Source: Frateuria flava | GTDB lineage: Bacteria > Pseudomonadota > Gammaproteobacteria > Xanthomonadales > Rhodanobacteraceae | NCBI RefSeq assembly: GCF_017837635.1 | Contig: NZ_JAGJRS010000021.1 | Location: 124,001 to 188,000, forward strand | DNA: 64,000 nucleotides | Direction of reading: 5' to 3' | Notes under the pieces: model-generated | The model's input: the letters and a program-made list of their open reading frames with translations, nothing else | The model's database searches: none | What the model was told of the DNA's origin: nothing | Translations under genes and position numbers: made by a program | Part shown: piece after piece, positions 1 through 64,000 of the stretch | Numbering within the stretch: the stretch's first letter is position 1 | Layout of the letters: each line of letters begins with the position of its first letter

Positions 1-710
1 AGCGCCGGGTCGAAGATGCCCACGCCGAACAGCCGCTCCAGCCCGATCAGCGACAGCGTCATCGCCAGCACCGGCGTGGCCAGGACCATCACCAGCGCCA
101 CCGCGTACATCGCCCACACGAACAGCGGCAGGCGCATCCAGGTCATGCCCGGCGCGCGCAGGGTGTGGATGGTGACGATGAAGTTCAGCCCGGTGAAAAT
201 CGACGAGAAGCCGACGATGAACACGCCGACCACCGCCATCAGCACGTGCGAGTTGGAGAACATCGTCGAGAACGGCGTGTAGAAGGTCCAGCCGGTATCG
301 ACGCCGCCCAGCAGCAGGCAGGCCAGGGTGAAGATGCCGCCGACCATGTACAGGTACCAGCTGAACAGGTTCAACCGCGGGAACGCCACGTCGCGCGCGC
401 CGATCATCAGCGGCAACAGGAAATTGCCCAGCGTGGAAGGGATCGAGGGGATCAGGAAGAACCACACCATCACCACGCCGTGGAAGGTGAAGGCCTTGTT
501 GTAGGTCTCGGCGCTGAGCAGGTCGCCGGCGGGCGTGACCAGCTCCCAGCGGATCAGCGCCGCCGCCAGGCCGCCGAGGAAGAAGAAGAAGGTGATGCCC
601 AGGCCGTACAGCACGCCGATGCGCTTGTGGTCGTGCGTCAGCAGCCACGAGCGCAGGCCGAAGCCCTCTTCCAGGTAGCTGCGCGGGAGCGGCAGCTCAA
701 CGGTGCTCAT
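1..710 (-). CDS. ctaD: Cytochrome c oxidase subunit I (caa3-type), N-terminal part; gene runs off the window start
   Basis: This is the first 236 residues of the haem-copper oxidase catalytic subunit, an inner-membrane protein that reduces O2 and pumps protons. Several hydrophobic helices are visible. [12 protein letters not shown] segment carries the histidine expected to ligate the low-spin haem, followed by the subunit-I-like stretch [16 protein letters not shown]. The ATG at 710 overlaps the 3' end of coxB by 14 bases, so translation is probably coupled to it. The gene is the last visible member of a long operon with alternative complex III and SCO, which suggests the oxidase receives electrons directly from that complex. 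The haem a3/CuB ligands lie outside the window, so the oxidase subtype rests on the neighbouring coxB. Confidence 0.95.
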
Positions 711-1629
711 CGGTGTCCTCCGCCGCGTGGGTTCGGGTCTTCAGGTACGCCACCAGGGCCAGCACGTCCTCCTCCCCGATGCGGCCCTCGAAGCTGGGCA
801 TGATCGGCGCGTAGCCGGCCGCGACCTGTTTCTTCGGCAGCAGGATCGAGTCGTGCAGGTAGCGCTCGTCGGCCAGCACCTGCGAGCCGTCGGCCAGCGG
901 CACGGTCCGGCCATAGAGGTCGTAGAGATTCGGCGCGTGCACGCCCGATTGCGGATCGTGGCAGCCGCTGCAGCCGAGCTGGCGGAACAGGTCCGCGCCC
1001 TGCGCGGCCAGGCCGGTGCCCTGGTGCGCGTGCAGCCAGCGCGCGTAGTCGGCTGGCGGCATCACCACCACGCGGCCACGCATGCGCGCGTGGTCGGTGC
1101 CGCAGAACTCGGCGCAGAACAGGTCGTAGGTACCCGCCTGCGTGGCGGTGAACCAAAGTTGCGTGTAGCGGTCCGGCAGCACGTCCTGCTTCACGCGGAA
1201 GGCCGGCACGTAGAAGCTGTGGATCACGTCCTGCGAGGTCATCACCAGGCGGATCGGCTGGCCCGCCGGCACGTGCAGCTGGTCGATCTCGCGCTGGCCG
1301 CCCGGGTGCTGCACCTTCCACATCCACTGCTTGGCCACCACGTAGACCGGCTGCGCGTCCTTCGGCGGCGTGCGCAGCTTGATCCACAGGTGCACGCTCC
1401 ACCCGAAGATGCCCATGAACAGGAAGAACGGGATCAGCGTCCACGCCAGCTCCACGCCCAGGTGCGAGTGCGCCGGCGTGCGCTCGGCATCGGTGCCGTG
1501 GCGGTATTTCACGCAGAACACGATCATCACCGTGAACACGCCGATGACCACCAGCGCGCACAGTGCGAGCAGCGTGTCGAACAGGTGGTCGACGTTGGGC
1601 GCGAAGGAGGAGGCCTGCGGCAGCATCAT
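697..1629 (-). CDS. coxB: Cytochrome c oxidase subunit II with fused cytochrome c domain (caa3 type)
   Basis: The 310-residue CuA-bearing subunit II passes electrons from its haem c domain through CuA to subunit I. In order it has two transmembrane segments (about residues 20-90), a periplasmic cupredoxin domain with VIHSFYVP and the CuA motif [12 protein letters not shown], then a C-terminal cytochrome c domain with CSGCH and a downstream Met ligand region (APIMPSFEG). That fusion defines caa3-type oxidases. The start at 1629 is chosen because ATGATGA there overlaps the sco stop codon; a longer upstream frame would run through sco. Its end overlaps the ctaD start. Identification is firm. Confidence 0.95.
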
Positions 1630-2501
1630 GCGCGCGCCCTCGCCTTGAGCCAGGCCAGCCAGCCGCCGAGAACCAGCACGAAGGCCACGCCCAGCACTTG
1701 CATGGTGCGCCCGATCGCCAGGCTGTAGCGGCCGGTGGTGGGGTCGTAGCCGCAGCACAGCAGCACCAGGCGGTCGATCACGTTGCCGAGCTCGCCCTGC
1801 GAGGCATGCACCAGCGCCAACCGCAACGAGGCCGGCGGCCAGGACACGCCGAAGAAGTATTGCGCCACCTTGCCGTCGGGGGTGATCGCCACCAGGCCGG
1901 CGGCGTGCGCGTACTGGTGCAGGTTCTCATCGTAGAAGTAGCGGAAGCCCACGGCGCTGGCCAGCGCGCCGATCGAGGCCGCATCGCCGCTGAGGAAATG
2001 CCATCGCGGCACGTGCGCCTTCGGGTCCATGCGCGCCAGCATGGCCTGTGTGTGGCGTGCGTCCGCCGGCGTCTCGGCCGGGTCGATGCTGACGAAGGCC
2101 ACTTCGAAGTCGCGGCCAGGCATCAGGTCGAGTCCTTCCAGGGTGTGCGCCATGCCGTTGAGCACCACGTCGCAGAGGTTGGGGCAGCGGTAGTAGCCCA
2201 GCGCGAGCAGCAGCGGCTTGCCATCGGCCAGGGTGCGCAGGTCGATGGGCCGGCCGTTGGCGTCCAGGAAGCGCACGTCGCGCGGGACGCGTGCGCCGAG
2301 GCGCTGGTCGAAGCCGGCGCGCTGGGTGAGGTCGGGGGGCGGTGGCGGTGCGTGCGTGGCCCAGGCGCGCGCGCCTGCCACCGACATCCACGCGAAGAAC
2401 AGCCAGGCCATTTGTAGGAGCGCACCCTGTGCGCGACCGCGCGGCATGGTCGGGCATGGCGGTCGCGCACAGGGTGCGCTCCTACACGGAAAGGCGGTCA
2501 T
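1626..2501 (-). CDS. sco: SCO1/SenC copper chaperone for CuA assembly, N-terminus extended by an in-frame REP
   Basis: The protein is a membrane-anchored thioredoxin-fold copper chaperone expected to metallate CuA of CoxB. The CPNLC copper motif, the downstream His in QYAHAAGL and a C-terminal transmembrane helix (MQVLGVAFVLVLGGWLAWL) are visible. The ATG at 2501 overlaps the previous stop as ATGA, like most junctions in this operon, so it is taken as the start. Codons 6-30 then translate a REP palindrome (2413-2486), and a hydrophobic signal-like segment begins only at Met31 (ATG at 2411). Initiation at 2411 would give a 261-residue protein without the repeat, but with no basic residue ahead of the hydrophobic core and no clear ribosome binding site. 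Family identity is firm; the exact start is not. Confidence 0.9.
   Translation of the reverse strand: MTAFPCRSAPCARPPCPTMPRGRAQGALLQMAWLFFAWMSVAGARAWATHAPPPPPDLTQRAGFDQRLGARVPRDVRFLDANGRPIDLRTLADGKPLLLALGYYRCPNLCDVVLNGMAHTLEGLDLMPGRDFEVAFVSIDPAETPADARHTQAMLARMDPKAHVPRWHFLSGDAASIGALASAVGFRYFYDENLHQYAHAAGLVAITPDGKVAQYFFGVSWPPASLRLALVHASQGELGNVIDRLVLLCCGYDPTTGRYSLAIGRTMQVLGVAFVLVLGGWLAWLKARARA
2413..2486. repeat. REPIN: two inverted GTAG-type REPs
   Basis: Perfect 28-base inverted arms (2413-2440 and 2459-2486) are separated by an 18-base loop. Each arm carries GTAGGAG followed by its own small hairpin GCGCAC-CCT-GTGCGC. A GTAG head is typical of RAYT-associated REPs described in Stenotrophomonas and relatives. 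Related copies are at 4584-4658 and 18145-18201. This copy lies inside the 5' end of the sco frame. Confidence 0.9.
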
Positions 2502-2860
2502 CGCGGCTGCTCCGCGGACGCCGCGGACGCCGGCGCGCCCTGCCCCGCGGCGACCAGCGCCATCGCTCGCGTGATCGGAATCCGCGCCACCGTATGCGCC
2601 GGGTCGATCCATTGGTAAGCGTCCAGACGCGAACGCTGCAGCGCGCGCTCCGCGGCGATGTCGGTCGCCGGGTCGGGCTGCAGCCGCGGTTGCGGCGGGA
2701 TCGGCCGGGGCGGTTGCTCGCCCGCGGTCAGTACCGGCCGCGCCCAGACGTACACCAGCAGCACGATCGCCAGCAGGCTGAGCGCCAGGATGGCCGCGGC
2801 CCAGTGCAGCACGCCGGCCGCGATCGTATAGGACGCGTGCGAATCGGGCTGCCGGCTCAT
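2498..2860 (-). CDS. Small single-helix membrane protein of the complex III/oxidase operon
   Basis: A 120-residue protein has one strong transmembrane helix (about residues 14-38) and a soluble tail. The tail contains a segment reading YQWIDPAHTVARIPITRAM. As I remember, a similar [YG]-W-[IV]-D...-V-x-I-P-I-x-R-A-M motif occurs in small unnamed proteins next to SCO and oxidase genes elsewhere. Its ATG at 2860 overlaps the actF stop, and its TGA overlaps the sco start, so it is tightly coupled in the operon. It may be an accessory subunit (ActG-like in position) or an assembly factor. No cofactor motif is visible and I assign no function. Confidence 0.75.
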   Translation of the reverse strand: MSRQPDSHASYTIAAGVLHWAAAILALSLLAIVLLVYVWARPVLTAGEQPPRPIPPQPRLQPDPATDIAAERALQRSRLDAYQWIDPAHTVARIPITRAMALVAAGQGAPASAASAEQPR

Positions 2861-3936
2861 GGTCCGAGCTCCAGCGCGGCGCGCCGCCGCGCGCCGTAGC
2901 CCAGCCACCACAGCCCGCCGAGGCCGATCCACGCCAGCGGATCGCTCCAGGCCAGGGCGTGCGCGCGCAGCCCCGGCAGCACCAGCCAGGCGACATAGCC
3001 GATCTGCGCGACGAACAGCCACAGCGCCACGCCGGCCAGCCAGGCGACGCGCTGCTTGGCCTGGCGCGAGAGCAGCACGGCGAACGGCAGCGCCAGGTGG
3101 AACAGCACCAGGAACGCGCCCAGCCAGCGCCAGGCGCTCTTCACCCGCGGCAGGTACCACACCGTCTCCGATGGCAGGTCGGCGATCCATACGGTCAGGT
3201 AGTCCATGAAGGCGAGGTAGCCCCAGGCGAGCACCAGCACCATCAGAATGCTGCCCAGGTCGTTCAGCCGTCTGGACGTCCAGAGGACCGATCCACTGTC
3301 GGGTCGCGTGACGCTGATCCACACGGCCAGGCCCGCGGCGGCCAGCATTTGCGCCGTGCCGACCAGGATGCCGAGGGTCGTGGAGTGCCAACGCGGCACC
3401 AGCGAGGCGACCCAGTCGATCGCCGCCACCGACACGGTCAGGGTGTAGAGGATCAGGCCGCCCGCCGCGAAGCGCCCGGCGGCGGGCGTGGCCAGCCGCC
3501 GGCGGATGCCGTGCGCGAGCCACAGCCACAGCGCGAACACGACCACCGCGCGCACGAGGAAGAACGGCAGGTTGAGCCACCAGCGCTGGTGCGCGAGGTT
3601 GGGATCGGCCGCCTGCGGGTCCGCCCAGGGGAACAGCACCGCCGCGCCGATCAGCACCGGCAGCAGCAGCAGCGCCATCAGCGGCAGCCGCCGGCTGGCG
3701 GCCAGCAGCGCCGGACGCAGGGCGAAGCCCCAGTCGCCGCCGGTCAGCGCGTGGACCAGCAACAGGCCCACGCTGCCCAGCGCCGGCGCCAGCCAGAACA
3801 GCCAGGCGAACAGGTAGGACAACAGCACCGTGCGCGGCGCGTGCAGCCCGAGCAGCAGGCAGCCGGCCAGCGCGAGCACGCCGATCACCGCGGCGATGCC
3901 TTCGCCGCGCGACACCCGGGGCCAGCGCCGGCTCAT
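2857..3936 (-). CDS. actF: Alternative complex III membrane subunit ActF (NrfD-like)
   Basis: The 359-residue polytopic protein has about ten hydrophobic segments and lies downstream of ActC-, ActD- and ActE-like genes, the position of ActF in alternative complex III operons. Family members are NrfD-like quinol-interacting subunits. Recognisable segments include QRWWLNLPFFLVRAVV and a late amphipathic stretch around YLTVWIADLPSETVWYL. The ATG at 3936 overlaps the actE stop, and its own stop overlaps the next start. It is somewhat shorter than ActF proteins I recall. Assignment rests on fold type and operon order. Confidence 0.88.
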   Translation of the reverse strand: MSRRWPRVSRGEGIAAVIGVLALAGCLLLGLHAPRTVLLSYLFAWLFWLAPALGSVGLLLVHALTGGDWGFALRPALLAASRRLPLMALLLLPVLIGAAVLFPWADPQAADPNLAHQRWWLNLPFFLVRAVVVFALWLWLAHGIRRRLATPAAGRFAAGGLILYTLTVSVAAIDWVASLVPRWHSTTLGILVGTAQMLAAAGLAVWISVTRPDSGSVLWTSRRLNDLGSILMVLVLAWGYLAFMDYLTVWIADLPSETVWYLPRVKSAWRWLGAFLVLFHLALPFAVLLSRQAKQRVAWLAGVALWLFVAQIGYVAWLVLPGLRAHALAWSDPLAWIGLGGLWWLGYGARRRAALELGP

Positions 3937-4679
3937 CGGCGCACCTCCGTCGGCAGGCGCGCCAGGTCCTGCGGCGTCAGCCGGTCGCGCGGGGCGTGCT
4001 GGGAGAGCTGCAGCGCACGGATGTAGGCCACGATGGCCCAGCGGTCGTGTGGGCTGATGCGGTCGGCGTACGGGTACATCACGCCGTAGCCGTCGCTGAT
4101 CACCTGGTAGAAATGGCTGTCCGGCGCGTTGCGCAGGCGGTCGGTGTGGTAGCTCGGCGGTGCCGGGAAGCCGCGCCGGGCGATCATGCCGTCGCCGTTG
4201 CCAGCGCGGCCGTGGCAGGGCGCGCAGTAGATGTCGAAGCGCTGCCGCCCACGCTGCAGCAGCGCCATGGTCACCGGCAGCGGATTGGCATAGCGGCGCT
4301 CGCCGACGTCGGCCTGGGCCAGGCTTCGACCCTGCGCATCCAGCGGCAACGCCGGGCCGGGATCGGGTGGCAACGTCATGTGTCCGCGGCGGCCGCTGGC
4401 CGTGTCGGCTGCCGCGCCCTGCGCCATCGGCACGCTGCCCGGTGGCGGCGTGCGCGCGCTGTTGCCGTCGGCGAACAGCGGGCTGGGCTCGAGCGGCTTG
4501 TACTTGGGCTGGGAGTACATGTCGTGCATGGCCTGCTCGCAGCCGGTGAGCGCGAACAGCGCCGCCAGCATGAACACGTACCTTGCAGGTGCTAACCCTG
4601 TGCGCGACCGCCATCGCTCCGGCGCGGTCCCCGGTCGCGCACAGGGTGCGCTCCTACAGAGGAAGGCCGGGCGCTTCAT
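3933..4679 (-). CDS. actE: Alternative complex III monohaem cytochrome c lipoprotein ActE, N-terminus carrying a REP
   Basis: This periplasmic membrane-anchored cytochrome c is expected to relay electrons from ActA toward the oxidase. A CAPCH haem motif, a later Met-containing stretch GVMYPYADRISPHDRW and a lipobox LFALTGC are visible. The ATG at 4679 overlaps the actD stop (ATGA), giving 248 residues. About residues 8-30 are translated from a REP palindrome (4584-4658), placing the lipobox Cys near residue 47 instead of the usual 18-25. An internal ATG at 4571 begins MLAALFALTGC but lacks the basic n-region normal for lipoproteins. The true start needs experiment; the family call is firm. 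Confidence 0.9.
   Translation of the reverse strand: MKRPAFLCRSAPCARPGTAPERWRSRTGLAPARYVFMLAALFALTGCEQAMHDMYSQPKYKPLEPSPLFADGNSARTPPPGSVPMAQGAAADTASGRRGHMTLPPDPGPALPLDAQGRSLAQADVGERRYANPLPVTMALLQRGRQRFDIYCAPCHGRAGNGDGMIARRGFPAPPSYHTDRLRNAPDSHFYQVISDGYGVMYPYADRISPHDRWAIVAYIRALQLSQHAPRDRLTPQDLARLPTEVRR
4584..4658. repeat. REPIN, one arm degenerate
   Basis: Right arm 4632-4658 matches the repeat at 2459-2486. The left arm 4584-4610 has several substitutions but keeps ACCCTGTGCGCGACCG. It lies in frame between the overlapping start of actE and its lipobox, and reads CRSAPCARP in the same frame as the copy in sco. Confidence 0.85.
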
Positions 4680-5212
4680 GGCCCCACCCGGTCGATCGCC
4701 AGTGGCGCCAGCCGCGCGAGGTCGTCGTGGGCCAGCGCCGGGTCGAAGCAGGGATCGTCGGCGCGCAGCCAGACGAAGAAGCCGTCGCGGCTGGCCGCCT
4801 CGAAGCACGGCACGTCGAACAGCGGATGGTGCAGCCGGGGCAGGCCGTTGGCGAAGAACATGCCGACGATGCCGAACACGGCGGCGAACAGGATCGTCAT
4901 CTCCAGCGCCGCCGGGATGAACGCCGGCCAGCTCGCGTTTGGCCGACCGCCGACGTTGATCGGATAGTCGATCACCGAGGCGTACCACTCCAGCAACAGC
5001 GTGCCGAAGCCGCCGGCCAGGCCGCCCAGCAACACCAGCAGCGGGATGCGGTTGCGCATCGGCCCCAGCGCCTGGGCCAGGCCCTCGACCGGATAGGGCG
5101 TATAGGCTTCCAGTTGCGTGTAGCCGCGCCCGCGCAGCTCGCGCACCGCCATCAGCAGCGCCCCCGCATCCTCGAAGCGGGCCAGCCAGCCCTGCTCGTG
5201 CAACCGGTTCAT
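4676..5212 (-). CDS. actD: Alternative complex III subunit ActD (DUF3341)
   Basis: A 178-residue protein has an N-terminal soluble ferredoxin-like region (MNRLHEQGWLARFEDAGAL, GYTQLEAYTPYPVEGL) and two transmembrane helices (about 55-75 and 95-118). This is the layout of the DUF3341/ActD family. ActD is a structural subunit without cofactors. It starts at 5212 within an ATGA overlap with actC, and its own stop overlaps actE. The tyrosine-proline motif YTPYPV and the helix pair make the call secure. Confidence 0.92.
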   Translation of the reverse strand: MNRLHEQGWLARFEDAGALLMAVRELRGRGYTQLEAYTPYPVEGLAQALGPMRNRIPLLVLLGGLAGGFGTLLLEWYASVIDYPINVGGRPNASWPAFIPAALEMTILFAAVFGIVGMFFANGLPRLHHPLFDVPCFEAASRDGFFVWLRADDPCFDPALAHDDLARLAPLAIDRVGP

Positions 5213-6570
5213 GCGCCCTCCCTTTCGAGCCGTGCGCGCAATTTGCGCAGCTCGAACATCGGCAGCAGCGGCAGCAGCCGCACGAACAGCAGGAACAGCA
5301 GGAAGAACAGCCCGATCGACCCGGCCAGGAAGGCGATGTCCCAGACCGTCGGATAGAACATGCCCCAGCTCGAGGGCAGGAAATCGTGGTACAGGCTGCT
5401 GATGATCAGCTCGAAGCGCTCGAACCACATGCCGACCAGTACCAGCAGCGCGATCACGAACAGCGCCGCGTGGCTCCTGCGCACGCGCTCGAACCAGATC
5501 GCCTGGATCGCCACCACGTTGCAGCCGATGATCGTCCAGTACACCCAGGCGTAGGCGCCGGTCAGCTCCTGCATGGCGTGTGCGATCTCGTAGCGGTCGC
5601 CGCTGTAGAAGGCGTTGAACAGTTCCGAGGCGTAGCTGTAGTCGACGAACAGGCCGGCGGCGAGCATCAGCTTGGCCAGGTTGGCGATGTGCCGCTCGGT
5701 GATGAAGTCGCCCAGCCCGAAGAAGCGCCGCAACGGGATGCCCAGCACCAGCACCATGCCAAAGCCGGAGAACAGCGCGCCGGCGACGAAGAACGGCGGG
5801 AAGATGGTCGAGTGCCAGCCCGGCAGCAGGCCCTCGGAGAAATCCAGCGCCACCATCGAGTGCACCGAGAACACCAGCGGCACGGCCATCGCCGCAAGCA
5901 GCAGGTTGAGCGTCTCGAAGCGCTGCCAGTGCCGCGCCTCGCCGCGCCAGCCGGCGGCGAGCAGGCCGTAGAACACCTGCTTGCCACGGGTGGCGGCGCG
6001 GTCGCGCAGGGTGGCCAGGTCGGGGATCAGGCCGACGTAGAAGTACAGCACCGAGACGATCAGGTAGGCGACGATGGCCGAGAAGTCCCAGAACAGCGAG
6101 CTGCGCCACTGCGGCCACACGCCCATGCGATCCGGATAGGGCGCCAGCCAGTAGAAGAACCACGGCCGGCCCAGGTGCAGGATCGGGAAAATGCCCGAGA
6201 CCGAGACGGCGAACACGGTCATCGCCTCGGCGTAGCGGTTGAGCGCGTTGCGCCAGCCCTGCCGCGCCAGGTACAGGCCGCCGGAAATGAAGGTGCCGGC
6301 CATGCCGATGGCGATCCACCAGACGTAGTCCGCGATGGCGAAGGCCCACGCCACCGGGATGTCCAGGCCCCAGATGCCCACGCCCTTGGCCAGCAGCCAC
6401 ACGATGCCGGCGCCCAGCCAGGCGGTGAGCACGAAGGAGAGCGCGAAGGCGACCATCCACAGGCGACCGGTGGGTCGCTCGAGCACGATGGCGCTCACCT
6501 TGTCGGTAATCGAGGCGTCGGTTTCGCGTAGGGCCAGCAGCCGGGCGTTCATGTCGCGGTGCCCATGCAT
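5209..6570 (-). CDS. actC: Alternative complex III quinol-site membrane subunit ActC (NrfD/PsrC family)
   Basis: The 453-residue polytopic protein has about ten transmembrane helices and is the NrfD-like subunit that forms a quinol site in alternative complex III. Typical segments are AIADYVWWIAIGMAGTFISG, FPILHLGRPWFFYWLAPYP, FSVHSMVALDFSEGLLPGWH and FERFELIISSLYHDFLPSSW. The start at 6570 has a purine-rich GCGGGAG upstream; Met7 (6552) is an alternative. The stop overlaps actD. It is separated from actB by a 660-base repeat array, unlike the tight junctions that follow. Confidence 0.95.
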   Translation of the reverse strand: MHGHRDMNARLLALRETDASITDKVSAIVLERPTGRLWMVAFALSFVLTAWLGAGIVWLLAKGVGIWGLDIPVAWAFAIADYVWWIAIGMAGTFISGGLYLARQGWRNALNRYAEAMTVFAVSVSGIFPILHLGRPWFFYWLAPYPDRMGVWPQWRSSLFWDFSAIVAYLIVSVLYFYVGLIPDLATLRDRAATRGKQVFYGLLAAGWRGEARHWQRFETLNLLLAAMAVPLVFSVHSMVALDFSEGLLPGWHSTIFPPFFVAGALFSGFGMVLVLGIPLRRFFGLGDFITERHIANLAKLMLAAGLFVDYSYASELFNAFYSGDRYEIAHAMQELTGAYAWVYWTIIGCNVVAIQAIWFERVRRSHAALFVIALLVLVGMWFERFELIISSLYHDFLPSSWGMFYPTVWDIAFLAGSIGLFFLLFLLFVRLLPLLPMFELRKLRARLEREGA

Positions 6571-6574
6571 GCCA

Positions 6575-7220
6575 CTCCCGCTTCCTCTCCTGTGCGGGGA
6601 GAGGGGGCGGGTTTGCGGCAGGTGCGGGACAGGGGCGCGATGGATAGCGCGAGAGCATGCGATGGTCTCGCCCCCCCATCCGCCAATACGGCTCCCTCTC
6701 CCCTGCGGGGAGCGGGCTGGGGTGAGGGGTCATGGCCTGCGGTGAGGCCTGGCCGTAGCCGGGTGCCTGGCAAAAAGCCACGCGGAGGATGGAAATTCCG
6801 GGCGAGCCCCGGCCCCTCACCCCAACCCTCTCCCCGCAGGGGAGAGGGAGCGGGTCTGCGGCGGGTGCGGGACAGCAGCGCGGTGGATAGGGCGAGAACA
6901 TGCGATGGCCCCGACCACCGATCCGCCAATACGGCTCCCTCTCCCCTGCGGGGAGAGGGAGCGGGTCTGCGGCAAGTGCGAGACAGGGGCGCGGTGGATA
7001 GGGCGAGGGCATGCGATGGCCTCGCCCTCCCATCCGCCGATACGGCCCCCTCTCCCCTCCGGGGAGAGGGCTGGGGTGAGGGGTCAAGGCTTGCGGGGAC
7101 GCTTGGCCGCAGCCGGGCGCCTGGCGAAAGGCCACGCGGTAGATGGAAGTTCGGGGCGAGCCCCGGCCCCTCACCCCAACCCTCTCCCCGGAGGGGAGAG
7201 GGAGCCTGATCATGGCAAGC
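6575..7220. repeat. Composite palindromic repeat array between actB and actC (A-B-A-A-B units)
   Basis: About 640 bases consist of two repeated unit types bounded by CTCCCTCTCCCC/GGGGAGAGGGAG hairpins. Unit A (near 6596-6710, 6843-6955, 6955-7065) contains GATAGGGCGAG and CATGCGATGG. Unit B (near 6710-6840 and 7067-7200) contains TGAGGGGTCA, GGCGAAAGGCCACGCGG-like and GGGCGAGCCCCGG segments. Open frames across it ([11 protein letters not shown] and similar) are repeat translations, not genes. The array interrupts an otherwise tightly packed operon. Confidence 0.85.
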
Positions 7221-7234
7221 ATGAGGGAACCCGC

Positions 7235-10156
<2,922 letters not shown>

Positions 10157-10187
10157 GCCGTCGCTCTCCCGATGGTGGCGCTGGCGC

Positions 10188-10835
10188 TCAGCGGTGGCAT
10201 ACCGAGCAATCCGTGAGCCGGCGGGTGTCGATGTGGTAGCGCTTGATCAGCGCCAGGCCGAGTTTCTGCTGGTCGTCGGCCTGCCATCCCATGGCGAATT
10301 CCTGCTCGCGCGGGCGCAGGTACTTCTGTGGCGCGCGATGGCAGTCCAGGCACCATTCCATCGACAGCGACTTGGTGCGCATGGTCAGCGGCATGCGGTC
10401 GACGCGGCCATGGCAGCTTTCGCAGCCGACGCCCTTGGCCACGTGGATGGAGTGGTTGAAGTAGACGAAGTCGGGCAGCTGGTGGACGCGCTGCCAGTGC
10501 AGCGCCACGCCGCGCTCCCAGCTTTCGACCACGGGCTTCAGCACGGCCTGGTCGGTGTACAGCTGCGAGTGGCAGGTCATGCAGGTGGAGATCGGCGGCA
10601 TGCCGGCGAAGGCGGACGTTTCCACCGTGTCGTGGCAGTAGCGGCAGTCGATGCCGTCGTCGCCGACGTGGTGCTTGTGGCTGAACGGGACGGGTTGTTC
10701 CACGGCCTCGCCGATGCGGTGCGGTTCGTTGGTCAGGCCGCGCCAGGCCAGCACCGCGGCGCTCGCGAGCACCAGCACGGCCAGCAGGGCGAGCTTGACG
10801 AACAGGCCGAAGCGCGGATGGAAGATCTGGGTCAT
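10188..10835 (-). CDS. actA: Alternative complex III pentahaem cytochrome c ActA
   Basis: The 215-residue protein has an N-terminal membrane anchor (about residues 12-31) and five CXXCH motifs: CRYCH, CMTCH, CESCH, CLDCH and CSVCH at the extreme C-terminus. Five haems match ActA of alternative complex III. It is the first gene of the operon, so the promoter should lie just upstream before the tandem repeat block; I could not identify a clear one. An AGAGGG stretch a few bases upstream of the ATG at 10835 can act as ribosome binding site. Confidence 0.95.
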   Translation of the reverse strand: MTQIFHPRFGLFVKLALLAVLVLASAAVLAWRGLTNEPHRIGEAVEQPVPFSHKHHVGDDGIDCRYCHDTVETSAFAGMPPISTCMTCHSQLYTDQAVLKPVVESWERGVALHWQRVHQLPDFVYFNHSIHVAKGVGCESCHGRVDRMPLTMRTKSLSMEWCLDCHRAPQKYLRPREQEFAMGWQADDQQKLGLALIKRYHIDTRRLTDCSVCHR

Positions 10836-10935
10836 CGCCCTCTCGTGTGGGTCCTTTCAGGCGAGCGTTCGACGGCAACCATCGCAGGGATGGCGTGAAG
10901 CCCGGTTTTATTTAGTTGGCGCGGCGCGAAGCGCC

Positions 10936-11345
10936 TCGTTCGCTTCCTCTCCCCCAGGTTTTCCAAAAGATGGGGGAGAGGATTGAGGTGAGGGGTCGCT
11001 CTTGCGGGGAACCCCAGAAGGAAGCCTCCGCGCGAGCCCCGACCCCTCACCCCGGCCCTCTCCCCGGAGGGGAGAGGGAGCAGAGCGATCGACCATCCCC
11101 GCGAACCCCGGCCCCTCACCCCAGCCCTCTCCCCGGAGGGGAGAGGGAGCAGAGCGATCGACCTTCCCCGCGAGCCCCGGCCCCTCACCCCAGCCCTCTC
11201 CCCGGAGGGGAGAGGGAGCAGAGCGATCGACCTTGCCGCGCGCACCCCGGCCCCTCACCCCAACCCTCTCCCCGGAGGGGAGAGGGAGCAGAGCGATCGA
11301 CCTTGCCGCGCGCACCGGCCCCTCACCCCGGCCCTCTCCCCGGCG
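10936..11345. repeat. Tandem ~69-base palindromic repeats
   Basis: Five copies of a CCTCACCCC(A/G)(G/A)CCCTCTCCCC-GGAGGGGAGAGGGAG palindrome occur, the intervening CAGAGCGATCGACC marker starting at 11081, 11150, 11219 and 11289 (periods 69, 69, 70). Divergent half-units flank it (10936-11040 and 11320-11345). The family is the same as in the array at 6575-7220 and in lhr. Nothing else is seen between actA and the cytochrome gene; the actA promoter should be near 10840-10930. Confidence 0.9.
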
Positions 11346-11352
11346 CGAAGCG

Positions 11353-12636
11353 TCATGGCGACTTGCGCAGCGTTTCGCGCAGGTCGGCCACGTGGTCGGC
11401 CTCCACCGCCTCCGCGTGGTTGCCCCAGGCGTTGCGGATGTACGTGTTCAGGTCGGCGATCTGCGCATCGCTCAGGTGATCGGCAAACCCCTGCATCGCC
11501 AGTCCCGTCGGTTCGGCGGTGGTTTGGGGAATGCGCGCGCCGTCCAGGATCACGCCGATCAGCGTGTCGGCGCTGTTCGCCTGCACGGCGGAACTCTGCC
11601 GCAGCGGCGGGAACGCGCCGATCTCGCCCTGGCCCTGCTTGAGGTGGCAGGCCTCGCAGTTGTCCACGTAGAGCGCGGCGCCGCGGTCGAGGGTGTCCTT
11701 GTCGACCGTGGCCACCGACGCGTCCTTCGGCGCCGGCAGGCTCTTGAGGTAGACCGCGATGGCTTCCAGGTCCGGCTTGCTCAGGTACTGGGTGGACTGC
11801 TCGACGACCTCGGCCATCGGGCCGGCGGCGGAGGTGCGGCTGTTACGGCCGGTGCCCAGGTATTGCACGATGTCCTGTTCGGTCCAGCTGCCCAGGCCGT
11901 CGCGGACGCCGCCGGCCAGGCTTGGCGCGTAGGCGTTTTCGGCGTAGCCGCCGGTGGGCGGATCGTCCATGTCGGTGGCGCCGGCGAAGTTCTTGTCGCC
12001 GTGGCAGGCGCTGCAGTGGCCCAGGCCCTTGACCAGGTAGGCGCCGCGGTTCCACTGCGCCGAGCGCTTCGGATCCGGCTGGTAGGTACCGTCCTGGAAG
12101 TACATGCCGTCCCACATCGCCATCAGGCCGCGCTGGTCGAGCGGCCAGGGCAGCTCGTTGTGGCGGTGTACCTGGCGCACGGGCGTGAGCGTGTCGAGGT
12201 AGGCCTTGATCGACAGCACGTCGTCGCGGCTGAGCTTGGTGTACCAGGGGTAGGGGAAGGCGGGGTAGAGATGGTCGCCCTCGCGGTCGATGCCCTCGTG
12301 CATGGCGCGGTAGAAGTCCTCATCGGTCCAGTTGCCGATGCCGGTTTCCGGGTCCGGCGTGATGTTGCTTGAGTAGATCGTGCCGAACGGCGTGGGGATG
12401 GCGCGGTCGCCGGCAAACGGCGCGCCGTTGGGCGCGGTGTGGCAGGCCTCGCAGTCGCCCGCGCGCACCAGGTAGCGGCCACGCGAGATTTGTCCCCACG
12501 GGCCCGGGCTCATGCGTTCGCCGAGCTTGACGGCCGAGGGCGCGGCGGGGTCGCGGTCGTGGCTGCAGGCGGTGCAGAGCAGGGCGAGCAGGAGCAGGGA
12601 TGCGAGGGCCAGGGCTTTGCGCAAGGCCGCCCCCAT
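11353..12636 (-). CDS. Triheme cytochrome c subunit of a membrane-bound GMC dehydrogenase
   Basis: The 427-residue exported protein has three CXXCH motifs (CEACH, CSACH, CEACH), as in the cytochrome subunits of gluconate 2-dehydrogenase, sorbitol and alcohol dehydrogenases. These pass electrons from the FAD subunit to ubiquinone. ALRKALALASLLLLALLCTAC is a signal peptide with a possible lipobox. The ATG at 12636 sits inside the outer arm of a palindromic element. An upstream in-frame ATG at 12777 overlaps the GMC gene stop (ATGA) and would add 47 residues encoded largely by that element. I chose 12636 because it gives a normal signal peptide. Which carbohydrate or alcohol is oxidised cannot be told. 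Confidence 0.88.
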   Translation of the reverse strand: MGAALRKALALASLLLLALLCTACSHDRDPAAPSAVKLGERMSPGPWGQISRGRYLVRAGDCEACHTAPNGAPFAGDRAIPTPFGTIYSSNITPDPETGIGNWTDEDFYRAMHEGIDREGDHLYPAFPYPWYTKLSRDDVLSIKAYLDTLTPVRQVHRHNELPWPLDQRGLMAMWDGMYFQDGTYQPDPKRSAQWNRGAYLVKGLGHCSACHGDKNFAGATDMDDPPTGGYAENAYAPSLAGGVRDGLGSWTEQDIVQYLGTGRNSRTSAAGPMAEVVEQSTQYLSKPDLEAIAVYLKSLPAPKDASVATVDKDTLDRGAALYVDNCEACHLKQGQGEIGAFPPLRQSSAVQANSADTLIGVILDGARIPQTTAEPTGLAMQGFADHLSDAQIADLNTYIRNAWGNHAEAVEADHVADLRETLRKSP

Positions 12637-12755
12637 CCGCCTGTCGGCACCTTCCCCCGTGGAACGGGGGAAGGCTCGGTGGGCCACATCTCGAATCCTT
12701 CCCCCGTCCCGCGGGGGAAGGTGCGCGGAGGGCGGATGGGGGAAGCCTTGCGCAG
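12618..12755. repeat. Large palindromic element at the 5' end of the cytochrome gene
   Basis: Outer arms CCCCCATCCGCC (12630-12641) and its exact complement (12731-12742) are extended outward by a similar GCGCAAGGC on each side. Two inner hairpins contain CTTCCCCCG/CGGGGGAAG. The element is open in the cytochrome frame and provides the ATG at 12636 in its outer arm. Confidence 0.85.
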
Positions 12756-12773
12756 AACGGGCAAACCGCGCGC

Positions 12774-14534
12774 TCATGTCGTCACCAGCGGGCCGGGGTT
12801 CTTCAGGTACCGCTTCATCGCCTCGGCCGACCAGTAGGTCAGCGCGCCGACCGTGCCGGTCGGGTTGTAGCCGGCGTTCTGCGGGAACACGCTCGCGCCC
12901 ATCACCCACAGGTTGGGTACGTCCCAGCTCTGCAGGTAGCGGTTGACCACCGAGGTCTTCGGGTCGTCGCCCATCACCGCGCCGCCGGTGTTGTGCGTGG
13001 TCTGGTAGGGCACGATCGAGTAGGGGCCCTGGCGCTTCTTCTCATGGATGCTGGCGCCGGGGATCGCGCGGCCGATCTGCGCGGCCTTGTCGGTGAGGAA
13101 GCCGGACATCTTCAGCTCGTTGGGCTGGAAGTCGAAGGTCAGGCGCAGCAGCGGGTTGCCGTAGACGTCGCGCCAGGTCGGGTCCAGGTCGAGGTAGCTG
13201 GTGCGATAGCTCATCACGCTGCCGTGCGTGGCGATCGAGCAGGCGGTGAGGTAGTTCTCGTGCATCGCCTTCTTCCAGCCGGCGCCCCACTTGGGCGCAT
13301 CCTGCGGCAGGTAGTGCTGCAGGATCGGCCGCCCGCCGGTGTTCCACAGCGCGATGTAGCCCCCGCCGACGAAGCCGTGCGGGCCATGGTCGAAGTTGTC
13401 GCCGTTGAACTCGTCGATCGCCTGGCCGAGCGCGCCGGCGCCCATGAACGGGTTCAGCCGCTCCTTCTGGAAGACGTCGACCGAGGAGGTGATCTGGTAG
13501 GCGTAGTTGCGCCCGACCACGCCGGTGTTCGACACCGGGTCGTACGGCTGGCCGATCTTCGACAGCAGCAGCAGGTGAACGTTGTGCTGGGCGAATGCGC
13601 ACAGCACCACCATCTGCGCCGGCTGCTCGATCTGGTTGCCCTCGACGTCGACATAGGTGACGCCGGTGGCGCGCTTGCCGGTCGAATCGGTGTTGACGCG
13701 GGTGACGTTGCAGTGCGTGCGGAAGTGGAAGTTGTCCTTGCGCAGCAGCACCGGAAGGATGGTCGTCTGCGGGCTGGCCTTGGAATAGTTGCCGCAGCCG
13801 AACCACTCGCAATAGCCGCAGTAGGTGCACTGCCCCATCTGCACGCCCAGCGGGTTGCGGTACGGCCGCGAGGCGTTCGCGGCCGGACACGGGAACGGGT
13901 TGAAGCCGACCTCGCGCGCGGCCTTGTCGAACAGCACGGTGGACGCGCTGCGCTCCAGCGGCGGCAGCGGGTAGCCGCGCTTGCGCGGACCCTCGAACGG
14001 GTTGCCGCCGGCGACCAACTGGCCGTTGACGTTGCCGGCCTGGCCGGAGATGCCGCAGAGGTATTCGAAGCGGTCGTAGTGCGGCTCCAGCTCCTCGTAG
14101 GTGACGCCCCAGTCCTGCAGGTTCATGTCGGCGGGGATGAAGCCCTTGCCGTAGCGTTGCTCGGTATGCGAGCGGATCACGAAATCCTGCGGCAGGAAGC
14201 GCCAGCACTGCCCGTTCCAGTGCACGCCCGCGCCGCCCACGCCCGCTGCCGGCATGAACGACCCCAGGTGGCGCATCGGCAGCGCGGTCTGGCTGGCGTT
14301 GTTGCGGAAGGTCAGCGTCTCGCGCTCGGGCGATTCGAAGATCTGCTTGCGCACCGCGTAGCGCAGCTCGTCCTGGATGTGGTCGGTGGCGAAGTCCGGG
14401 ACGGTGTCGCGCCAGGCGCCGCGCTCCAGTGCCAGCACCTGCACGCCGGCATCGGTCAGCTCCTGCGCGATGATCGAGGCGGTCCAGCCGAAGCCGACCA
14501 GCACCACGTCCACGGGCGGCATCCGCCGCGCCAT
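12774..14534 (-). CDS. GMC-family FAD dehydrogenase, large subunit (gluconate/sorbitol/fructose dehydrogenase type)
   Basis: The 586-residue flavoprotein oxidises a sugar, sugar acid or alcohol in the periplasm together with its cytochrome and small subunits. It has an N-terminal dinucleotide site (VVLVGFGWTAS), an internal cysteine cluster CTYCGYCEWFGCG, and the C-terminal GMC active-site regions TTHNTGG and NAGYNPTGT, with the His and Asn used in hydride abstraction. It has no signal peptide; in this family the complex is exported by the Tat signal of the small subunit. The start ATG at 14534 shares one base with the preceding stop. Substrate is unknown. Confidence 0.93.
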   Translation of the reverse strand: MARRMPPVDVVLVGFGWTASIIAQELTDAGVQVLALERGAWRDTVPDFATDHIQDELRYAVRKQIFESPERETLTFRNNASQTALPMRHLGSFMPAAGVGGAGVHWNGQCWRFLPQDFVIRSHTEQRYGKGFIPADMNLQDWGVTYEELEPHYDRFEYLCGISGQAGNVNGQLVAGGNPFEGPRKRGYPLPPLERSASTVLFDKAAREVGFNPFPCPAANASRPYRNPLGVQMGQCTYCGYCEWFGCGNYSKASPQTTILPVLLRKDNFHFRTHCNVTRVNTDSTGKRATGVTYVDVEGNQIEQPAQMVVLCAFAQHNVHLLLLSKIGQPYDPVSNTGVVGRNYAYQITSSVDVFQKERLNPFMGAGALGQAIDEFNGDNFDHGPHGFVGGGYIALWNTGGRPILQHYLPQDAPKWGAGWKKAMHENYLTACSIATHGSVMSYRTSYLDLDPTWRDVYGNPLLRLTFDFQPNELKMSGFLTDKAAQIGRAIPGASIHEKKRQGPYSIVPYQTTHNTGGAVMGDDPKTSVVNRYLQSWDVPNLWVMGASVFPQNAGYNPTGTVGALTYWSAEAMKRYLKNPGPLVTT

Positions 14535-15250
14535 CAGGAAGCCTCCCCGGCATGCGCAAGCGCTGTGCCAGGCGCGCGGCCGATCAGGCTGACGTACGGC
14601 TGCTGGTAGGGCTTGCCGTATTCGCCGATCTCGCGCACGTAGTTGTAGCGGGGACCGGGGAAGCCCACCAGCTTCCAGCCGGCGAAGTCGCGGTTGCCGC
14701 CGTAGGCGGGGTCGGCGAGGAAGCCTTCCTGGGTGTTCTGCCAGAGCAGGTTGAAGAAGGTCTTGGAAGGCACGTCGCCCAAGTCGACCTTGCCGCCCTC
14801 GAGTGCGCGCAGGACCTCATCCTGCTGCTCGCCGGTGAGCCCGACGAAGGGCTGCTGGTACTTCCCGCGGCAATGCTTGTCGATGCCGGCGATGGCCTGG
14901 CGATAGAGCTGGGCGGGGGTGAAGCGCAGCTGGTAGCCCTGGCCGTCGATGCCGGTGGGCCACGGGCCCTGCATGTACCAGCGTTCGGCGCGGCCATAGG
15001 GGCCGGCGAGCTGCAGGTCGAGGAAGGTGGGAATGCCGGCCTTGTCGCCTCCCGGGCCGAGCGCGTCGGTGGGAATCAGCCGCGCGGTGGCGGCCTGGAT
15101 GAAATCCATCTCCCCGGGTGCGAAGAAGGCGTTGGCGGTGCCCCCATGCGCATCGGTACCGCTACCGCCGCAGGCGCACAGCACCATGCCGGCCGGCACC
15201 GTCACGCCGACGAGCCTGAGGAAGTCCCGGCGTGCCGGATCGTGGTTCAC
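14534..15250 (-). CDS. Tat-exported small subunit of the GMC dehydrogenase (gluconate 2-dehydrogenase subunit 3 family)
   Basis: A 238-residue protein has a twin-arginine signal (ARRDFLRLVGVTVPAGMVLCAC) and the FFAPGEMDFIQAATARLIPTD segment typical of gluconate 2-dehydrogenase subunit 3. It carries the FAD subunit across the membrane. The GTG at 15250 is chosen because AAGGAGAGGAG lies just upstream; an earlier in-frame GTG (15271) would put this ribosome binding site inside the gene. It is the first gene of a three-gene operon with overlapping junctions. Confidence 0.9.
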   Translation of the reverse strand: MNHDPARRDFLRLVGVTVPAGMVLCACGGSGTDAHGGTANAFFAPGEMDFIQAATARLIPTDALGPGGDKAGIPTFLDLQLAGPYGRAERWYMQGPWPTGIDGQGYQLRFTPAQLYRQAIAGIDKHCRGKYQQPFVGLTGEQQDEVLRALEGGKVDLGDVPSKTFFNLLWQNTQEGFLADPAYGGNRDFAGWKLVGFPGPRYNYVREIGEYGKPYQQPYVSLIGRAPGTALAHAGEAS

Positions 15251-15271
15251 GTTGCCGCTCCTCTCCTTCAC

Positions 15272-15608
15272 TGGAAAAAGAGAGCCTAGGCAGGTGGTGG
15301 TGAAGAGCCGGCGTCACCGGGGTGAAGGCCAGGTCGTATTCGTCGCAATATTTTACGTTTTCGTTCAAAGGGCTGCGATATTCCCTTGCTATCGAAGAGC
15401 CCGTTGATCCGCGATCCACGGCCGCTTAATGGCCCACAAGCGGGCTCGGCCGCGAGAGCGTTGCACGGGTGGTGAACATTTCTGAACCCGGCAGCGAAGT
15501 TCGCATGCTTAATGCTTGACGCAGCAATGCTTTGGCCTGCACGCTTCCCTCACTTCTGTATGGTCAGGATTCACGGTTCGGGCCGCGCGTGCGTGTGTGG
15601 GAGGCGTC
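15272..15608. other. Divergent intergenic region
   Basis: It separates the minus-strand dehydrogenase operon from the plus-strand response regulator. It has a local AT-rich patch (about 15346-15395) that probably carries one or both promoters. No convincing -35/-10 pair, sigma-54 site or RNA gene is seen. Confidence 0.5.
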
Positions 15609-16034
15609 ATGGCGAAGGACAACCTTGTATTGCTGGTGGAAGACGACTCGGACACGCGCGAGGTCATGGCGCTGCTGCTCGATGCCGCCGGCTACCAGGT
15701 GCTCTCCGCGCGCGACGCCAGCAGCGGCATCCGCCTGATGGACGAACAACCCGGGATCGACGTGATCGTGACCGACGTGAACATCGGCGGCGGCCAGGAC
15801 GGCATCAGCATGACCGAGGAGCTGCGTCGGCGTGGATCGAACGCTGCTGTCGTGGTGATTTCCGGCGATCCGGAGGCTTCCAGCGAACGGCTGGGCCCGA
15901 CCGCCACCTTCCTGCCCAAGCCGTACGACCGCAAGGCGCTGCTGGCAGCCATCAACGATGCACGCGCCAAGAATGCGCGCGCCTGCGCCGTCGCCGATGA
16001 GGGCCGGCCGCCGTATCCCGGTTTATCTCATTGA
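15609..16034 (+). CDS. Single-domain response regulator (CheY-like receiver)
   Basis: The 141-residue protein is a lone receiver domain with the acidic pair EDD near residue 10, phosphoacceptor Asp56 (VIVTDVN), and the conserved Lys in FLPKPYD. It has no output domain, so it likely acts in a phosphorelay or by protein contacts. GGGAGGCGTC directly before the ATG at 15609 sets the start. The hybrid kinase gene follows 81 bases later on the same strand, making it the probable partner. Confidence 0.88.
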   Translation: MAKDNLVLLVEDDSDTREVMALLLDAAGYQVLSARDASSGIRLMDEQPGIDVIVTDVNIGGGQDGISMTEELRRRGSNAAVVVISGDPEASSERLGPTATFLPKPYDRKALLAAINDARAKNARACAVADEGRPPYPGLSH

Positions 16035-16115
16035 TCACTTGAGGTAGGTTCGGTTGAGGCCGGCCAACCGGAACGCGCTCGTACTGCGACCGCAATCTAT
16101 TTGTCCGGAGAACGA

Positions 16116-18119
16116 ATGCCGATGACACCGTCATGGACGGCCGTGACGCGGTGCTTGCTGTGCAAGGACGGTGGCGTGGAGACGAGCGGTCCCAATTCCT
16201 ACCAGCTGCTGGTGCAGTCCATCCTGGACTACGCCATCTTCATGGTCGATCCACAGGGCCGCATTCGCAGCTGGAATGCCGGTGCCGAGCAGATCCATGG
16301 CTACCGCGGCGCCGACATCGTCGGCCGCGCGTTTGCCCTGCTCCATACCGAGGAAGAACGCGCTGGCGGCAGGCCGGAGCTGATCCTGCACATGGTCGCG
16401 GCGCACGGCCGCTTCCAGGAAGAGGCCGAGCGGCTGCGCCGCGATGGCAGCCGCTTCTGGGCGCATGTGGTGTGCGACGCGGTGCGCGACGAACACGGCC
16501 ACCTGCTCGGTTTCGCCATGGTCACCCGCGACATCACCGAACGTCGCATGACCGAACAACGGCTGCGCGAGGTGGAACGGCGTTTCCGGCTGTTCGTCGA
16601 CGGCGTGACCGACTGCGCCATCTGCATGCTCGACGCCAGCGGCATCGTCACCGACTGGAACACCGGCGCGGAACGCATCAAGGGCTACACCGCCGCGGAG
16701 ATCATCGGCCATTCGCTGACGCAGTTCTTCGTCAATCCACTGGTCGCCCAGACGGCCATGACCGTGGCCAGCGAGAACGGCCGCTACGACGTGGTCGACT
16801 GGCAGGTGCGCAAGGATGGCTCGCGCTTCATGGCCGAGATCGCGATCGACGCGATCCGCGACAACGATGGCCAATTGCTCGGCTTCGCCAAGATCACCCG
16901 CGACATCACCGCGCGGGTGGAGGCCGAGCAGCATCTGGAGGACACCCGCGCGCAGCTGTTCCAGTCGCAGAAGATCGAGGCGCTGGGCCAGCTCACCGGT
17001 GGCATGGCACATGACTTCAACAATCTCCTGCAGGGCATCATCGGCTCGCTGGAAGTGGTCGAGATGCGCCTGGCCGCCGGTCGCCAGGATGTCGAGCGCT
17101 TTCTCGGCAACGCGCTGGATTCGGCCAAGCGCGCTGCCACGCTGACCCATCGCCTGCTCGCCTTCGCGCGGCGTCAGCCGCTGGCGCCCAAGAGCGTGGT
17201 CCTGAACGACCTGGTCGCGCAGATCGCCGAACTGCTGCCGGCCACGCTGGGCGAACGGATCGAGCTCAAGCTCGACCTGGCGCCCGCACTGATGCCGGTA
17301 TTGTGCGATCCGAACCTGCTCGAAAGCGCGATCCTCAACCTGGCCATCAACGCGCGCGACGCCATGCCCGAGGGTGGCCAGCTGACCATCCGCACCGGCT
17401 CGGTGCCGCCGGGCGAAGGGCCGCTGCGCCGGCCGCACAGCCTGCGCGATGCGCCCACCCTGCTGTTGCAGGTGAGCGATAACGGCGTGGGCATGACGCC
17501 CGAGGTGCGGGCGCGCGCCTTCGATCCGTTCTTCACCACCAAGCCCAAGGGCCGGGGCACCGGGCTGGGACTGTCGATGATCCACGGCTTCGTGACCCAG
17601 TCGCGCGGCGCCATCGAGCTGGAAAGCGAGCCCGGCCATGGCACGACCGTGTCGATCTACCTGCCCAGCGGCGAGCGCCGCAGCGTGCGCGCGCTGGACG
17701 ACCGCGGCGCCGGCACGCGCTGGGAGCCCGCCGCCGGCGAGACCATCCTGCTGGTGGAAGACGAGGACGTGGTGCGCGACCTCATCGCCGGCAAGCTGCG
17801 TGACCTGCGCTATCGCGTGCTGGAGGCGCGCGATGGCCATGCCGGCCTGGCCATCATCGAGTCGACCGAGCGCATCGACCTGGTCGTCTCCGACATCGGG
17901 TTGCCCGGCCTGACCGGCATGCACATGGTCGAGATCGGTCGGCGGCGCCGACCCGACATGAAGGTGCTTTTCGTCACCGGCTACGCCGAGACGATGCCGG
18001 AAGACTGGACGCTGGATGCCAACACCGACCTGCTGACCAAGCCCTTCGAGTTCGACGCCCTGGTCCAGCGCATGCGCGCTCTGCTGCCCGGCCCGCTGAA
18101 GCAGGCAAGCTCCCCTTGA
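16116..18119 (+). CDS. Hybrid sensor histidine kinase, two PAS domains plus receiver
   Basis: The 667-residue cytoplasmic kinase has no transmembrane segment. In order: PAS 1 (about 20-145), PAS 2 (about 150-275), the phosphoacceptor helix with His299 (GGMAHDFNNLL), an ATPase domain with NLAINARDAM, DNGVGM and GTGLGLSM, and a C-terminal receiver with Asp593 (LVVSDIGLPG) and a Lys in LLTKPFE. The ATG at 16116 follows GGAG by five bases; a TTG at 16101 is the less likely alternative. It may sense a soluble signal through PAS and phosphorylate its own receiver and the regulators at 15609 or 20039. Confidence 0.93.
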   Translation: MPMTPSWTAVTRCLLCKDGGVETSGPNSYQLLVQSILDYAIFMVDPQGRIRSWNAGAEQIHGYRGADIVGRAFALLHTEEERAGGRPELILHMVAAHGRFQEEAERLRRDGSRFWAHVVCDAVRDEHGHLLGFAMVTRDITERRMTEQRLREVERRFRLFVDGVTDCAICMLDASGIVTDWNTGAERIKGYTAAEIIGHSLTQFFVNPLVAQTAMTVASENGRYDVVDWQVRKDGSRFMAEIAIDAIRDNDGQLLGFAKITRDITARVEAEQHLEDTRAQLFQSQKIEALGQLTGGMAHDFNNLLQGIIGSLEVVEMRLAAGRQDVERFLGNALDSAKRAATLTHRLLAFARRQPLAPKSVVLNDLVAQIAELLPATLGERIELKLDLAPALMPVLCDPNLLESAILNLAINARDAMPEGGQLTIRTGSVPPGEGPLRRPHSLRDAPTLLLQVSDNGVGMTPEVRARAFDPFFTTKPKGRGTGLGLSMIHGFVTQSRGAIELESEPGHGTTVSIYLPSGERRSVRALDDRGAGTRWEPAAGETILLVEDEDVVRDLIAGKLRDLRYRVLEARDGHAGLAIIESTERIDLVVSDIGLPGLTGMHMVEIGRRRRPDMKVLFVTGYAETMPEDWTLDANTDLLTKPFEFDALVQRMRALLPGPLKQASSP

Positions 18120-18144
18120 GGGAACCCCTACCCGCGGGTTCGCC

Positions 18145-18201
18145 TGTAGAGCGCGCACCCTGTGCGCGGCTGCCATGTCGCGCACAGGGTGCGCTCCTGC
18201 A
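18145..18201. repeat. REPIN, short-loop copy
   Basis: Two inverted GTAG-type REPs (TGTAGAGCGCGCACCCTGTG... and its partner ending GGGTGCGCTCCTGCA) related to those at 2413 and 4584. This copy is extragenic, just after the kinase gene, and may act as a 3' stabiliser or terminator. Confidence 0.8.
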
Positions 18202-18327
18202 AGGGCCCGAACAGGCGGTTGTTGATGGGGAAGACAGGCAGGCGCGCGTCTGTAAAAACTGCCGGGACCGGTAAAACCTGCCAGCGCTATGCGCACGGCC
18301 GGGCTCGCCGGCGCTGACGCGCGGGAT

Positions 18328-18343
18328 TGGCACATGGCTTGAA
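18328..18343 (+). promoter_or_regulatory. Candidate sigma-54 promoter for the Pro-rich small gene
   Basis: TGGCACATGGCTTGAA matches the -24/-12 pattern TGGCACRNNNNTTGCW with correct spacing and one mismatch in the -12 element. The inferred start of transcription is about 25 bases before the ATG at 18379. Confidence 0.5.
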
Positions 18344-18378
18344 TGGCAGGAGATGTCCCTCCTTCACGAGGCATCCCC

Positions 18379-18651
18379 ATGCATCTGTTCCTGCCCTGCC
18401 CGCCGCTGGTCAATCCGATCCGCGTGCCGCGCATGCCGCCGCCCGGCAGCATGGTGCCATCCAAGCCGGTCGGCGACCCCGAGTCGCTGCCACCCGATCC
18501 CGCGCCGCCGCAGCCTTACGACCCTGGCGACCCGGTGCGCGCGCCCCGACCACGCGAACCGGACATGCCCGCGATCGACCCGCACGAGCCCGGCATCCCG
18601 ATACCGCGCATCGGCGAACCGGGCACGCCCCTCTGCCGCTGGCTGAACTGA
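18379..18651 (+). CDS. Proline-rich small protein of unknown function
   Basis: This is a 90-residue protein with roughly one Pro in three residues in places (VPRMPPPG, PPDPAPPQPYDPGDP, EPGIPIPRIGEPG) and no signal peptide or helix. Base composition is like the surroundings. A sigma-54-like promoter precedes it and a second one follows its stop codon. The ATG at 18379 has GAGG about eight bases upstream. It is probably disordered. A chance open frame is possible, but the promoter-like site and stop-codon placement favour a gene. Confidence 0.5.
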   Translation: MHLFLPCPPLVNPIRVPRMPPPGSMVPSKPVGDPESLPPDPAPPQPYDPGDPVRAPRPREPDMPAIDPHEPGIPIPRIGEPGTPLCRWLN

Positions 18652-18660
18652 CGAAAAAAT

Positions 18661-18676
18661 TGACACGGAAGCTGCA
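18661..18676 (+). promoter_or_regulatory. Candidate sigma-54 promoter for the BON-domain gene
   Basis: TGACACGGAAGCTGCA fits TGGCACRNNNNTTGCW with two mismatches and exact spacing. It lies between the Pro-rich gene stop and the BON gene, with the inferred transcription start about 26 bases before the ATG. Confidence 0.4.
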
Positions 18677-18712
18677 AATTTTTCGCGTCCGACCCTTTCC
18701 ACAGGAGGCCCC

Positions 18713-19762
18713 ATGAGCCAAGACGACGATCGCTACGACGACGAACGGTCACGCTACCGCACCCGCGCAGATCGCATCCGCGAGCACGACCTGCGCGATC
18801 CGTACGAGGCCGGCCGGCAGGTACGCACCTATGGACCGGAGCAGGAGCATCCCTGGCAGGCCGCACACCCGCGCCGCGATGTCGAACGCGGCCAGCGGCC
18901 CGACTGGAGTGAACAACCCGCCCGCTACGGCGGCGGCTACAGCGATGATGAGCAGCTGTGGTCGCGTCCGCGCGGCCAACGCGGCGACGCGCGCTATGGC
19001 CTGGATACGGATGCCGAACGGCACTTCGTCGAGGGCTACCAGAACCCGGACAACCGCCACCGCGCCCATGGCTACGGTCGCTCCTACGACACCTGGCGCG
19101 GGGAGCCCCGCCACGCCCAGAGCAATAGCGGCTACGACACCGCGCGCGCGTATGGCCAGGGCAGCCGGCAGGACGACGCGCGCGGCGATCGCATGCACGC
19201 CAGCTGGACCCAGGAACACGACTATGAAGGCCCGCGCTACGGCGCCGGTGACTCGCGCCCTTCGCCCGGCCGCCGCGACATTGGCAGCCAGTACGCCCAT
19301 ACCGATACCTACGGCGGCGCCGGCTTCCGCCAGCAGGGCAAGCGCTACTGGTTCGACGAGGGCGACCAGCGTGGCCAGTTCCGCGGCACCCAGCCGCGCG
19401 GCTACGAGCGCAGCGACGAACGCCTGCGCGAGCTGGCCTGCGAACGGCTGACCGACGCGGACCTGGACGCCAGCGATATCGAGGTCAAGGTGGTTCAGGG
19501 CACGGTCATGCTCGAAGGCAGCGTGAGCGCGCGCTGGATGAAGCATGCCGCGGAGGACATCGTGGACGACCTCGGTGGCGTAAAGGACATCCAGAACCAG
19601 CTGCGCGTGCGTCGCGGCGATAGCGACACCGGGACGCAGTCGGCGCCGGCGAGCGGCAGCAAGGCGGGTGCCGCCACGTCGAATGCCACGCCTGCCACCG
19701 GCTCCCCGGGCAGCGCTGCCGGCCAGGGCGGCGACGACATCGGCGGACGCAGCCGGCATTGA
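18713..19762 (+). CDS. BON-domain protein with long hydrophilic N-terminal region
   Basis: A 349-residue protein has about 225 residues rich in Arg, Asp, Gly, Tyr and His, probably disordered, followed by a BON domain (about 230-300: DERLRELACERLTDADLDAS, VKVVQGTVMLEGSV, AEDIVDDLGGVKDIQNQLRV) and a low-complexity Ala/Gly/Ser tail. BON domains are often periplasmic or stress-related, but no signal peptide is visible here. CAGGAGG lies six bases before the ATG. The neighbours (NtrC-type regulator, KGG protein) suggest a stress role. Function unknown. Confidence 0.85.
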   Translation: MSQDDDRYDDERSRYRTRADRIREHDLRDPYEAGRQVRTYGPEQEHPWQAAHPRRDVERGQRPDWSEQPARYGGGYSDDEQLWSRPRGQRGDARYGLDTDAERHFVEGYQNPDNRHRAHGYGRSYDTWRGEPRHAQSNSGYDTARAYGQGSRQDDARGDRMHASWTQEHDYEGPRYGAGDSRPSPGRRDIGSQYAHTDTYGGAGFRQQGKRYWFDEGDQRGQFRGTQPRGYERSDERLRELACERLTDADLDASDIEVKVVQGTVMLEGSVSARWMKHAAEDIVDDLGGVKDIQNQLRVRRGDSDTGTQSAPASGSKAGAATSNATPATGSPGSAAGQGGDDIGGRSRH

Positions 19763-20038
19763 CGATGCATGGCGCCCGTCTGGATGGCACCCAGGCAGGC
19801 GCCACGGACCACTGCCCTCGCATGTACGGCATGCGCCACACGCCTGTCGGGCAACCCTTACAACTAGGAACATCTCTTCGACGCTACTTGCACTTCGCAT
19901 GCGGCATCGTCGGTTTCGTCCACGCCGACCTGCCAAGCGCTGCACGGTTGTAGCTGCCGCCGTGGATACACGGGCGCACGGACGTCCCGATTCCTCCACG
20001 AGACAGCCTGGGGTCACGGACCCCTCCCCGGTGAAATT
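19763..20038. other. Intergenic region before the sigma-54 activator
   Basis: It holds no convincing gene. There is no match to the sigma-54 consensus here, in contrast to the flanking small genes, and no clear terminator for the BON gene. Confidence 0.4.
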
Positions 20039-21379
20039 GTGCCGACGACTGCTTCCATCCTGCTCGTTGACGACGACCTTCAATTCCTAGACGTGGTAAC
20101 CGCCTTTGCCGAACCGAAAGACTGCACCGTCACAGGTGCCGGAAGCCTGGCGCACGCGCTCAAGCTGACCGCCGAACAACGCTTCGATCTTTTGTTGCTC
20201 GACCTGTCGTTGCCCGATGGCAACGGACTGGAACTGATTGGCCGCCTGGACCCGCAACAGACCGGGCAGGTGGTCGTGGTCACTGGACATCCTTCGGTGG
20301 AGACCGCCGTGCGTGCGCTGCAACTGCCGGTACTGGATTACCTGATCAAGCCCATTGAAGGCGCACAGCTCAACTGCCTGCTCGACCAGGCGATCGCCGC
20401 GGCCAAGCTGCGCGCCGCGTCGCGCGCAGACAGCGAGCGCTGCGGCGAGTTGATCGGCACCAGCGCGGTGATGCAGCGGTTGTTCGACAAGATCCGCCGC
20501 GTCGCACCGCTGGACGTGACAGTGCTGATCCACGGCGAAAGCGGGACCGGCAAGGAGCTGGCGGCGCGCGCGCTGCACCAGTACAGCGAACGCAACGGCC
20601 GCTTCGTCGCGGTCAACTGCGGCGCGATCGCGCCGGACCTGCTCACCAGTCAGCTGTTCGGTCACGAGCGCGGCAGTTTCACCGGCGCGGTCAAGGACCA
20701 TGCCGGTTTCTTCGAGCAGGCGCAGGGCGGCACGCTGTTCCTGGACGAATGCACCGAGATGCCGCTGCAGTTGCAGACGCATCTGCTGCGCGTGCTGGAG
20801 GAGCGCGACGTCACCCGCGTCGGCGCCAGCGCCAGCAAGCCGGTGGACGTGCGCGTGATCGCCGCGACCAACCGCGATCCGCTGCAGGCGGTGCGCGACG
20901 GCGTGCTGCGCGCGGACCTCTACTACCGCCTGATGGATTTCCCGCTGTCGATGCCGCCGCTGCGCGAGCATCCGAGCGACATCCCGCTGCTCGCCCAGCG
21001 CTTTCTCGACCGTCTCAACGAGCGCTACGGCACCTCGCGCCGCTTCGCTCCGGACGCGATGCGGCGGCTGCTCACGCACGACTGGCCGGGCAACGCGCGC
21101 GAGCTCAAACACGCCGTGCAGCGCGCCTGGGTGATGTCCGGCGAAGAGCTGGACATGCGCATCGCCCAACCCCCACAACACCCCCTGCACCAGGCGCACG
21201 ACCACGGCAGCATGCCCTTTCGCATCGGCATGACCATCGAAGAAATGGAAAAGCAGATGCTCCTGCGCACGCTTGCGCATTTCGACAACGACAAGACGCG
21301 GACGGCCGAGGCGCTGGGGGTCAGCCTCAAGACCATCTACAACAAGCTGTCGCGTTACCAGCACGAAGACCGCGAATGA
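20039..21379 (+). CDS. NtrC-family sigma-54-dependent response regulator
   Basis: The 446-residue activator has a receiver (1-120, phosphoacceptor Asp55 in LLLLDLSLPDG, Lys in LIKPIEG), a central AAA+ domain (about 140-375) and a Fis-type HTH (ALGVSLKTIYNKLSRY). Visible in the AAA+ domain are Walker A GESGTGKE, Walker B GGTLFLDE and arginine-finger region LYYRL. The sigma-54 contact loop reads GSFTGA rather than the usual GAFTGA. The GTG at 20039 is the start, with a weak GGTGA upstream. The next gene begins one base after its stop. Likely targets are the sigma-54-like promoters in this block. Confidence 0.92.
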   Translation: MPTTASILLVDDDLQFLDVVTAFAEPKDCTVTGAGSLAHALKLTAEQRFDLLLLDLSLPDGNGLELIGRLDPQQTGQVVVVTGHPSVETAVRALQLPVLDYLIKPIEGAQLNCLLDQAIAAAKLRAASRADSERCGELIGTSAVMQRLFDKIRRVAPLDVTVLIHGESGTGKELAARALHQYSERNGRFVAVNCGAIAPDLLTSQLFGHERGSFTGAVKDHAGFFEQAQGGTLFLDECTEMPLQLQTHLLRVLEERDVTRVGASASKPVDVRVIAATNRDPLQAVRDGVLRADLYYRLMDFPLSMPPLREHPSDIPLLAQRFLDRLNERYGTSRRFAPDAMRRLLTHDWPGNARELKHAVQRAWVMSGEELDMRIAQPPQHPLHQAHDHGSMPFRIGMTIEEMEKQMLLRTLAHFDNDKTRTAEALGVSLKTIYNKLSRYQHEDRE

Positions 21380-21380
21380 C

Positions 21381-22097
21381 ATGAACGCACGACCGGCCAG
21401 CTCAGCTATCACCCCCATCCCCCTGCCGCTGCCGACCACGTTGCAAGCGCTCGATGCCTCCTCCGCGGAGGAGGCGATCACGCGCCTGCTGCAGCACGTC
21501 AGCCTGCAATGGCACGCCGAGGTTTGCCTGCTGGTGGCACCGCACCGCCAGAGCGGACAGGGTCGCTATTGCTGGCAACTGCCGCCGCCACCGACCTCGC
21601 GTCGCGACGCGCGCGCGCTGGCCGGCCAGGTGGCGGCGCAGTCGCTGCGCTCCGCGCTGACGGTCGAGCGCAGCGATGCGCGCGAGCGCGGCGGCAACGC
21701 CCGCCTGCGGGCGATCGGCCTGCCGTGCCGGCGTGCGCGCCGTCCGGCTGCCGCCCTGGGCCTGGCGCTGTATCGCCCGCGCATGCTCGATGCGGAGGAG
21801 CGCGCCGCGCTGGGCCACGTCGGCGCCTGGCTGGCGGTGCTGTTGCAGCGCGAGCGGCGCGAGTCGACCGAGCAGGAGCAAGGCACCGATCCGGTGCTGG
21901 TCGTCGACGCGATCAACAATGCACTCAACGTGATCCTGATGCGCACCGACCTGGCCGCGTTGATGCTCGAGCGCGAGGACCATGCCAAGGTGCTCACCGT
22001 GCTCAACCAGATCGGCAGCGGTTGCCTGCGCTGCGCCGAACTGGCCCGCGGCCTGCTCACCGACCCGCGGCCGCTGCGCCGATCCGAGCTCAACTGA
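21381..22097 (+). CDS. Histidine-kinase-like protein without ATPase domain
   Basis: The 238-residue protein begins one base after the sigma-54 activator, so they are co-transcribed. The N-terminal two-thirds resemble a GAF-type sensor (EEAITRLLQHVSLQWHAEVCLLVAPH ... ALGLALYRPRMLDAEERAALGHVGAWLAVLL). The C-terminus resembles a kinase dimerisation helix pair (VVDAINNALNVILMRTDLAA ... LNQIGSGCLRCAELARGLL) of the type seen in the hybrid kinase here (MAHDFNNLL). The phosphoacceptor His is absent and no ATPase domain follows. It may be a partner or antagonist of a kinase or of the activator. This is inference from resemblance. Confidence 0.7.
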   Translation: MNARPASSAITPIPLPLPTTLQALDASSAEEAITRLLQHVSLQWHAEVCLLVAPHRQSGQGRYCWQLPPPPTSRRDARALAGQVAAQSLRSALTVERSDARERGGNARLRAIGLPCRRARRPAAALGLALYRPRMLDAEERAALGHVGAWLAVLLQRERRESTEQEQGTDPVLVVDAINNALNVILMRTDLAALMLEREDHAKVLTVLNQIGSGCLRCAELARGLLTDPRPLRRSELN

Positions 22098-22483
22098 CGC
22101 TCACCTGATCCTGTCCGAGCCCGCGTGCGGGCGATGGTCTTGCCCTGACGCACCCGAGCAGGAGCATCGCCGGCACGCGCGTTTCTACAAGAAACGCATC
22201 GATCCGGACGCAAACGTCTACCCCTGCTCCACACGCCCGTCACCGCCCGTAGCTGCCCGCACCGGCAACTTTTCCAAGCGGCTTTGTAGTTTTGCCGCGA
22301 CCGCTTGCGAGCAGGCGCGACAGCATCCGGCCTGTCGACGACGTTGGCCGCGAAACGGCGGCGTTCGCCGCACTTCCAGACTGGCATGGATGTTGCCACC
22401 ACACGGCAGCCGTCGCGCAACGCGGCGCGCCGTCGGGCCCCCACTGCTCGACGTCCCCCCCGAACGCATGAGAGAGCACCCAC
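22098..22483. other. Intergenic region upstream of the KGG stress gene
   Basis: About 385 bases without a supported gene. The only signal found is the sigma-54-like site at 22382-22397. Confidence 0.5.
22382..22397 (+). promoter_or_regulatory. Candidate sigma-54 promoter for the KGG/DUF4142/metallothionein group
   Basis: TGGCATGGATGTTGCC matches TGGCAYRNNNNTTGCW closely, with both invariant GG and GC at the right spacing. It is the best of the three in this block. The inferred transcription start is about 76 bases before the ATG at 22484. Confidence 0.6.
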
Positions 22484-22777
22484 ATGTCCAGCAAGAACCC
22501 AGGCAGCAGCACCAGCAAGCGCGGCTTCGCCAGCATGGACGAGGAGCGCCAGCGCGAGATCGCCAGCGAAGGCGGTCGCGCGGCGCACGCCAGCGGCCAT
22601 GCCCACCAGTTCACGTCCGAGGAAGCGCGCCGTGCCGGCCAGAAGGGCGGCGAAGCGGTGAGCGCCAACCGCGAGCACATGGCGGCGATCGGCCGCAAGG
22701 GCGGCGAAGCCAGCCACGGTCGCCGTGGCGACACCAAGTCAGCCCGGTCGGGCGAGAAAAACGAAGAAGGGGACTGA
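22484..22777 (+). CDS. KGG-repeat general stress protein (con-10/GsiB-like)
   Basis: A 97-residue, highly hydrophilic protein has repeated stress-type motifs: KRGFASMDEERQREIASEGGRAAH, SEEARRAGQKGGEAVS and HMAAIGRKGGEASHG. These match the Stress-induced bacterial acidophilic repeat/KGG family, tied in other bacteria to desiccation or general stress. The ATG at 22484 follows a GAGAG stretch. It is followed 51 bases later by a DUF4142 gene on the same strand, suggesting co-expression. Confidence 0.9.
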   Translation: MSSKNPGSSTSKRGFASMDEERQREIASEGGRAAHASGHAHQFTSEEARRAGQKGGEAVSANREHMAAIGRKGGEASHGRRGDTKSARSGEKNEEGD

Positions 22778-22828
22778 TCACGCGCCACGCAAAACCAGGG
22801 GCGGCAAACCATCGACGAGGAAAAGCAC

Positions 22829-23479
22829 ATGACCGTACGACCCATCAGCCTGGTGCTCGGCACCGTGCTGCTGGCCGGCCTGTGCTGCAGCGCGTTCGCG
22901 CAGAGCAGCACCGGCCAGGACAGCGGCGACCGCATGACCCACAGCATGCAGAGCGACGGCAGCCACGACGCGATGTTCATGCGCAAGGCCGCCGCGGCCA
23001 ACATGGCCGAGATCCAGGCCGGGCGCATCGCGCTGGACAAGTCCAGCAACGCGCAGGTCAAGCAGCTGGCCCAGCGCATCATCGATGACCACACCAAGGC
23101 CGGCGACCAGCTGACGAGCATCGCCCAGCGCAAGCAGGTGTCCCTGCCCACCGAGCCGATGCCGATGCAGAAGCAGGAGGCCGACCACCTGAAGTCGCTC
23201 AGCGGCTCGGCGTTCGACAAGGCCTATGCGCAGGCGATGGTCAAGGACCACCGCAAGGCGATCAAGCTGTTTGGCATGGAAAGCGCCAGCGGCAGCGATC
23301 CGGACCTCAAGCAGTTCGCCAGCACCACGCTGCCGGCGCTGAAGACACACCTGCAGATGGCCGAGCAGCTCCCGGGCGGCAGCGGCATGCACCACGACAC
23401 GATGGACCACCACGGCGCCACGCCGATGGACGACAGCGGCTCGATGGGCATGCCCGCCTCGGGCAGCAGCACGCACTGA
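22829..23479 (+). CDS. Exported DUF4142 (ferritin-like helical) protein
   Basis: A 216-residue protein has a signal peptide (PISLVLGTVLLAGLCCSAFA) and a DUF4142 helical region (about 45-185: FMRKAAAANMAEIQAGRIAL, QLAQRIIDDHTKAGDQLTSIA, FDKAYAQAMVKDHRKAIKLF). The tail is Met/His/Gly/Ser-rich (HHDTMDHHGATPMDD), which could bind metal. DUF4142 proteins are predicted periplasmic four-helix bundles of unknown role. GAGGAAAAGCAC precedes the ATG. It lies four bases from the metallothionein-like gene. Confidence 0.9.
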   Translation: MTVRPISLVLGTVLLAGLCCSAFAQSSTGQDSGDRMTHSMQSDGSHDAMFMRKAAAANMAEIQAGRIALDKSSNAQVKQLAQRIIDDHTKAGDQLTSIAQRKQVSLPTEPMPMQKQEADHLKSLSGSAFDKAYAQAMVKDHRKAIKLFGMESASGSDPDLKQFASTTLPALKTHLQMAEQLPGGSGMHHDTMDHHGATPMDDSGSMGMPASGSSTH

Positions 23480-23483
23480 GGCC

Positions 23484-23666
23484 ATGAACGCCACCGCCCA
23501 CCAGCGCTGCGCCCACCCGGCCTGTCGCTGCAGTGTGCCTGTGGGCGACACCTACTGCTCCGAGCACTGCCGCCAGACGGTCGACGAGCCGGCCGAAGGT
23601 CCCTGCGGCTGCGGGCATGCGCCCTGCGCGCCGGGCAACGCGCGCGAGCAACCGGCAGAACCGTAG
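23484..23666 (+). CDS. Bacterial metallothionein-like Cys/His-rich protein
   Basis: A 60-residue cytoplasmic protein has eight Cys (9, 14, 16, 25, 29, 41, 43, 48) and several His, arranged C-x-H-P-x-C-x-C-S-V, Y-C-S-x-H-C and G-P-C-G-C-G-H-x-P-C. The pattern resembles SmtA/BmtA-type bacterial metallothioneins (CxCxxCxC, YCCxxC), which bind Zn or Cd. It starts four bases after the DUF4142 stop, so the two are probably co-translated. Its TAG lies inside a REP hairpin. Metal binding is inferred from the cysteine pattern. Confidence 0.78.
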   Translation: MNATAHQRCAHPACRCSVPVGDTYCSEHCRQTVDEPAEGPCGCGHAPCAPGNAREQPAEP

Positions 23667-23690
23667 GGTGGGCATCAGCCCGCCCTACGG
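23661..23690. terminator. GTAG-type REP hairpin between convergent genes
   Basis: CCGTAGGGTGGGC-ATCA-GCCCGCCCTACGG forms a 13-base-pair stem with one wobble. It contains the stop codons of both convergent genes (TAG at 23664-23666 on plus, TAG at 23687-23685 on minus) and could serve as a shared 3' end. There is no U-tract, so intrinsic termination is uncertain. Confidence 0.6.
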
Positions 23691-24533
23691 GACCTGCGCC
23701 AGCCACGACTGCAGCTGGGCGAGGACCCGGCTGCGGCCGGGTTCGGCCTCGTTGAAGAGCTCGTGGAAGAGATCTTCGTACACGTGCGTCGTAAGGTGCC
23801 TGCTGGTCTTGGCCGCCGCGGCGAACGCATGGCTGCCGCGCGCATCGACCAGGCGGTCGGCGCCCGCCACCAGCAGCAGCGTGGGGACGGGCAGCGTGGC
23901 GGCCAGGGCGATGCAGTGCCGGCCGCTCTCGAAGATGAAGCGGGCCAGCCGCGGCGTGATCCAGCCCGAACGCAGTGGATCGCGCCGGTAGGCGTCGACC
24001 ACGGGCGATGCGTGCGACAACGCCTCGAACGGCAGGCCGCTGCGCAGGGGTAGGTTCGGCAGCACGCGCGCAAGCCGCGTGGCCAGCGCCTGCTCCCAGG
24101 CCGGCGTCCAGGCCCGCAGTGCCGGCGAGGAAAGCACCAGCGCGGGCGGCGCCACGCGCCTGTCGAGTACCGCGCGCAAGGCGACCAGGCCGCCCATGCT
24201 GTGGCCCAGCAGCAGCGGCGGTGCAGGCAGGGGGGCGGCGAAGCGGTCGTACACCTCGGCCAGGTCGTCGATCAGCGCCAGCGGCCTCGGCAGCGCGCCA
24301 CGCCGGCCCGGCGTGCGCCCGTGCCCGCACTGGTCATAGCTGCGCACCGCGTAGCCGCGTGCGTTGAACCAGGCGGCCAGCGGGCCGTAGCGGCCGGCGT
24401 GTTCGCCCAGCCCGTGCACGATCAGCACCCCGGCGCGGGCATCCTGCCGCGGCCAGTCATGCATGCACAGCCGCCGGCCATCGGCCAGCGTCAGCCAGTC
24501 GAGCGCCTCCCTGTCTGACTGCCGTGCATCCAC
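23685..24533 (-). CDS. Alpha/beta hydrolase, lysophospholipase/monoacylglycerol lipase type
   Basis: The 282-residue hydrolase has nucleophile Ser112 in GHSMGG, an oxyanion region LIVHGLGEHAGRY, the DxxxHG-type motif YDQCGHGRTPG, an Asp in LLVAGADRLVD and a terminal His in YEDLFHELFNE. These features match the PldB/monoacylglycerol lipase group that cleaves lysophospholipids or monoglycerides. There is no signal peptide. It is convergent with the metallothionein-like gene and divergent from lhr. Substrate is not determinable. Confidence 0.88.
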   Translation of the reverse strand: MDARQSDREALDWLTLADGRRLCMHDWPRQDARAGVLIVHGLGEHAGRYGPLAAWFNARGYAVRSYDQCGHGRTPGRRGALPRPLALIDDLAEVYDRFAAPLPAPPLLLGHSMGGLVALRAVLDRRVAPPALVLSSPALRAWTPAWEQALATRLARVLPNLPLRSGLPFEALSHASPVVDAYRRDPLRSGWITPRLARFIFESGRHCIALAATLPVPTLLLVAGADRLVDARGSHAFAAAAKTSRHLTTHVYEDLFHELFNEAEPGRSRVLAQLQSWLAQVP

Positions 24534-24650
24534 GCGCCTGCCTCGCTCTCCATCGGTTCCTTAAGCTAGCCCGACGGCCGCATCCTGAACAGGCTCGAAG
24601 TGTGAGACAGGCACCCCATATCATCCGGACACGCATCCGCCCTGGCCGCC

Positions 24651-27600
24651 ATGCCGCTCGAACACTTCCATCCCGCCGTCGCGCGCTGGTTCCAGCGCAG
24701 CTTCCCGGCGCCCACCGCGGCGCAGGCGGGGGCGTGGCCGAACATCCACGCCGGCCGCCACACCCTGGTCGCCGCGCCGACGGGCTCGGGCAAGACGCTG
24801 ACCGCCTTCCTCGCCGCCATCGACGCGCTGGTGCGCGAGGGACTGGCCCATGGCGGCGCCTTGCCGGACGAGACACGGGTGGTCTACGTCTCGCCGCTGA
24901 AGGCGCTGTCCAACGACATCCACATCAACCTCGAAGCGCCGCTGGAAGGCATCCGCGCCGAACTCGCCGCCGAAGGCCTGCCGGACGTGGCGATCCGCAC
25001 CGCCGTGCGCACCGGCGACACGCCGCAGGCCGAGCGCGCGCTGATGCGCAAGGTGAGCCCGCACATCCTGGTGACCACGCCCGAGTCGCTGTACGTGCTG
25101 CTGGGCTCGGCGTCCGGGCGCGAGATGCTGAAAAGCACGCGCGCGGTGATCGTGGACGAGATCCACGCACTGGCCAATTCCAAGCGCGGCACGCACCTGG
25201 CGCTGTCGCTCGAGCGGCTGGAGTCGCTGTGCCAGCGGCCGCTGCAGCGGATCGGCTTGTCGGCGACGCAGAAGCCGATCGAAGAGGTGGCGCGGTTTCT
25301 GGTTGGAGCCCGGGACCAGGCTCCCTCTCCCCTTCGGGGAGAGGGCTGGGGTGAGGGGCGGGGCTTGCCTCAGCCCAGCCAAGAGCTCGCTCCTGCAACC
25401 TTCCCCGCGAGCCCCGGCCCCTCATCCGGCCCTTCGGGCCACCTTCTCCCCGGAGGGGAGAAGGAACTGGCGAGCTGCGCGATTGTTGATGTCGGCCACG
25501 CCCGCCCCCGCGACCTCGCCATCGAAGTGCCGCCGGTCCCGCTCGAAGCGGTGATGTCCAACGACGCCTGGGAAACGGTCTACGACCGCCTCGCCCAGCT
25601 CGCCCGCGACCACCGCACCACGCTGGTCTTCGTCAACACCCGCCGCATGGCCGAGCGCGCCGCGCGCCACCTGGCCGAGCGGCTGGGCAAGCGGGCGGTC
25701 GCCGCGCACCACGGCAGCCTGGCCAAGGAGCTGCGGCTCGACGCGGAGCAGCGCCTCAAGCGCGGCGAACTGAAGCTGCTCGTCGCGACCGCCTCGCTGG
25801 AGCTGGGCATCGACATCGGCGATGTCGACCTGGTCTGCCAGCTTGCCTCGCCACGTTCGATCGCCGCCTTCCTGCAGCGCGCCGGCCGCTCCGGCCACGC
25901 GGTCAACGGCACGCCCAAGGCGCGCCTGTTCCCGACCAGCCGCGACGACCTGTTCGAGTGCGCCGCCTTGCTCGACTGCGTGCGACGGGGCGAACTCGAT
26001 GCGCTGGTGCAACCGGTGCAGCCGCTGGACGTGCTGGCGCAGCAGATCGTCGCCGAGGTCGCATCGCAGGAGTGGCAAGAGGACGCGCTCTACGCGCTGG
26101 TGCGCGGCGCGCATCCCTACCGCGAGCTGCCGCGCGAGCAGTTCGACGCCATCGTGCGCATGCTCGCCGAGGGCTTCAGCACCCGCCGCGGCGCGCGCGC
26201 GGCCTATATCCATCGCGACGCCGTGCATCGCCAGTTGCGCGCGCGCCGCAACGCGCGGCTGACCGCGGTGACCTCCGGCGGCACCATCCCGGACACCGCC
26301 GACTACCGCGTCGTGCTGGAGCCCCAAAACACCGTCATCGGCTCGCTCAACGAGGATTTCGCGATCGAAAGCCTCGCCGGCGACGTGTTCCAGCTGGGCA
26401 ACACCAGCTACCGCATCCTGCGCGTGGAGCGCGATCGCGTGCGCGTCGAGGACGCCCACGGCGCGCCGCCGAGCCTGCCGTTCTGGCTGGGCGAGGCGCC
26501 CGGGCGCAGCGATGAGCTGTCCGTTGGCGTGGCGCGCCTGCGCGAGGAGATCGGCGCCCAGCTCGATGCCGGCGGCGTGACCGCGGCGGTGGCGTGGCTG
26601 CGCGAGGTGCTGTCGATGAGCGAGGCGGCGGCGCAACAGCTGGCCGATTACCTGCACCGTGCCAAGGTCGCGCTCGGCGTTCTGCCGACCCAGCACACGA
26701 TCGTCTTCGAGCGCTTCTTCGACGAATCCGGCGGCACCCAGCTGGTGATTCACACGCCCTTCGGCAGCCGCATCAACCGTGCCTGGGGCCTGGCCCTGCG
26801 CAAGCGCTTCTGCCGCCAGTTCAACTTCGAGCTGCAGGCGGCGGCGACCGAGGACGCGATCGTGCTGTCGCTCTCGACCAGCCACAGCTTTCCGCTGGAA
26901 GAGGTCGCGCGCTACCTGCATTCGAACTCTGCCGAGCACGTGCTGGTGCAGGCGTTGCTGGACGCGCCGCTGTTCCCCGCGCGCTGGCGCTGGAACGCGG
27001 TTACCGCGCTGGCGCTGCCGCGCTATACCGGGGGCAAGAAGACGCCGCCGCAGATCCAGCGCATGAAGAGCGAGGACCTGCTCGCCACCGTGTTCCCCGA
27101 CCAGGTCGCCTGCCTGGAGAACATCGTCGGCGAGCGGCAGATCCCCGACCATCCGCTGGTCAACCAGACGCTGCACGATTGCCTGCGCGAGGCGATGGAC
27201 GTCGACGGCCTGTTGCGCATCCTGCGCGGCTTCGAGACGGGCGCGATCACGGTGGTCGCGCGCGACCTCACCGGCCCCAGTCCGCTCGCCTCCGAAGTAC
27301 TCTCCGCCGCGCCCTACGCCTACCTCGACGACGCGCCACTGGAAGAACGCCGCACCCAGGCGGTGCAGAGCCGGCGCTGGAACGCCGAGGACGCCGACGA
27401 CCTCGGCCGGCTCGATCCGGAGGCGATCGCCGCGGTGCGCGAGGAGGCCTGGCCGCAGGTGCGCAGCGGTGACGAGATGCACGAGGCGCTGACGTTGCTG
27501 GGGTTTGTCACCGCTGATGAGGTGCACGCCAACACCGGCTGGCAGGAGCGTCTGGAGGCGCTCGCCAGGCATCACCGCGCCACGTGTCTCAACCTGGCCG

Positions 27601-29414
27601 GAAACCAGGCTCTCTCTCCCCCCCTGGGAGAGGGTTGGGGTGAGGGGTCGAGCTTGCGGGGAGCCTCCCAGGAACGAACTGCAAGCGACTTCCCCGCGAG
27701 CCCCGCCCCCTCATCCGACCCCTGCGGGGCCACCTTCTCCCCCGGCTCTCATCAAATGCGGGGGAGAAGGACCAGGCGCGTGTGGGTCACGGCCGAGGTA
27801 TTGCCGCTGTGGCAGACGATCCATGCGGACGCCACGCTGCACCCGCCCATCAGCACCCCACCCGACTACGCCGCGCAGGCCTGGACCCGCGACGAGGCGC
27901 TGATCGAACTGGTCCGCCGCCGCCTCGGCGGCCTGGGTCCCACCACGCCCGCCGCACTGGCCGCGTCGCTCGCGGTCGATGCGGCGGACGTCGAACCCGC
28001 CCTGCTGCGCCTGCAGTCCGAGGGCTACGTCATGCAGGGCCGCTTCACCCCCGACGCGGCTGGCATCGAGTGGTGCGAACGCCACCTGCTCGCGCGCATC
28101 CATCGCTACACCATCGGTCGGCTGCGCCGCGAGATCGAACCGGTCAGCCGGCGGGACCTGATCCGCTTCCTGGCCGATTGGCAGCACCTGACGCCGGACA
28201 CGCGACTGGAAGGTCCCGACGGCCTGATCGCCACGTTGCACCAGCTCGAAGGCTTCGAGGCGGCCGCCGGCGCCTGGGAAACCGAACTGCTGCCCTCGCG
28301 CGTGGGCGACTACACCAGCCGCTGGCTGGACGAACTGTGCCGCGCGGGCCGCTTCGGCTGGAACCGCCTGCGCGCCGGCGGCGGCAGCGCCGGCCCGGTG
28401 CGGGCCACGCCCATCGTGCTGCTGCCACGCCGGCAAATGGCCATCTGGACGTCCATCGCCTCGGGTGAGCAGCCGCAGGAGTCCTTGCTTTCCTCGCGCG
28501 CGCAGGCCGTGGCCGATGCCCTGGCCAGCCACGGCGCACTGTTCTTCGATGAACTGCTCGATGCCACCCGCTTGCTGCGTACCGAGCTGGAGAATGCGCT
28601 CGGCGAACTGGTCGCCGCCGGCCGCGTCACCGCCGACAGCTTTGCCGGCCTGCGTGCGCTTCTGCTGCCCGCCGCCAAGCGAGACTCGCGCCCGCACCGT
28701 CGCGCACGGCGGCATGCGTTGAGCGAGATCGAGGATGCCGGGCGCTGGTCGCTGGCACGCACGGTCCTTCTCCCCGCCGGGGAGAAGGTGGCCCCGAAGG
28801 GGTCGGATGAGGGGTCGGGGCTCGCGGGGAGCGCCGTTGAGAACTCACCGCAAGGCCGGCCCCTCACCTCAATCCTCTCCCCGGTGGGGAGAGGAGGCAA
28901 AGGAGGCGCTTCGCGCCAGCTTGATTCCGATGAAGCAGAACACGTTGCACGTGTCCTGCTTCGCCGCTACGGCGTGGTCTTCTGGAAATTGCTCGAGCGC
29001 GAGGCTCCGTGGCTGCCCTCCTGGCGCGAGCTGCTGCGCGTCTACCATCGCCTGGAAGCGCGCGGCGAAATCCGTGGCGGGCGTTTCGTCGAGGGCCTGG
29101 TCGGCGAGCAGTTCGCGCTGCCGGAGGCGATCGGCGCGCTGCGCGGCGTGCGCCAGCGCGAGGCCACGCAGCAGCTGGTCTGCGTCAGCGGCAGCGATCC
29201 GCTCAACCTGGTCGGCACGGTGCTCGCCGGCGACAAGCTGCCCGCGCTGGCCGGCACCCGCGTGCTGTACGAGGACGGCGTGCCCGTAGCCGCACTGGTG
29301 GCCAACAAACCGCAGTTCCTGCTCGAAGCCGACGGCGCCACCCAGCAGCGCTGGCGCAACGCGTTGCTGCGGCGGCCGGGCAGCGAGGCGCACGGGATCG
29401 GCCTGGCGGTGTGA
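24651..29414 (+). CDS. lhr: Large DEAD/DEAH helicase Lhr with three in-frame palindrome insertions
   Basis: The 1587-residue ATP-dependent DNA repair helicase has a two-RecA motor: Walker A APTGSGKT near 42-49, D169EIH, GLSATQ, and motif VI in [12 protein letters not shown]. These are followed by the Lhr-specific winged-helix and C-terminal domains. Three segments rich in Gly/Pro/Ser are translated from C-rich palindromic repeats: about residues 222-275 (25316-25472), 985-1042 (27605-27775) and 1371-1425 (28764-28925). They fall between conserved blocks and keep the frame, so the protein is about 150 residues longer than the same protein would be without them. The gene is monocistronic. No frameshift or stop is seen, so it is probably functional. 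Confidence 0.93.
25316..25472. repeat. Palindromic element in frame inside lhr, copy 1
   Basis: A CTCCCTCTCCCC-TTCGGGGAGAGGG hairpin at the left and ACCTTCTCCCC-GGAGGGGAGAAGG at the right flank a region with GTGAGGGGCGGGGC and GCCCCGGCCCCTCATCC. The frame reads [13 protein letters not shown]... and ...HLLPGGEKE. It sits just after the first RecA domain. Confidence 0.88.
27605..27775. repeat. Palindromic element in frame inside lhr, copy 2
   Basis: The left hairpin is CTCTCTCCCCCCCTGGGAGAGGG and the right part ACCTTCTCCCCCGGCTCTCATCAAATGCGGGGGAGAAGG. The left end is read in the same frame as copy 1 (LGEGWGEG), the right end in another frame. Confidence 0.85.
28764..28925. repeat. Palindromic element in frame inside lhr, copy 3
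   Basis: It begins TCCTTCTCCCCGCCGGGGAGAAGG and ends CCTCTCCCCGGTGGGGAGAGG, the reverse order of hairpin types relative to copies 1 and 2. The translation [17 protein letters not shown]...[11 protein letters not shown] separates two conserved Lhr C-terminal blocks. Confidence 0.85.
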
Positions 29415-29419
29415 CGGTG

Positions 29420-29480
29420 TGGCGGGCTGGAGCCCACCCTGGGATCACTGCGAACGTGTAGGGTGGGCTTCAGCCCACCG
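29420..29480. repeat. GTAG-type REP copies after lhr
   Basis: Two hairpins, GGCGGGCTGGAGCCCACC (29421-29438) and GTAGGGTGGGC-TTCA-GCCCACC beginning at 29458, lie between convergent lhr and the NTF2-like gene. They belong to the same family as 23661-23690 and 32982-33049. Confidence 0.7.
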
Positions 29481-29491
29481 CTCGCCTGCCT

Positions 29492-29863
29492 TCAGTCGCT
29501 GACGTCGGCGATGTGGATCAGCAGCCCGTCATGCACGCGGAACTCGCTGCGTCCGTTGAGCGCGATCGCCTGCCCGGCGCGTGCGCCATTGGGCAGGTCC
29601 AGCGCAAACACGCCCTCGAACGCGATGCCTGCCTGCGCGACACCGTTGCTCTCGGCGTAACTCGTTACCGTCTGCCGGCGCCGTGCGAACAGCGGCAGTG
29701 TGCTCTGCGCCAGCCGGCGGAATTCCTCGATGCCCTGTGTACGCACCGTGGTGACGCCCGCGGTGACGTTCTCGAAGGTCACCTGCGGGTGCAACGTGGC
29801 CAGCATGCCGTCCACGTCCAGGCGGTTGTAGGCGTCGATGTAGCGGTCGATGAGTGCGCGCAT
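29492..29863 (-). CDS. NTF2-like/SnoaL-type small protein
   Basis: The 123-residue protein has the cone-fold pattern of the NTF2-like superfamily: IDRYIDAYNRLDVDGMLATLHPQVTFENV at the N-terminus, a central strand TSYAESNGVAQAGIAFEGVF, and FRVHDGLLIHIADVSD at the end. Members include ketosteroid isomerases and polyketide cyclases, but most genomic copies have no known substrate. The ATG at 29863 is the first Met of the conserved fold; a longer frame upstream adds unrelated residues. No ribosome binding site is evident. Confidence 0.8.
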   Translation of the reverse strand: MRALIDRYIDAYNRLDVDGMLATLHPQVTFENVTAGVTTVRTQGIEEFRRLAQSTLPLFARRRQTVTSYAESNGVAQAGIAFEGVFALDLPNGARAGQAIALNGRSEFRVHDGLLIHIADVSD

Positions 29864-30009
29864 GGGAGCTTCGTCGGCGTGGATGGGCCGAGCATAGCGC
29901 GACCCGCGGGCGTCCTTGCAGGTGCCCTCTCGCGTGCGATGCATTCGCCGCAAGGGTGCGCACGAGCATCGCCCACGAGTGGGGTCCTACAAGAGATGCG
30001 GACGTCCGC

Positions 30010-31605
30010 TTACTTGACGTTGTCGGTTTGCTCGATGAATTGCGCCACGTTGTCGTGCAGCTTCTTCAGCGAGTCCTCGTGCGCATAGACCATGTGTCCG
30101 GACGGATACCACGCATAGGAGATGTTCTTGCGCAGCGAATCCGGGATCGGCAGGTGGCTCATTTCGTACTCGGCCGCGAAGTAGGGTGTGGCCAGGTCGT
30201 AGTAACCGCCGTTGAGGAACACCTTCAGGTCCGGGTTGGTCTTCATCGCGACCGCCAGGTCCGGCATCACGTTGGTCGACTGCTGCAGTGCCTCGCCGTG
30301 CACGCCCGGCGCCTTGTGCGCAAAGTCCCAGTGGTCGATGTCGGCGAACAGCCGGTACTGCAGGCCGTCGCCGAACTTCAGCTGACGGCGCACGTAGTCG
30401 TTGAAGGCCGAGACGTAGGCCGAGCTGATCGCCGAGGACTGCGGGTCGTACTCGGAATCCTTTGCCAGCGGGTCGAGCGCGGGGCCGGCAAAGCGGCTGT
30501 CCAGGCGGCCGGTGGTGAGCCCGCCGTCGAACTGCAGCTCGTGCTCGAACATGCCGCCGGTGACGCGCAGGTCCGCCTTGACCAGGTAGTCGACCGGCAG
30601 GCCGGTGTACTGGTGGAGCTTCTCGGCCACGGCACGCTTGCGCGCCGGGTCCAGGTTCGCGCCCTGCATCAGCGCGCTGGCGTAGTCGCCCAGCGCGTAC
30701 TGCTCGACCTCGCGCAGGAACGGTTCCAGCTGCGCCGGCGGCTGCGGCAGCTTGTGGTGGTAGTACGCGGTGGCGGCGAAGGTCGGCAACGCTAGTGCAT
30801 AGGGCAGGTCCACGCCCGGATTGAACTCCGGCCCGTCGATGCTGGTGTCGAAGGAGAGGATCTGCGAAAGCAGGATCACGCCGTTCAGGTCGACGCTATC
30901 GTCATTCTCCAGGATGTTCGCCAGCACCGCCGAGCGGGTGGTGCCGTAGCTCTCGCCGAACAGGTACTTGGGCGAGTTCCAGCGGCCGTACTTCGACAGG
31001 AACTGGGTGATGAACTGGGCGAAGGCCTGGCCGTCGCCGTCGACGCCGTAGACGGCCTTCTTGCGCTTGTCCATCTGCTCGTCGCGCTTGGCCTTGTCCT
31101 TCTCGTCGGCGATCAGCCGCGAGAAGCCGGCGCCGGGCGCGTCGATGAACACAAGGTCGGAGGCGTCCAGCAGGCTGTAGTCGTTGTTGACCAGGCCATA
31201 GGGCGCCGCGGGTGTGTGGCTGTCGTCGCTGGTGACCACGCGCTTCGGACCGAACGCGCCCATGTGCAGCCAGACGGTGGCCGAGCCGGGGCCGCCGTTG
31301 TAGATGAAGGTGATCGGGCGCCGGGTCGGATCCACGCCCTGCTTGAAGTAGGCGGCGTAGAACATGCTGACGGTCGGATCGTCGCTCCGGTCGCCGTGCT
31401 CGTGCAGCACCAGCGTGCCGGCGACCGCCTTGTAGTCGATGCGCTTGCCCTCGACCGTCACCGACCCGGTGGTCTCGGCGCTGTGCGGCTTGGCCAGCGC
31501 CGCGTCGGGCCTGGCGTGGTCAGCGGCCTTGTCCTTGTCGGTGGCGAAGGCACCGGGGGCGAGCAGCAGCGCGCTGAGCGCCGCGACGAGGGTGAGCTTG
31601 CGCAT
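30010..31605 (-). CDS. Exported serine carboxypeptidase-like peptidase, family S10
   Basis: The 531-residue protein has a signal peptide (KLTLVAALSALLLAPGAFA) and the S10 fold: FIYNGGPGSATVW oxyanion region, nucleophile Ser219 in GESYGTT, Asp in GGYYDLATPYFA and His in YPSGHMVYA. S10 enzymes release C-terminal residues from peptides. It probably acts in the periplasm. It stands alone on the minus strand between an NTF2-like gene and an EamA transporter. Identification is firm; natural substrate is unknown. Confidence 0.93.
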   Translation of the reverse strand: MRKLTLVAALSALLLAPGAFATDKDKAADHARPDAALAKPHSAETTGSVTVEGKRIDYKAVAGTLVLHEHGDRSDDPTVSMFYAAYFKQGVDPTRRPITFIYNGGPGSATVWLHMGAFGPKRVVTSDDSHTPAAPYGLVNNDYSLLDASDLVFIDAPGAGFSRLIADEKDKAKRDEQMDKRKKAVYGVDGDGQAFAQFITQFLSKYGRWNSPKYLFGESYGTTRSAVLANILENDDSVDLNGVILLSQILSFDTSIDGPEFNPGVDLPYALALPTFAATAYYHHKLPQPPAQLEPFLREVEQYALGDYASALMQGANLDPARKRAVAEKLHQYTGLPVDYLVKADLRVTGGMFEHELQFDGGLTTGRLDSRFAGPALDPLAKDSEYDPQSSAISSAYVSAFNDYVRRQLKFGDGLQYRLFADIDHWDFAHKAPGVHGEALQQSTNVMPDLAVAMKTNPDLKVFLNGGYYDLATPYFAAEYEMSHLPIPDSLRKNISYAWYPSGHMVYAHEDSLKKLHDNVAQFIEQTDNVK

Positions 31606-31682
31606 GGGACGACCTCACGGGGCACACGGAAGCGGCCAGCATAGGCGCGCCCGGCAGCCGCTTCATACCCCGGAAGTCACCC

Positions 31683-32540
31683 TCAGCCCCGCGCCAGCAG
31701 GACGATCGCCAGCACGGCCAGGGCCAGGCCCGCGAGGTTGATGCGGGAAAGCCGCTCGCGAAAGACCACCATGCCCGCCAGCGCGCCCAGCGCCACCACG
31801 CCCAGGCTCATCCCCGAAAACACCAGCGCCGGCCGCCCCGGCAAGGCCTGGTGCGCGCGCAGGTAGCACAGGATGTTGCCGAAGTTGAGCAGGCCCAGCA
31901 GCAGGCCCGCGGCCAGGCTGCGGGCGCCGAGGCGTGCCGTCCCGCGCGCCAGCCGCCAGCCCTGCAGGACGAGCGAGACCAGCAGCGCCAGCACGAACAT
32001 CGCCAGCAGCGCCGCCCCAAGGGGCACGCCGGCGGACGCCACGCGCTTGAACAGCACATCGATCACGCCGAACCCCAGGAACACCAGCAGCGGGTAGATC
32101 CACCCGGCCGCGCCGCCGGAGATCGCGCCCTTGCTCGGTCGCCACATCAGCCCCGTCAGCGCCGCCAGGCCGGCGGCCATGCCCCAGCCCTTGGCGGCGC
32201 TCAGGGGTTCGCCGAACAGGACAAACGCCGCGAGCAGCGAGATCAGCAGCGACAGCCGCTGTGCCACGTCCGAACGCACGATGCCGGCGTGGCGCACCGA
32301 GCCGGCGAGCGCCAGGAAGATGGTCGGCAGCAGCAGACCCAGGCCGACCAATGCGGGCCACGCGGCGGTCGCGGCATGCAGCGCCGACGGCGCGGGCGCG
32401 AACACCAGCATGCTTGCCGCCGCAGCGACCACGTAGTTCCACGCGATCGCCTGCCCCACGTCGACCTCCAGCCGGCGGGCGAGCTTGAGCAGTACCGAAA
32501 CCAGCACGCTGCACAGCGCGGCGGCCAACAGGAAGGGCAT
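31683..32540 (-). CDS. EamA/DMT-family transporter
   Basis: The 285-residue membrane protein has ten predicted helices in two homologous halves (N-terminal MPFLLAAALCSVLVSVLLKLARR; C-terminal RPALVFSGMSLGVVALGALAG and FRERLSRINLAGLALAVLAIV), the signature of drug/metabolite exporters. The FGEPLS and FRERLS motifs end the two repeats. The ATG at 32540 is the first Met before the first helix; the longer frame upstream reads through an antisense zinc-ribbon gene. Substrate cannot be inferred. Confidence 0.88.
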   Translation of the reverse strand: MPFLLAAALCSVLVSVLLKLARRLEVDVGQAIAWNYVVAAAASMLVFAPAPSALHAATAAWPALVGLGLLLPTIFLALAGSVRHAGIVRSDVAQRLSLLISLLAAFVLFGEPLSAAKGWGMAAGLAALTGLMWRPSKGAISGGAAGWIYPLLVFLGFGVIDVLFKRVASAGVPLGAALLAMFVLALLVSLVLQGWRLARGTARLGARSLAAGLLLGLLNFGNILCYLRAHQALPGRPALVFSGMSLGVVALGALAGMVVFRERLSRINLAGLALAVLAIVLLARG

Positions 32541-32641
32541 GGTGGGGATCCGGGAAAAGCCGAAGGATAAGGGACGTGCGTTCACCGGGGCAGACGCGGC
32601 GCGCCGGGCGCATGATGTGCACCTTTGAACGGGAGGCTTCC

Positions 32642-32950
32642 ATGCTCGAACTGCGACCGACCTGCGAACACTGCAACAAGCCGTTGCCGCCGGCGTCTGC
32701 CGAGGCACGCATCTGCTCGTTCGAATGCACCTTCTGCCACGACTGCGTCGAAGGCTTGCTGCAGGGCGTATGCCCGAACTGCGGCGGCGGCTTCGTGCCG
32801 CGGCCGGTGCGGCCGGCGCACGATTGGAAAAACGGCAACTTTCTCGGGCGTTGTCCGGCGACCACCAGGGTGACGTACAAGCCGGTGGATGCGCAGGCGC
32901 ACCGGGACCTCGTGGCGCGTGTCGCCTCAGTGCCGGCACAGGCGCGGTGA
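32642..32950 (+). CDS. DUF1272 zinc-ribbon protein
   Basis: A 102-residue protein has the DUF1272 pattern MLELRPTCEHCNKPLPP, ARICSFECTFCHDCVE and VCPNCGGGFVPRP. Four CxxC-like pairs would bind two zinc ions. Family members are small cytoplasmic proteins of unknown function. GGGAGG lies six bases before the ATG at 32642, which rules out the upstream in-frame Met codons. It is divergent from the EamA gene, with about 100 bases between starts. Confidence 0.92.
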   Translation: MLELRPTCEHCNKPLPPASAEARICSFECTFCHDCVEGLLQGVCPNCGGGFVPRPVRPAHDWKNGNFLGRCPATTRVTYKPVDAQAHRDLVARVASVPAQAR

Positions 32951-32981
32951 GCCGATGGCGCGCCGACGTCGCGTGACCTGG

Positions 32982-33049
32982 GTAGGGTGGGCTTCAGCCC
33001 ACCGTCCACGGATTGGCCTCAGAGGGTGGTGGGCTGAAGCCCACCCTAC
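32982..33049. repeat. REPIN of the GTAGGGTGGGC family
   Basis: Perfect 22-base inverted arms (32982-33003 and 33028-33049), each itself a hairpin GGTGGGC-TTCA-GCCCACC with a GTAG head, separated by 24 bases. It lies between the DUF1272 and eda 3' ends and may serve as the shared 3' boundary. Confidence 0.9.
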
Positions 33050-33066
33050 GCATGGCCGGTAGGCCT

Positions 33067-33710
33067 TCAGGCTCCCAGACGTGCCGCGGCGCGCGCCAGC
33101 GCTTCGATGCCGGCCCAGTCACCAGCCGCGAGCTTGTCGGCGGGGGTGAGCCAGGACCCACCCACGCACAGCACGTTGGGCAGGGCGAGGAAGTCGCCGG
33201 CGGTGGCGGCGCTGATGCCGCCGGTTGGACAGAAGCGCAGCTGCGGCAGCGGTCCAGCCCAGGCCGCCAGCAGCTTGGCGCCGCCAGCGGGCACGGCGGG
33301 GAAGAACTTCAGGTACCGGTAGCCGCGCTCCAGCAGCGCCATCGCCTCGCTGGCGGTGGCCGCGCCGGGCAGCAGCGGCAGCGGGATGTCCGAGGCGGCA
33401 TCGAGCAACCGCGAGGTCGCGCCGGGCGAGACGGCGAAGCGCGCACCGGCCTCGTACGCCGCGCGCAGGTCCGCTTCGCTCAGCACCGTGCCCACGCCGA
33501 CCACCGCGCCCTCGACTTCCGCGGCGATCGCACGGACCGCCTCCAGTGCCGCCGCAGTGCGCAGGGTCACCTCGATCGCCGGCACGCCACCGGCGACCAG
33601 CGCGCGCGCCATCGGCACGGCGGCGCGCGCATCCTCGATCACCACCACCGGGATCACCGGCGCCCGGCGCATCGTGCGTTCGATTTCCTGCTGCCTGTCG
33701 GCATGGTTCA

Positions 33711-33711
<1 letters not shown>
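33067..33711 (-). CDS. eda: 2-keto-3-deoxy-6-phosphogluconate aldolase
   Basis: The 214-residue class I aldolase splits KDPG to pyruvate and glyceraldehyde 3-phosphate. It shows the Schiff-base Lys135 in YLKFFPA, EVTLRT in the catalytic Glu region, and [14 protein letters not shown] with [10 protein letters not shown] downstream. The ATG at 33711 shares a base with the edd stop (TGATG), so the last two Entner-Doudoroff steps are translationally coupled. It ends the zwf-pgl-edd-eda operon. Confidence 0.96.
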
Positions 33712-35528
<1,817 letters not shown>

Positions 35529-35571
35529 TGCAGGTACTCCATGCCGGTCGATTCGCTCCGGCAGTCAAGGG

Positions 35572-36285
35572 TCAGGGACACCAGTACACGTCGGCCGGCA
35601 CGGGCGAGCGCGCCAGCACGACGCGGACCGGATAGTGCGCGGCCTCGCCCAGGCCGAGCCGCGCCTGCGCCAGCACGTCGCGCTTGTCCTCGCCTTCGAT
35701 GTGCAGGAACAGGTGGCGGGTCTGGAGCAGGGTGGGCAGGGTCAGGGTGATGCGCGGTTCGCCGGCGCCGGGCGCGCGCATCGGCAACACGCCGCTGGGC
35801 TGGTTCGGATCGAGCGCGGCGGCAAGCTGGTCGCCCCCGGGGAAGAACGAGGCCGTGTGGCCATCCGGACCCATGCCGAGCACCACCGCGTCGAACGGCA
35901 GCGGCAGCGCGTGGATGCGCCGGCCGGCTTCGGCCTGGCCTTCCTCCGGTGTGGCCGCGCCCGTGTACAACGGCACGAACGACGCCGCGGCCGCCTGGTT
36001 CTGCAGCAGGTGCCCACGCACCAGGCGCGCGTTGGAGCGCGGATGGCTTTCGTCCACCCAGCGCTCGTCGACCAGGGTGACCTGCACCCGCGACCAGTCC
36101 AGCGTCGCCTGCGACAGCAGCTCGAAGAAGCGCAGCGGCGTGCGTCCACCGGAGACGGCCAGCAGGGCGAAGTCGCGCTCGAGCAGGCCCGCGCGCAGGC
36201 GGTCGGCGACGCGCTCGGCCAGGGCCAGGGCGAGCGCGTGGCCGTCGGCGAAGCTGTGGGTGGTGACGTTGATCGAGGTCGTCAT
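35572..36285 (-). CDS. pgl: 6-phosphogluconolactonase
   Basis: The 237-residue DevB-type lactonase hydrolyses 6-phosphogluconolactone. Family motifs include FALLAVSGGRTPLRFFELLS, TLVDERWVDESHPRSNARLV and GMGPDGHTASFFPG. It sits between zwf and edd, matching reaction order. There is a 69-base gap from zwf and no clear ribosome binding site at the ATG at 36285. Confidence 0.95.
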   Translation of the reverse strand: MTTSINVTTHSFADGHALALALAERVADRLRAGLLERDFALLAVSGGRTPLRFFELLSQATLDWSRVQVTLVDERWVDESHPRSNARLVRGHLLQNQAAAASFVPLYTGAATPEEGQAEAGRRIHALPLPFDAVVLGMGPDGHTASFFPGGDQLAAALDPNQPSGVLPMRAPGAGEPRITLTLPTLLQTRHLFLHIEGEDKRDVLAQARLGLGEAAHYPVRVVLARSPVPADVYWCP

Positions 36286-36354
36286 GGGCGCACGGGCGTG
36301 GAAGGGGTCCGACAGTGTCGGCAGCCGGTTGCGGGCATCCGGTGAAGCACCGCG

Positions 36355-37821
<1,467 letters not shown>

Positions 37822-37881
37822 GGTTCACCTCGATTGCGTGTTGGGCAGACGGAATGGGCCATCCCGCCTGGGCGCCGAGGA

Positions 37882-37901
37882 TGGTACCAGTGAAATACCA
37901 G
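37882..37901. promoter_or_regulatory. Candidate GntR operator between zwf and its divergent regulator
   Basis: TGGTACCAGTGAAATACCAG contains two CTGGTA half-sites, read as an 11-base-spaced direct repeat on the minus strand, and a TGGTACCA palindrome. A third TGGTATGG (37969-37976) abuts the regulator start. HutC-type GntR proteins often bind TGGT...ACCA sites, so control of zwf and autoregulation are plausible. Confidence 0.4.
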
Positions 37902-37983
37902 ATTACGCAGCCAGGCGTGCAGGTCATGCATACGTTTTCATGGCGGCTTGCCGCAAATGGTGTGAGATTGGTATGGTTCCGCC

Positions 37984-38736
37984 ATGGAGACCGCGCTCGC
38001 CGCCGAATACCGCCGCCTCTGCGAAAGCCCCGATACGCGCCAGCCGCTGGCTTACCTGCGGCTGCGCCGGGCGATCCGCACCGTGGTCGAACACCGCGAC
38101 ATCGAACCGGGCCAGGCACTGCCCAGTGAGCGCGACCTGTCGCACGCGCTGGGCCTTTCGCGCGTGACCGTGCGCAAGGCCATCGCGGGCCTGGTCGAGG
38201 AAGGCCTGCTGACCCAGCGCCACGGCGCCGGCACGTTCGTCGCCGAACGCATCGTCAAGCCGATGTCGCGGCTGACCAGCTTCACCGAGGACCTGCGCGC
38301 GCGCGGCCTGAACCCCCGCTCGGAATTCTTCGAGCGCGGCATCGGCGAGGTGACGCCGGAAGAGGCGATGGCGATGAACCTCTCGCCCGGCGCGGCCGTG
38401 GTACGCCTGCACCGCGTGCGCTACGCCGGCGACGAGCCGCTGGCGATCGAGCGCAGCGTGGTGCCCGCCAGTGTGCTGCCCGATCCGATGGCCGTGCGCG
38501 ATTCGCTCTACGAGGCGCTGGAACAACGCAACGCCCGCCCGCGCCGCGCACTGCAGCGCCTGCGCGCGGTGTCGCTGAGCGCCCAGCACGCCCGCCTGCT
38601 GCACGTGGCCACCGGCAGTGCCGGGCTGAGCATCGAGCGGCGCAGCTTCCTCGACGACGGGCGCGTGGTGGAATTCACAAGCTCGTGGTATCGCGGCGAC
38701 ATCTACGACTTCGTGGCCGAGCTGCATACGGACTAG
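37984..38736 (+). CDS. GntR-family regulator, HutC subgroup (UTRA domain)
   Basis: The 250-residue regulator has a winged-HTH (about 20-85: PSERDLSHALGLSRVTVRKAI, LLTQRHGAGTFVAE) and a UTRA effector domain (about 95-245) like HutC/NagR/PhnF proteins. These respond to small metabolites, often sugar phosphates. It diverges from the Entner-Doudoroff operon, the likely target. The start at 37984 has no strong ribosome binding site. The effector might be KDPG, 6-phosphogluconate or a hexosamine phosphate; the sequence does not decide. Confidence 0.9.
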   Translation: METALAAEYRRLCESPDTRQPLAYLRLRRAIRTVVEHRDIEPGQALPSERDLSHALGLSRVTVRKAIAGLVEEGLLTQRHGAGTFVAERIVKPMSRLTSFTEDLRARGLNPRSEFFERGIGEVTPEEAMAMNLSPGAAVVRLHRVRYAGDEPLAIERSVVPASVLPDPMAVRDSLYEALEQRNARPRRALQRLRAVSLSAQHARLLHVATGSAGLSIERRSFLDDGRVVEFTSSWYRGDIYDFVAELHTD

Positions 38737-38784
38737 CGGCATCTGGGCGGTACGCGCAGCCGCTCCAAAGGGTACGATCGAGCC

Positions 38785-40386
38785 ATGACGACCACTGGCC
38801 ATTCCGTATCGCTCGACACGTTGCGCGAGCGCGTCCGAACCTACCTGGAGCAGGAGCAGTGGCCTGCCGCGCAGGCGACGCTGGAGACGATCCTCGGGCA
38901 CGCCCCGAATGATCTGGCATGCAGTCTCCAGCTGGCGGACCTGCTCTATCAGCAAGGTCATCTGCAGGCCTCGACCTTGCCCCTGCTACGAGCGCTGAAT
39001 CGCCTGCCGAAAGATGCACCCTTGATCGTCGCCCTGATCCAGCGACTGGTCGGCCGGGGAGAGATCGTGGCGGCCCGCGCCTGCCTGGATCTGCTGACGC
39101 AGGCCCCCGATCCGCCCGCCCACGTCGTGTTGGCGCAAGCGAAGATGCGGTTCATGATCGGCGAGTTCCGGGAGGCACTCCAGCTGGCCGAAAAAGCAGT
39201 AAGCGCAGGCGTGGAAACACCCGAAGCGGCGCGTCTGTATGGCATGTTGCTGCAATTCAACGGGCGCATGGCCGAGGCCTGCGACATCCTGGAACAAGCG
39301 CTGGAGCGCTGGCCTGATTTCGGCGATGCGGCGCCCGCCCTGGTCGATATGCGCAAGCAGACTCCCGAGGCCAATCACCTGCCCCGGCTGCGCGAGCAAC
39401 TCGAGCGCCTGCCGGAACAGCCCGCGGACCCGGACCAGGCGTTCGCGCGGGCCGAGTTCGAATATGCCCTCTTCAAGACGCTGGACGATCTGGGCCGTTA
39501 CGACGAGGCGTGGCTGGCGCTGTCGCGCTGCAACACGCTGATGTCCCACCTGAATCCCTATCGTCCTTCGGTGCAGGAAGCCTTGACGGACGCACTCGTC
39601 GACCTGCCGGTGGAACCGGACACGGCAGCCGCTCAAGCCCCGGCTTTCGAGGGGCCCATCCCTATCTTCATCGTCGGCATGCCGCGTTCAGGCACCACGC
39701 TGCTCGACCGCATCCTGTCGAGCCATTCCAGGGTGGCGTCGGCAGGCGAGATCGGCGACTTCTGGCGGCAATTGCACTGGATGGCCGATGTCATTCCGGA
39801 CCAGGCCGACGGGTTGCTCCGCGTCACCGGCCGAGTCCGCCAGATCGACTTCCACCAGTTGGGGCTGCGCTACCTGCGGCAGACGCAGTGGCGAGCGGAA
39901 GGCCGACCGTATTATGTCGACAAGCTGCCCGGCAACATCCAGTTGATAGCGTTCATCCGCCGCGCGTTGCCGCATGCGCCGATCCTGCACATGGTCCGCG
40001 ATCCGATGGACACCTGCTTCTCCAACTTCAAGGCCATGTTCGGCAACATTTCGCCGCACACGTATGAGCTTGGCGCGATGGCGCACTACTACGGGCAATA
40101 CGCCCGGCTGGTCAGCCATTGGCACAAGGCCTTGCCCGGCGCCATGCTGGATGTCCATTACGACCAACTGGTGCTTGATTCGGCCGCGACCATTCCACGC
40201 GTGCTCGCCCATTGCGGGCTTGAGGTCGAAGAAGCCTGCCTGCGTCCGGAAAGCAACGCCGCGCCAGTGGCCACGCGAAGCACACCTCAGGTCCGCGAGT
40301 CCATCCATACGCGGGGGCTGGGCGCCTGGCGTCACTATGAAAGCCAGCTGGAGCCGCTGCGCGAGGCGCTTGCCGGGCCGCGCTGA
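38785..40386 (+). CDS. TPR-containing sulfotransferase, copy 1
   Basis: A 533-residue cytoplasmic protein has N-terminal TPR helices (about 10-250) followed by a PAPS-dependent sulfotransferase domain. The 5'-phosphosulfate loop is GMPRSGTT at 298-305. Other conserved blocks are SRVASAGEIGDFWRQL, YYVDKLPGNIQLIAFIRRAL and ILHMVRDPMDTCFSNFKAMF, the last including the 3'-phosphate site region. Related TPR-sulfotransferases have no known acceptor; protein tyrosine sulfation (as by RaxST) is one possibility. It is the first of three paralogues around two Oar-like receptors. Confidence 0.9.
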   Translation: MTTTGHSVSLDTLRERVRTYLEQEQWPAAQATLETILGHAPNDLACSLQLADLLYQQGHLQASTLPLLRALNRLPKDAPLIVALIQRLVGRGEIVAARACLDLLTQAPDPPAHVVLAQAKMRFMIGEFREALQLAEKAVSAGVETPEAARLYGMLLQFNGRMAEACDILEQALERWPDFGDAAPALVDMRKQTPEANHLPRLREQLERLPEQPADPDQAFARAEFEYALFKTLDDLGRYDEAWLALSRCNTLMSHLNPYRPSVQEALTDALVDLPVEPDTAAAQAPAFEGPIPIFIVGMPRSGTTLLDRILSSHSRVASAGEIGDFWRQLHWMADVIPDQADGLLRVTGRVRQIDFHQLGLRYLRQTQWRAEGRPYYVDKLPGNIQLIAFIRRALPHAPILHMVRDPMDTCFSNFKAMFGNISPHTYELGAMAHYYGQYARLVSHWHKALPGAMLDVHYDQLVLDSAATIPRVLAHCGLEVEEACLRPESNAAPVATRSTPQVRESIHTRGLGAWRHYESQLEPLREALAGPR

Positions 40387-40678
40387 CCGTAGGCTCCGGC
40401 TCGCCGGCCCTGGCGCGCCGAGCGTGTGCCCTTGCGGTTGCCTACCACCGGCCGTCTACGTTTGGTCGTTCTCCGACGCAGCGAGAGGCACGCCACTGAT
40501 AGAGCCGGCATGGCTGCGGATGCCGCGCCTGCCTTGAGTTGCGCCAGGCATGTACGGCGGACATCCGTCCGCAAAGGCACCCCTCTTCACCTGCGCTGGC
40601 CAGGCACCGAAGCCGCCCGGGCCTTGGACGAAGCGCAAGCACATCGCTGCCAATGGCACGGCAACGCGGCTCGGGGTG
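40387..40678. other. Gap between convergent genes
   Basis: About 290 bases hold no supported gene. Only the terminator at its right edge was recognised. Confidence 0.5.
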
Positions 40679-40712
40679 AAAAAAAAATGCCACCGGTCTT
40701 GCGACCGGTGGC
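40679..40712 (-). terminator. Intrinsic terminator of the first Oar-like receptor
   Basis: On the minus strand a 10-base-pair stem GCCACCGGTC-GCAA-GACCGGTGGC is followed by A and a run of T, 27 bases after the receptor stop codon. This is a classic Rho-independent terminator. Confidence 0.9.
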
Positions 40713-40738
40713 TCTGGGGTTGGATCAACCGCTATCTA

Positions 40739-43700
40739 TCAATAGTCGTAGCTCACCGACAGGCGCACGTAGCGGGGCGGCTCGAACGTCACCGGCGTGT
40801 GGAACTGGTTGTCGATGAAGCCCGGATCCGTATCCCGGGTCGGGTAGGTCTGCGTCGCGCGCTGCTCGTTGAGCAGGTTGAAGACGTCCAGTTTGAAGGC
40901 AAGCTTGTGATCGGCGAAGGCGGGCATGTACTGCATGCCGACGTTGATCTGCTTGGTCCACGGCGTGTGCGTTTCACCCGGCGGCGACTTGCGGCCACCG
41001 CACCAGTGGTAATCCGGACCGTAGGCTGTCGGGTCCTGGTCGGCGGTCGGGCCGTAGTAGCCCAGGCACGACTCGGCCACGCCCGACTGGATCAGGGCGG
41101 TTCCGGAGACCAGCCATTCCGGCGTGAACGAGTAGGCGCCACGGATGCGGAGCTGATGCTTGCGCACGTTGAACAGCTCGCCGTTCTGGCCATCCATCAA
41201 CTGCCAGGCATCCCAGTCCTCGGTCTTGGACACGTCGCCCTGACCGAAGTCCGAACGCACCTGGCCTTCGGTGTTGCCGAAGCCACGCGAGTAGGTGTAG
41301 TCGACGCGAGCCTGCCACTTGCCGTCGAACGGATGCTCCAGGTACAGGTTCAACGAACCGGTCTTGCGCTTGACACCCTGGGTGAAGCCCCAGTCCTCCT
41401 GGGTCATCGACACCAGCTGGTCGGGCAGGCCGCTGCCTTCGTCCGCCCGGATCAACATGGTGTTGGTCTGGCCCGGGTTGATCAGGCGGCAGTACGCAGG
41501 ACCGAGCAGCGAGTTGTAGTAGCCGCTGTTCACGATGGCGAGATAGTTGTCGTAGGTGTACTCGCCGCCCGGCGCGATGCCCATCTTTCCGGCAATGCGG
41601 TACGGGCTGCACTCGTCGTCGATGGCGGTCTTCAGATCACGCCACATGGCCTTCGCGCCGTAGTTCCAGTTGTCGTTGAGCTGCTTGTCAAAGCCGACGA
41701 TGAACTCGTCCAGGTACTCGGGCTTGAGGTTGCGCGCAGTGACCTGCTCCGGATCCTTCGGCAGGCCGAACTCGCCATCGGGGGAGACCAGGCCGCCGAC
41801 GGGGGTCAGGCCCTGCGGAATGCCGTTGGCATCCACACTGGTGTAGTCGTAGGTCTGCCAGGTGTACGTCGATATGTTGGCCGCACGTTCGGCGGCGTTG
41901 TCCGGCAGCGCGAGATAGTAGCGGCCCACGTTGCCGTAGACCTTGAACGAGGAGTCGCCGTTGACGTCCCAGCTGACGCCGATGCGCGGCTCCCACTGGT
42001 TCTTCATGTCGACGAAGGCATCGCCGCGATCGTTGTAATTGGTGAAGTGGTCGTTGCGCAGACCGACCTTCAGCAGGACGTTGGGCGAGACCTGCCAGGT
42101 ATCCTGGATGTACCACGCCTTCTGATCCATCGACATGCTGGTCTGCCAGCCGATCTTGTACTGGCGCACCGTGCCATTGGAGCGGTAGGACCAGAAGTAG
42201 TCGATCGCCGGATTGAACGGGTTGATCTGCGACTGGCCCTGGTTCGTGGCCTCGTAATGCATGTTGTCGATACCGACGGCCAGGTCGTGGTCACCCAGGC
42301 GGTAATCGAAGTCGACGCGCAGACCATGGGTACCGTTGGTGGCGTCACTGGAAAGCCAACTGCTGTTGGTCTGGCTGTTGCTGATGCCGGTCGCCGGGGT
42401 ACCCGCGGGAACCTTGGTCGGGTCCTGGTACTGCGGGTTGGAGATGAACGGCAGTTCGCTGCGGTTGCCGTAGATGTTCGGATTCTTGAAGTCGGCCTTG
42501 CCGTAGACGATGCTCAGCGTCGCATTGTCGGTGATGTAGCTGGTGAAGTGGCCGATGTAGAAGTCGGCATTGTCCTTGGTGATGTCGTTGGGCGCGGCGA
42601 ACGCACCCGGGCTTAGCGTGGCGTAGTCGAAGTAGTAGGTCGAGCCGGTGCCGGTGGTCTGGTTGTTCTTCAGCGCGGTCAGCTCAAGAACATTGTTGTC
42701 GGTAATGTTCCAGTCCAGCTTGCCGTAGAACTTGGTGTTCTTGTCGCGGTTGTAGGAGACGCGCTCGGTGGTGTCGGTACCGACCGTGGTGTAACCGGTC
42801 TTGGTGGTTTCGGCGGCCAGGAACATGAACAGCTTGTCCTTGATCAGCGGACCGCCCAAGTAGGCCGAATAGACCGTTTCCCATTGTTTGTTGTCACTGC
42901 GGTACTGATGCAGCGCACCCACCAGGTCCGGATCCGCCCACTGGTACTCGAGGGCGCCCGTCGGCGGCGGCAGCGCGCCACTGGCGTAGTAACGGTTGCG
43001 CGGGCTGGCCTGCAGGTACTTCGGTTCCCACACGACCTGGCCACCAAAGTGCCATTCGTTGGTGCCTCGCTTGCCGATCTGGTTGATCACGCCGCCGTCG
43101 GAACGACCGTACTTGGCGTCGTAGCCGCCGGTGAGGGTTTCCTGCTGGTCGATCGCGCCATAGGGGAGCTGGAAGCCGCCGATGTTGCGGTATGGCTCGC
43201 CGGTGTTGTAGCCGTTCACGTAGTAAGCGTTTTCGGAGACGCTCGAACCACCGAAGGCCACGGCGTTGGCAAAGTAGCTGCTGCCCTTCACGGTTCCCGG
43301 AGCGAGCAGCGCGATGGCCTCGGCGCTACGGGTCACCGGCAGCTTCTGCAGGTCGGCTGCGGTGATGATCGTGCTGGAGTTGACGCTGGTGACGTCGATG
43401 GCGGGCAACGCGCTGGCGACCACCTGCACGGTGCCGAGGTTCTGCGCATTGTCCGCGGTCGCGGCCGCAAACGGCACCTGGGTGCCGGCGCCTGGCGAAA
43501 CGCCCACGTTTTCCTGCGTAGCGAGTACCTGGCCATCCTTGCGCAGGGTGACCGTGTAGCGACCCACCGGCACGGTGACCGAATAGCGCCCGCTCGCATC
43601 CACCGCTACTTCACGGGTAGCGCCTCCGGCGCCTTGGACGACGACGGTCTCGCCGGCGGCGACCGGAGCGGTACCGAAGATGGTGCCGGTAGTGGACTGG

Positions 43701-43798
43701 CCGTGCGCGAGGCCGGTCAGACCCAATCCCAGGGCCAGGGCCACGGTCAACGCGGTCGGGCGTGGCAATGCCCCATGCAGTTTATGAAGCTTGTTCAT
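40739..43798 (-). CDS. Oar-like TonB-dependent outer-membrane receptor, copy 1
   Basis: The 1019-residue outer-membrane protein has a signal peptide (PTALTVALALGLGLTGLAHG), an N-terminal carboxypeptidase-regulatory-like beta domain (about 35-115), a plug (about 125-250: SSTIITAADLQKLPVTRSAE, GGYDAKYGRSDGGVINQIGKR) and a large beta barrel ending in RYVRLSVSYDY. These features define Oar-like TonB receptors. In Myxococcus, Oar is implicated in secretion of a protease; other homologues have unknown cargo. It closely resembles the receptor at 48065-51136. A -35/-10 pair lies about 145 bases upstream. Confidence 0.92.
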   Translation of the reverse strand: MNKLHKLHGALPRPTALTVALALGLGLTGLAHGQSTTGTIFGTAPVAAGETVVVQGAGGATREVAVDASGRYSVTVPVGRYTVTLRKDGQVLATQENVGVSPGAGTQVPFAAATADNAQNLGTVQVVASALPAIDVTSVNSSTIITAADLQKLPVTRSAEAIALLAPGTVKGSSYFANAVAFGGSSVSENAYYVNGYNTGEPYRNIGGFQLPYGAIDQQETLTGGYDAKYGRSDGGVINQIGKRGTNEWHFGGQVVWEPKYLQASPRNRYYASGALPPPTGALEYQWADPDLVGALHQYRSDNKQWETVYSAYLGGPLIKDKLFMFLAAETTKTGYTTVGTDTTERVSYNRDKNTKFYGKLDWNITDNNVLELTALKNNQTTGTGSTYYFDYATLSPGAFAAPNDITKDNADFYIGHFTSYITDNATLSIVYGKADFKNPNIYGNRSELPFISNPQYQDPTKVPAGTPATGISNSQTNSSWLSSDATNGTHGLRVDFDYRLGDHDLAVGIDNMHYEATNQGQSQINPFNPAIDYFWSYRSNGTVRQYKIGWQTSMSMDQKAWYIQDTWQVSPNVLLKVGLRNDHFTNYNDRGDAFVDMKNQWEPRIGVSWDVNGDSSFKVYGNVGRYYLALPDNAAERAANISTYTWQTYDYTSVDANGIPQGLTPVGGLVSPDGEFGLPKDPEQVTARNLKPEYLDEFIVGFDKQLNDNWNYGAKAMWRDLKTAIDDECSPYRIAGKMGIAPGGEYTYDNYLAIVNSGYYNSLLGPAYCRLINPGQTNTMLIRADEGSGLPDQLVSMTQEDWGFTQGVKRKTGSLNLYLEHPFDGKWQARVDYTYSRGFGNTEGQVRSDFGQGDVSKTEDWDAWQLMDGQNGELFNVRKHQLRIRGAYSFTPEWLVSGTALIQSGVAESCLGYYGPTADQDPTAYGPDYHWCGGRKSPPGETHTPWTKQINVGMQYMPAFADHKLAFKLDVFNLLNEQRATQTYPTRDTDPGFIDNQFHTPVTFEPPRYVRLSVSYDY

Positions 43799-44406
43799 TT
43801 AGCAATCTCCCCAAAGCGGCAGTCAGCCGGGCCATGAAAGTCCTGGCAGAAGAAAGGCCAAACCCATGCTCCAAACCGACATCGCTGCGACAGGTGTCGG
43901 CACCCCAGCGGGTTTTAGGCCGCAGCCAACATTCGGCTGCGGCCTGAAGCTAGCTCTGCCCGAGATGGAGTGTCAACTTTTTTTTAATCATCTCACTGTT
44001 CATGAGATGGTTATATTTGTGGAGAGATCGTGAAGTAAGTCCCCGTTGCTAGGGGATTTTTTGATTCGGAAGGGCAATCGCATTTTATAAATGAGTTAAG
44101 CGATGCGTAGCCCAACCGTTCTGGCCGGACGTGATCGCCTGTCATTTTTAACGAACGAAGATCTGACCGCATGCGGCAGCGGTTTTTTCTCCGTGTACAA
44201 GGGCGGCCAACGGTGGCGTGAGATTGGCCGCGCTGAAAATCGATTGGCTGCGCAACGCGGGACTTTCTTTCCGTTCTTGGCGCCCGGCTCCGGCTGCGTC
44301 CGCGGTCTATCCGTCGACCCCGCATGCGCAACCGCCATCGCCCCCACTGGCACGCTTTCAACCCCCGACGCCAAAGCCATTGTCGATGCCGCCGTTGCCT
44401 GCGTAC
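43799..44406. other. Upstream region of the first Oar-like receptor, with AT-rich patch
   Basis: About 610 bases. It contains the receptor promoter and an AT-rich stretch (43972-44100) with a plus-strand CCCC-GTTGCT-AGGGGATTTTTT terminator-like hairpin near 44041-44062. The remainder to 44406 shows no convincing gene: a plus-strand open frame from 44103 runs into the antisense of the sulfotransferase and has no recognisable domain. Confidence 0.5.
43947..43976 (-). promoter_or_regulatory. Promoter of Oar-like receptor copy 1
   Basis: On the minus strand TTGACA (43976-43971) is separated by 18 bases from TAGCTT (43952-43947). The same arrangement precedes the paralogous receptor. The inferred 5' untranslated region is about 143 bases. 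Confidence 0.6.
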
Positions 44407-45993
44407 TTAAGCAAGCGCCCGCTGCAAAGGCCCCAGATATTTTGCGTAGTGCTGCCACTCTCCCATGGAACGGGAGTGAATGGGCTCGCGTACCTGCGCG
44501 CTGCTCTGCGTGGCTACCGGGTCCGTATTGCGCTCCGGATGAAGGCATCCTTCCTCCGGATCCAGACCACAATGGACCAGCACCCGGTCAAGCGTCTTTC
44601 GAGGTTCAGTGACGAGTGCGGCGTAGGACACATCGAGCATGACGCCCGGCAATGCAGCGCGCCAATGATCGGTAAGCCGCGAGTACTGTTTGTAGTAATG
44701 CGCCAGCGCTTGCTGCTCGTAGCAATAGGCCGACGCATTGCCAAACATGACCTTGAGGTTGGAGAAACACACATCCATGGGGTCACGCACCATGTGCAGG
44801 ATGGGCGCGTGCGGCAACGCGCGGCGGATGAACGGCACCATGCGCACGTTGATGGGCAGCTTGTCGATGTAGAACTGGCGGCCGCGCGCGCGCCAGGCTG
44901 TCTGGCGGATATAGCGCGCACCAAGTTCCGCAAAGTCGATATCGACCGCTCCTTCGATCATCCGCAGGAGACCCTGCACGCCTGCCGGAGGAGCATCGGT
45001 CATCCACCGGAGCTGGCTCGGGAAATCGTTGATCTCACCCGCGGAGGTCACCTGCGAATGGGCCGCGAGCATCTGGTTGAGCAGCGTCGTTCCCGATCGC
45101 GGCATCCCTACGATGAAAATGGGTGTGGGACCGGCCGGTGGCCGCAGCGCCGCTGGGCGATTCGTCAGTTCGCGCGAAGCCTTGATGAGCGCATCGATCG
45201 CCGCCACTTCGCCCGACTCATTGTAGGGATTGAGTTTGTGCATGAGCGCATTGCTGCGCTCCAGCGCAGCCCACGCCTCGTCGTGAGACCCCAGATCGTC
45301 AAGCACCTTGAATACGGCTGATTCGAATTGCGCGCGAACGTAACTCGCGCGCGCCCCATCGGGCGCTGGAAGCCGGTCGAGGCAACCACGCAACAGATCC
45401 AGGTGATTGGCTGCGGACGTCTGCTTGCGCAGGTTCACCAGCATGACGGCGGCGTCGCCCAGGTCGGGCCAGCGCTGGAGGCAACTGGCCAGAATCCCCT
45501 CCGCGTCGACCAACTTTCCCGAGCAACGCAACAGCATGGCATGGAGATACCGGTCGTCAGCCCGGTCCACCCCTGCGGCGACCGCTCTTCCCATCAGGGA
45601 GGTTGCGCTCGATACGTCCCCGATCATCCAGTGCAGGTGCGCCTGCTCGGCGAGAACCGACGCCGGCGGATGGGGGGCGCGGGCCAGGTGATCCAGGCAG
45701 GCGCGCGCCGCCTCCACTTCGCCAAGCATCAGCAGGCGAACCGTCAATTGCGCGATGAGGGGAACATGGTTGGGCAGCAAGGGCACGGCATCCAGCAGTT
45801 GTCGGCTTGCCGCCTGCAACCGGCCCTGCCGAAGCAGAACGCTGGCCATCTGGATACGTGTGGGCACGTCGCCCGGGGTGCGCTGCAGCAAGGATTCCAA
45901 TGCCGCTCTTGCCGCGTCCCATTGCTCGGCGTCCATGTGGAATTGGGCCTGGCGCCTGAGTTCCGTGATTGCCGCCGTGCTGTTTTCTGTCAT
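44407..45993 (-). CDS. TPR-containing sulfotransferase, copy 2
   Basis: The 528-residue paralogue of the protein at 38785 has TPR helices up to about residue 250, PAPS loop GMPRSGTT at 296-303, FYIDKLPINVRMVPFIRRAL and HMVRDPMDVCFSNLKVMF. The C-terminal CLHPERNTDPVATQSSAQVR segment is conserved among the three copies. The Met at 45993 was chosen; Met eight codons upstream (46017) is equally possible and neither has a clear ribosome binding site. It lies on the same strand as and 175 bases after the third copy. Confidence 0.9.
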   Translation of the reverse strand: MTENSTAAITELRRQAQFHMDAEQWDAARAALESLLQRTPGDVPTRIQMASVLLRQGRLQAASRQLLDAVPLLPNHVPLIAQLTVRLLMLGEVEAARACLDHLARAPHPPASVLAEQAHLHWMIGDVSSATSLMGRAVAAGVDRADDRYLHAMLLRCSGKLVDAEGILASCLQRWPDLGDAAVMLVNLRKQTSAANHLDLLRGCLDRLPAPDGARASYVRAQFESAVFKVLDDLGSHDEAWAALERSNALMHKLNPYNESGEVAAIDALIKASRELTNRPAALRPPAGPTPIFIVGMPRSGTTLLNQMLAAHSQVTSAGEINDFPSQLRWMTDAPPAGVQGLLRMIEGAVDIDFAELGARYIRQTAWRARGRQFYIDKLPINVRMVPFIRRALPHAPILHMVRDPMDVCFSNLKVMFGNASAYCYEQQALAHYYKQYSRLTDHWRAALPGVMLDVSYAALVTEPRKTLDRVLVHCGLDPEEGCLHPERNTDPVATQSSAQVREPIHSRSMGEWQHYAKYLGPLQRALA

Positions 45994-46168
45994 GAGGAGA
46001 AGGCTACTCAACGCCATGGGGTTCGACAAATGTGTCTGCCGCCTTATCCCAGCATGGCGGCGTGCCGCCGGCTGCGATACGCGGTATGCGCTCTTTCGAC
46101 GTCGTGGCATGCACGAAGCGCGTGCATGCCATGGGAGGCGCGCCGCATGGGCTCGTTTCGGCTGATGG

Positions 46169-47809
46169 TTACTTGCGAAACCGCATGGCGTGCAAATGGC
46201 GGTCAAGCGCACTCTGCAGACCGGAAAGCTGGGTGGCGTAGTTGCGCCATTGGCCAACCGCGCGAGTGTGGACCGGTTCGCGCACCTGCACGCTGCTGGG
46301 CGTTGCAACAGGCGTCGCGTTCCGTTCCGGAGACAAGCAGCCCGGTTCGAGTTCGAGGCCGCAATAGTCAAGAACCTGGCGAAGGATAACCTCCGGCTGC
46401 TGCACCAGCGCGGCATACGAAACATCCAGCATGGCTTCGGGCAAGGCCGTCCGCCACCGGTCTGCCTGGCGCGCATACTGGGCGTAGTAGTGGGCCATGG
46501 CGTCGATATCGTAGCTATAGGCCGAGACGCTGCCGAACATGGCCTTGAGATTGGAGAAGCAAACATCCATCGGCTCACGCACGATGTGCAGGATGCGCGC
46601 ATGCGGAAGCGCGCGCCGGATGAAGGGCACCATCTGTATGTTGGACGGCAACTTGTCGGCGTAATACGGGCGTCCCTCCGCTCGCCATTGGGTCTGCTTG
46701 AGGTAGCGCGCGCCCAGGTCCGCGAAATCGATCCTGCCCACGCGCTCGACCGCCTTTGCAAGCGCCCGTGCACCTCCCGGCGCGACATCGGCGGCCCAGA
46801 GAAACTGACGTTGGAAATCATTGATCTCGCCCGCTGAAGCCACGCGAGAATGATTTGAGAGCATGCGTTCCAGCAACGTCGTGCCCGATCGCGGTAGGCC
46901 GACGATAAAAACCGGCATTGGGCCCTCTGCGTGCCCCACGGCGCTCGCGGCCGGCGCAACAGCGGCGGGTGCGCTGATGAGCGCCTGGGTAAGCGCCTCT
47001 TCCGCGGCGGCATCGTAGGGATTGAGCGCCTGCATCAACCCATTGCTGCGCGCCAGGGCGGGCCACGCCTCGTCGTAACGTCCCAGATCGTCCAGCTCCT
47101 TGAAGAGCGCAGCCTCGAATTCCGCCCTGACAAGATTGTCGCCACGATGACGGCTACCGACGGGGATGCGAGCCAACTGCGCGTGCAGGAAATCGAGATG
47201 TTGCGTTTCGGGCGTCTGCTTCTGCACATTCGCCAGCGCCATGGCAGCGCCTCCGAACAGCGGCCATCGGCGCAGGCAAGCCTCCAGCACCTCCCTGGCG
47301 GCAACCAGCTCGCCGCTGTACTGCAGCATCATGGCGTGCTGAAGATGGGCGTCCGGCTCGTCCGCGCCCTCGGCGATGGCGCGCTCGATCAGGCTCCTCG
47401 CCGGGTCGATTTCGCCAAGCATCCACCAGAGCCTCGATTGCTCCGCGAGCACCTGGGCGGGTTGTTCGCCAATCGCAGTGAAGCGTGAAAGGCAGGCGCG
47501 GGCGGCCAGCGTCGCTCCGCCGGTGAACAAGCCACGCACGAGCTCGATCATCGTGCCGACATCATCCGGTGGTGTCTTGGCGACATGCATCAGCTGCTCG
47601 GTCGGGGCACGCAGCTGCCCCTGCCTGAACATGACGTTGGCCAGCCCCATGCGCGCCCACGCATCATGCGGTGCCAACTGTACGAGTGACTCCAGCGTCG
47701 CCTGCGCGGCAGCCCATTGCTGCGCGTCCATGTACTGCTGGGCACGACGGCGTCGCCGATCCTGTGCCATCGAAAGATTGGGTGTGTTCATCGAAGCGGG
47801 ATTGTCCAT
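46169..47809 (-). CDS. TPR-containing sulfotransferase, copy 3
   Basis: The 546-residue paralogue has TPR helices (RRRAQQYMDAQQWAAAQATLES onward), PAPS loop GLPRSGTT at 304-311, YYADKLPSNIQMVPFIRRAL and HIVREPMDVCFSNLKAMF. It differs from copies 1 and 2 by Leu in the PAPS loop and RE for RD in the 3'-phosphate block. It is downstream of the second Oar-like receptor, whose terminator separates them. Start codons at 47809 and 47791 are both possible. Confidence 0.9.
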   Translation of the reverse strand: MDNPASMNTPNLSMAQDRRRRRAQQYMDAQQWAAAQATLESLVQLAPHDAWARMGLANVMFRQGQLRAPTEQLMHVAKTPPDDVGTMIELVRGLFTGGATLAARACLSRFTAIGEQPAQVLAEQSRLWWMLGEIDPARSLIERAIAEGADEPDAHLQHAMMLQYSGELVAAREVLEACLRRWPLFGGAAMALANVQKQTPETQHLDFLHAQLARIPVGSRHRGDNLVRAEFEAALFKELDDLGRYDEAWPALARSNGLMQALNPYDAAAEEALTQALISAPAAVAPAASAVGHAEGPMPVFIVGLPRSGTTLLERMLSNHSRVASAGEINDFQRQFLWAADVAPGGARALAKAVERVGRIDFADLGARYLKQTQWRAEGRPYYADKLPSNIQMVPFIRRALPHARILHIVREPMDVCFSNLKAMFGSVSAYSYDIDAMAHYYAQYARQADRWRTALPEAMLDVSYAALVQQPEVILRQVLDYCGLELEPGCLSPERNATPVATPSSVQVREPVHTRAVGQWRNYATQLSGLQSALDRHLHAMRFRK

Positions 47810-47995
47810 TATCGAAGGCGCCTGCGTCCGGCTCCGGAGCCGTTCCGTTGAGCGCGCGCCGGCCGGGCTGGCGGCTCCGGGCAGTATTGCCCGTCCAAAA
47901 AAGGATGGGTCTTTGGGCGAATATCACCCGCGGCAGGGCCTGCCGTCGAAAGCTTCTGTCGGTGCCGACCGCATCGCGTTGCCGAACGCGAAAGG

Positions 47996-48027
47996 AAAAA
48001 AAAGGCGCCACCTTTTCAGGTGGCGCC
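47996..48027 (-). terminator. Intrinsic terminator of the second Oar-like receptor
   Basis: On the minus strand a GGCGCCACCT-GAAA-AGGTGGCGCC stem is followed by eight T, 38 bases past the receptor stop codon. The remaining spacer to 47809 shows no other element. Confidence 0.92.
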
Positions 48028-48064
48028 TTGGCGAATCTAACTGCGGATTCGCTTACTGGCCTGA

Positions 48065-51000
48065 TCAGAAGTCGTAAGACACCGACAGACGCATGTACCG
48101 CGGCGGATCGAAGTAGAGGCCCTGACCGTAGGTGTTGGACACCGTGAAGACGGACGAGCGGCTCTCCGAGCGCGGGTCAAGCTGCAACGGCTTCTGCTCG
48201 TTCAGCACGTTGTACACCTCCAGCTGCAGAGCGAGCTTGCCGTCTGCGAACGAGGGGGTGTAGCGCACACTGAGGTTCAGCTTCTTGGTCCACGGCGTGA
48301 AGCCCGTGTCGCCGAGCCTGGACGGCTGGCCGAAGCAGAAGTGGTAGTCCGAACCGTAACCGGTCGGATCCTCTTCGTTCGGGCCGTAGAAGCCAAGGCA
48401 CTCCTTCGGCGTACCCGACTGCGCCAGCAGGACGCCCGACACCAGCCACTCAGGCGTGAACTGGTACGCACCGCGGATGCGGATCTGATGGCGACGGTCG
48501 TTCGACAGGTAGCCGTTGCCGTACTGCATCAGCTGCCACGAATCCCAGTTCTCGGTCTTGGAGACGTCGCCCTGGCCAAAGTCCGAACGCACCTGGCCTT
48601 CCGTGTTGCCTTCGTTCTTCGACCAGGTGTAGTCGATGCGACCCTGCCACTTGCCATCGAACGGATGCTCGAGGTACAGGTTCACGCCCTTGTAGGTGCG
48701 CTTGGCCTTGTAGTCGTAGCCCCAATCGGCGCCCGTCATGGTCACATTGGTGTAGGTGCCATCGACGTCGCTCTTGAGCGCGAACGTGTTGGTGCCACCC
48801 GGGTTGAACAGACGGCAGTACGGGTTGACCAGCGCACCGTAATAGTCGTCCGGGTTCAGGCCCATCGACTCGAGCTTGGGCACGAGGCTGCCGAACGGAT
48901 CGCACTCGTCGTCGATCGCGGTCTTCAGTTCGCGGTAGGTCACCTTCGCGCCGTAGACCCAGTCCGCACCCAGCGTCTTGTCGAAGCCCAGGATGTATTC
49001 ATCCTGGTACTGAGCCTTCAGGTCGAGTGCCGAAACCTGACGGGCGTCCTTGGGATCGCCGGTCTCGAAGTTCGAGGACACGGGGCCCGGGCCGGCCGGA
49101 TTGCCGTCAGCCGAGGGAACCGGCGTGAGGTTCAGCGGGATACCGTTCGAATCCATACCGCCATAGGTGTAGTACTGGCGGGTGAAGGTCGAGCGGTTGG
49201 CCGCGCGCTCGGCGACGTTGTTCGGCAGCGCGAGGTAGTAGCGGCCGGCGTTGCCGTAGACCTTGAAGCTCGAGTCGCCGTTGACGTCCCAGCTGGCGCC
49301 CAGACGCGGCTCCCACTGGTTCTTTTCGTCGACGAAGGCAATGCCGAGGTCGTTGTAGTTGGTGAAGTGGTCGTTACGGACGCCGATGTTCAGCTGCAGG
49401 TTGTCGGTGACGTTCCACACGTCCTGCAGGTAGTACGCCTTCTGGTCCATCGTCATGCTGGTCTGGACGCTGAAGATGTACCTGGCGACGTAGTAACCCT
49501 CACCACCCGGGGCGCCGACGTTCAGCGTCGTGCTGATGTTCCTGGAGGGATTGGCCGCATGCGAGTAGATCCAGGCGTAGCCCGGGCCGGACATGGTCTG
49601 GCCCTGGTTCTTGGCCGTGTACTGCATGTTGTCGATACCGACGGACAGGTCGTGGTCACCCAGGCGGTAATCGAAGTCGACGCGCAGGCCGTCGGTGTGA
49701 TTGGCCGCATCCGGCGAATACACGTAGAAGCCGCTCTGGTCGTTGGTGACGAACGGGCCACCGTACGCCGGGTTCTGGTTGGCCGAGCCCGAAATCGCCG
49801 GAAGTTCGCTCTTGTTTCCGTAGACGACCGGGTTCTTGAAGTCGCCCTTACCGTAGGTGACGCTCAGCGTGGCGTTGTCACCGATGTAGCTGGTGTACTT
49901 GCCGATCAGGAACTGGGCCTCGTCCTTGTTCACGTCGTTGACGTAGGAGAAGGGCCCGGAGGTCAGCGTGTCGTAGTCGAAATCGTACGCCGCACCGCTG
50001 CCCGTGCTCTCCTCGCTCTTCAGACCGGTCAGCTCGAAGACGTTGTTCTCGTCGATGTTCCAGTCCAACTTGCCGTAGAAGTGCGTCTCGTGGTTGCTGT
50101 AGTAAACGTCGTTACCACCGATGGACTGGATATTGCGTCCCTTCGTCTTGTTGGTCTCGGCCGACACGAACAAGTACAGCTTGTCCTTGATCAGCGGACC
50201 GCCGACGTAAGCGGAGTAGATCGTTTCCCAGCTCTTGTTCTTCTGCTTGTAGCGGTACAGCGTGCCTTCCAGCTCGGGGTTCTCAACCGCATAGCCCGCC
50301 GGAAGCTCGCCGAAGGTCGGGTAATAGACGTTCTTGCCACCTTCGGCAAGGAAACGCGGCGCCCAGGCGATCTGGCCACCGAAGTGCCATTCGTTGGTGC
50401 CACGCTTACCGATCTGGTTGATCACGCCGCCATCGGAGCGACCGTACTTGGCGTCGTAGCCGCCGGTGAAGGTCTGCTGCTGGTCGATCGAACCGTACGG
50501 CAGGGAGAAGCCGCCCGTGTTGCGGTAAGGCTCACCGGTGTTGTAGCCGTTGACGTAGTACGCGTTCTCGGTAACGCCAGCGCCACCGAACGACACGGCA
50601 TTGCCAAAGAAGCCACTGCCCTTGACCGCGCCAGGAGCAAGCAGCGCGATCGATTCGGCGCTACGGCCCACCGGCAGCTTCTGCAGGTCGGCGGCAGTGA
50701 TGATGGTGCTGGAGTTGACGCTGGTGACGTCGATGGCGGGCAGCGCGCTGGCGACCACCTGGACCGCGCCCAGGTTCTGCGCGTTTTCTGCATTGGCAGT
50801 GCTGAAGGAGACGGACGTACCACCGCCCACGGCGATGCCGACGTTGTCCTGGGTCGCGAGGACCTCACCGTCCTTGCGCAGGGTGACCGTGTAGCGGCCG
50901 ACCGGGAGGCCGTTGACGACGAAGCGGCCGTCCGCGTCAACCGCGACTTCGCGGGTGGTGCCGTTCGTGCTCTGCACCATGACAGTCTCGCCGGCAGCGG

Positions 51001-51136
51001 CCGGAGCCGTGCCGAAGATGCTGCCGGTTGTGGCCTGGCCGAAGGCCACACCAGTGAAGCCCAGACCCATGGCCAAAGCCAGCGTCAGGGCAGTGCGACG
51101 GGGCTGAGCCCCACGCAGCATGTAACCCTTGTTCAT
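48065..51136 (-). CDS. Oar-like TonB-dependent outer-membrane receptor, copy 2
   Basis: The 1023-residue paralogue of the receptor at 40739 has a signal peptide (RRTALTLALAMGLGFTGVAFG), the carboxypeptidase-regulatory-like domain, the plug with SSTIITAADLQKLPVGRSAE and GGYDAKYGRSDGGVINQIGKR, and a barrel ending in YMRLSVSYDF. Long stretches of the two proteins are identical or nearly so, but extracellular-loop-like parts differ. That suggests the same machinery with different ligands. A promoter of the same design lies about 180 bases upstream. Confidence 0.93.
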   Translation of the reverse strand: MNKGYMLRGAQPRRTALTLALAMGLGFTGVAFGQATTGSIFGTAPAAAGETVMVQSTNGTTREVAVDADGRFVVNGLPVGRYTVTLRKDGEVLATQDNVGIAVGGGTSVSFSTANAENAQNLGAVQVVASALPAIDVTSVNSSTIITAADLQKLPVGRSAESIALLAPGAVKGSGFFGNAVSFGGAGVTENAYYVNGYNTGEPYRNTGGFSLPYGSIDQQQTFTGGYDAKYGRSDGGVINQIGKRGTNEWHFGGQIAWAPRFLAEGGKNVYYPTFGELPAGYAVENPELEGTLYRYKQKNKSWETIYSAYVGGPLIKDKLYLFVSAETNKTKGRNIQSIGGNDVYYSNHETHFYGKLDWNIDENNVFELTGLKSEESTGSGAAYDFDYDTLTSGPFSYVNDVNKDEAQFLIGKYTSYIGDNATLSVTYGKGDFKNPVVYGNKSELPAISGSANQNPAYGGPFVTNDQSGFYVYSPDAANHTDGLRVDFDYRLGDHDLSVGIDNMQYTAKNQGQTMSGPGYAWIYSHAANPSRNISTTLNVGAPGGEGYYVARYIFSVQTSMTMDQKAYYLQDVWNVTDNLQLNIGVRNDHFTNYNDLGIAFVDEKNQWEPRLGASWDVNGDSSFKVYGNAGRYYLALPNNVAERAANRSTFTRQYYTYGGMDSNGIPLNLTPVPSADGNPAGPGPVSSNFETGDPKDARQVSALDLKAQYQDEYILGFDKTLGADWVYGAKVTYRELKTAIDDECDPFGSLVPKLESMGLNPDDYYGALVNPYCRLFNPGGTNTFALKSDVDGTYTNVTMTGADWGYDYKAKRTYKGVNLYLEHPFDGKWQGRIDYTWSKNEGNTEGQVRSDFGQGDVSKTENWDSWQLMQYGNGYLSNDRRHQIRIRGAYQFTPEWLVSGVLLAQSGTPKECLGFYGPNEEDPTGYGSDYHFCFGQPSRLGDTGFTPWTKKLNLSVRYTPSFADGKLALQLEVYNVLNEQKPLQLDPRSESRSSVFTVSNTYGQGLYFDPPRYMRLSVSYDF

Positions 51137-51317
51137 TCAAAAATCTCCCCAGATCGACCCATAGACGAGTCTTGTAAAAAGCCGGGCGCGAGCTTTCGAG
51201 GCCAGCGTACCGACACCAACGACAAACGCTTCCTGTCCCGACATACCACTGATCGGACACGCCCCAGCGCTTCTTCGTTTACCTGCAAATCACAGTACCG
51301 CGACGATTCGCTTGCCG

Positions 51318-51347
51318 AACGTAGCGTCGCTACTAACGGAATGTCAA
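51318..51347 (-). promoter_or_regulatory. Promoter of Oar-like receptor copy 2
   Basis: On the minus strand TTGACA (51347-51342), an 18-base spacer and TACGTT (51323-51318) reproduce the arrangement upstream of copy 1. The inferred 5' untranslated region is about 175 bases. Confidence 0.6.
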
Positions 51348-51419
51348 CCTTTTGTTAGCACTTTTCGGCAATGACCATTGCGGTTGGGGAGCCTTGGCTT
51401 TCCGCGTTAACATTCCGCC

Positions 51420-51618
51420 CGTTTTGGGTGTCCCTTGGGTCATGCCACGGGATGAAACGGGAAGCCGGTGCGTTGTGCAATCCACAACAAGGCCGGCGCT
51501 GCCCCCGCAACGGTAAGCGAGTCGAACGGACGGCCCACGCCACTGTGCTTGAAGCATGGGAAGGCGCCGCCCGGCAGGCCTCTGGCCTGCGCCCGCGAGC
51601 CCGGAGACCGGCCCGAAG
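51420..51618 (+). ncRNA. Cobalamin (B12) riboswitch
   Basis: The conserved core of the AdoCbl aptamer is visible in order: CGGGAAGCCGGTG (51458-51470), the B12 box GCTGCCCCCGCAACGGTAA (51498-51516), CGCCACTG...GGGAAGGCG, and the closing CCCGGAGACCGGCC at 51600-51614. It precedes btuB by about 150 bases and is expected to lower btuB expression when cobalamin is present. Exact ends are approximate. Confidence 0.93.
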
Positions 51619-51764
51619 CGTTGCCTGGTGGACCTGCGGTGGGCGGGCCGGACCTCGTGCGTGGCCCTGTGCCTGCCCGTCGTTCCTCCCCCTGCCGCCG
51701 GCCGACCAGCTCATCCACGCTTGAGGCCGTGCGTGGGCGCGCGGCCAAGGACACACACCACACC

Positions 51765-53615
51765 ATGAAGAAGACCCTGCTCGCCGCCGCGTTGTGCGGC
51801 AGCTCGTTCGCCGCACTGGCGGCCGACGCCACGGACCCGGCCGCGCTGTCGCCGGTGATCGTCACCGCCACGCGCACGGCGATCACCGTGGACGACGCGC
51901 TGTCGTCGGTCAGCGTGATCACTCGCGAAGACATCGACCGGCTGCAGCCGGTCTCGCTGATCGACCTGCTCCAGGGCCTGCCCGGCGTGACCTTCGCCCA
52001 GGCCGGCGGGCTGGGCCAGCAAAGCTCGCTGTTCCTGCGCGGCACCAATTCCTCGCACACGCTGCTGCTGATCGACGGCGTGCGCGTCGGCACCGTGAGC
52101 GCCGGCATCCCCGCCTTCGACCAGCTGCCGCTGGACCAGATCGAACGCATTGAAGTGGTGCGCGGACCACGCTCGAGCCTTTATGGCGCCGATGCCATCG
52201 GCGGTGTGATCCAGATCTTCACCCGGCACGGACCGCGCAACGGCAGCCTGGCGCCGTCCATGCGCCTGGGCACCGGCAGTCGCGGCTACGCGGACGGGCA
52301 GTTCGGCCTGGCCGGGGGCGACACGCACGCCTGGTACAACCTGAGCATCGGCGGCCAGTACACCCGCGGCATCAATGCCTGCCGCGTCGGCGCGGGCACC
52401 GTCTTCGCCGGCTGCTTCACCGACGAGCCGGATGCCGACGCCTACCGCAACCGCAACGCACTGGCCAACGCCGGTTACCGCTGGGGCAACGGCACCGAGC
52501 TGAGCGCGACATGGCTGCGCAGCGACAGCCGCGTGGAGTTCGACGGCGCGCCCTACGGCAACCAGCATCACAACCGCCAGCAGGTCGCCGGCGCGCAGCT
52601 GGGCTTCGCTCCGCTGGCGGCCTGGAAAGTCACGCTGGCTGCCGGGCAGAGCCTGGATGAGCAACGTACCGACAACGACGGCGTGTTCGTGCGCTACGGC
52701 GATTCGCGCCGCAGCCAGGCCTCCTGGCAGAACGACCTGAGCCTGGCGGACAACCAGTTGCTGACGCTCGGCATCGACTGGCAGCGCGAGCACCTCTCCA
52801 GCGACACCGGTTATCTGGACGACAGCCGCAGCGACACCGGCGGCTACGCGCAGTACCAGGGCAGTTTCGGTCGCCACGAAATCCAGCTGTCCGTGCGCCG
52901 GGACGACAACCAGCAGTTCGGCGGCCACACCACCGGGGCAGCGGCGTGGGGCTATGCCTTCGACCACGGGCTGAAATTGTCGGCCAGCTGGGGCAGTGCG
53001 TTCCACGCGCCGACCTTCAACGACCTGTACTACCCCTACGGCAGCGGCAACCCCGACCTGCAGCCGGAGGCTTCGCGCAGCGCCGAACTGGGGCTGGCGC
53101 AGCAGCAGGCCGCCTGGCATTGGGCACTGAACGCCTACCAGACCACCATCGATCAGCTGATCTCGCTGGACGCCAACTACTTCCCGCGCAACGTCAGCCG
53201 CGCGCGCATCCGTGGGCTGGAGGCCCAGGCGGGCACCGAGCTGGCGGGCTGGCGGGTGGAGGGCTACCTGACGTTGCAGCGTCCGGAAAATCGCGACGGC
53301 GGCGCCAACGATGGCCACCTGCTGCCGCGCCGCCCGGAACGCACCGCGCGGGTGGAGCTCGACCGCCGTTTCGGCGCGTTCGGCGTGGGCGCCACCGTAT
53401 TGGCTGCCGGCGACCGCTATGACGATCTGGCCAACCTGCACCGGCTGGGCGGCTATACCACCACCGACCTGCGCGCCAGCGTCGCCTTCGCGCGCGGCTG
53501 GCAACTGGAGGCGCGGCTGGCGAACGCGTTCGACCGGCGTTACGAGACGGTGTACTACTTCAACCAGCCGGGGCGGAGCTGGTACCTGACGCTGCGGTAC
53601 ACGCCCGGGGGTTGA
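51765..53615 (+). CDS. btuB: Vitamin B12 outer-membrane TonB-dependent receptor BtuB
   Basis: The 616-residue cobalamin importer of the outer membrane has a signal peptide (MKKTLLAAALCGSSFAALA), TonB box LSPVIVTATRT, plug domain (IDLLQGLPGVTFAQAGGLGQ, SSLFLRGTNSSHTLLLIDGV, VVRGPRSSLYGADAIGGVIQ) and a barrel ending RSWYLTLRYTPGG. Length is close to BtuB of enterics. The cobalamin riboswitch in its leader confirms the assignment. No BtuCDF or cobalamin synthesis gene is nearby. Confidence 0.95.
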   Translation: MKKTLLAAALCGSSFAALAADATDPAALSPVIVTATRTAITVDDALSSVSVITREDIDRLQPVSLIDLLQGLPGVTFAQAGGLGQQSSLFLRGTNSSHTLLLIDGVRVGTVSAGIPAFDQLPLDQIERIEVVRGPRSSLYGADAIGGVIQIFTRHGPRNGSLAPSMRLGTGSRGYADGQFGLAGGDTHAWYNLSIGGQYTRGINACRVGAGTVFAGCFTDEPDADAYRNRNALANAGYRWGNGTELSATWLRSDSRVEFDGAPYGNQHHNRQQVAGAQLGFAPLAAWKVTLAAGQSLDEQRTDNDGVFVRYGDSRRSQASWQNDLSLADNQLLTLGIDWQREHLSSDTGYLDDSRSDTGGYAQYQGSFGRHEIQLSVRRDDNQQFGGHTTGAAAWGYAFDHGLKLSASWGSAFHAPTFNDLYYPYGSGNPDLQPEASRSAELGLAQQQAAWHWALNAYQTTIDQLISLDANYFPRNVSRARIRGLEAQAGTELAGWRVEGYLTLQRPENRDGGANDGHLLPRRPERTARVELDRRFGAFGVGATVLAAGDRYDDLANLHRLGGYTTTDLRASVAFARGWQLEARLANAFDRRYETVYYFNQPGRSWYLTLRYTPGG

Positions 53616-54029
53616 GCGTTCCCCCAAGGTTGCCCAACCCACGCTTGGGGCACTTTGCCCCGTCGGCGACGCGGAACATCGGGCCTCACAAGCCTCGGGC
53701 CGCCTCAACCAGGCGTCATTCCCGCGAAAGCGGGAGTGACGCTCGAAGCGGTTGGGTCCGTGTTCGCTTGCCGGGATTCGACGCGGATCAGGCACCTGCG
53801 GAGGCAGGTGCCGGCGGGCGGATGGAGCATGCCGTGACGGAACACACCAGGCCCTGCCTTTCGGCAGGGGCTGGACTTCAGGCACATCCTCCCTCGCCGG
53901 CCACGAAGGCATAACGTGCGACATGACCTTGCCCATCCTCTGGCCCACGAACCACACGGCGGCCTCGCGCTACGCTAGCCATCCCGGCGCGGCGTCAGTG
54001 ACGCGTCTTCCCCGCGGTACGGACACCCC
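53616..54029. repeat. Intergenic block of hairpin repeats
   Basis: Several palindromes occur: GTCATTCCCGCGAAAGCGGGAGTGAC (53717-53742, of a kind widespread in Proteobacteria), GGCACCTGCGGAGGCAGGTGCC (near 53791-53812), GCCCTGCCTTTCGGCAGGGGC (near 53852-53872). No gene is supported. One of these may end btuB transcription. Confidence 0.7.
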
Positions 54030-57000
54030 GTGAACATCTTCGCCCCCCTGATTCGCCGCCCGATCGGCACCTCGCTGCTGGCCTTGGGCCTGACCCTCGC
54101 CGGCCTGTGGGCCTACCTGCTGCTGGGCGTGGCCGCGTTGCCGTCGCTCGACTTTCCCGGCGTCTACGTGATCGCCAACCAGCCGGGCGCGAGCGCGCAG
54201 ACCATGGCCAGCACCATCCTGGCGCCGCTCGAACGCCACCTGGGGCGCATTCCCGGCGTGGACGAGATGTACGGCAACGCCACCGAAGGCCAGGCCTCGG
54301 TGATGGTGCGCTTCACCTTCGACCGCACCGCCGACAGCGCCGCGCGCGACGTGCAGGCGGCGATCAACGCCGCGGCGCCCGACCTGCCCTCGGGCATGCC
54401 CGGGCCGCCGCAATACTTCAAGTTCGACACCGCGCAGATCCCGATCCTGTTCATCACCCTGACCTCCTCGGGGATGCCGCAGGACCAGCTGTTCGATCTT
54501 GCCGACACCCTGCTCAAGCCGGCGGTCTCGCAGATCCAGGGCGTGGCGCAGGTGCAGGTATTCGGCGGCACGCCGCACGCGGTGCGCATCGAGCTGGATA
54601 CCGACGCGCTGGCCGCCAAGGGCCTGACCGCCAACGACGTGGCCAACGCGTTGCGCGCGGCCAACGTCACTTCGCCGCAGGGCACGTTGAGCGACGGCCG
54701 CACGCAGATGACCGTCACCGCCAGCGACGGCCTGCAGACACCGGACGAGTTCGCCCATCTGCTGATCGCCATGAAGCATGGCGTACCGGTGCGCCTGTCA
54801 GACGTCGCCCGCGTCTACGGCGGCCAGGAAGACAGGTACCAGGCGGCCTGGTTCGCCGACGCCAGCGGCAGCGCGCGCACGGTCGGGCTGCAGATCGCCA
54901 AGCGTCCCGAAGCGAACGCGGTGGCCACGGTGGAGGCGATTCGCGCCAAGCTGCCGCAACTGCGCGCCTCGTTGCCGGCCAGCATCCAGATGCACGCCGT
55001 GTTCGACCTGACCCAGACCACCAAGTCGGCGCTGCACGAGGTCGAGGTCGCGCTGATGATCTCGATCGTGATGGTGGTGCTGGTGATGCTGGTGTTCCTG
55101 CGCCGGCTCAGGCCCACGCTGATCGCCACGCTGAGCGTGCCGCTGTCGCTGGCCGGCGCGTTCGTGGCGATGTGGGCGCTGGGCTACACGCTCAACACGC
55201 TGTCGCTGGTGGCGCTGGTGCTGTGCATCGGCTTCGTGGTGGACGATGCGATCGTGGTGATCGAGAACATCGTGCGCCACATGGAACACGGCATGCCGCC
55301 GCTGCAGGCGGCGCTGACCGGCGTGCGCGAGATCGGCTTCACGGTGGTGTCGATCACGCTCTCGCTGGTGGCGGTGTTCGCGCCGCTGCTGTTCGGCAAC
55401 AACATGCTGGTGATGCTGCTGCGCGAGTTCTCCGTGACGCTGACCGCGGCGGTGGTGATCTCGGCGATCGTCTCGCTGACGCTCACGCCCGCGCTGTGCG
55501 GGCGCCTACTCACTGCCGAGCCGGCCAACCCGCGCCCGCCCGGTCGCATCGAACGCGCCGTGGAGAACTTCGACCGCGCGCTGCTCCGGCTTTACGAACG
55601 TTCGCTGGACTGGGCGATGCACCATCGCCGTCTGATGCGCTGGCAGCCGCTGATCCTGCTGGTGCTGACCGTCGTGCTGGGCATCGCGGTGGGCAAGACC
55701 GCCGGCGGAACCTTCATGCCCGACGAGGACACCGGCCAGCTGCAGGCGCAGATCACCGCCGACGCCAACGTGTCGCCGGAGCTGCTGACCGAACGGGTGC
55801 AGCAGGTGGCCAGGCTCATCAAGGAAGACCCGGCGGTCGCGGACATGCTCACCATGCTCGGCGGCAACGGCGGCGGTAACGGCGCGGTCGGCAACTCGGC
55901 GCAGATGTTCATGGACCTCAAGCCGCGCGGCGACGCCCCGGGCGACCGCCAGGTCGGCGCCAAGGAGGTGGTCGAGCGCCTGTCCAAGCGGCTGGACAAG
56001 CTTGCCGGCGTCGAGGTCGAGATCAGCATCGCGCAGTTCCTGGGCGGCGGCGGCAGCGGCGACAAGGGCGGCCAGTACGAGTTCCAGCTGGTCAGCGACA
56101 ACGGCGGCGACCTGCAGCCGTGGACGCTGAAGATGGTCCGCCGCCTGCGCGACACCAAGGAGTTCCGCGACGTCGGCAGTGACTTCGACCAGGCCGGCAA
56201 GCAGCAGATGCTCAAGGTCGACCGCGAAACCGCCGGCCGCCTGCACGTAAGCATGGGCGACATCGATTCGGCGCTGTACAACTCGTTCGGACAAAACCCG
56301 GTATCGGTGATCTATTCGGACATCAACCAGTATCGCGTGGTGCTGACCTCGGCCAAGGCCGAGTCGGTCAGCCCGCAGGCACTGCTCAACATCCACGTGC
56401 GCAACAGCCGCGGCGAGATGATCCCGCTCTCGGCGCTGGCACGCATCGAGCCCAACATCGCGCCGATGCGCATCCGCCACCACAACCAGCTCGAAGCCGC
56501 GACGGTCACCTACAACCTGGACAAGGGCGTGGACCAGCAGCGGGGCGTCAAGCTGGTCGAGCAGGCGGCTTTTGCGGTGCACCTGCCCGACGGCATCCGT
56601 GTCGACTTCACTGGCGCCAACCAACGCCTGCAGCAGGCCAAGTCCAACGGCCTGATCCTGTTGCTGGCCTCGATCCTGGCGATGTACATCGTACTGGGCA
56701 TCCTCTACGAGAGCCTGGGCCATCCGCTGACCATCCTTTCCACGCTGCCGGCCGCGGGCATGGGCGCATTCCTGGCCATGCTGGTGACGCAGACGCAGCT
56801 GTCGCTGATGGCGATCATCGCGATCCTGATGCTAATCGGCATCGTCAAGAAGAACGCGATCCTGATGGTCGACTTCGCGCTGGTCGCCCAGCGCGAGCGC
56901 AGCCTGTCGCCGCCGGACGCGATCCGTGAGGCCGCGCTGGTGCGCTTCCGCCCGATCACCATGACCACGCTGGTGGCGATGGGCGCGGCGCTGCCGCTGG

Positions 57001-57212
57001 CGATCGGCTTCGGCATCGGCTCGGAAATGCGCCAGCCGCTGGGCATCGCGATCGTCGGCGGCCTGCTGGTCTCGCAGCTGCTGACGCTGCTGAGCACGCC
57101 GGCGATCTACCTTTGGGGTTACGACCGCAAGATTCGCAAGGCCGCCCGACGCCAGCGCCGCGAGGAGAAGAAGCGGCTCAAGGCGCTGGGCCGGCAGCAG
57201 GCCGCCAGCTGA
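54030..57212 (+). CDS. RND efflux transporter (MdtC/AcrB-like inner-membrane pump), orphan
   Basis: The 1060-residue RND pump has helix 1 at NIFAPLIRRPIGTSLLALGL, periplasmic porter domains, the proton-relay Asp pair in GFVVDDAIVVIENIVRH (helix 4), and a second repeat ending NAILMVDFALVAQRE and PLGIAIVGGLLVSQLLTLLSTP. Its closest type is MdtB/MdtC/HAE1. No membrane-fusion protein or outer-membrane channel gene is adjacent, so it must use partners from elsewhere. The GTG at 54030 gives the family's normal N-terminus; GTG is read as Met. Substrate unknown. Confidence 0.92.
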   Translation: MNIFAPLIRRPIGTSLLALGLTLAGLWAYLLLGVAALPSLDFPGVYVIANQPGASAQTMASTILAPLERHLGRIPGVDEMYGNATEGQASVMVRFTFDRTADSAARDVQAAINAAAPDLPSGMPGPPQYFKFDTAQIPILFITLTSSGMPQDQLFDLADTLLKPAVSQIQGVAQVQVFGGTPHAVRIELDTDALAAKGLTANDVANALRAANVTSPQGTLSDGRTQMTVTASDGLQTPDEFAHLLIAMKHGVPVRLSDVARVYGGQEDRYQAAWFADASGSARTVGLQIAKRPEANAVATVEAIRAKLPQLRASLPASIQMHAVFDLTQTTKSALHEVEVALMISIVMVVLVMLVFLRRLRPTLIATLSVPLSLAGAFVAMWALGYTLNTLSLVALVLCIGFVVDDAIVVIENIVRHMEHGMPPLQAALTGVREIGFTVVSITLSLVAVFAPLLFGNNMLVMLLREFSVTLTAAVVISAIVSLTLTPALCGRLLTAEPANPRPPGRIERAVENFDRALLRLYERSLDWAMHHRRLMRWQPLILLVLTVVLGIAVGKTAGGTFMPDEDTGQLQAQITADANVSPELLTERVQQVARLIKEDPAVADMLTMLGGNGGGNGAVGNSAQMFMDLKPRGDAPGDRQVGAKEVVERLSKRLDKLAGVEVEISIAQFLGGGGSGDKGGQYEFQLVSDNGGDLQPWTLKMVRRLRDTKEFRDVGSDFDQAGKQQMLKVDRETAGRLHVSMGDIDSALYNSFGQNPVSVIYSDINQYRVVLTSAKAESVSPQALLNIHVRNSRGEMIPLSALARIEPNIAPMRIRHHNQLEAATVTYNLDKGVDQQRGVKLVEQAAFAVHLPDGIRVDFTGANQRLQQAKSNGLILLLASILAMYIVLGILYESLGHPLTILSTLPAAGMGAFLAMLVTQTQLSLMAIIAILMLIGIVKKNAILMVDFALVAQRERSLSPPDAIREAALVRFRPITMTTLVAMGAALPLAIGFGIGSEMRQPLGIAIVGGLLVSQLLTLLSTPAIYLWGYDRKIRKAARRQRREEKKRLKALGRQQAAS

Positions 57213-57215
57213 GCT

Positions 57216-58505
57216 TCAGGCCGGTGCGCCCTCCGGGCGCGCCGAGCCGATCCCGCGCAGCGCCGGACTGGTCATGCAACCGAGCGCGATCACGCTGAGC
57301 GCAAGACCGGCCCCCGCGAAGAGCGCACCAAGCGAGACCAGCTTGAGCAGGCTGCCTGCCAGCGCGGCGGACACCGGCCCGATGCCCATGAAGGTGAACA
57401 TCAGCAGGCTCATGGTGCGGCCCATCAGGGCCGGCGGCACGCGCTGCTGGATCCAGCTCACGATCGCGATCTGCGCGACGCCCGCCAGCACACCTACTCC
57501 GGCCAGCAGCACCGCGCCATGCACGGTGTCGTGCACCCGCGCGAGCGCGGCAAGCGCGAGGCCAGCCAGCGTGTCCATCCCCAGCACCAGCATGCCCAGG
57601 CGACCGCCCACCGCTCGCGCCACCGTCCGTGCCAGGAAGCCGCCCACCAGCATGCCACCGCCGTTGGCGGTCATCAGGATGCCCAGCGATGCGGCGCCGA
57701 GGTCCATCCGGCTATTGGCCAGCACCGGCAGGCCCACCTGGATCGGCCCGCCGACGAAGACGGTGACCACCGCCGCGTAAAGCATGAAGGCGCGCAGCGG
57801 CAAGTCGCCCCAGACGTGGCGTACGCCAACGGCGATGTCGGCCAGCACGCCCTTGCCGGCCGGCTTCGGCGCGCGCTCGATGGCCGTACGGATCAACCAC
57901 AGCGAGGCGAGCGAGGCGAGGAAGCTCGCCGCGTCGATGACAAACGCGAGGCCGAGGCCGCGTGCCTCGGCGGCGCCATGGCCGGCATGCACGCCGATCA
58001 CCACGCCGGCCAGCGCGGGGCCGACGAACAGGCTCAACTGCCGCATCCCCATGAGCAAGGCGTTGGCCGAGGCCAGCTGCGCCGGCGCCACCAGCTGCGG
58101 CAGCAAGGCCGAGCCGGCGGGGTAGGCGAACGCCGTCGCCACGCCGATGCCCAGCGCGATCGCGTAGATCGTCGACATGCCGACCGCGCCGGTCAGCACG
58201 AGGGCGGCCAGCAGTGCCACCAGCAACGCGTTGACGCTGCGCGCCAGGAGCAGGATGCGCCGGGCGGAGAGCCGATCGACCATGGCGCCGCCGAGCAACA
58301 TGAAGATCGCCCGCGGCAGCGCCATCGCGGCCAGGACCAGACCGAGCGCCGCCGGGCTGCCGGTCAGGCGCAGGACCAGCCATGGCAGCGCGACCAAGGT
58401 GAACTGGTCGCCCAGCGCCGACACCGCGCTGCCGCCGAGCAGCAGGCGAAAGTCGCGATTGGCCAACAGCGGGGACCGGCGGCTTTCCGTCGGGTGATCG
58501 TCCAT
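57216..58505 (-). CDS. MFS transporter (enterobactin exporter/EntS-like or macrolide efflux type)
   Basis: The 429-residue major facilitator has about twelve helices. Motifs include DFRLLLGGSAVSALGDQFTLVALPWL at the N-terminus, MVDRLSARRILLLARSVNA (motif A), and FMGIGPVSAALAGSLL late in the protein. This resembles the MFS_3 group, which exports siderophores or macrolides. AAGGAG lies eight bases before the ATG at 58505; the longer frame upstream is antisense to DUF2239. It converges on the RND pump gene. Confidence 0.9.
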   Translation of the reverse strand: MDDHPTESRRSPLLANRDFRLLLGGSAVSALGDQFTLVALPWLVLRLTGSPAALGLVLAAMALPRAIFMLLGGAMVDRLSARRILLLARSVNALLVALLAALVLTGAVGMSTIYAIALGIGVATAFAYPAGSALLPQLVAPAQLASANALLMGMRQLSLFVGPALAGVVIGVHAGHGAAEARGLGLAFVIDAASFLASLASLWLIRTAIERAPKPAGKGVLADIAVGVRHVWGDLPLRAFMLYAAVVTVFVGGPIQVGLPVLANSRMDLGAASLGILMTANGGGMLVGGFLARTVARAVGGRLGMLVLGMDTLAGLALAALARVHDTVHGAVLLAGVGVLAGVAQIAIVSWIQQRVPPALMGRTMSLLMFTFMGIGPVSAALAGSLLKLVSLGALFAGAGLALSVIALGCMTSPALRGIGSARPEGAPA

Positions 58506-58540
58506 GGGGGCTCCTTGGCGGGTGGCGTGGCGCCGGTGTC

Positions 58541-59143
58541 TCAGTGGCCGGATGTGCCCGGACTGGCCGTATCGGCTTCGTCCCAGGCGATGGCGGCCAG
58601 GCGCCGCAGGTGGTCGCGTACGTCGCGCGGCCAGGGCTGCGTGAGCTGGGTGAAGTGGTCGCGTTCGCCACGCCAGAACGCGCGGCTGGCTTCCTCGTGA
58701 CCAGGCAGGTTGCCGGTCATGGCGAGCATGAAGCGATCGACCGATTCGGCCGACTCGCGCGCCCGCTGGCGACCGTCGCCCTCGCGGATGGTCTGCTCCA
58801 CCAGCCGCCGCAGCACCGCCGAGGCGCCGCCCGGCTGGGAGGCCAGCCAATCCCAGTGGCGGGGCAGCAAGGTGACCTCGCGGGCGGTGACGCCCAGACG
58901 CGGGCGGCCCGGCCCGCGCGGCGGCGCCGGCGCCGGCTGCAGCCGCGCCAGCACGTCCGCTTCGCTGCCGCGCAGGTCGAATTCGACCGCGCGGCCGTTG
59001 CGGTCGTCGAACACCAGCAGGGGATCGGACGCGCCGGCATCGGCGGCGCGCTTGACCGCCAGCGCGACCTCCGCGTACGGGCCGCTGGCCAGCAGGCGGT
59101 GACCCTCGAAGGCGGTACAGGTCGTACGCGCGTGGGGTGACAT
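58541..59143 (-). CDS. DUF2239 family protein
   Basis: The 200-residue soluble protein matches the DUF2239 pattern: TTCTAFEGHRLLASGPYAEV, DPLLVFDDRNGRAVEFDLRG, GRPRLGVTAREVTLLPRHWDWL and AFWRGERDHFTQLTQPWPRD. Family members are single-copy proteobacterial proteins of unknown role, some with a helix-turn-helix-like middle region. It is upstream of and 35 bases from the MFS gene on the same strand, so the two may be co-transcribed. The start has no strong ribosome binding site. Confidence 0.88.
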   Translation of the reverse strand: MSPHARTTCTAFEGHRLLASGPYAEVALAVKRAADAGASDPLLVFDDRNGRAVEFDLRGSEADVLARLQPAPAPPRGPGRPRLGVTAREVTLLPRHWDWLASQPGGASAVLRRLVEQTIREGDGRQRARESAESVDRFMLAMTGNLPGHEEASRAFWRGERDHFTQLTQPWPRDVRDHLRRLAAIAWDEADTASPGTSGH

Positions 59144-59284
59144 GGATGAGAGCCCTCAGGAAGGGCGCGAAGTTTTACCCGGATTAAATATCACGTCAAG
59201 CGGCCACCGGGCCGTCGCATCCGTCCTGCATCCGCAGCCTCGCCCGCTTGCTAAGGTGCGGGCTTTCCAACGGAGGGATCGATC

Positions 59285-60661
59285 ATGCGCAAGCGCCGGG
59301 CCAGCTGGCTGGCCTCCATTTCCCTGCTCGCCGCGATGGCGGGCACGCCACTGGCGGCGGCCGAGCTGTCGGTGCCGCCGATCCCGTACCACCAGCGCAC
59401 GCTGGCCAACGGGCTGGAAGTGCTCAGCATCGAGGACCACGCCAGCCCCACCGTGGCGGTGCAGGTCTGGTACCACGTCGGCTCCAAGGACGATCCGCAG
59501 GGCCGCTCCGGCTTCGCGCACCTGTTCGAACACCTGATGTTCAAGAGCACCGCGCACATGCATGCCGAGCAGATGGACCGGCTCACCGAGGACGTTGGCG
59601 GTGCCAACAATGCCTCCACCGGCGACGACGTCACCAACTACTTCGAGGTGATTCCCGCCAATTACCTGCAGACGCTGCTGTGGGCCGAAGCGGAGCGGCT
59701 GTCCAACCTCAACGTGGACGAGGAGAACTTCACATCCGAGCGCGCGGTGGTGGAAGAGGAATACCGCCAGAGCGTGCTGGCCAATCCCTACGGCAAGCTG
59801 TTCAACGCGATCGACCCGCACTCGTTCACCGTGCATCCCTACAAGCGCCCGACCATTGGCAGCATCGAGGACCTGGAAGCGGCCTCGCTGCAGAACGTGA
59901 TCGACTTCCACCGCACGTTCTACCGCCCGGACAACGCCACGCTCATCGTGGTCGGCGACTTCGACCCCCAGCAACTCGATGCCTGGGTCGACCGCTACTT
60001 CGGCTGGATTCCCAAGCCGGCCACACCGATCCCACAGGTGACCGTGCAGGAGCCGGCGCGCACGCAGGACAAGCGCTATACCGAAACCAGCGCCACCGCG
60101 CCGCTGCCGGCACTGGCGATCAGCTGGCTGGCCCCGCCGGCACGCCATGCCGACACCATCCCGCTGCAGGTGGCTGCGGCGCTGCTCTCGCAAGGCGAGT
60201 CCTCGCGTCTCTACCAGTCACTGGTGTATCGCACCCAGGTGGCGCAGCAGGCCGGTGCCGAGGTCGATGCGCGGGTGGGGCCGGGGTTGTTCGTGGTCTA
60301 CGCCATCCTCGCCAGCGGCCACTCGCCGGCCGACGCGGAAAAGCTGCTGCGCGCGGAAATCGAAAAGCTGGCCACGCAGCCGATCGCCGCGGCTGAGCTG
60401 GACAAGGTCAAGACGCAGCTGCTCACCGCCGAAATCAAGGGACGCCAAACCGCGCAAGGCAAAGCCTTCGGGCTCGGCCAGGCCGCGTTGATCGAGGGCG
60501 ACCCGGCACGCATCAACACGGATCTGGCGGCGTTGCAGAAGGTCACTGCCACCGATGTGCAGCGCGTGCTCAAGCAGTACGTGACCGGCGCACACAGCGT
60601 CACCATCGATTACCTGCCGCAGGCCAAGGCTGCCGGCAAGCACCAGGGAGGTGCCCGATGA
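59285..60661 (+). CDS. M16 zinc metallopeptidase, catalytic partner
   Basis: A 458-residue exported peptidase has a signal peptide (ASWLASISLLAAMAGTPLAAA) and the inverted zinc motif HLFEH (His79, Glu82, His83) with a downstream Glu in RAVVEEEYR. Family enzymes degrade peptides in a clamshell made of two halves. GGAGGG lies nine bases before the ATG. Its stop overlaps the start of the following non-catalytic M16 gene (ATGA), fitting a heterodimeric periplasmic protease. Confidence 0.93.
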   Translation: MRKRRASWLASISLLAAMAGTPLAAAELSVPPIPYHQRTLANGLEVLSIEDHASPTVAVQVWYHVGSKDDPQGRSGFAHLFEHLMFKSTAHMHAEQMDRLTEDVGGANNASTGDDVTNYFEVIPANYLQTLLWAEAERLSNLNVDEENFTSERAVVEEEYRQSVLANPYGKLFNAIDPHSFTVHPYKRPTIGSIEDLEAASLQNVIDFHRTFYRPDNATLIVVGDFDPQQLDAWVDRYFGWIPKPATPIPQVTVQEPARTQDKRYTETSATAPLPALAISWLAPPARHADTIPLQVAAALLSQGESSRLYQSLVYRTQVAQQAGAEVDARVGPGLFVVYAILASGHSPADAEKLLRAEIEKLATQPIAAAELDKVKTQLLTAEIKGRQTAQGKAFGLGQAALIEGDPARINTDLAALQKVTATDVQRVLKQYVTGAHSVTIDYLPQAKAAGKHQGGAR

Positions 60662-62139
60662 TCCGCTTGACCCGTACGCGTCTGGCCGTCTTTACGGCCG
60701 TCCTGCTGTGCACCACGGCCGCTGCGGCGGTGGACTTTCCGACCACGCCGCCGGCGCCGGGCCCGGCGCCCACGCTGTCGCTGCCTACGCCGTCCAGCCA
60801 GGTCCTGTCCAATGGGCTGGAAGTGATCAGCATCCACCGCGACGGCCTGCCACTGGTTACCGCCGAACTGCTGCTGCGCCGGGGCAGCGCGCTGGATCCG
60901 GGCGGCAAGGCTGGCCTGGCCCAGCTCACCGCCACGCTGCTGACGCGCGGCGCGGCCGGACGCAGCGCGCCGCAGATCGCCGCCGCGGCCGAGGCGCTGG
61001 GCGGTTCACTGGATGCCGGCGCCGGCTGGGACCACAGCAGCGTCGCCATCACCGTGACCACGCCCCGGCTGCCGGCGGCGCTGGCGCTGCTGGCGCAGGT
61101 CGCGCGCCAGCCCGACTTCGCGGCGACCGAACTGGAGCGCGCGCGCAGCCAGGCGCTGGACGATCTGCACCTGATCCTCAGCCAGCCGACCCGCCTGGCG
61201 GCGCTGGCCGCCGGCCGCGCGGTGTTCGGCGACGGCGCCTACGGCCACGTTTCGATGGGCACGCCCGGCTCGCTCAAGGCGATCACGCGCGCGGACGTGC
61301 AGGCCATGCACGCGGCGATCTACCGGCCCGACGATGCGGTGCTGATCCTCACCGGGGATGTCACCCCGGCGCAGGCGCACAAGCTGGCCCAGCAGGGCTT
61401 CGGCGACTGGTCGCGTCCGGCCACGTCGCTCGCGGCCGTGCCGGCCGGCATGGGCAAGCGCACGCTGCCGCCGGTGCTGGTGATCGACCAGCCCGGCGCC
61501 GGGCAGGCCGGCGTGGTGGCCGCCCACGTCGCGCCGCCGCGCGACGACGCCGATTATTACGTCGGCACGGTGGCCAATGCGGTGCTGGGCGGCTCCTACT
61601 CGGCCCGGCTCAATGAGGAAATCCGCATCAAGCGCGGGCTTTCCTACGGCGCCTTCAGCAGCCTGGACGGACGGCACGGCAGCGGGTTGTGGATCGCCTC
61701 GGCGCAGACCAAGAACCCATCCGCGCCGAAGGTGGTCGACCTGATGCTCGGCCAGTTCGGCCGGCTCGGCCAGGCGCTGGTAGCCGCCGACGAACTGGCC
61801 GCGCGCAAGGCGACCCTGATCGGCAGCTATGGCCGCAGCCTGGAGACCACCGCCGGCCTGGCCGGGCAGCTGGAGGAACTGGCCACGTACGGCGTCGACC
61901 TGGCCGAGATCGGCCGCTATGTCGACCGCGTGCAGGCGGTGACACCGACCCAGGTGCAAGCTTATGCCGCAGCGCACCTGGACCCGGCGTCCGCCCACGT
62001 GGTGGTGGTGGGCGACGGAGCGCAGTTCGCTGAAGCGGTCCACAAGGCCCACCCGCAGGCGGTGCAACTGGAGGCCGCGGCGCTGGACCTGGACCGGCCT
62101 GCGCTGGGTACCAGGGCGACCCGGTCGCACAGCGACTAG
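60658..62139 (+). CDS. M16 peptidase-like protein, non-catalytic partner
   Basis: The 493-residue exported protein has a signal peptide (RLAVFTAVLLCTTAAAAV) and the M16 fold (SNGLEVISIHRDGLPLVTAE, RGSALDPGGKAGLAQLTATLL, LNEEIRIKRGLSYGAFSSLD). Where the HxxEH motif should be the sequence reads AQLTAT, so it cannot bind catalytic zinc. The RGLSYGA R/Y substrate-binding motif is kept. It starts in an ATGA overlap with the active partner. This active/inactive pairing is known for heterodimeric M16 peptidases. Confidence 0.92.
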   Translation: MIRLTRTRLAVFTAVLLCTTAAAAVDFPTTPPAPGPAPTLSLPTPSSQVLSNGLEVISIHRDGLPLVTAELLLRRGSALDPGGKAGLAQLTATLLTRGAAGRSAPQIAAAAEALGGSLDAGAGWDHSSVAITVTTPRLPAALALLAQVARQPDFAATELERARSQALDDLHLILSQPTRLAALAAGRAVFGDGAYGHVSMGTPGSLKAITRADVQAMHAAIYRPDDAVLILTGDVTPAQAHKLAQQGFGDWSRPATSLAAVPAGMGKRTLPPVLVIDQPGAGQAGVVAAHVAPPRDDADYYVGTVANAVLGGSYSARLNEEIRIKRGLSYGAFSSLDGRHGSGLWIASAQTKNPSAPKVVDLMLGQFGRLGQALVAADELAARKATLIGSYGRSLETTAGLAGQLEELATYGVDLAEIGRYVDRVQAVTPTQVQAYAAAHLDPASAHVVVVGDGAQFAEAVHKAHPQAVQLEAAALDLDRPALGTRATRSHSD

Positions 62140-62169
62140 GCATCCGGCACACCGGTTGCTGTCTGCGCG

Positions 62170-62198
62170 AACCCGGCCTCCACGGCCGGGTTCTTTTT
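62170..62198 (+). terminator. Intrinsic terminator of the M16 operon
   Basis: AACCCGGCC-TCCAC-GGCCGGGTT forms a 9-base-pair stem followed by C and five T, about 30 bases after the second M16 stop. Confidence 0.88.
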
Positions 62199-62310
62199 GT
62201 CGTGCGCGCGACACAGTGTTCGCCAGCATGCACGGCGTACTTCACCCGGTCGCCACGCGATAAAATAAACTATCGGGTACACAAACCTTCCCACCCAAGA
62301 AAGGTCCCCC

Positions 62311-62838
62311 ATGTTCCCTGCTTCTTCGCGTCTGCGCGGTGCACTGGCACTGTTCCTGGGGACCGCCGCCCTGCCGGCCGCCGCCGCCCACCTGGAAGTG
62401 CAGGGCGGGCGCAGCTACATGGACGACCATGGCGCCCATGCGGCGTTCGTGGAAGCCACGTTCGCGGCGCACGCAGTCGGCAACAGCCGGCTGGACTGGT
62501 CGCCGGACGTCTCCGCCGGCTGGATCGACGGTCGCGACGTGCGCCGCTATCGCACGGCCGAGTTCGGCACCCGCCCGTCAGTGGCATTGCTGGCCGCCGG
62601 CGCCCGCTTCCACTACGGCGCACCGAACGCCTGGTATCGCCCGCTGTTCTTCAGTTTCCAGCTGGCCGGCATCAATCACACCACCCAGGCGCTGTCGAGC
62701 CACTACCAGTTCGTCAGCACGCTGGGCTGGCAGGGCAGGTACCTGAGTTTCCAGTTGCGCCATGTATCCAATGGCGGCCTCAACGGGCCCAATCGCGGCG
62801 AGACGATGGCGCTGGTGGGGGTCGGGTTCGATCTTTGA
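62311..62838 (+). CDS. pagL: Lipid A 3-O-deacylase, PagL-like
   Basis: A 175-residue outer-membrane beta-barrel enzyme of the PagL family removes a 3-hydroxyacyl chain from lipid A, altering surface immunogenicity and antibiotic tolerance. It has a signal peptide (LRGALALFLGTAALPAAAA) and the catalytic motif RHVSNGG with His151 and Ser153. The sequence ends MALVGVGFDL with a terminal aromatic/Leu barrel signature. Length fits PagL. AAAGG lies six bases before the ATG. It is monocistronic, with terminators on both sides. Confidence 0.85.
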   Translation: MFPASSRLRGALALFLGTAALPAAAAHLEVQGGRSYMDDHGAHAAFVEATFAAHAVGNSRLDWSPDVSAGWIDGRDVRRYRTAEFGTRPSVALLAAGARFHYGAPNAWYRPLFFSFQLAGINHTTQALSSHYQFVSTLGWQGRYLSFQLRHVSNGGLNGPNRGETMALVGVGFDL

Positions 62839-62878
62839 ACGCACCGGCGTGGTTGGGCTTCAGCCCGCCCGCGGAATG

Positions 62879-62904
62879 AAAAAGGCGCCCGCGGGCGCCT
62901 TTTT
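62879..62904. terminator. Bidirectional intrinsic terminator
   Basis: AAAAA-GGCGCCCGCGGGCGCC-TTTTT is a perfect palindrome between the convergent pagL-like gene and the DHA2-type exporter. It can terminate in both directions. Confidence 0.92.
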
Positions 62905-62906
62905 CG

Positions 62907-64000
62907 TCAGTGCCCGCCGCTGGCCGCGGGCCCCGCCTTGGCCAGGAACGGCGGCCGGGTCAGCCAGATCACCAGCACCAGGCTGATGAAGACCCAGCCC
63001 AGCACATGGAAGATCTCGTTGAAGGAGATCTGGTAGCCCTGCTGGGTTGCCATCTGGTTGATCAGGGCGGCAGCGGTCTGCGGATCGCCCATCGATTCCA
63101 TCGCCGCACGCGTGCCGGGGTCGTAGGCGGTGATGTGGTCGACCAGGTGTTCGTGATGGGCCACCGCGCGGCGCTCCCAGAACAGCGTGGTGATCGAGGC
63201 GGAGAAACTGCCGCCCAGCGTGCGCAGGAAGGTCGCCAAGCCCGAGCCCGACGCGATCTCGTTCTGCTGCAGGTCCGACAGCAGGATGGTCAGGATCGGC
63301 ATGAAGAACAGCGCCACGCCCAGGCCCTGGATCAGCTGCACCAGCGCCACGTGGTAGAAGTCCACGCCGATGTAGAAGTCCGAGCGCATGAAGCAGGTCA
63401 CGCCCAGCACCACGAAGGCGATCGAGGCGACCATGCGCAGGTCGAACTTGGGCGCGAACTTGCCCACGAAGAAGGTCAGCAGCACCGGCAGCACGCCGAT
63501 CGGCGCGGTGGCATAGCCGGCCCAGGTCGCGGTGTAGCCGAGGTTGCGCTGCAGCCACAGCGGCATCAGCAGGCTCATCGCGAAGAACGCGGCGTAGGCC
63601 AGGATCAGTGCGATGGTGCCGTAGGTGAAGTTGCGGTGGCGGAACAGCTTCAGGTCGACGATCGGATCCTTGTCCGTCAATTCCCAGATCAGGAAGATCG
63701 CGATGCTGATCGCCGAGACGATGCTGGTGACGATGATGAAGGTGGAGTTGAACCAGTCCTCGTCGTTGCCCTTGTCCAGCACCACCTGCAGTGCGCCGAC
63801 GCCAATGATCAGCGTGACCAGGCCGACGTAGTCGATCTTCGGCCGCTCGGTCTTGTCGGTCCGCCCGCGCATCTGGTTGCCCACCACCACGCTGGCGAAG
63901 ATGCCGATCGGCACGTTGATGAAGAAGATCCACGGCCACGAATAGTTGTCGGTGATCCAGCCACCCAGGATCGGACCGGCGATCGGCGCCACCACGGTGA
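62907..64000 (-). CDS. emrB: DHA2-type MFS drug exporter (EmrB-like), C-terminal part; runs off the window end
   Basis: The C-terminal ~364 residues of a 14-helix major facilitator exporter are present. They carry GPILGGWITDNYSWPWIFFINVPIG (motif C region), DKDPIVDLKLFRHRNF, and SGLATFLRTLGGSFSASI, all typical of EmrB proteins, which work with EmrA across the envelope. The gene extends beyond the window edge, where an EmrA partner would be expected upstream. The symbol is by family resemblance. Confidence 0.9.
   Translation of the reverse strand, partial: TVVAPIAGPILGGWITDNYSWPWIFFINVPIGIFASVVVGNQMRGRTDKTERPKIDYVGLVTLIIGVGALQVVLDKGNDEDWFNSTFIIVTSIVSAISIAIFLIWELTDKDPIVDLKLFRHRNFTYGTIALILAYAAFFAMSLLMPLWLQRNLGYTATWAGYATAPIGVLPVLLTFFVGKFAPKFDLRMVASIAFVVLGVTCFMRSDFYIGVDFYHVALVQLIQGLGVALFFMPILTILLSDLQQNEIASGSGLATFLRTLGGSFSASITTLFWERRAVAHHEHLVDHITAYDPGTRAAMESMGDPQTAAALINQMATQQGYQISFNEIFHVLGWVFISLVLVIWLTRPPFLAKAGPAASGGH

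Follow-up and report, generated by a model that had tools for sequence, protein, structure and literature searches.

Why should an array of large palindromes lie between two subunit genes of one complex, in an operon whose later junctions overlap? The question is posed by the alternative complex III (act) operon in the window, the 64,000-nt stretch of DNA analyzed here, which belongs to a Frateuria genome of 3.68 Mb in 40 contigs (G000) and encodes an ActC 95% identical to that of Frateuria terrea. The operon assignment is supported by Pfam domains, with NrfD in actC, Fe-S domains in actB and multihaem cytochrome domains in actA, alongside ActD and COX2. The genes that flank the array are the following:

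7235..10156, minus strand: actB, Fe-S subunit (Pfam Fer4 domains; homologues)
5209..6552, minus strand: actC, NrfD-like (PF03916; start ATGA at 6552 aligns with relatives)

The actC start is probably the one at 6552 (M7). An alternative in-frame ATG at 6570 has GGGAG ahead of it, which makes independent initiation of actC possible.

At the other junctions of the operon, actC and actD overlap by 4 nt (-4 nt), and the actD-actE and actE-actF junctions and the junction ahead of a sco-like gene each carry ATGA at the upstream stop. Spacings are -4 nt at 2857/2860 and at 1626/1629 and -14 nt at 697/710, and the actA-actB gap in the window is 31 nt. A preliminary description of this DNA had stated that all junctions after actC overlap, and this holds, in two cases (actD-actE and the sco-like gene) by way of in-frame inserts. 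These inserts, at 4578-4679 (actD-actE) and 2412-2500 (ahead of the sco-like gene), are a GTAG-like palindromic repeat, GTAGGAGCGCACCCTGTGCGCGAC, distinct from the array family; in both cases the upstream stop retains its ATGA, and the inserted sequence extends the N-terminus of the next gene in frame.

The palindrome array between actB and actC

A lax palindrome scan of the actB/actC spacer finds six G/C-rich palindromes within 6571-7205. Direct repeats pair a 281-nt segment, 6571-6851, with 6925-7205 (88%), and a 140-nt segment at 6584 with further copies at 6827 (84%) and 6938 (89%); the resulting unit order is A-B-A-A-B. Inverted arms reach up to 56 nt, and TRF independently reports a 111-nt period at 6826-7070. 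Direct repeats, inverted arms and TRF thus confirm the A-B-A-A-B palindrome array that the preliminary description had placed between the two genes. Its parts are:

6571..7205, unstranded: A-B-A-A-B array of G/C-rich palindromes (direct repeats, TRF, lax palindrome scan)
6584..6606 (approximate limits), unstranded: degenerate palindrome at the actC end of the array (sequence reading, repeats)
6692..6729, plus strand: full TM repeat with third strand GGGGTGAGGGG (pattern scan; consensus of Holder 2015)
6813..6850, minus strand: TM repeat, inverted partner (pattern scan)
6937..6959, unstranded: palindrome without third strand, between two adjacent A spacers (sequence reading, repeats)
7046..7083, plus strand: TM repeat (pattern scan)
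7167..7204, minus strand: TM repeat, inverted partner (pattern scan)

TM refers to the G/C-rich intrastrand triplex motif repeats described by Holder et al. (2015, NAR; PMC4666352) as TM or TM_ECO and formerly called PIT. The TM architecture CCCTCTCCCC-NNN-GGGGAGAGGG-NN-GGGGTGAGGGG occurs in four complete copies in the array (6692, 6813, 7046 and 7167), arranged as two inverted pairs, and two further lax TM matches lack the third strand. Judged by its sequence, the array consists of clustered TM-type repeats, members of a known family of dispersed palindromes. It resembles the E. coli TM, as described in that paper, in combining a hairpin with a third-strand sequence (E. coli table entry CCCTCGCCCCTCCGGGGAGAGGGCCGGGGTGAGGGG), in its many copies and inverted pairs, and in occupying variable loci. 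It differs in that the E. coli motif is reported there as always intergenic, whereas Frateuria copies also lie in genes and in the bridging open reading frame (ORF) described below, and form longer arrays.

The family is abundant in G000, with 156 copies of the exact palindrome (third strand not required) against 0 for a control pattern. A pattern one base shorter per arm than that used for G000 gives 57 copies in G031, 68 in G060, 21 in G046, 16 in G005 and 1 in G083. Arrays of like size occur elsewhere in G000 (L064 4378-5052 and L067 9016-9685); the act array is thus not special in kind. At gathering thresholds, no Rfam family matches the array. The sole Rfam match in the window, at 51409-51630, is a cobalamin riboswitch (107 bits).

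A second kind of short palindrome offers a partial parallel. GTAG/CGTC REPs, which carry a tag at one palindrome end and often lie between unidirectional genes in the account of PMC3733652, resemble the array in its short palindromes of alternating orientation; reading the array sequence revealed no GTAG/CGTC tag on its palindromes. We also considered a RAYT as mobilizer and rejected it: the 1.5-kb flanks of the three Y1_Tnp loci in the genome contain no flanking TM copy, only single half-motif matches (L001 2249, which is the same site as L002 3275, and L003 113). The Y1 transposase genes are two neighbors on contig C10 (L001, L002) and a RAYT-like gene on C19 (L003), which adjoins a different palindrome, GTGGGCTGAAGCCCACCCTACG.

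The frame across the array and its counterparts in relatives

On the coding strand of the operon, a reading frame is open through the whole array, from the actB stop to the actC start:

6549..7238, minus strand: bridge ORF, 229 codons (ATG on the actB stop, ATGA 7238-7235; TGA on the actC start, ATGA 6552-6549)

The ATG that overlaps the actB stop corresponds to the position at which actC starts in insert-free relatives and is retained in G000, and the ATGA at the far end of the bridge is where the ActC of relatives starts. ATGA overlap, a hallmark of termination-reinitiation, is thus present in insert-free relatives and at both bridge ends. The array is open in two of its three frames, so that openness alone is weak evidence and the argument rests on phase and end-point.

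ActB and actC overlap directly at ATGA in a Frateuria metagenome-assembled genome (MAG; L021), in Fulvimonas (L040) and in other family members. In four other Frateuria the two genes lie 91-169 nt apart, with at most one recognizable palindrome in each spacer, and among the compared Frateuria and Fulvimonas the six-palindrome array is found in G000 alone. By comparison of these spacers, which the preliminary description had proposed as a check and which shows array sizes to be unequal, the array has expanded specifically in this lineage, at a junction that was already open in relatives; the suggestion in that description of a recent expansion is supported. A MITE inserted in an operon without disturbing it is reportedly the subject of the Chunjie MITE paper.

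Phase is preserved throughout this variation in length. The five Frateuria gaps, of 682 (G000, measured to the actC start at 6552), 169, 127, 103 and 91 nt, differ by multiples of three only, and every spacer that has ATG on the actB stop out of frame with actC (6/6) is in phase 2 and ends on ATGA. Because phase 0 here looks the same as a start of actC itself, one half each is the fair expectation. The corresponding bridges measure 229 aa in G000, 58 in F. terrea, 44 in G060, 36 in G031, 32 in G046 (91-nt gap, phase 2) and 63 in G083, which belongs to another genus and whose bridge lacks a TM palindrome. Set apart from this comparison were 11 rows from distant phyla in which the stop ATG is in frame with actC and was regarded as the start of actC itself, leaving no spacer, and another five rows without ATG on the actB stop. 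A GCATGA-like sequence is present at both ends of several act spacers, a pattern that could come from target duplication at insertion and that selection for a start would equally give. We regard a functional protein encoded by the bridge as unlikely, as the bridge ORF of G000 has no Pfam match and bridge lengths range from 32 to 229 aa.

We consider it probable that the insertion persists as a translated relay that preserves stop-start coupling between actB and actC. In the proposed scheme, an insertion common to five Frateuria would have entered where the actB stop and the actC start overlap in ATGA and expanded to six palindromes in G000, the array surviving because it could still be translated. 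A ribosome finishing actB would restart on the overlapping ATG, translate the 229 repeat codons without interruption and terminate at the TGA overlapping actC's start codon, relaying coupling over about 690 nt. What is seen directly is the position of the insertion, its lineage distribution, the open frame with ATGA at both ends, the constancy of phase across lengths and the recurrence at coupled gene pairs described below. According to Huber (2023), a spacing of 20-38 nt nearly abolishes reinitiation; on that account a plain spacer of more than 600 nt would cost the coupling that a relay would keep. It is disputed whether a ribosome can traverse a long intergenic gap and restart, and both views are cited in the same paper. 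Insertions that lengthen a coupled junction yet keep a readable relay would amount to an in vivo experiment on long-gap restart, visible in genomes.

A precedent for the arrangement comes from the mycobacterial interspersed repetitive units (MIRU). Brown & Wade (2025; PMC12548453), citing Supply (1997), describe MIRU as a mobile repeat that enters at a start codon and carries an ORF coupled to the next gene at -4 nt. The likeness, an analogy of arrangement only, is that a repeat ORF meets the downstream gene at -4 nt (ATGA). Clade and repeat differ from those of MIRU, and Frateuria has a 690-nt, multi-element array whose phase is kept through length change.

Copies inside genes and the question of termination

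The same repeat family is found in frame within conserved proteins, among them the product of a helicase gene of the window:

24651..29414, plus strand: Lhr-type helicase, three TM-family arrays in frame (Pfam; comparison with relatives)

The Lhr inserts occupy 25322-25463, about 27611-27761 and 28767-28897; at two of these three sites, six relatives differ in insert length. HrpA and a multicopper oxidase each contain an in-frame insert of the family. PEP carboxylase (L066 2663-5581) carries a 67-residue repeat-derived insert in both G000 and G031, at a site occupied by 7-16 residues in four relatives. Conserved proteins that carry palindromic repeats in frame are described for the Rickettsia palindromic elements and for proteins decorated with REPs (PMC10969869, PMC3733652, PMC2229807), and by those descriptions Lhr, HrpA and PEP carboxylase carry their palindromes in a similar way. 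The Rickettsia and REP cases are fusions, unlike the act array, which would act as a relay between genes.

These copies bear on the alternative that the array is a terminator or attenuator, or a block of mRNA-stabilizing hairpins, that sets the ratio of actAB to actCDEF. Very strong RNA hairpins are predicted in the array (folding of 6549-7238, z = -13.85 against 20 shuffles) and it sits between subunit genes of one complex, as that alternative would have it. A scan of 6300-7500 for terminator-like sites (G+C-rich stem, then T run) nevertheless gave 0, and the in-frame copies in Lhr, HrpA, PEP carboxylase and multicopper oxidase are of necessity transcribed through; because they need both transcription and translation through the repeat, an effective terminator is disfavored. 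The act spacers of the other four Frateuria retain at most one recognizable palindrome, and the discussion in Holder et al. (2015, PMC4666352) refers to an earlier study in which the E. coli motif was without promoter or terminator activity. With the frame also open from gene to gene, the proposal of the preliminary description that the array may terminate mRNA is not supported, and we judge the whole terminator or hairpin-block account highly improbable. Given the strength of the predicted hairpins, the array might still protect or process the mRNA or alter subunit ratios. A promoter role for the array was likewise considered, and none was found in 6300-7500.

Bridged spacers at other junctions

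We surveyed array loci in four Frateuria genomes, the G000 sample comprising contigs C1-C6 and the window (except for one array location right at the beginning of C1) and the G031 loci being among those listed. The arrays listed fall in 90 codirectional, 28 convergent and 5 divergent spacers and 15 times inside called genes, some of these last being spurious N-terminal extensions (e.g., L058) made by the simple gene caller used. Among the arrays listed, strict bridges from any start codon span 7 of the 90 codirectional array spacers (L142 being doubtful) versus 10/340 array-free spacers; for spacers of 150-300 nt the counts are 6/44 with arrays versus 2/46 without, and 29 of the 37 codirectional array spacers longer than 300 nt have no open frame.

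ATGA lies on the upstream stop in six array spacers listed in the four genomes, and four of these have strict bridges: actB-actC, recB-recD, metH1-metH2 and holA-nadD. The unbridged pair consists of the 517-nt spacer between a cytochrome c gene and actA in the window and L164. Array-free spacers of at least 30 nt with ATGA are strictly bridged in 2/11 cases, and in most of the others the ATG opens a long frame. GTGA/TTGA variants occur at paaI-srkA and frr-uppS. The names recD, nadD, metH2, Lhr, HrpA-type, PEP carboxylase and multicopper oxidase are backed by Pfam; recB, holA, metH1, frr, uppS, paaI, srkA and sco are what we take the genes to be from reading their translations.

The recB-recD, metH and holA-nadD junctions, picked because one Frateuria genome was bridged there, were then compared among relatives. 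At recB-recD, 25 of 30 loci family-wide have no spacer, one row (L191) was dropped because its upstream gene end was misparsed, and the remaining four loci have spacers of 79-208 nt, each of them bridged, with ATG as the start in three and GTG in the fourth. Both metH1-metH2 spacers are bridged (2/2).

The holA-nadD comparison covers 108 loci family-wide: 69 gaps of at most 30 nt, 34 larger ones and 5 unusable rows (L246, L299 and L302, with gaps of -263, -391 and -166, and 2 loci without a HolA match). ATG lies on the holA stop in 22 of the 34 larger gaps and is absent from the other 12. In G000, a 418-nt spacer is spanned by a 144-codon frame that ends 13 nt inside nadD. The 22 ATG spacers divide into 18 in phase 2, 3 in phase 1 (L227, L250 and L291, the last of which stops after one codon) and 1 in phase 0 (L237). 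Phase 2 is in excess overall (18/22 against 1/3, p = 4e-6; 18/21 against 1/2 omitting phase 0, p = 7e-4) and outside Frateuria (13/17, p = 3e-4), and in spacers of 100 nt or more (n = 12) the start is reached by 11 bridge frames versus 8/24 other frames (p = 0.001), all of these p-values treating loci as independent and therefore being too small for loci that are related. Frame-0 ORFs end within -30 to +20 nt of the NadD start in 21/22 cases, versus 4/44 for the other two frames. Of the 12 spacers lacking ATG, only L222 and L280 (which ends at -6) have GTG bridges, and L278 and L300 stop 160-180 nt short. The pooled figure of 29/33, which covers ATG-start spacers only, is kept out of the argument. 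A TM-like palindrome is present in just 12/34 spacers (10/22 of those with ATG); bridging at holA-nadD is thus not specific to TM arrays, and the rule concerns spacers generally.

These counts weigh on the idea that the insertion is neutral, with repeats simply tolerated and the open frame a product of stop-poor, GC-rich sequence and chance phase. Such an idea fits the openness of two of the three array frames, the 83/90 codirectional array spacers listed that are not strictly bridged and the bridging of some array-free spacers (10/340). It sits poorly with the predominance of phase 2 (18/22 at holA-nadD and 6/6 at actB-actC), with holA-nadD end-points that cluster at the start codon in the bridge frame and not in the others, and with Frateuria act spacer lengths that differ solely by multiples of three. 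We find it improbable.

The near rival to the relay is protection from Rho-dependent polarity: the bridge frame may be kept so that ribosomes cover the RNA against Rho or against folding, with exact coupling secondary and actC using its own start. The GGGAG ahead of the ATG at 6570 is in keeping with this, and ribosome cover would need no particular phase of the open frame. The excess of phase-2 frames that end at the downstream start, mostly on ATGA, is more specific than ribosome cover requires, and we think this rival somewhat unlikely. Where the ATG is kept, early stops in the relay frame are found in 1/22 spacers at holA-nadD, 0/6 at act, 0/3 at recB-recD and 0/2 at metH (2/6 in the array sample from the four genomes). 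Such stops are thus uncommon, which an account based purely on avoiding misreading does not predict.

Extended to Rhodanobacteraceae, the relay reading becomes an evenly balanced proposition: inserts at ATGA junctions, of TM and other kinds, in which the upstream-stop ATG survives may be kept mainly as phase-preserving, stop-free relay ORFs of up to nearly 700 nt. If so, spacers supposed to be non-coding would be translated, and spacer phase would become an evolutionary readout of the need for local termination-reinitiation versus ribosome scanning. The genomic comparisons also suggest that arrays dismissed as intergenic or suspected of being terminators can be translated, which would bear on annotation, operon prediction and small ORFs. 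The TM family, in-frame protein repeats and the -4 nt coupling of MIRU are already known; what appears new from these sequences is a long TM-array relay with its phase kept. A literature search found no report of repeat-derived bridge ORFs in this bacterial group and no long-TM-array relay kept in phase through a between-species change in length.

Other spacers of the act operon show further variation. A second TM array, at 11027-11343 (69-bp period x 4.6; four TMs, all on the minus strand), sits in the 517-nt gap between the cytochrome c gene and actA, and this gap is not bridged. In STR12 (L020) the actA stop carries no start codon, and the actA-actB spacer there was not counted as bridged. 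The MAG (L021) has a bridge of 88 codons across its actA-actB spacer, from TGATG to ATGA.

Follow-up and report, generated by a model that had tools for sequence, protein, structure and literature searches.

To our knowledge, hardly any protein sulfation has been described in bacteria, RaxX being the main example. In Xanthomonas oryzae, the bacterial sulfotransferase RaxST sulfates this small precursor polypeptide before it leaves the cell through a type I exporter (PMC6637879). Methanobactin operons encode a sulfotransferase, MbnS (PF00685), together with a TonB-dependent transporter, MbnT, and MbnS has been proposed to modify the RiPP precursor MbnA (PMC3621798), while a table of protein clusters from Pontixanthobacter places sulfotransferase and aspartyl beta-hydroxylase clusters beside lasso-peptide B2, PqqD and asparagine-synthase clusters (PMC10040529). 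On the receptor side, Oar of Myxococcus xanthus and the Ton system are required for secretion of the protease PopC (PMC6434023). An earlier note on the DNA considered here knew of no described system built from sulfotransferases and Oar-like receptors; given the methanobactin and Pontixanthobacter precedents, that was too strong. The more specific association of TPR-sulfotransferases (TPR-STs) with TonB receptors is real and apparently undescribed: no description of it was found in the literature searched, where subscription journals are thinly covered.

The interval between positions 38785 and 51136 of the window (the whole stretch of 64,000 nucleotides that was analysed) contains only five called genes, in the order ST1, OarA, ST2, ST3 and OarB, none of which has an internal stop at the coordinates given in Table 1. 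Pfam assigns TPR repeats and Sulfotransfer_3 (PF13469, E ~1e-45) to each of the three STs, and CarboxypepD_reg, Plug and OMP_b-brl_4 to both Oars. ST1, ST2 and ST3 all have an intact 5'-PAPS loop, PRSGTTL. Pairwise identity is 52-53% among the STs and 59% between OarA and OarB, so that both sets are old paralogs; open reading frames, domains, loops and identities all bear out the earlier description of three paralogous TPR-STs with intact PAPS loops and two paralogous Oar-like receptors. The predicted barrel of OarB matches TonB-dependent transporters. GC3 is lower in the STs (0.75-0.80) than in their neighbours (0.87-0.94). A GntR/UTRA regulator adjoins ST1, and related genomes likewise have it beside an ST, usually with an Oar. 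On the other side, a cobalamin riboswitch (51409-51630, plus strand) lies upstream of btuB (51765-53615), divergent from OarB, and intergenic DNA matching this riboswitch recurs beside the Oars of related genomes.

Table 1. Coordinates of genes and candidate signals in and around the interval, numbered from the first letter of the window.
Feature	Position	Strand	Description
GntR/UTRA regulator	37984..38736	+	adjoins ST1
ST1	38785..40386	+	TPR-sulfotransferase, 533 aa; TPR superhelix ~residues 10-272, TPST-like domain ~286-533
Terminator-like site 3' of OarA	40689..40712	-	intrinsic; 10-bp GC-rich stem and T run
OarA	40739..43798	-	Oar-like TonB receptor, 1019 aa; CarboxypepD_reg, Plug and barrel
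Promoter-like TTGACA-18-TAGCTT, OarA	43947..43976	-	-178 from ATG; long leader
ST2	44407..46017	-	TPR-sulfotransferase, ~536 aa; start is ATG 46017 or a few codons downstream
ST3	46169..47809	-	TPR-sulfotransferase, 546 aa; ST2 on same strand, ~150 bp gap
Terminator-like site 3' of OarB	48002..48029	-	strong, intrinsic; 12-bp stem and T run; between OarB and ST3-ST2
OarB	48065..51136	-	Oar-like TonB receptor, 1023 aa
Promoter-like TTGACA-18-TACGTT, OarB	51318..51347	-	-211 from ATG; long leader

Both receptor genes share a promoter layout, TTGACA-18-TAxxTT, as the earlier note had pointed out, and this likeness is real: across the surveyed loci the same layout stands upstream of 8 of 50 Oars, compared with 16 of 2007 genes. 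A generic sigma-70 scan did not report the OarA and OarB sites because it requires a stricter -10. Strong intrinsic terminator-like sites follow both Oars on the minus strand, and OarB is therefore probably not co-transcribed with ST3-ST2 save by read-through. Given these terminators, a single operon of STs and Oars is unlikely, and the receptor and ST genes of the window look, from their flanking signals, like separate transcription units.

The host genome (3.68 Mb; the family includes Rhodanobacter, Fulvimonas, Oleiagrimonas and Frateuria) holds five strong TPR-STs, namely the three in the window, one on contig C38 and one on C10. The C38 gene comes immediately after those for a TonB receptor and a TPR-Asp/Asn beta-hydroxylase; the C10 gene (locus L005) is divergent from cysD-cysN, and several genomes of the genus preserve the neighbourhood on the side of this ST. 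Four of the five adjoin one of about 19 Plug-domain receptors in the genome, which is far above expectation. Sulfate activation genes are present in the host, and a second sulfate-activation set occurs with several sulfotransferase-like and glycosyltransferase-like genes at C5:104001-121000 (L007), a possible locus for surface glycan sulfation. Elsewhere, on C6 (L003, 9582-9965 and 10327-10596), two small proteins of 127 and 89 aa consist of the Oar N-terminal CarboxypepD_reg domain alone; they show 41% identity to the OarB N-terminus, and the first has a signal-like N-terminus.

Is this proximity a peculiarity of one genome? We surveyed about 160 loci, mostly from Rhodanobacteraceae: 80 named loci plus 79 regions of that family, each no longer than 20 kb, picked by similarity to the sulfotransferases and not by their receptor neighbours. 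Among the neighbours of 222 distinct TPR-STs, a receptor occupies offset -1 in 20.5% and offset +1 in 26.6% of cases, falling to ~13% two genes away and to 0-5% at offsets 5-8. Considering only neighbours that are not themselves STs, 105 of 331 adjacent genes (32%) are TonB/Oar receptors, compared with 27 of 915 (3%) at offsets 5-8, an odds ratio of 15 which, like Fisher's p, ignores phylogeny, so that counts on the tree are the safer measure. On a tree of 218 STs, the presence or absence of a near receptor changes state 36 times, and hence the linkage was gained or lost many times, while the Oar/other state changes 16 times. Once a gene is further than three positions away from any ST, it has a receptor neighbour in just 1.7% of cases. 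The receptor HMM missed some receptors (two recovered by Pfam in the family survey and two more in the class survey), and adjacency is therefore underestimated. The co-location first seen in a single interval is thus an instance of co-occurrence beyond chance that recurs across lineages: ST1-3 belong to a group of Lysobacterales TPR-STs that is kept beside large outer-membrane receptors. Some genomes from other families of Gammaproteobacteria (G062, G056, G083 and G148) show the pairing too, but there it is far from universal.

Adjacency is neither obligatory nor tied to one class of receptor. The nearest non-ST neighbour is a receptor for 133 of 218 STs, leaving ~39% for which it is not, so that the function of these enzymes cannot depend on adjacency; STs are also found alone. 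Partners within 600 bp are more often other TonB receptors (57) than Oars (36), and within one ST subfamily of 64 members the partner is an Oar in 27 cases and another TonB receptor in 20, which makes the TPR-ST the constant element and the partner the variable one. Of 105 pairs, 79 have the ST 3' of the receptor gene. Conversely, genomes with many Oars (15 each in G014 and G036, 12 in G015 and eight in G007) have no Sulfotransfer_3 match at E 1e-20, and therefore Oar function in general needs no such ST, while six genomes (G006, G018, G020, G021, G024 and G029) carry STs and no Oar at E 1e-100. With each occurring without the other and most receptor partners not of Oar type, we reject a co-occurrence that is specific to Oars.

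Partners other than TonB receptors include an autotransporter, which adjoins one TPR-ST outside Rhodanobacteraceae, and large NIDO/DUF4394 or DUF7933 proteins. A TPR-Asp/Asn hydroxylase is found in eight ST loci, six of which also have a receptor, and ST loci contain genes for 2OG-Fe(II) oxygenases as well. Some loci are islands of four to seven TPR-STs (L074, L080, L175, L176 and L188); those at L074 and L080 include a receptor and a TPR-Asp hydroxylase, and those at L176 and L188 precede a large DUF7933 or NIDO/DUF4394 protein.

What might these enzymes act on? In the AlphaFold model of ST1 (pLDDT 95), a TPR superhelix is joined to a sulfotransferase domain whose best matches are human TPST1/TPST2 and a tick TPST (Z 19.2-19.7; for TPST1, Z 19.7 and rmsd 3.0 A over 236 residues). 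Sulfotransferase domains of polyketide synthases (Z 15.5) and the heparan sulfate 3-O-sulfotransferases (Z 12.7) score lower. For the TPR half, the match is to the superhelix that TPRs form in O-GlcNAc transferase (OGT; Z 13.8). Searching by sequence leads to the same enzymes, the sulfotransferase structures found being protein-tyrosine sulfotransferases (E 1e-8). Across 61 aligned STs the catalytic and PAPS positions are almost invariant (Glu322 in 61, Arg301 in 60, Lys380 in 59 and Arg405 in 60). The TPST arginine two residues after the catalytic Glu, which we take to be the position that binds acidic peptides, is not conserved (G324 in ST1; N, Q, P or I in others), and the classical specificity for acidic tyrosines is therefore doubtful and should not be assumed. 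There is no N-terminal hydrophobic segment and PAPS is cytosolic, which would place the STs in the cytosol. ST1-3 are likely to be cytosolic, PAPS-dependent polypeptide sulfotransferases.

If the receptors were sulfated on acidic tyrosines, such residues might be more frequent where an ST is at hand. Relative to 19 Oars of four genomes that lack these STs, the 24 Oars compared from the ST-linked clade are not enriched in tyrosines in acidic context (5.9 per protein in the clade vs 7.5), and total tyrosine is not higher either (6.0 vs 6.6%). Receptor sulfation on acidic tyrosines thus finds no support, the counts being slightly the reverse of expectation. A stretch of OarB (742-780), DDEC...YCRLxNPG, with a Cys pair and a Tyr, characterises the ST-linked Oar clade and is missing from most Oars of ST-less genomes, a distribution that is confounded by phylogeny. 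A locally encoded precursor peptide was also rejected as client: the intergenic regions near STs contain no conserved small ORF, and the recurrent matches there were only cobalamin-riboswitch DNA and chance short ORFs.

Gene content, predicted fold, catalytic residues and non-random adjacency in many lineages are what the data show; a polypeptide substrate and the following order of events are inferred. The OGT-like TPR superhelix of ST1-3 probably holds an extended polypeptide, which the TPST-like domain would sulfate in the cytosol with PAPS; this client might be the neighbouring receptor, still unfolded on its way to Sec, or a peptide or protein that the receptor carries across the outer membrane, and in some loci the TPR-Asp/Asn hydroxylase may modify the same client. 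We put the probability that each TPR-ST sulfates such a polypeptide before export at roughly 45%. The autotransporter, NIDO/DUF4394 and DUF7933 partners are consistent with an exported-protein client and, because non-receptor exported proteins also occur as partners, we slightly favour the receptor itself over its cargo. The earlier note had read the co-location as sulfation of a receptor, its cargo or a surface glycan; the recurrent association and the TPST-like enzyme lend weight to that idea in outline, whereas a link to Oars in particular and an acidic-tyrosine form of receptor sulfation did not hold up.

The same neighbours could instead serve a small ligand, with the TPR-ST (and an Asp-hydroxylase or 2OG oxygenase) tailoring a ribosomal peptide or siderophore-like molecule that the adjacent TonB receptor imports or exports, as in methanobactin. 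This is possible, if unlikely: it can draw on the precedent of MbnS and MbnT (PMC3621798), on the Pontixanthobacter sulfotransferase and aspartyl beta-hydroxylase clusters near lasso-peptide clusters (PMC10040529), on the TPR-Asp-hydroxylase and 2OG-Fe(II) oxygenase genes of ST loci and on the partner usually being a receptor, but it sits poorly with the lack of a precursor-like small ORF near STs, with an interval of five genes that has no other biosynthetic gene, and with a partner that is an autotransporter and not a receptor.

No functional link would be needed at all if TPR-STs and TonB receptors shared a hot spot for integration or duplication. In that scenario we might well see STs preferentially 3' of the receptor gene, GC3 below that of the neighbours, a constant syntenic position next to GntR in many genomes, and solitary STs, all of which are observed. 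However, the association arises at many places, involves various classes of receptor and subfamilies of ST, reaches into further families of Gammaproteobacteria and all but vanishes for genes over three positions away from any ST, and we therefore consider a shared hot spot improbable. About equally improbable is that ST1-3 sulfate LPS, capsule or exopolysaccharide, the receptors being unrelated neighbours or glycan importers. Carbohydrate-acting sulfotransferases are common in related families, and the C5 cluster combines sulfate activation with sulfotransferase-like and glycosyltransferase-like genes; yet that cluster is already a possible glycan-sulfation locus, no glycosyltransferase or polysaccharide gene lies in the interval or beside it, and the catalytic domain is closer to protein-tyrosine than to heparan sulfotransferases.

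Sulfation of a polypeptide before export, the reading we prefer, could be part of something larger: a protein-sulfation pathway widespread among bacteria, whose TPR-TPST-like enzymes, often multicopy and sometimes accompanied by TPR-Asp/Asn hydroxylases, would modify outer-membrane receptors and other surface proteins while these are still in the cytosol awaiting export, altering interactions with ligands, phages or TonB. We consider this extension rather unlikely as it stands. If the client is the receptor, sulfation would be a new means of controlling nutrient uptake, protein secretion and the entry of phages and bacteriocins. The repeated pairing of TPST-like enzymes with TonB receptors provides directly testable enzyme-client pairs in cultivable soil bacteria, whether it is outer-membrane proteins or their cargo that become sulfated.

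How, then, does the locus relate to known systems? O-GlcNAc transferase and SPINDLY likewise join a TPR superhelix to a transferase that acts on intracellular polypeptides, although they transfer sugar and not sulfate, so that the analogy is one of layout only. With TPST1/TPST2 of animals and the tick TPST, ST1-3 have in common the predicted fold, the PAPS loops and the catalytic Glu and Lys; they differ in being bacterial, in having no membrane anchor, in their fusion to a TPR superhelix and in not conserving the peptide-binding Arg, and transfer to tyrosine is a candidate activity of the STs. OarA and OarB share the N-terminal CarboxypepD_reg, Plug and barrel with M. xanthus Oar (PMC6434023) and the Xanthomonas Oar-like TBDRs (PMC1790865), and the passages searched on these proteins make no mention of a sulfotransferase. 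Unlike RaxST-RaxX, the interval has neither a small precursor peptide nor a type I exporter, and the partners of the STs are TonB receptors. Methanobactin operons differ in their mbnA and mbnB, which the interval lacks, and in a sulfotransferase of PF00685 where ST1-3 match PF13469 best and carry TPRs, but they too combine a sulfotransferase gene with the gene for a TonB-dependent transporter.
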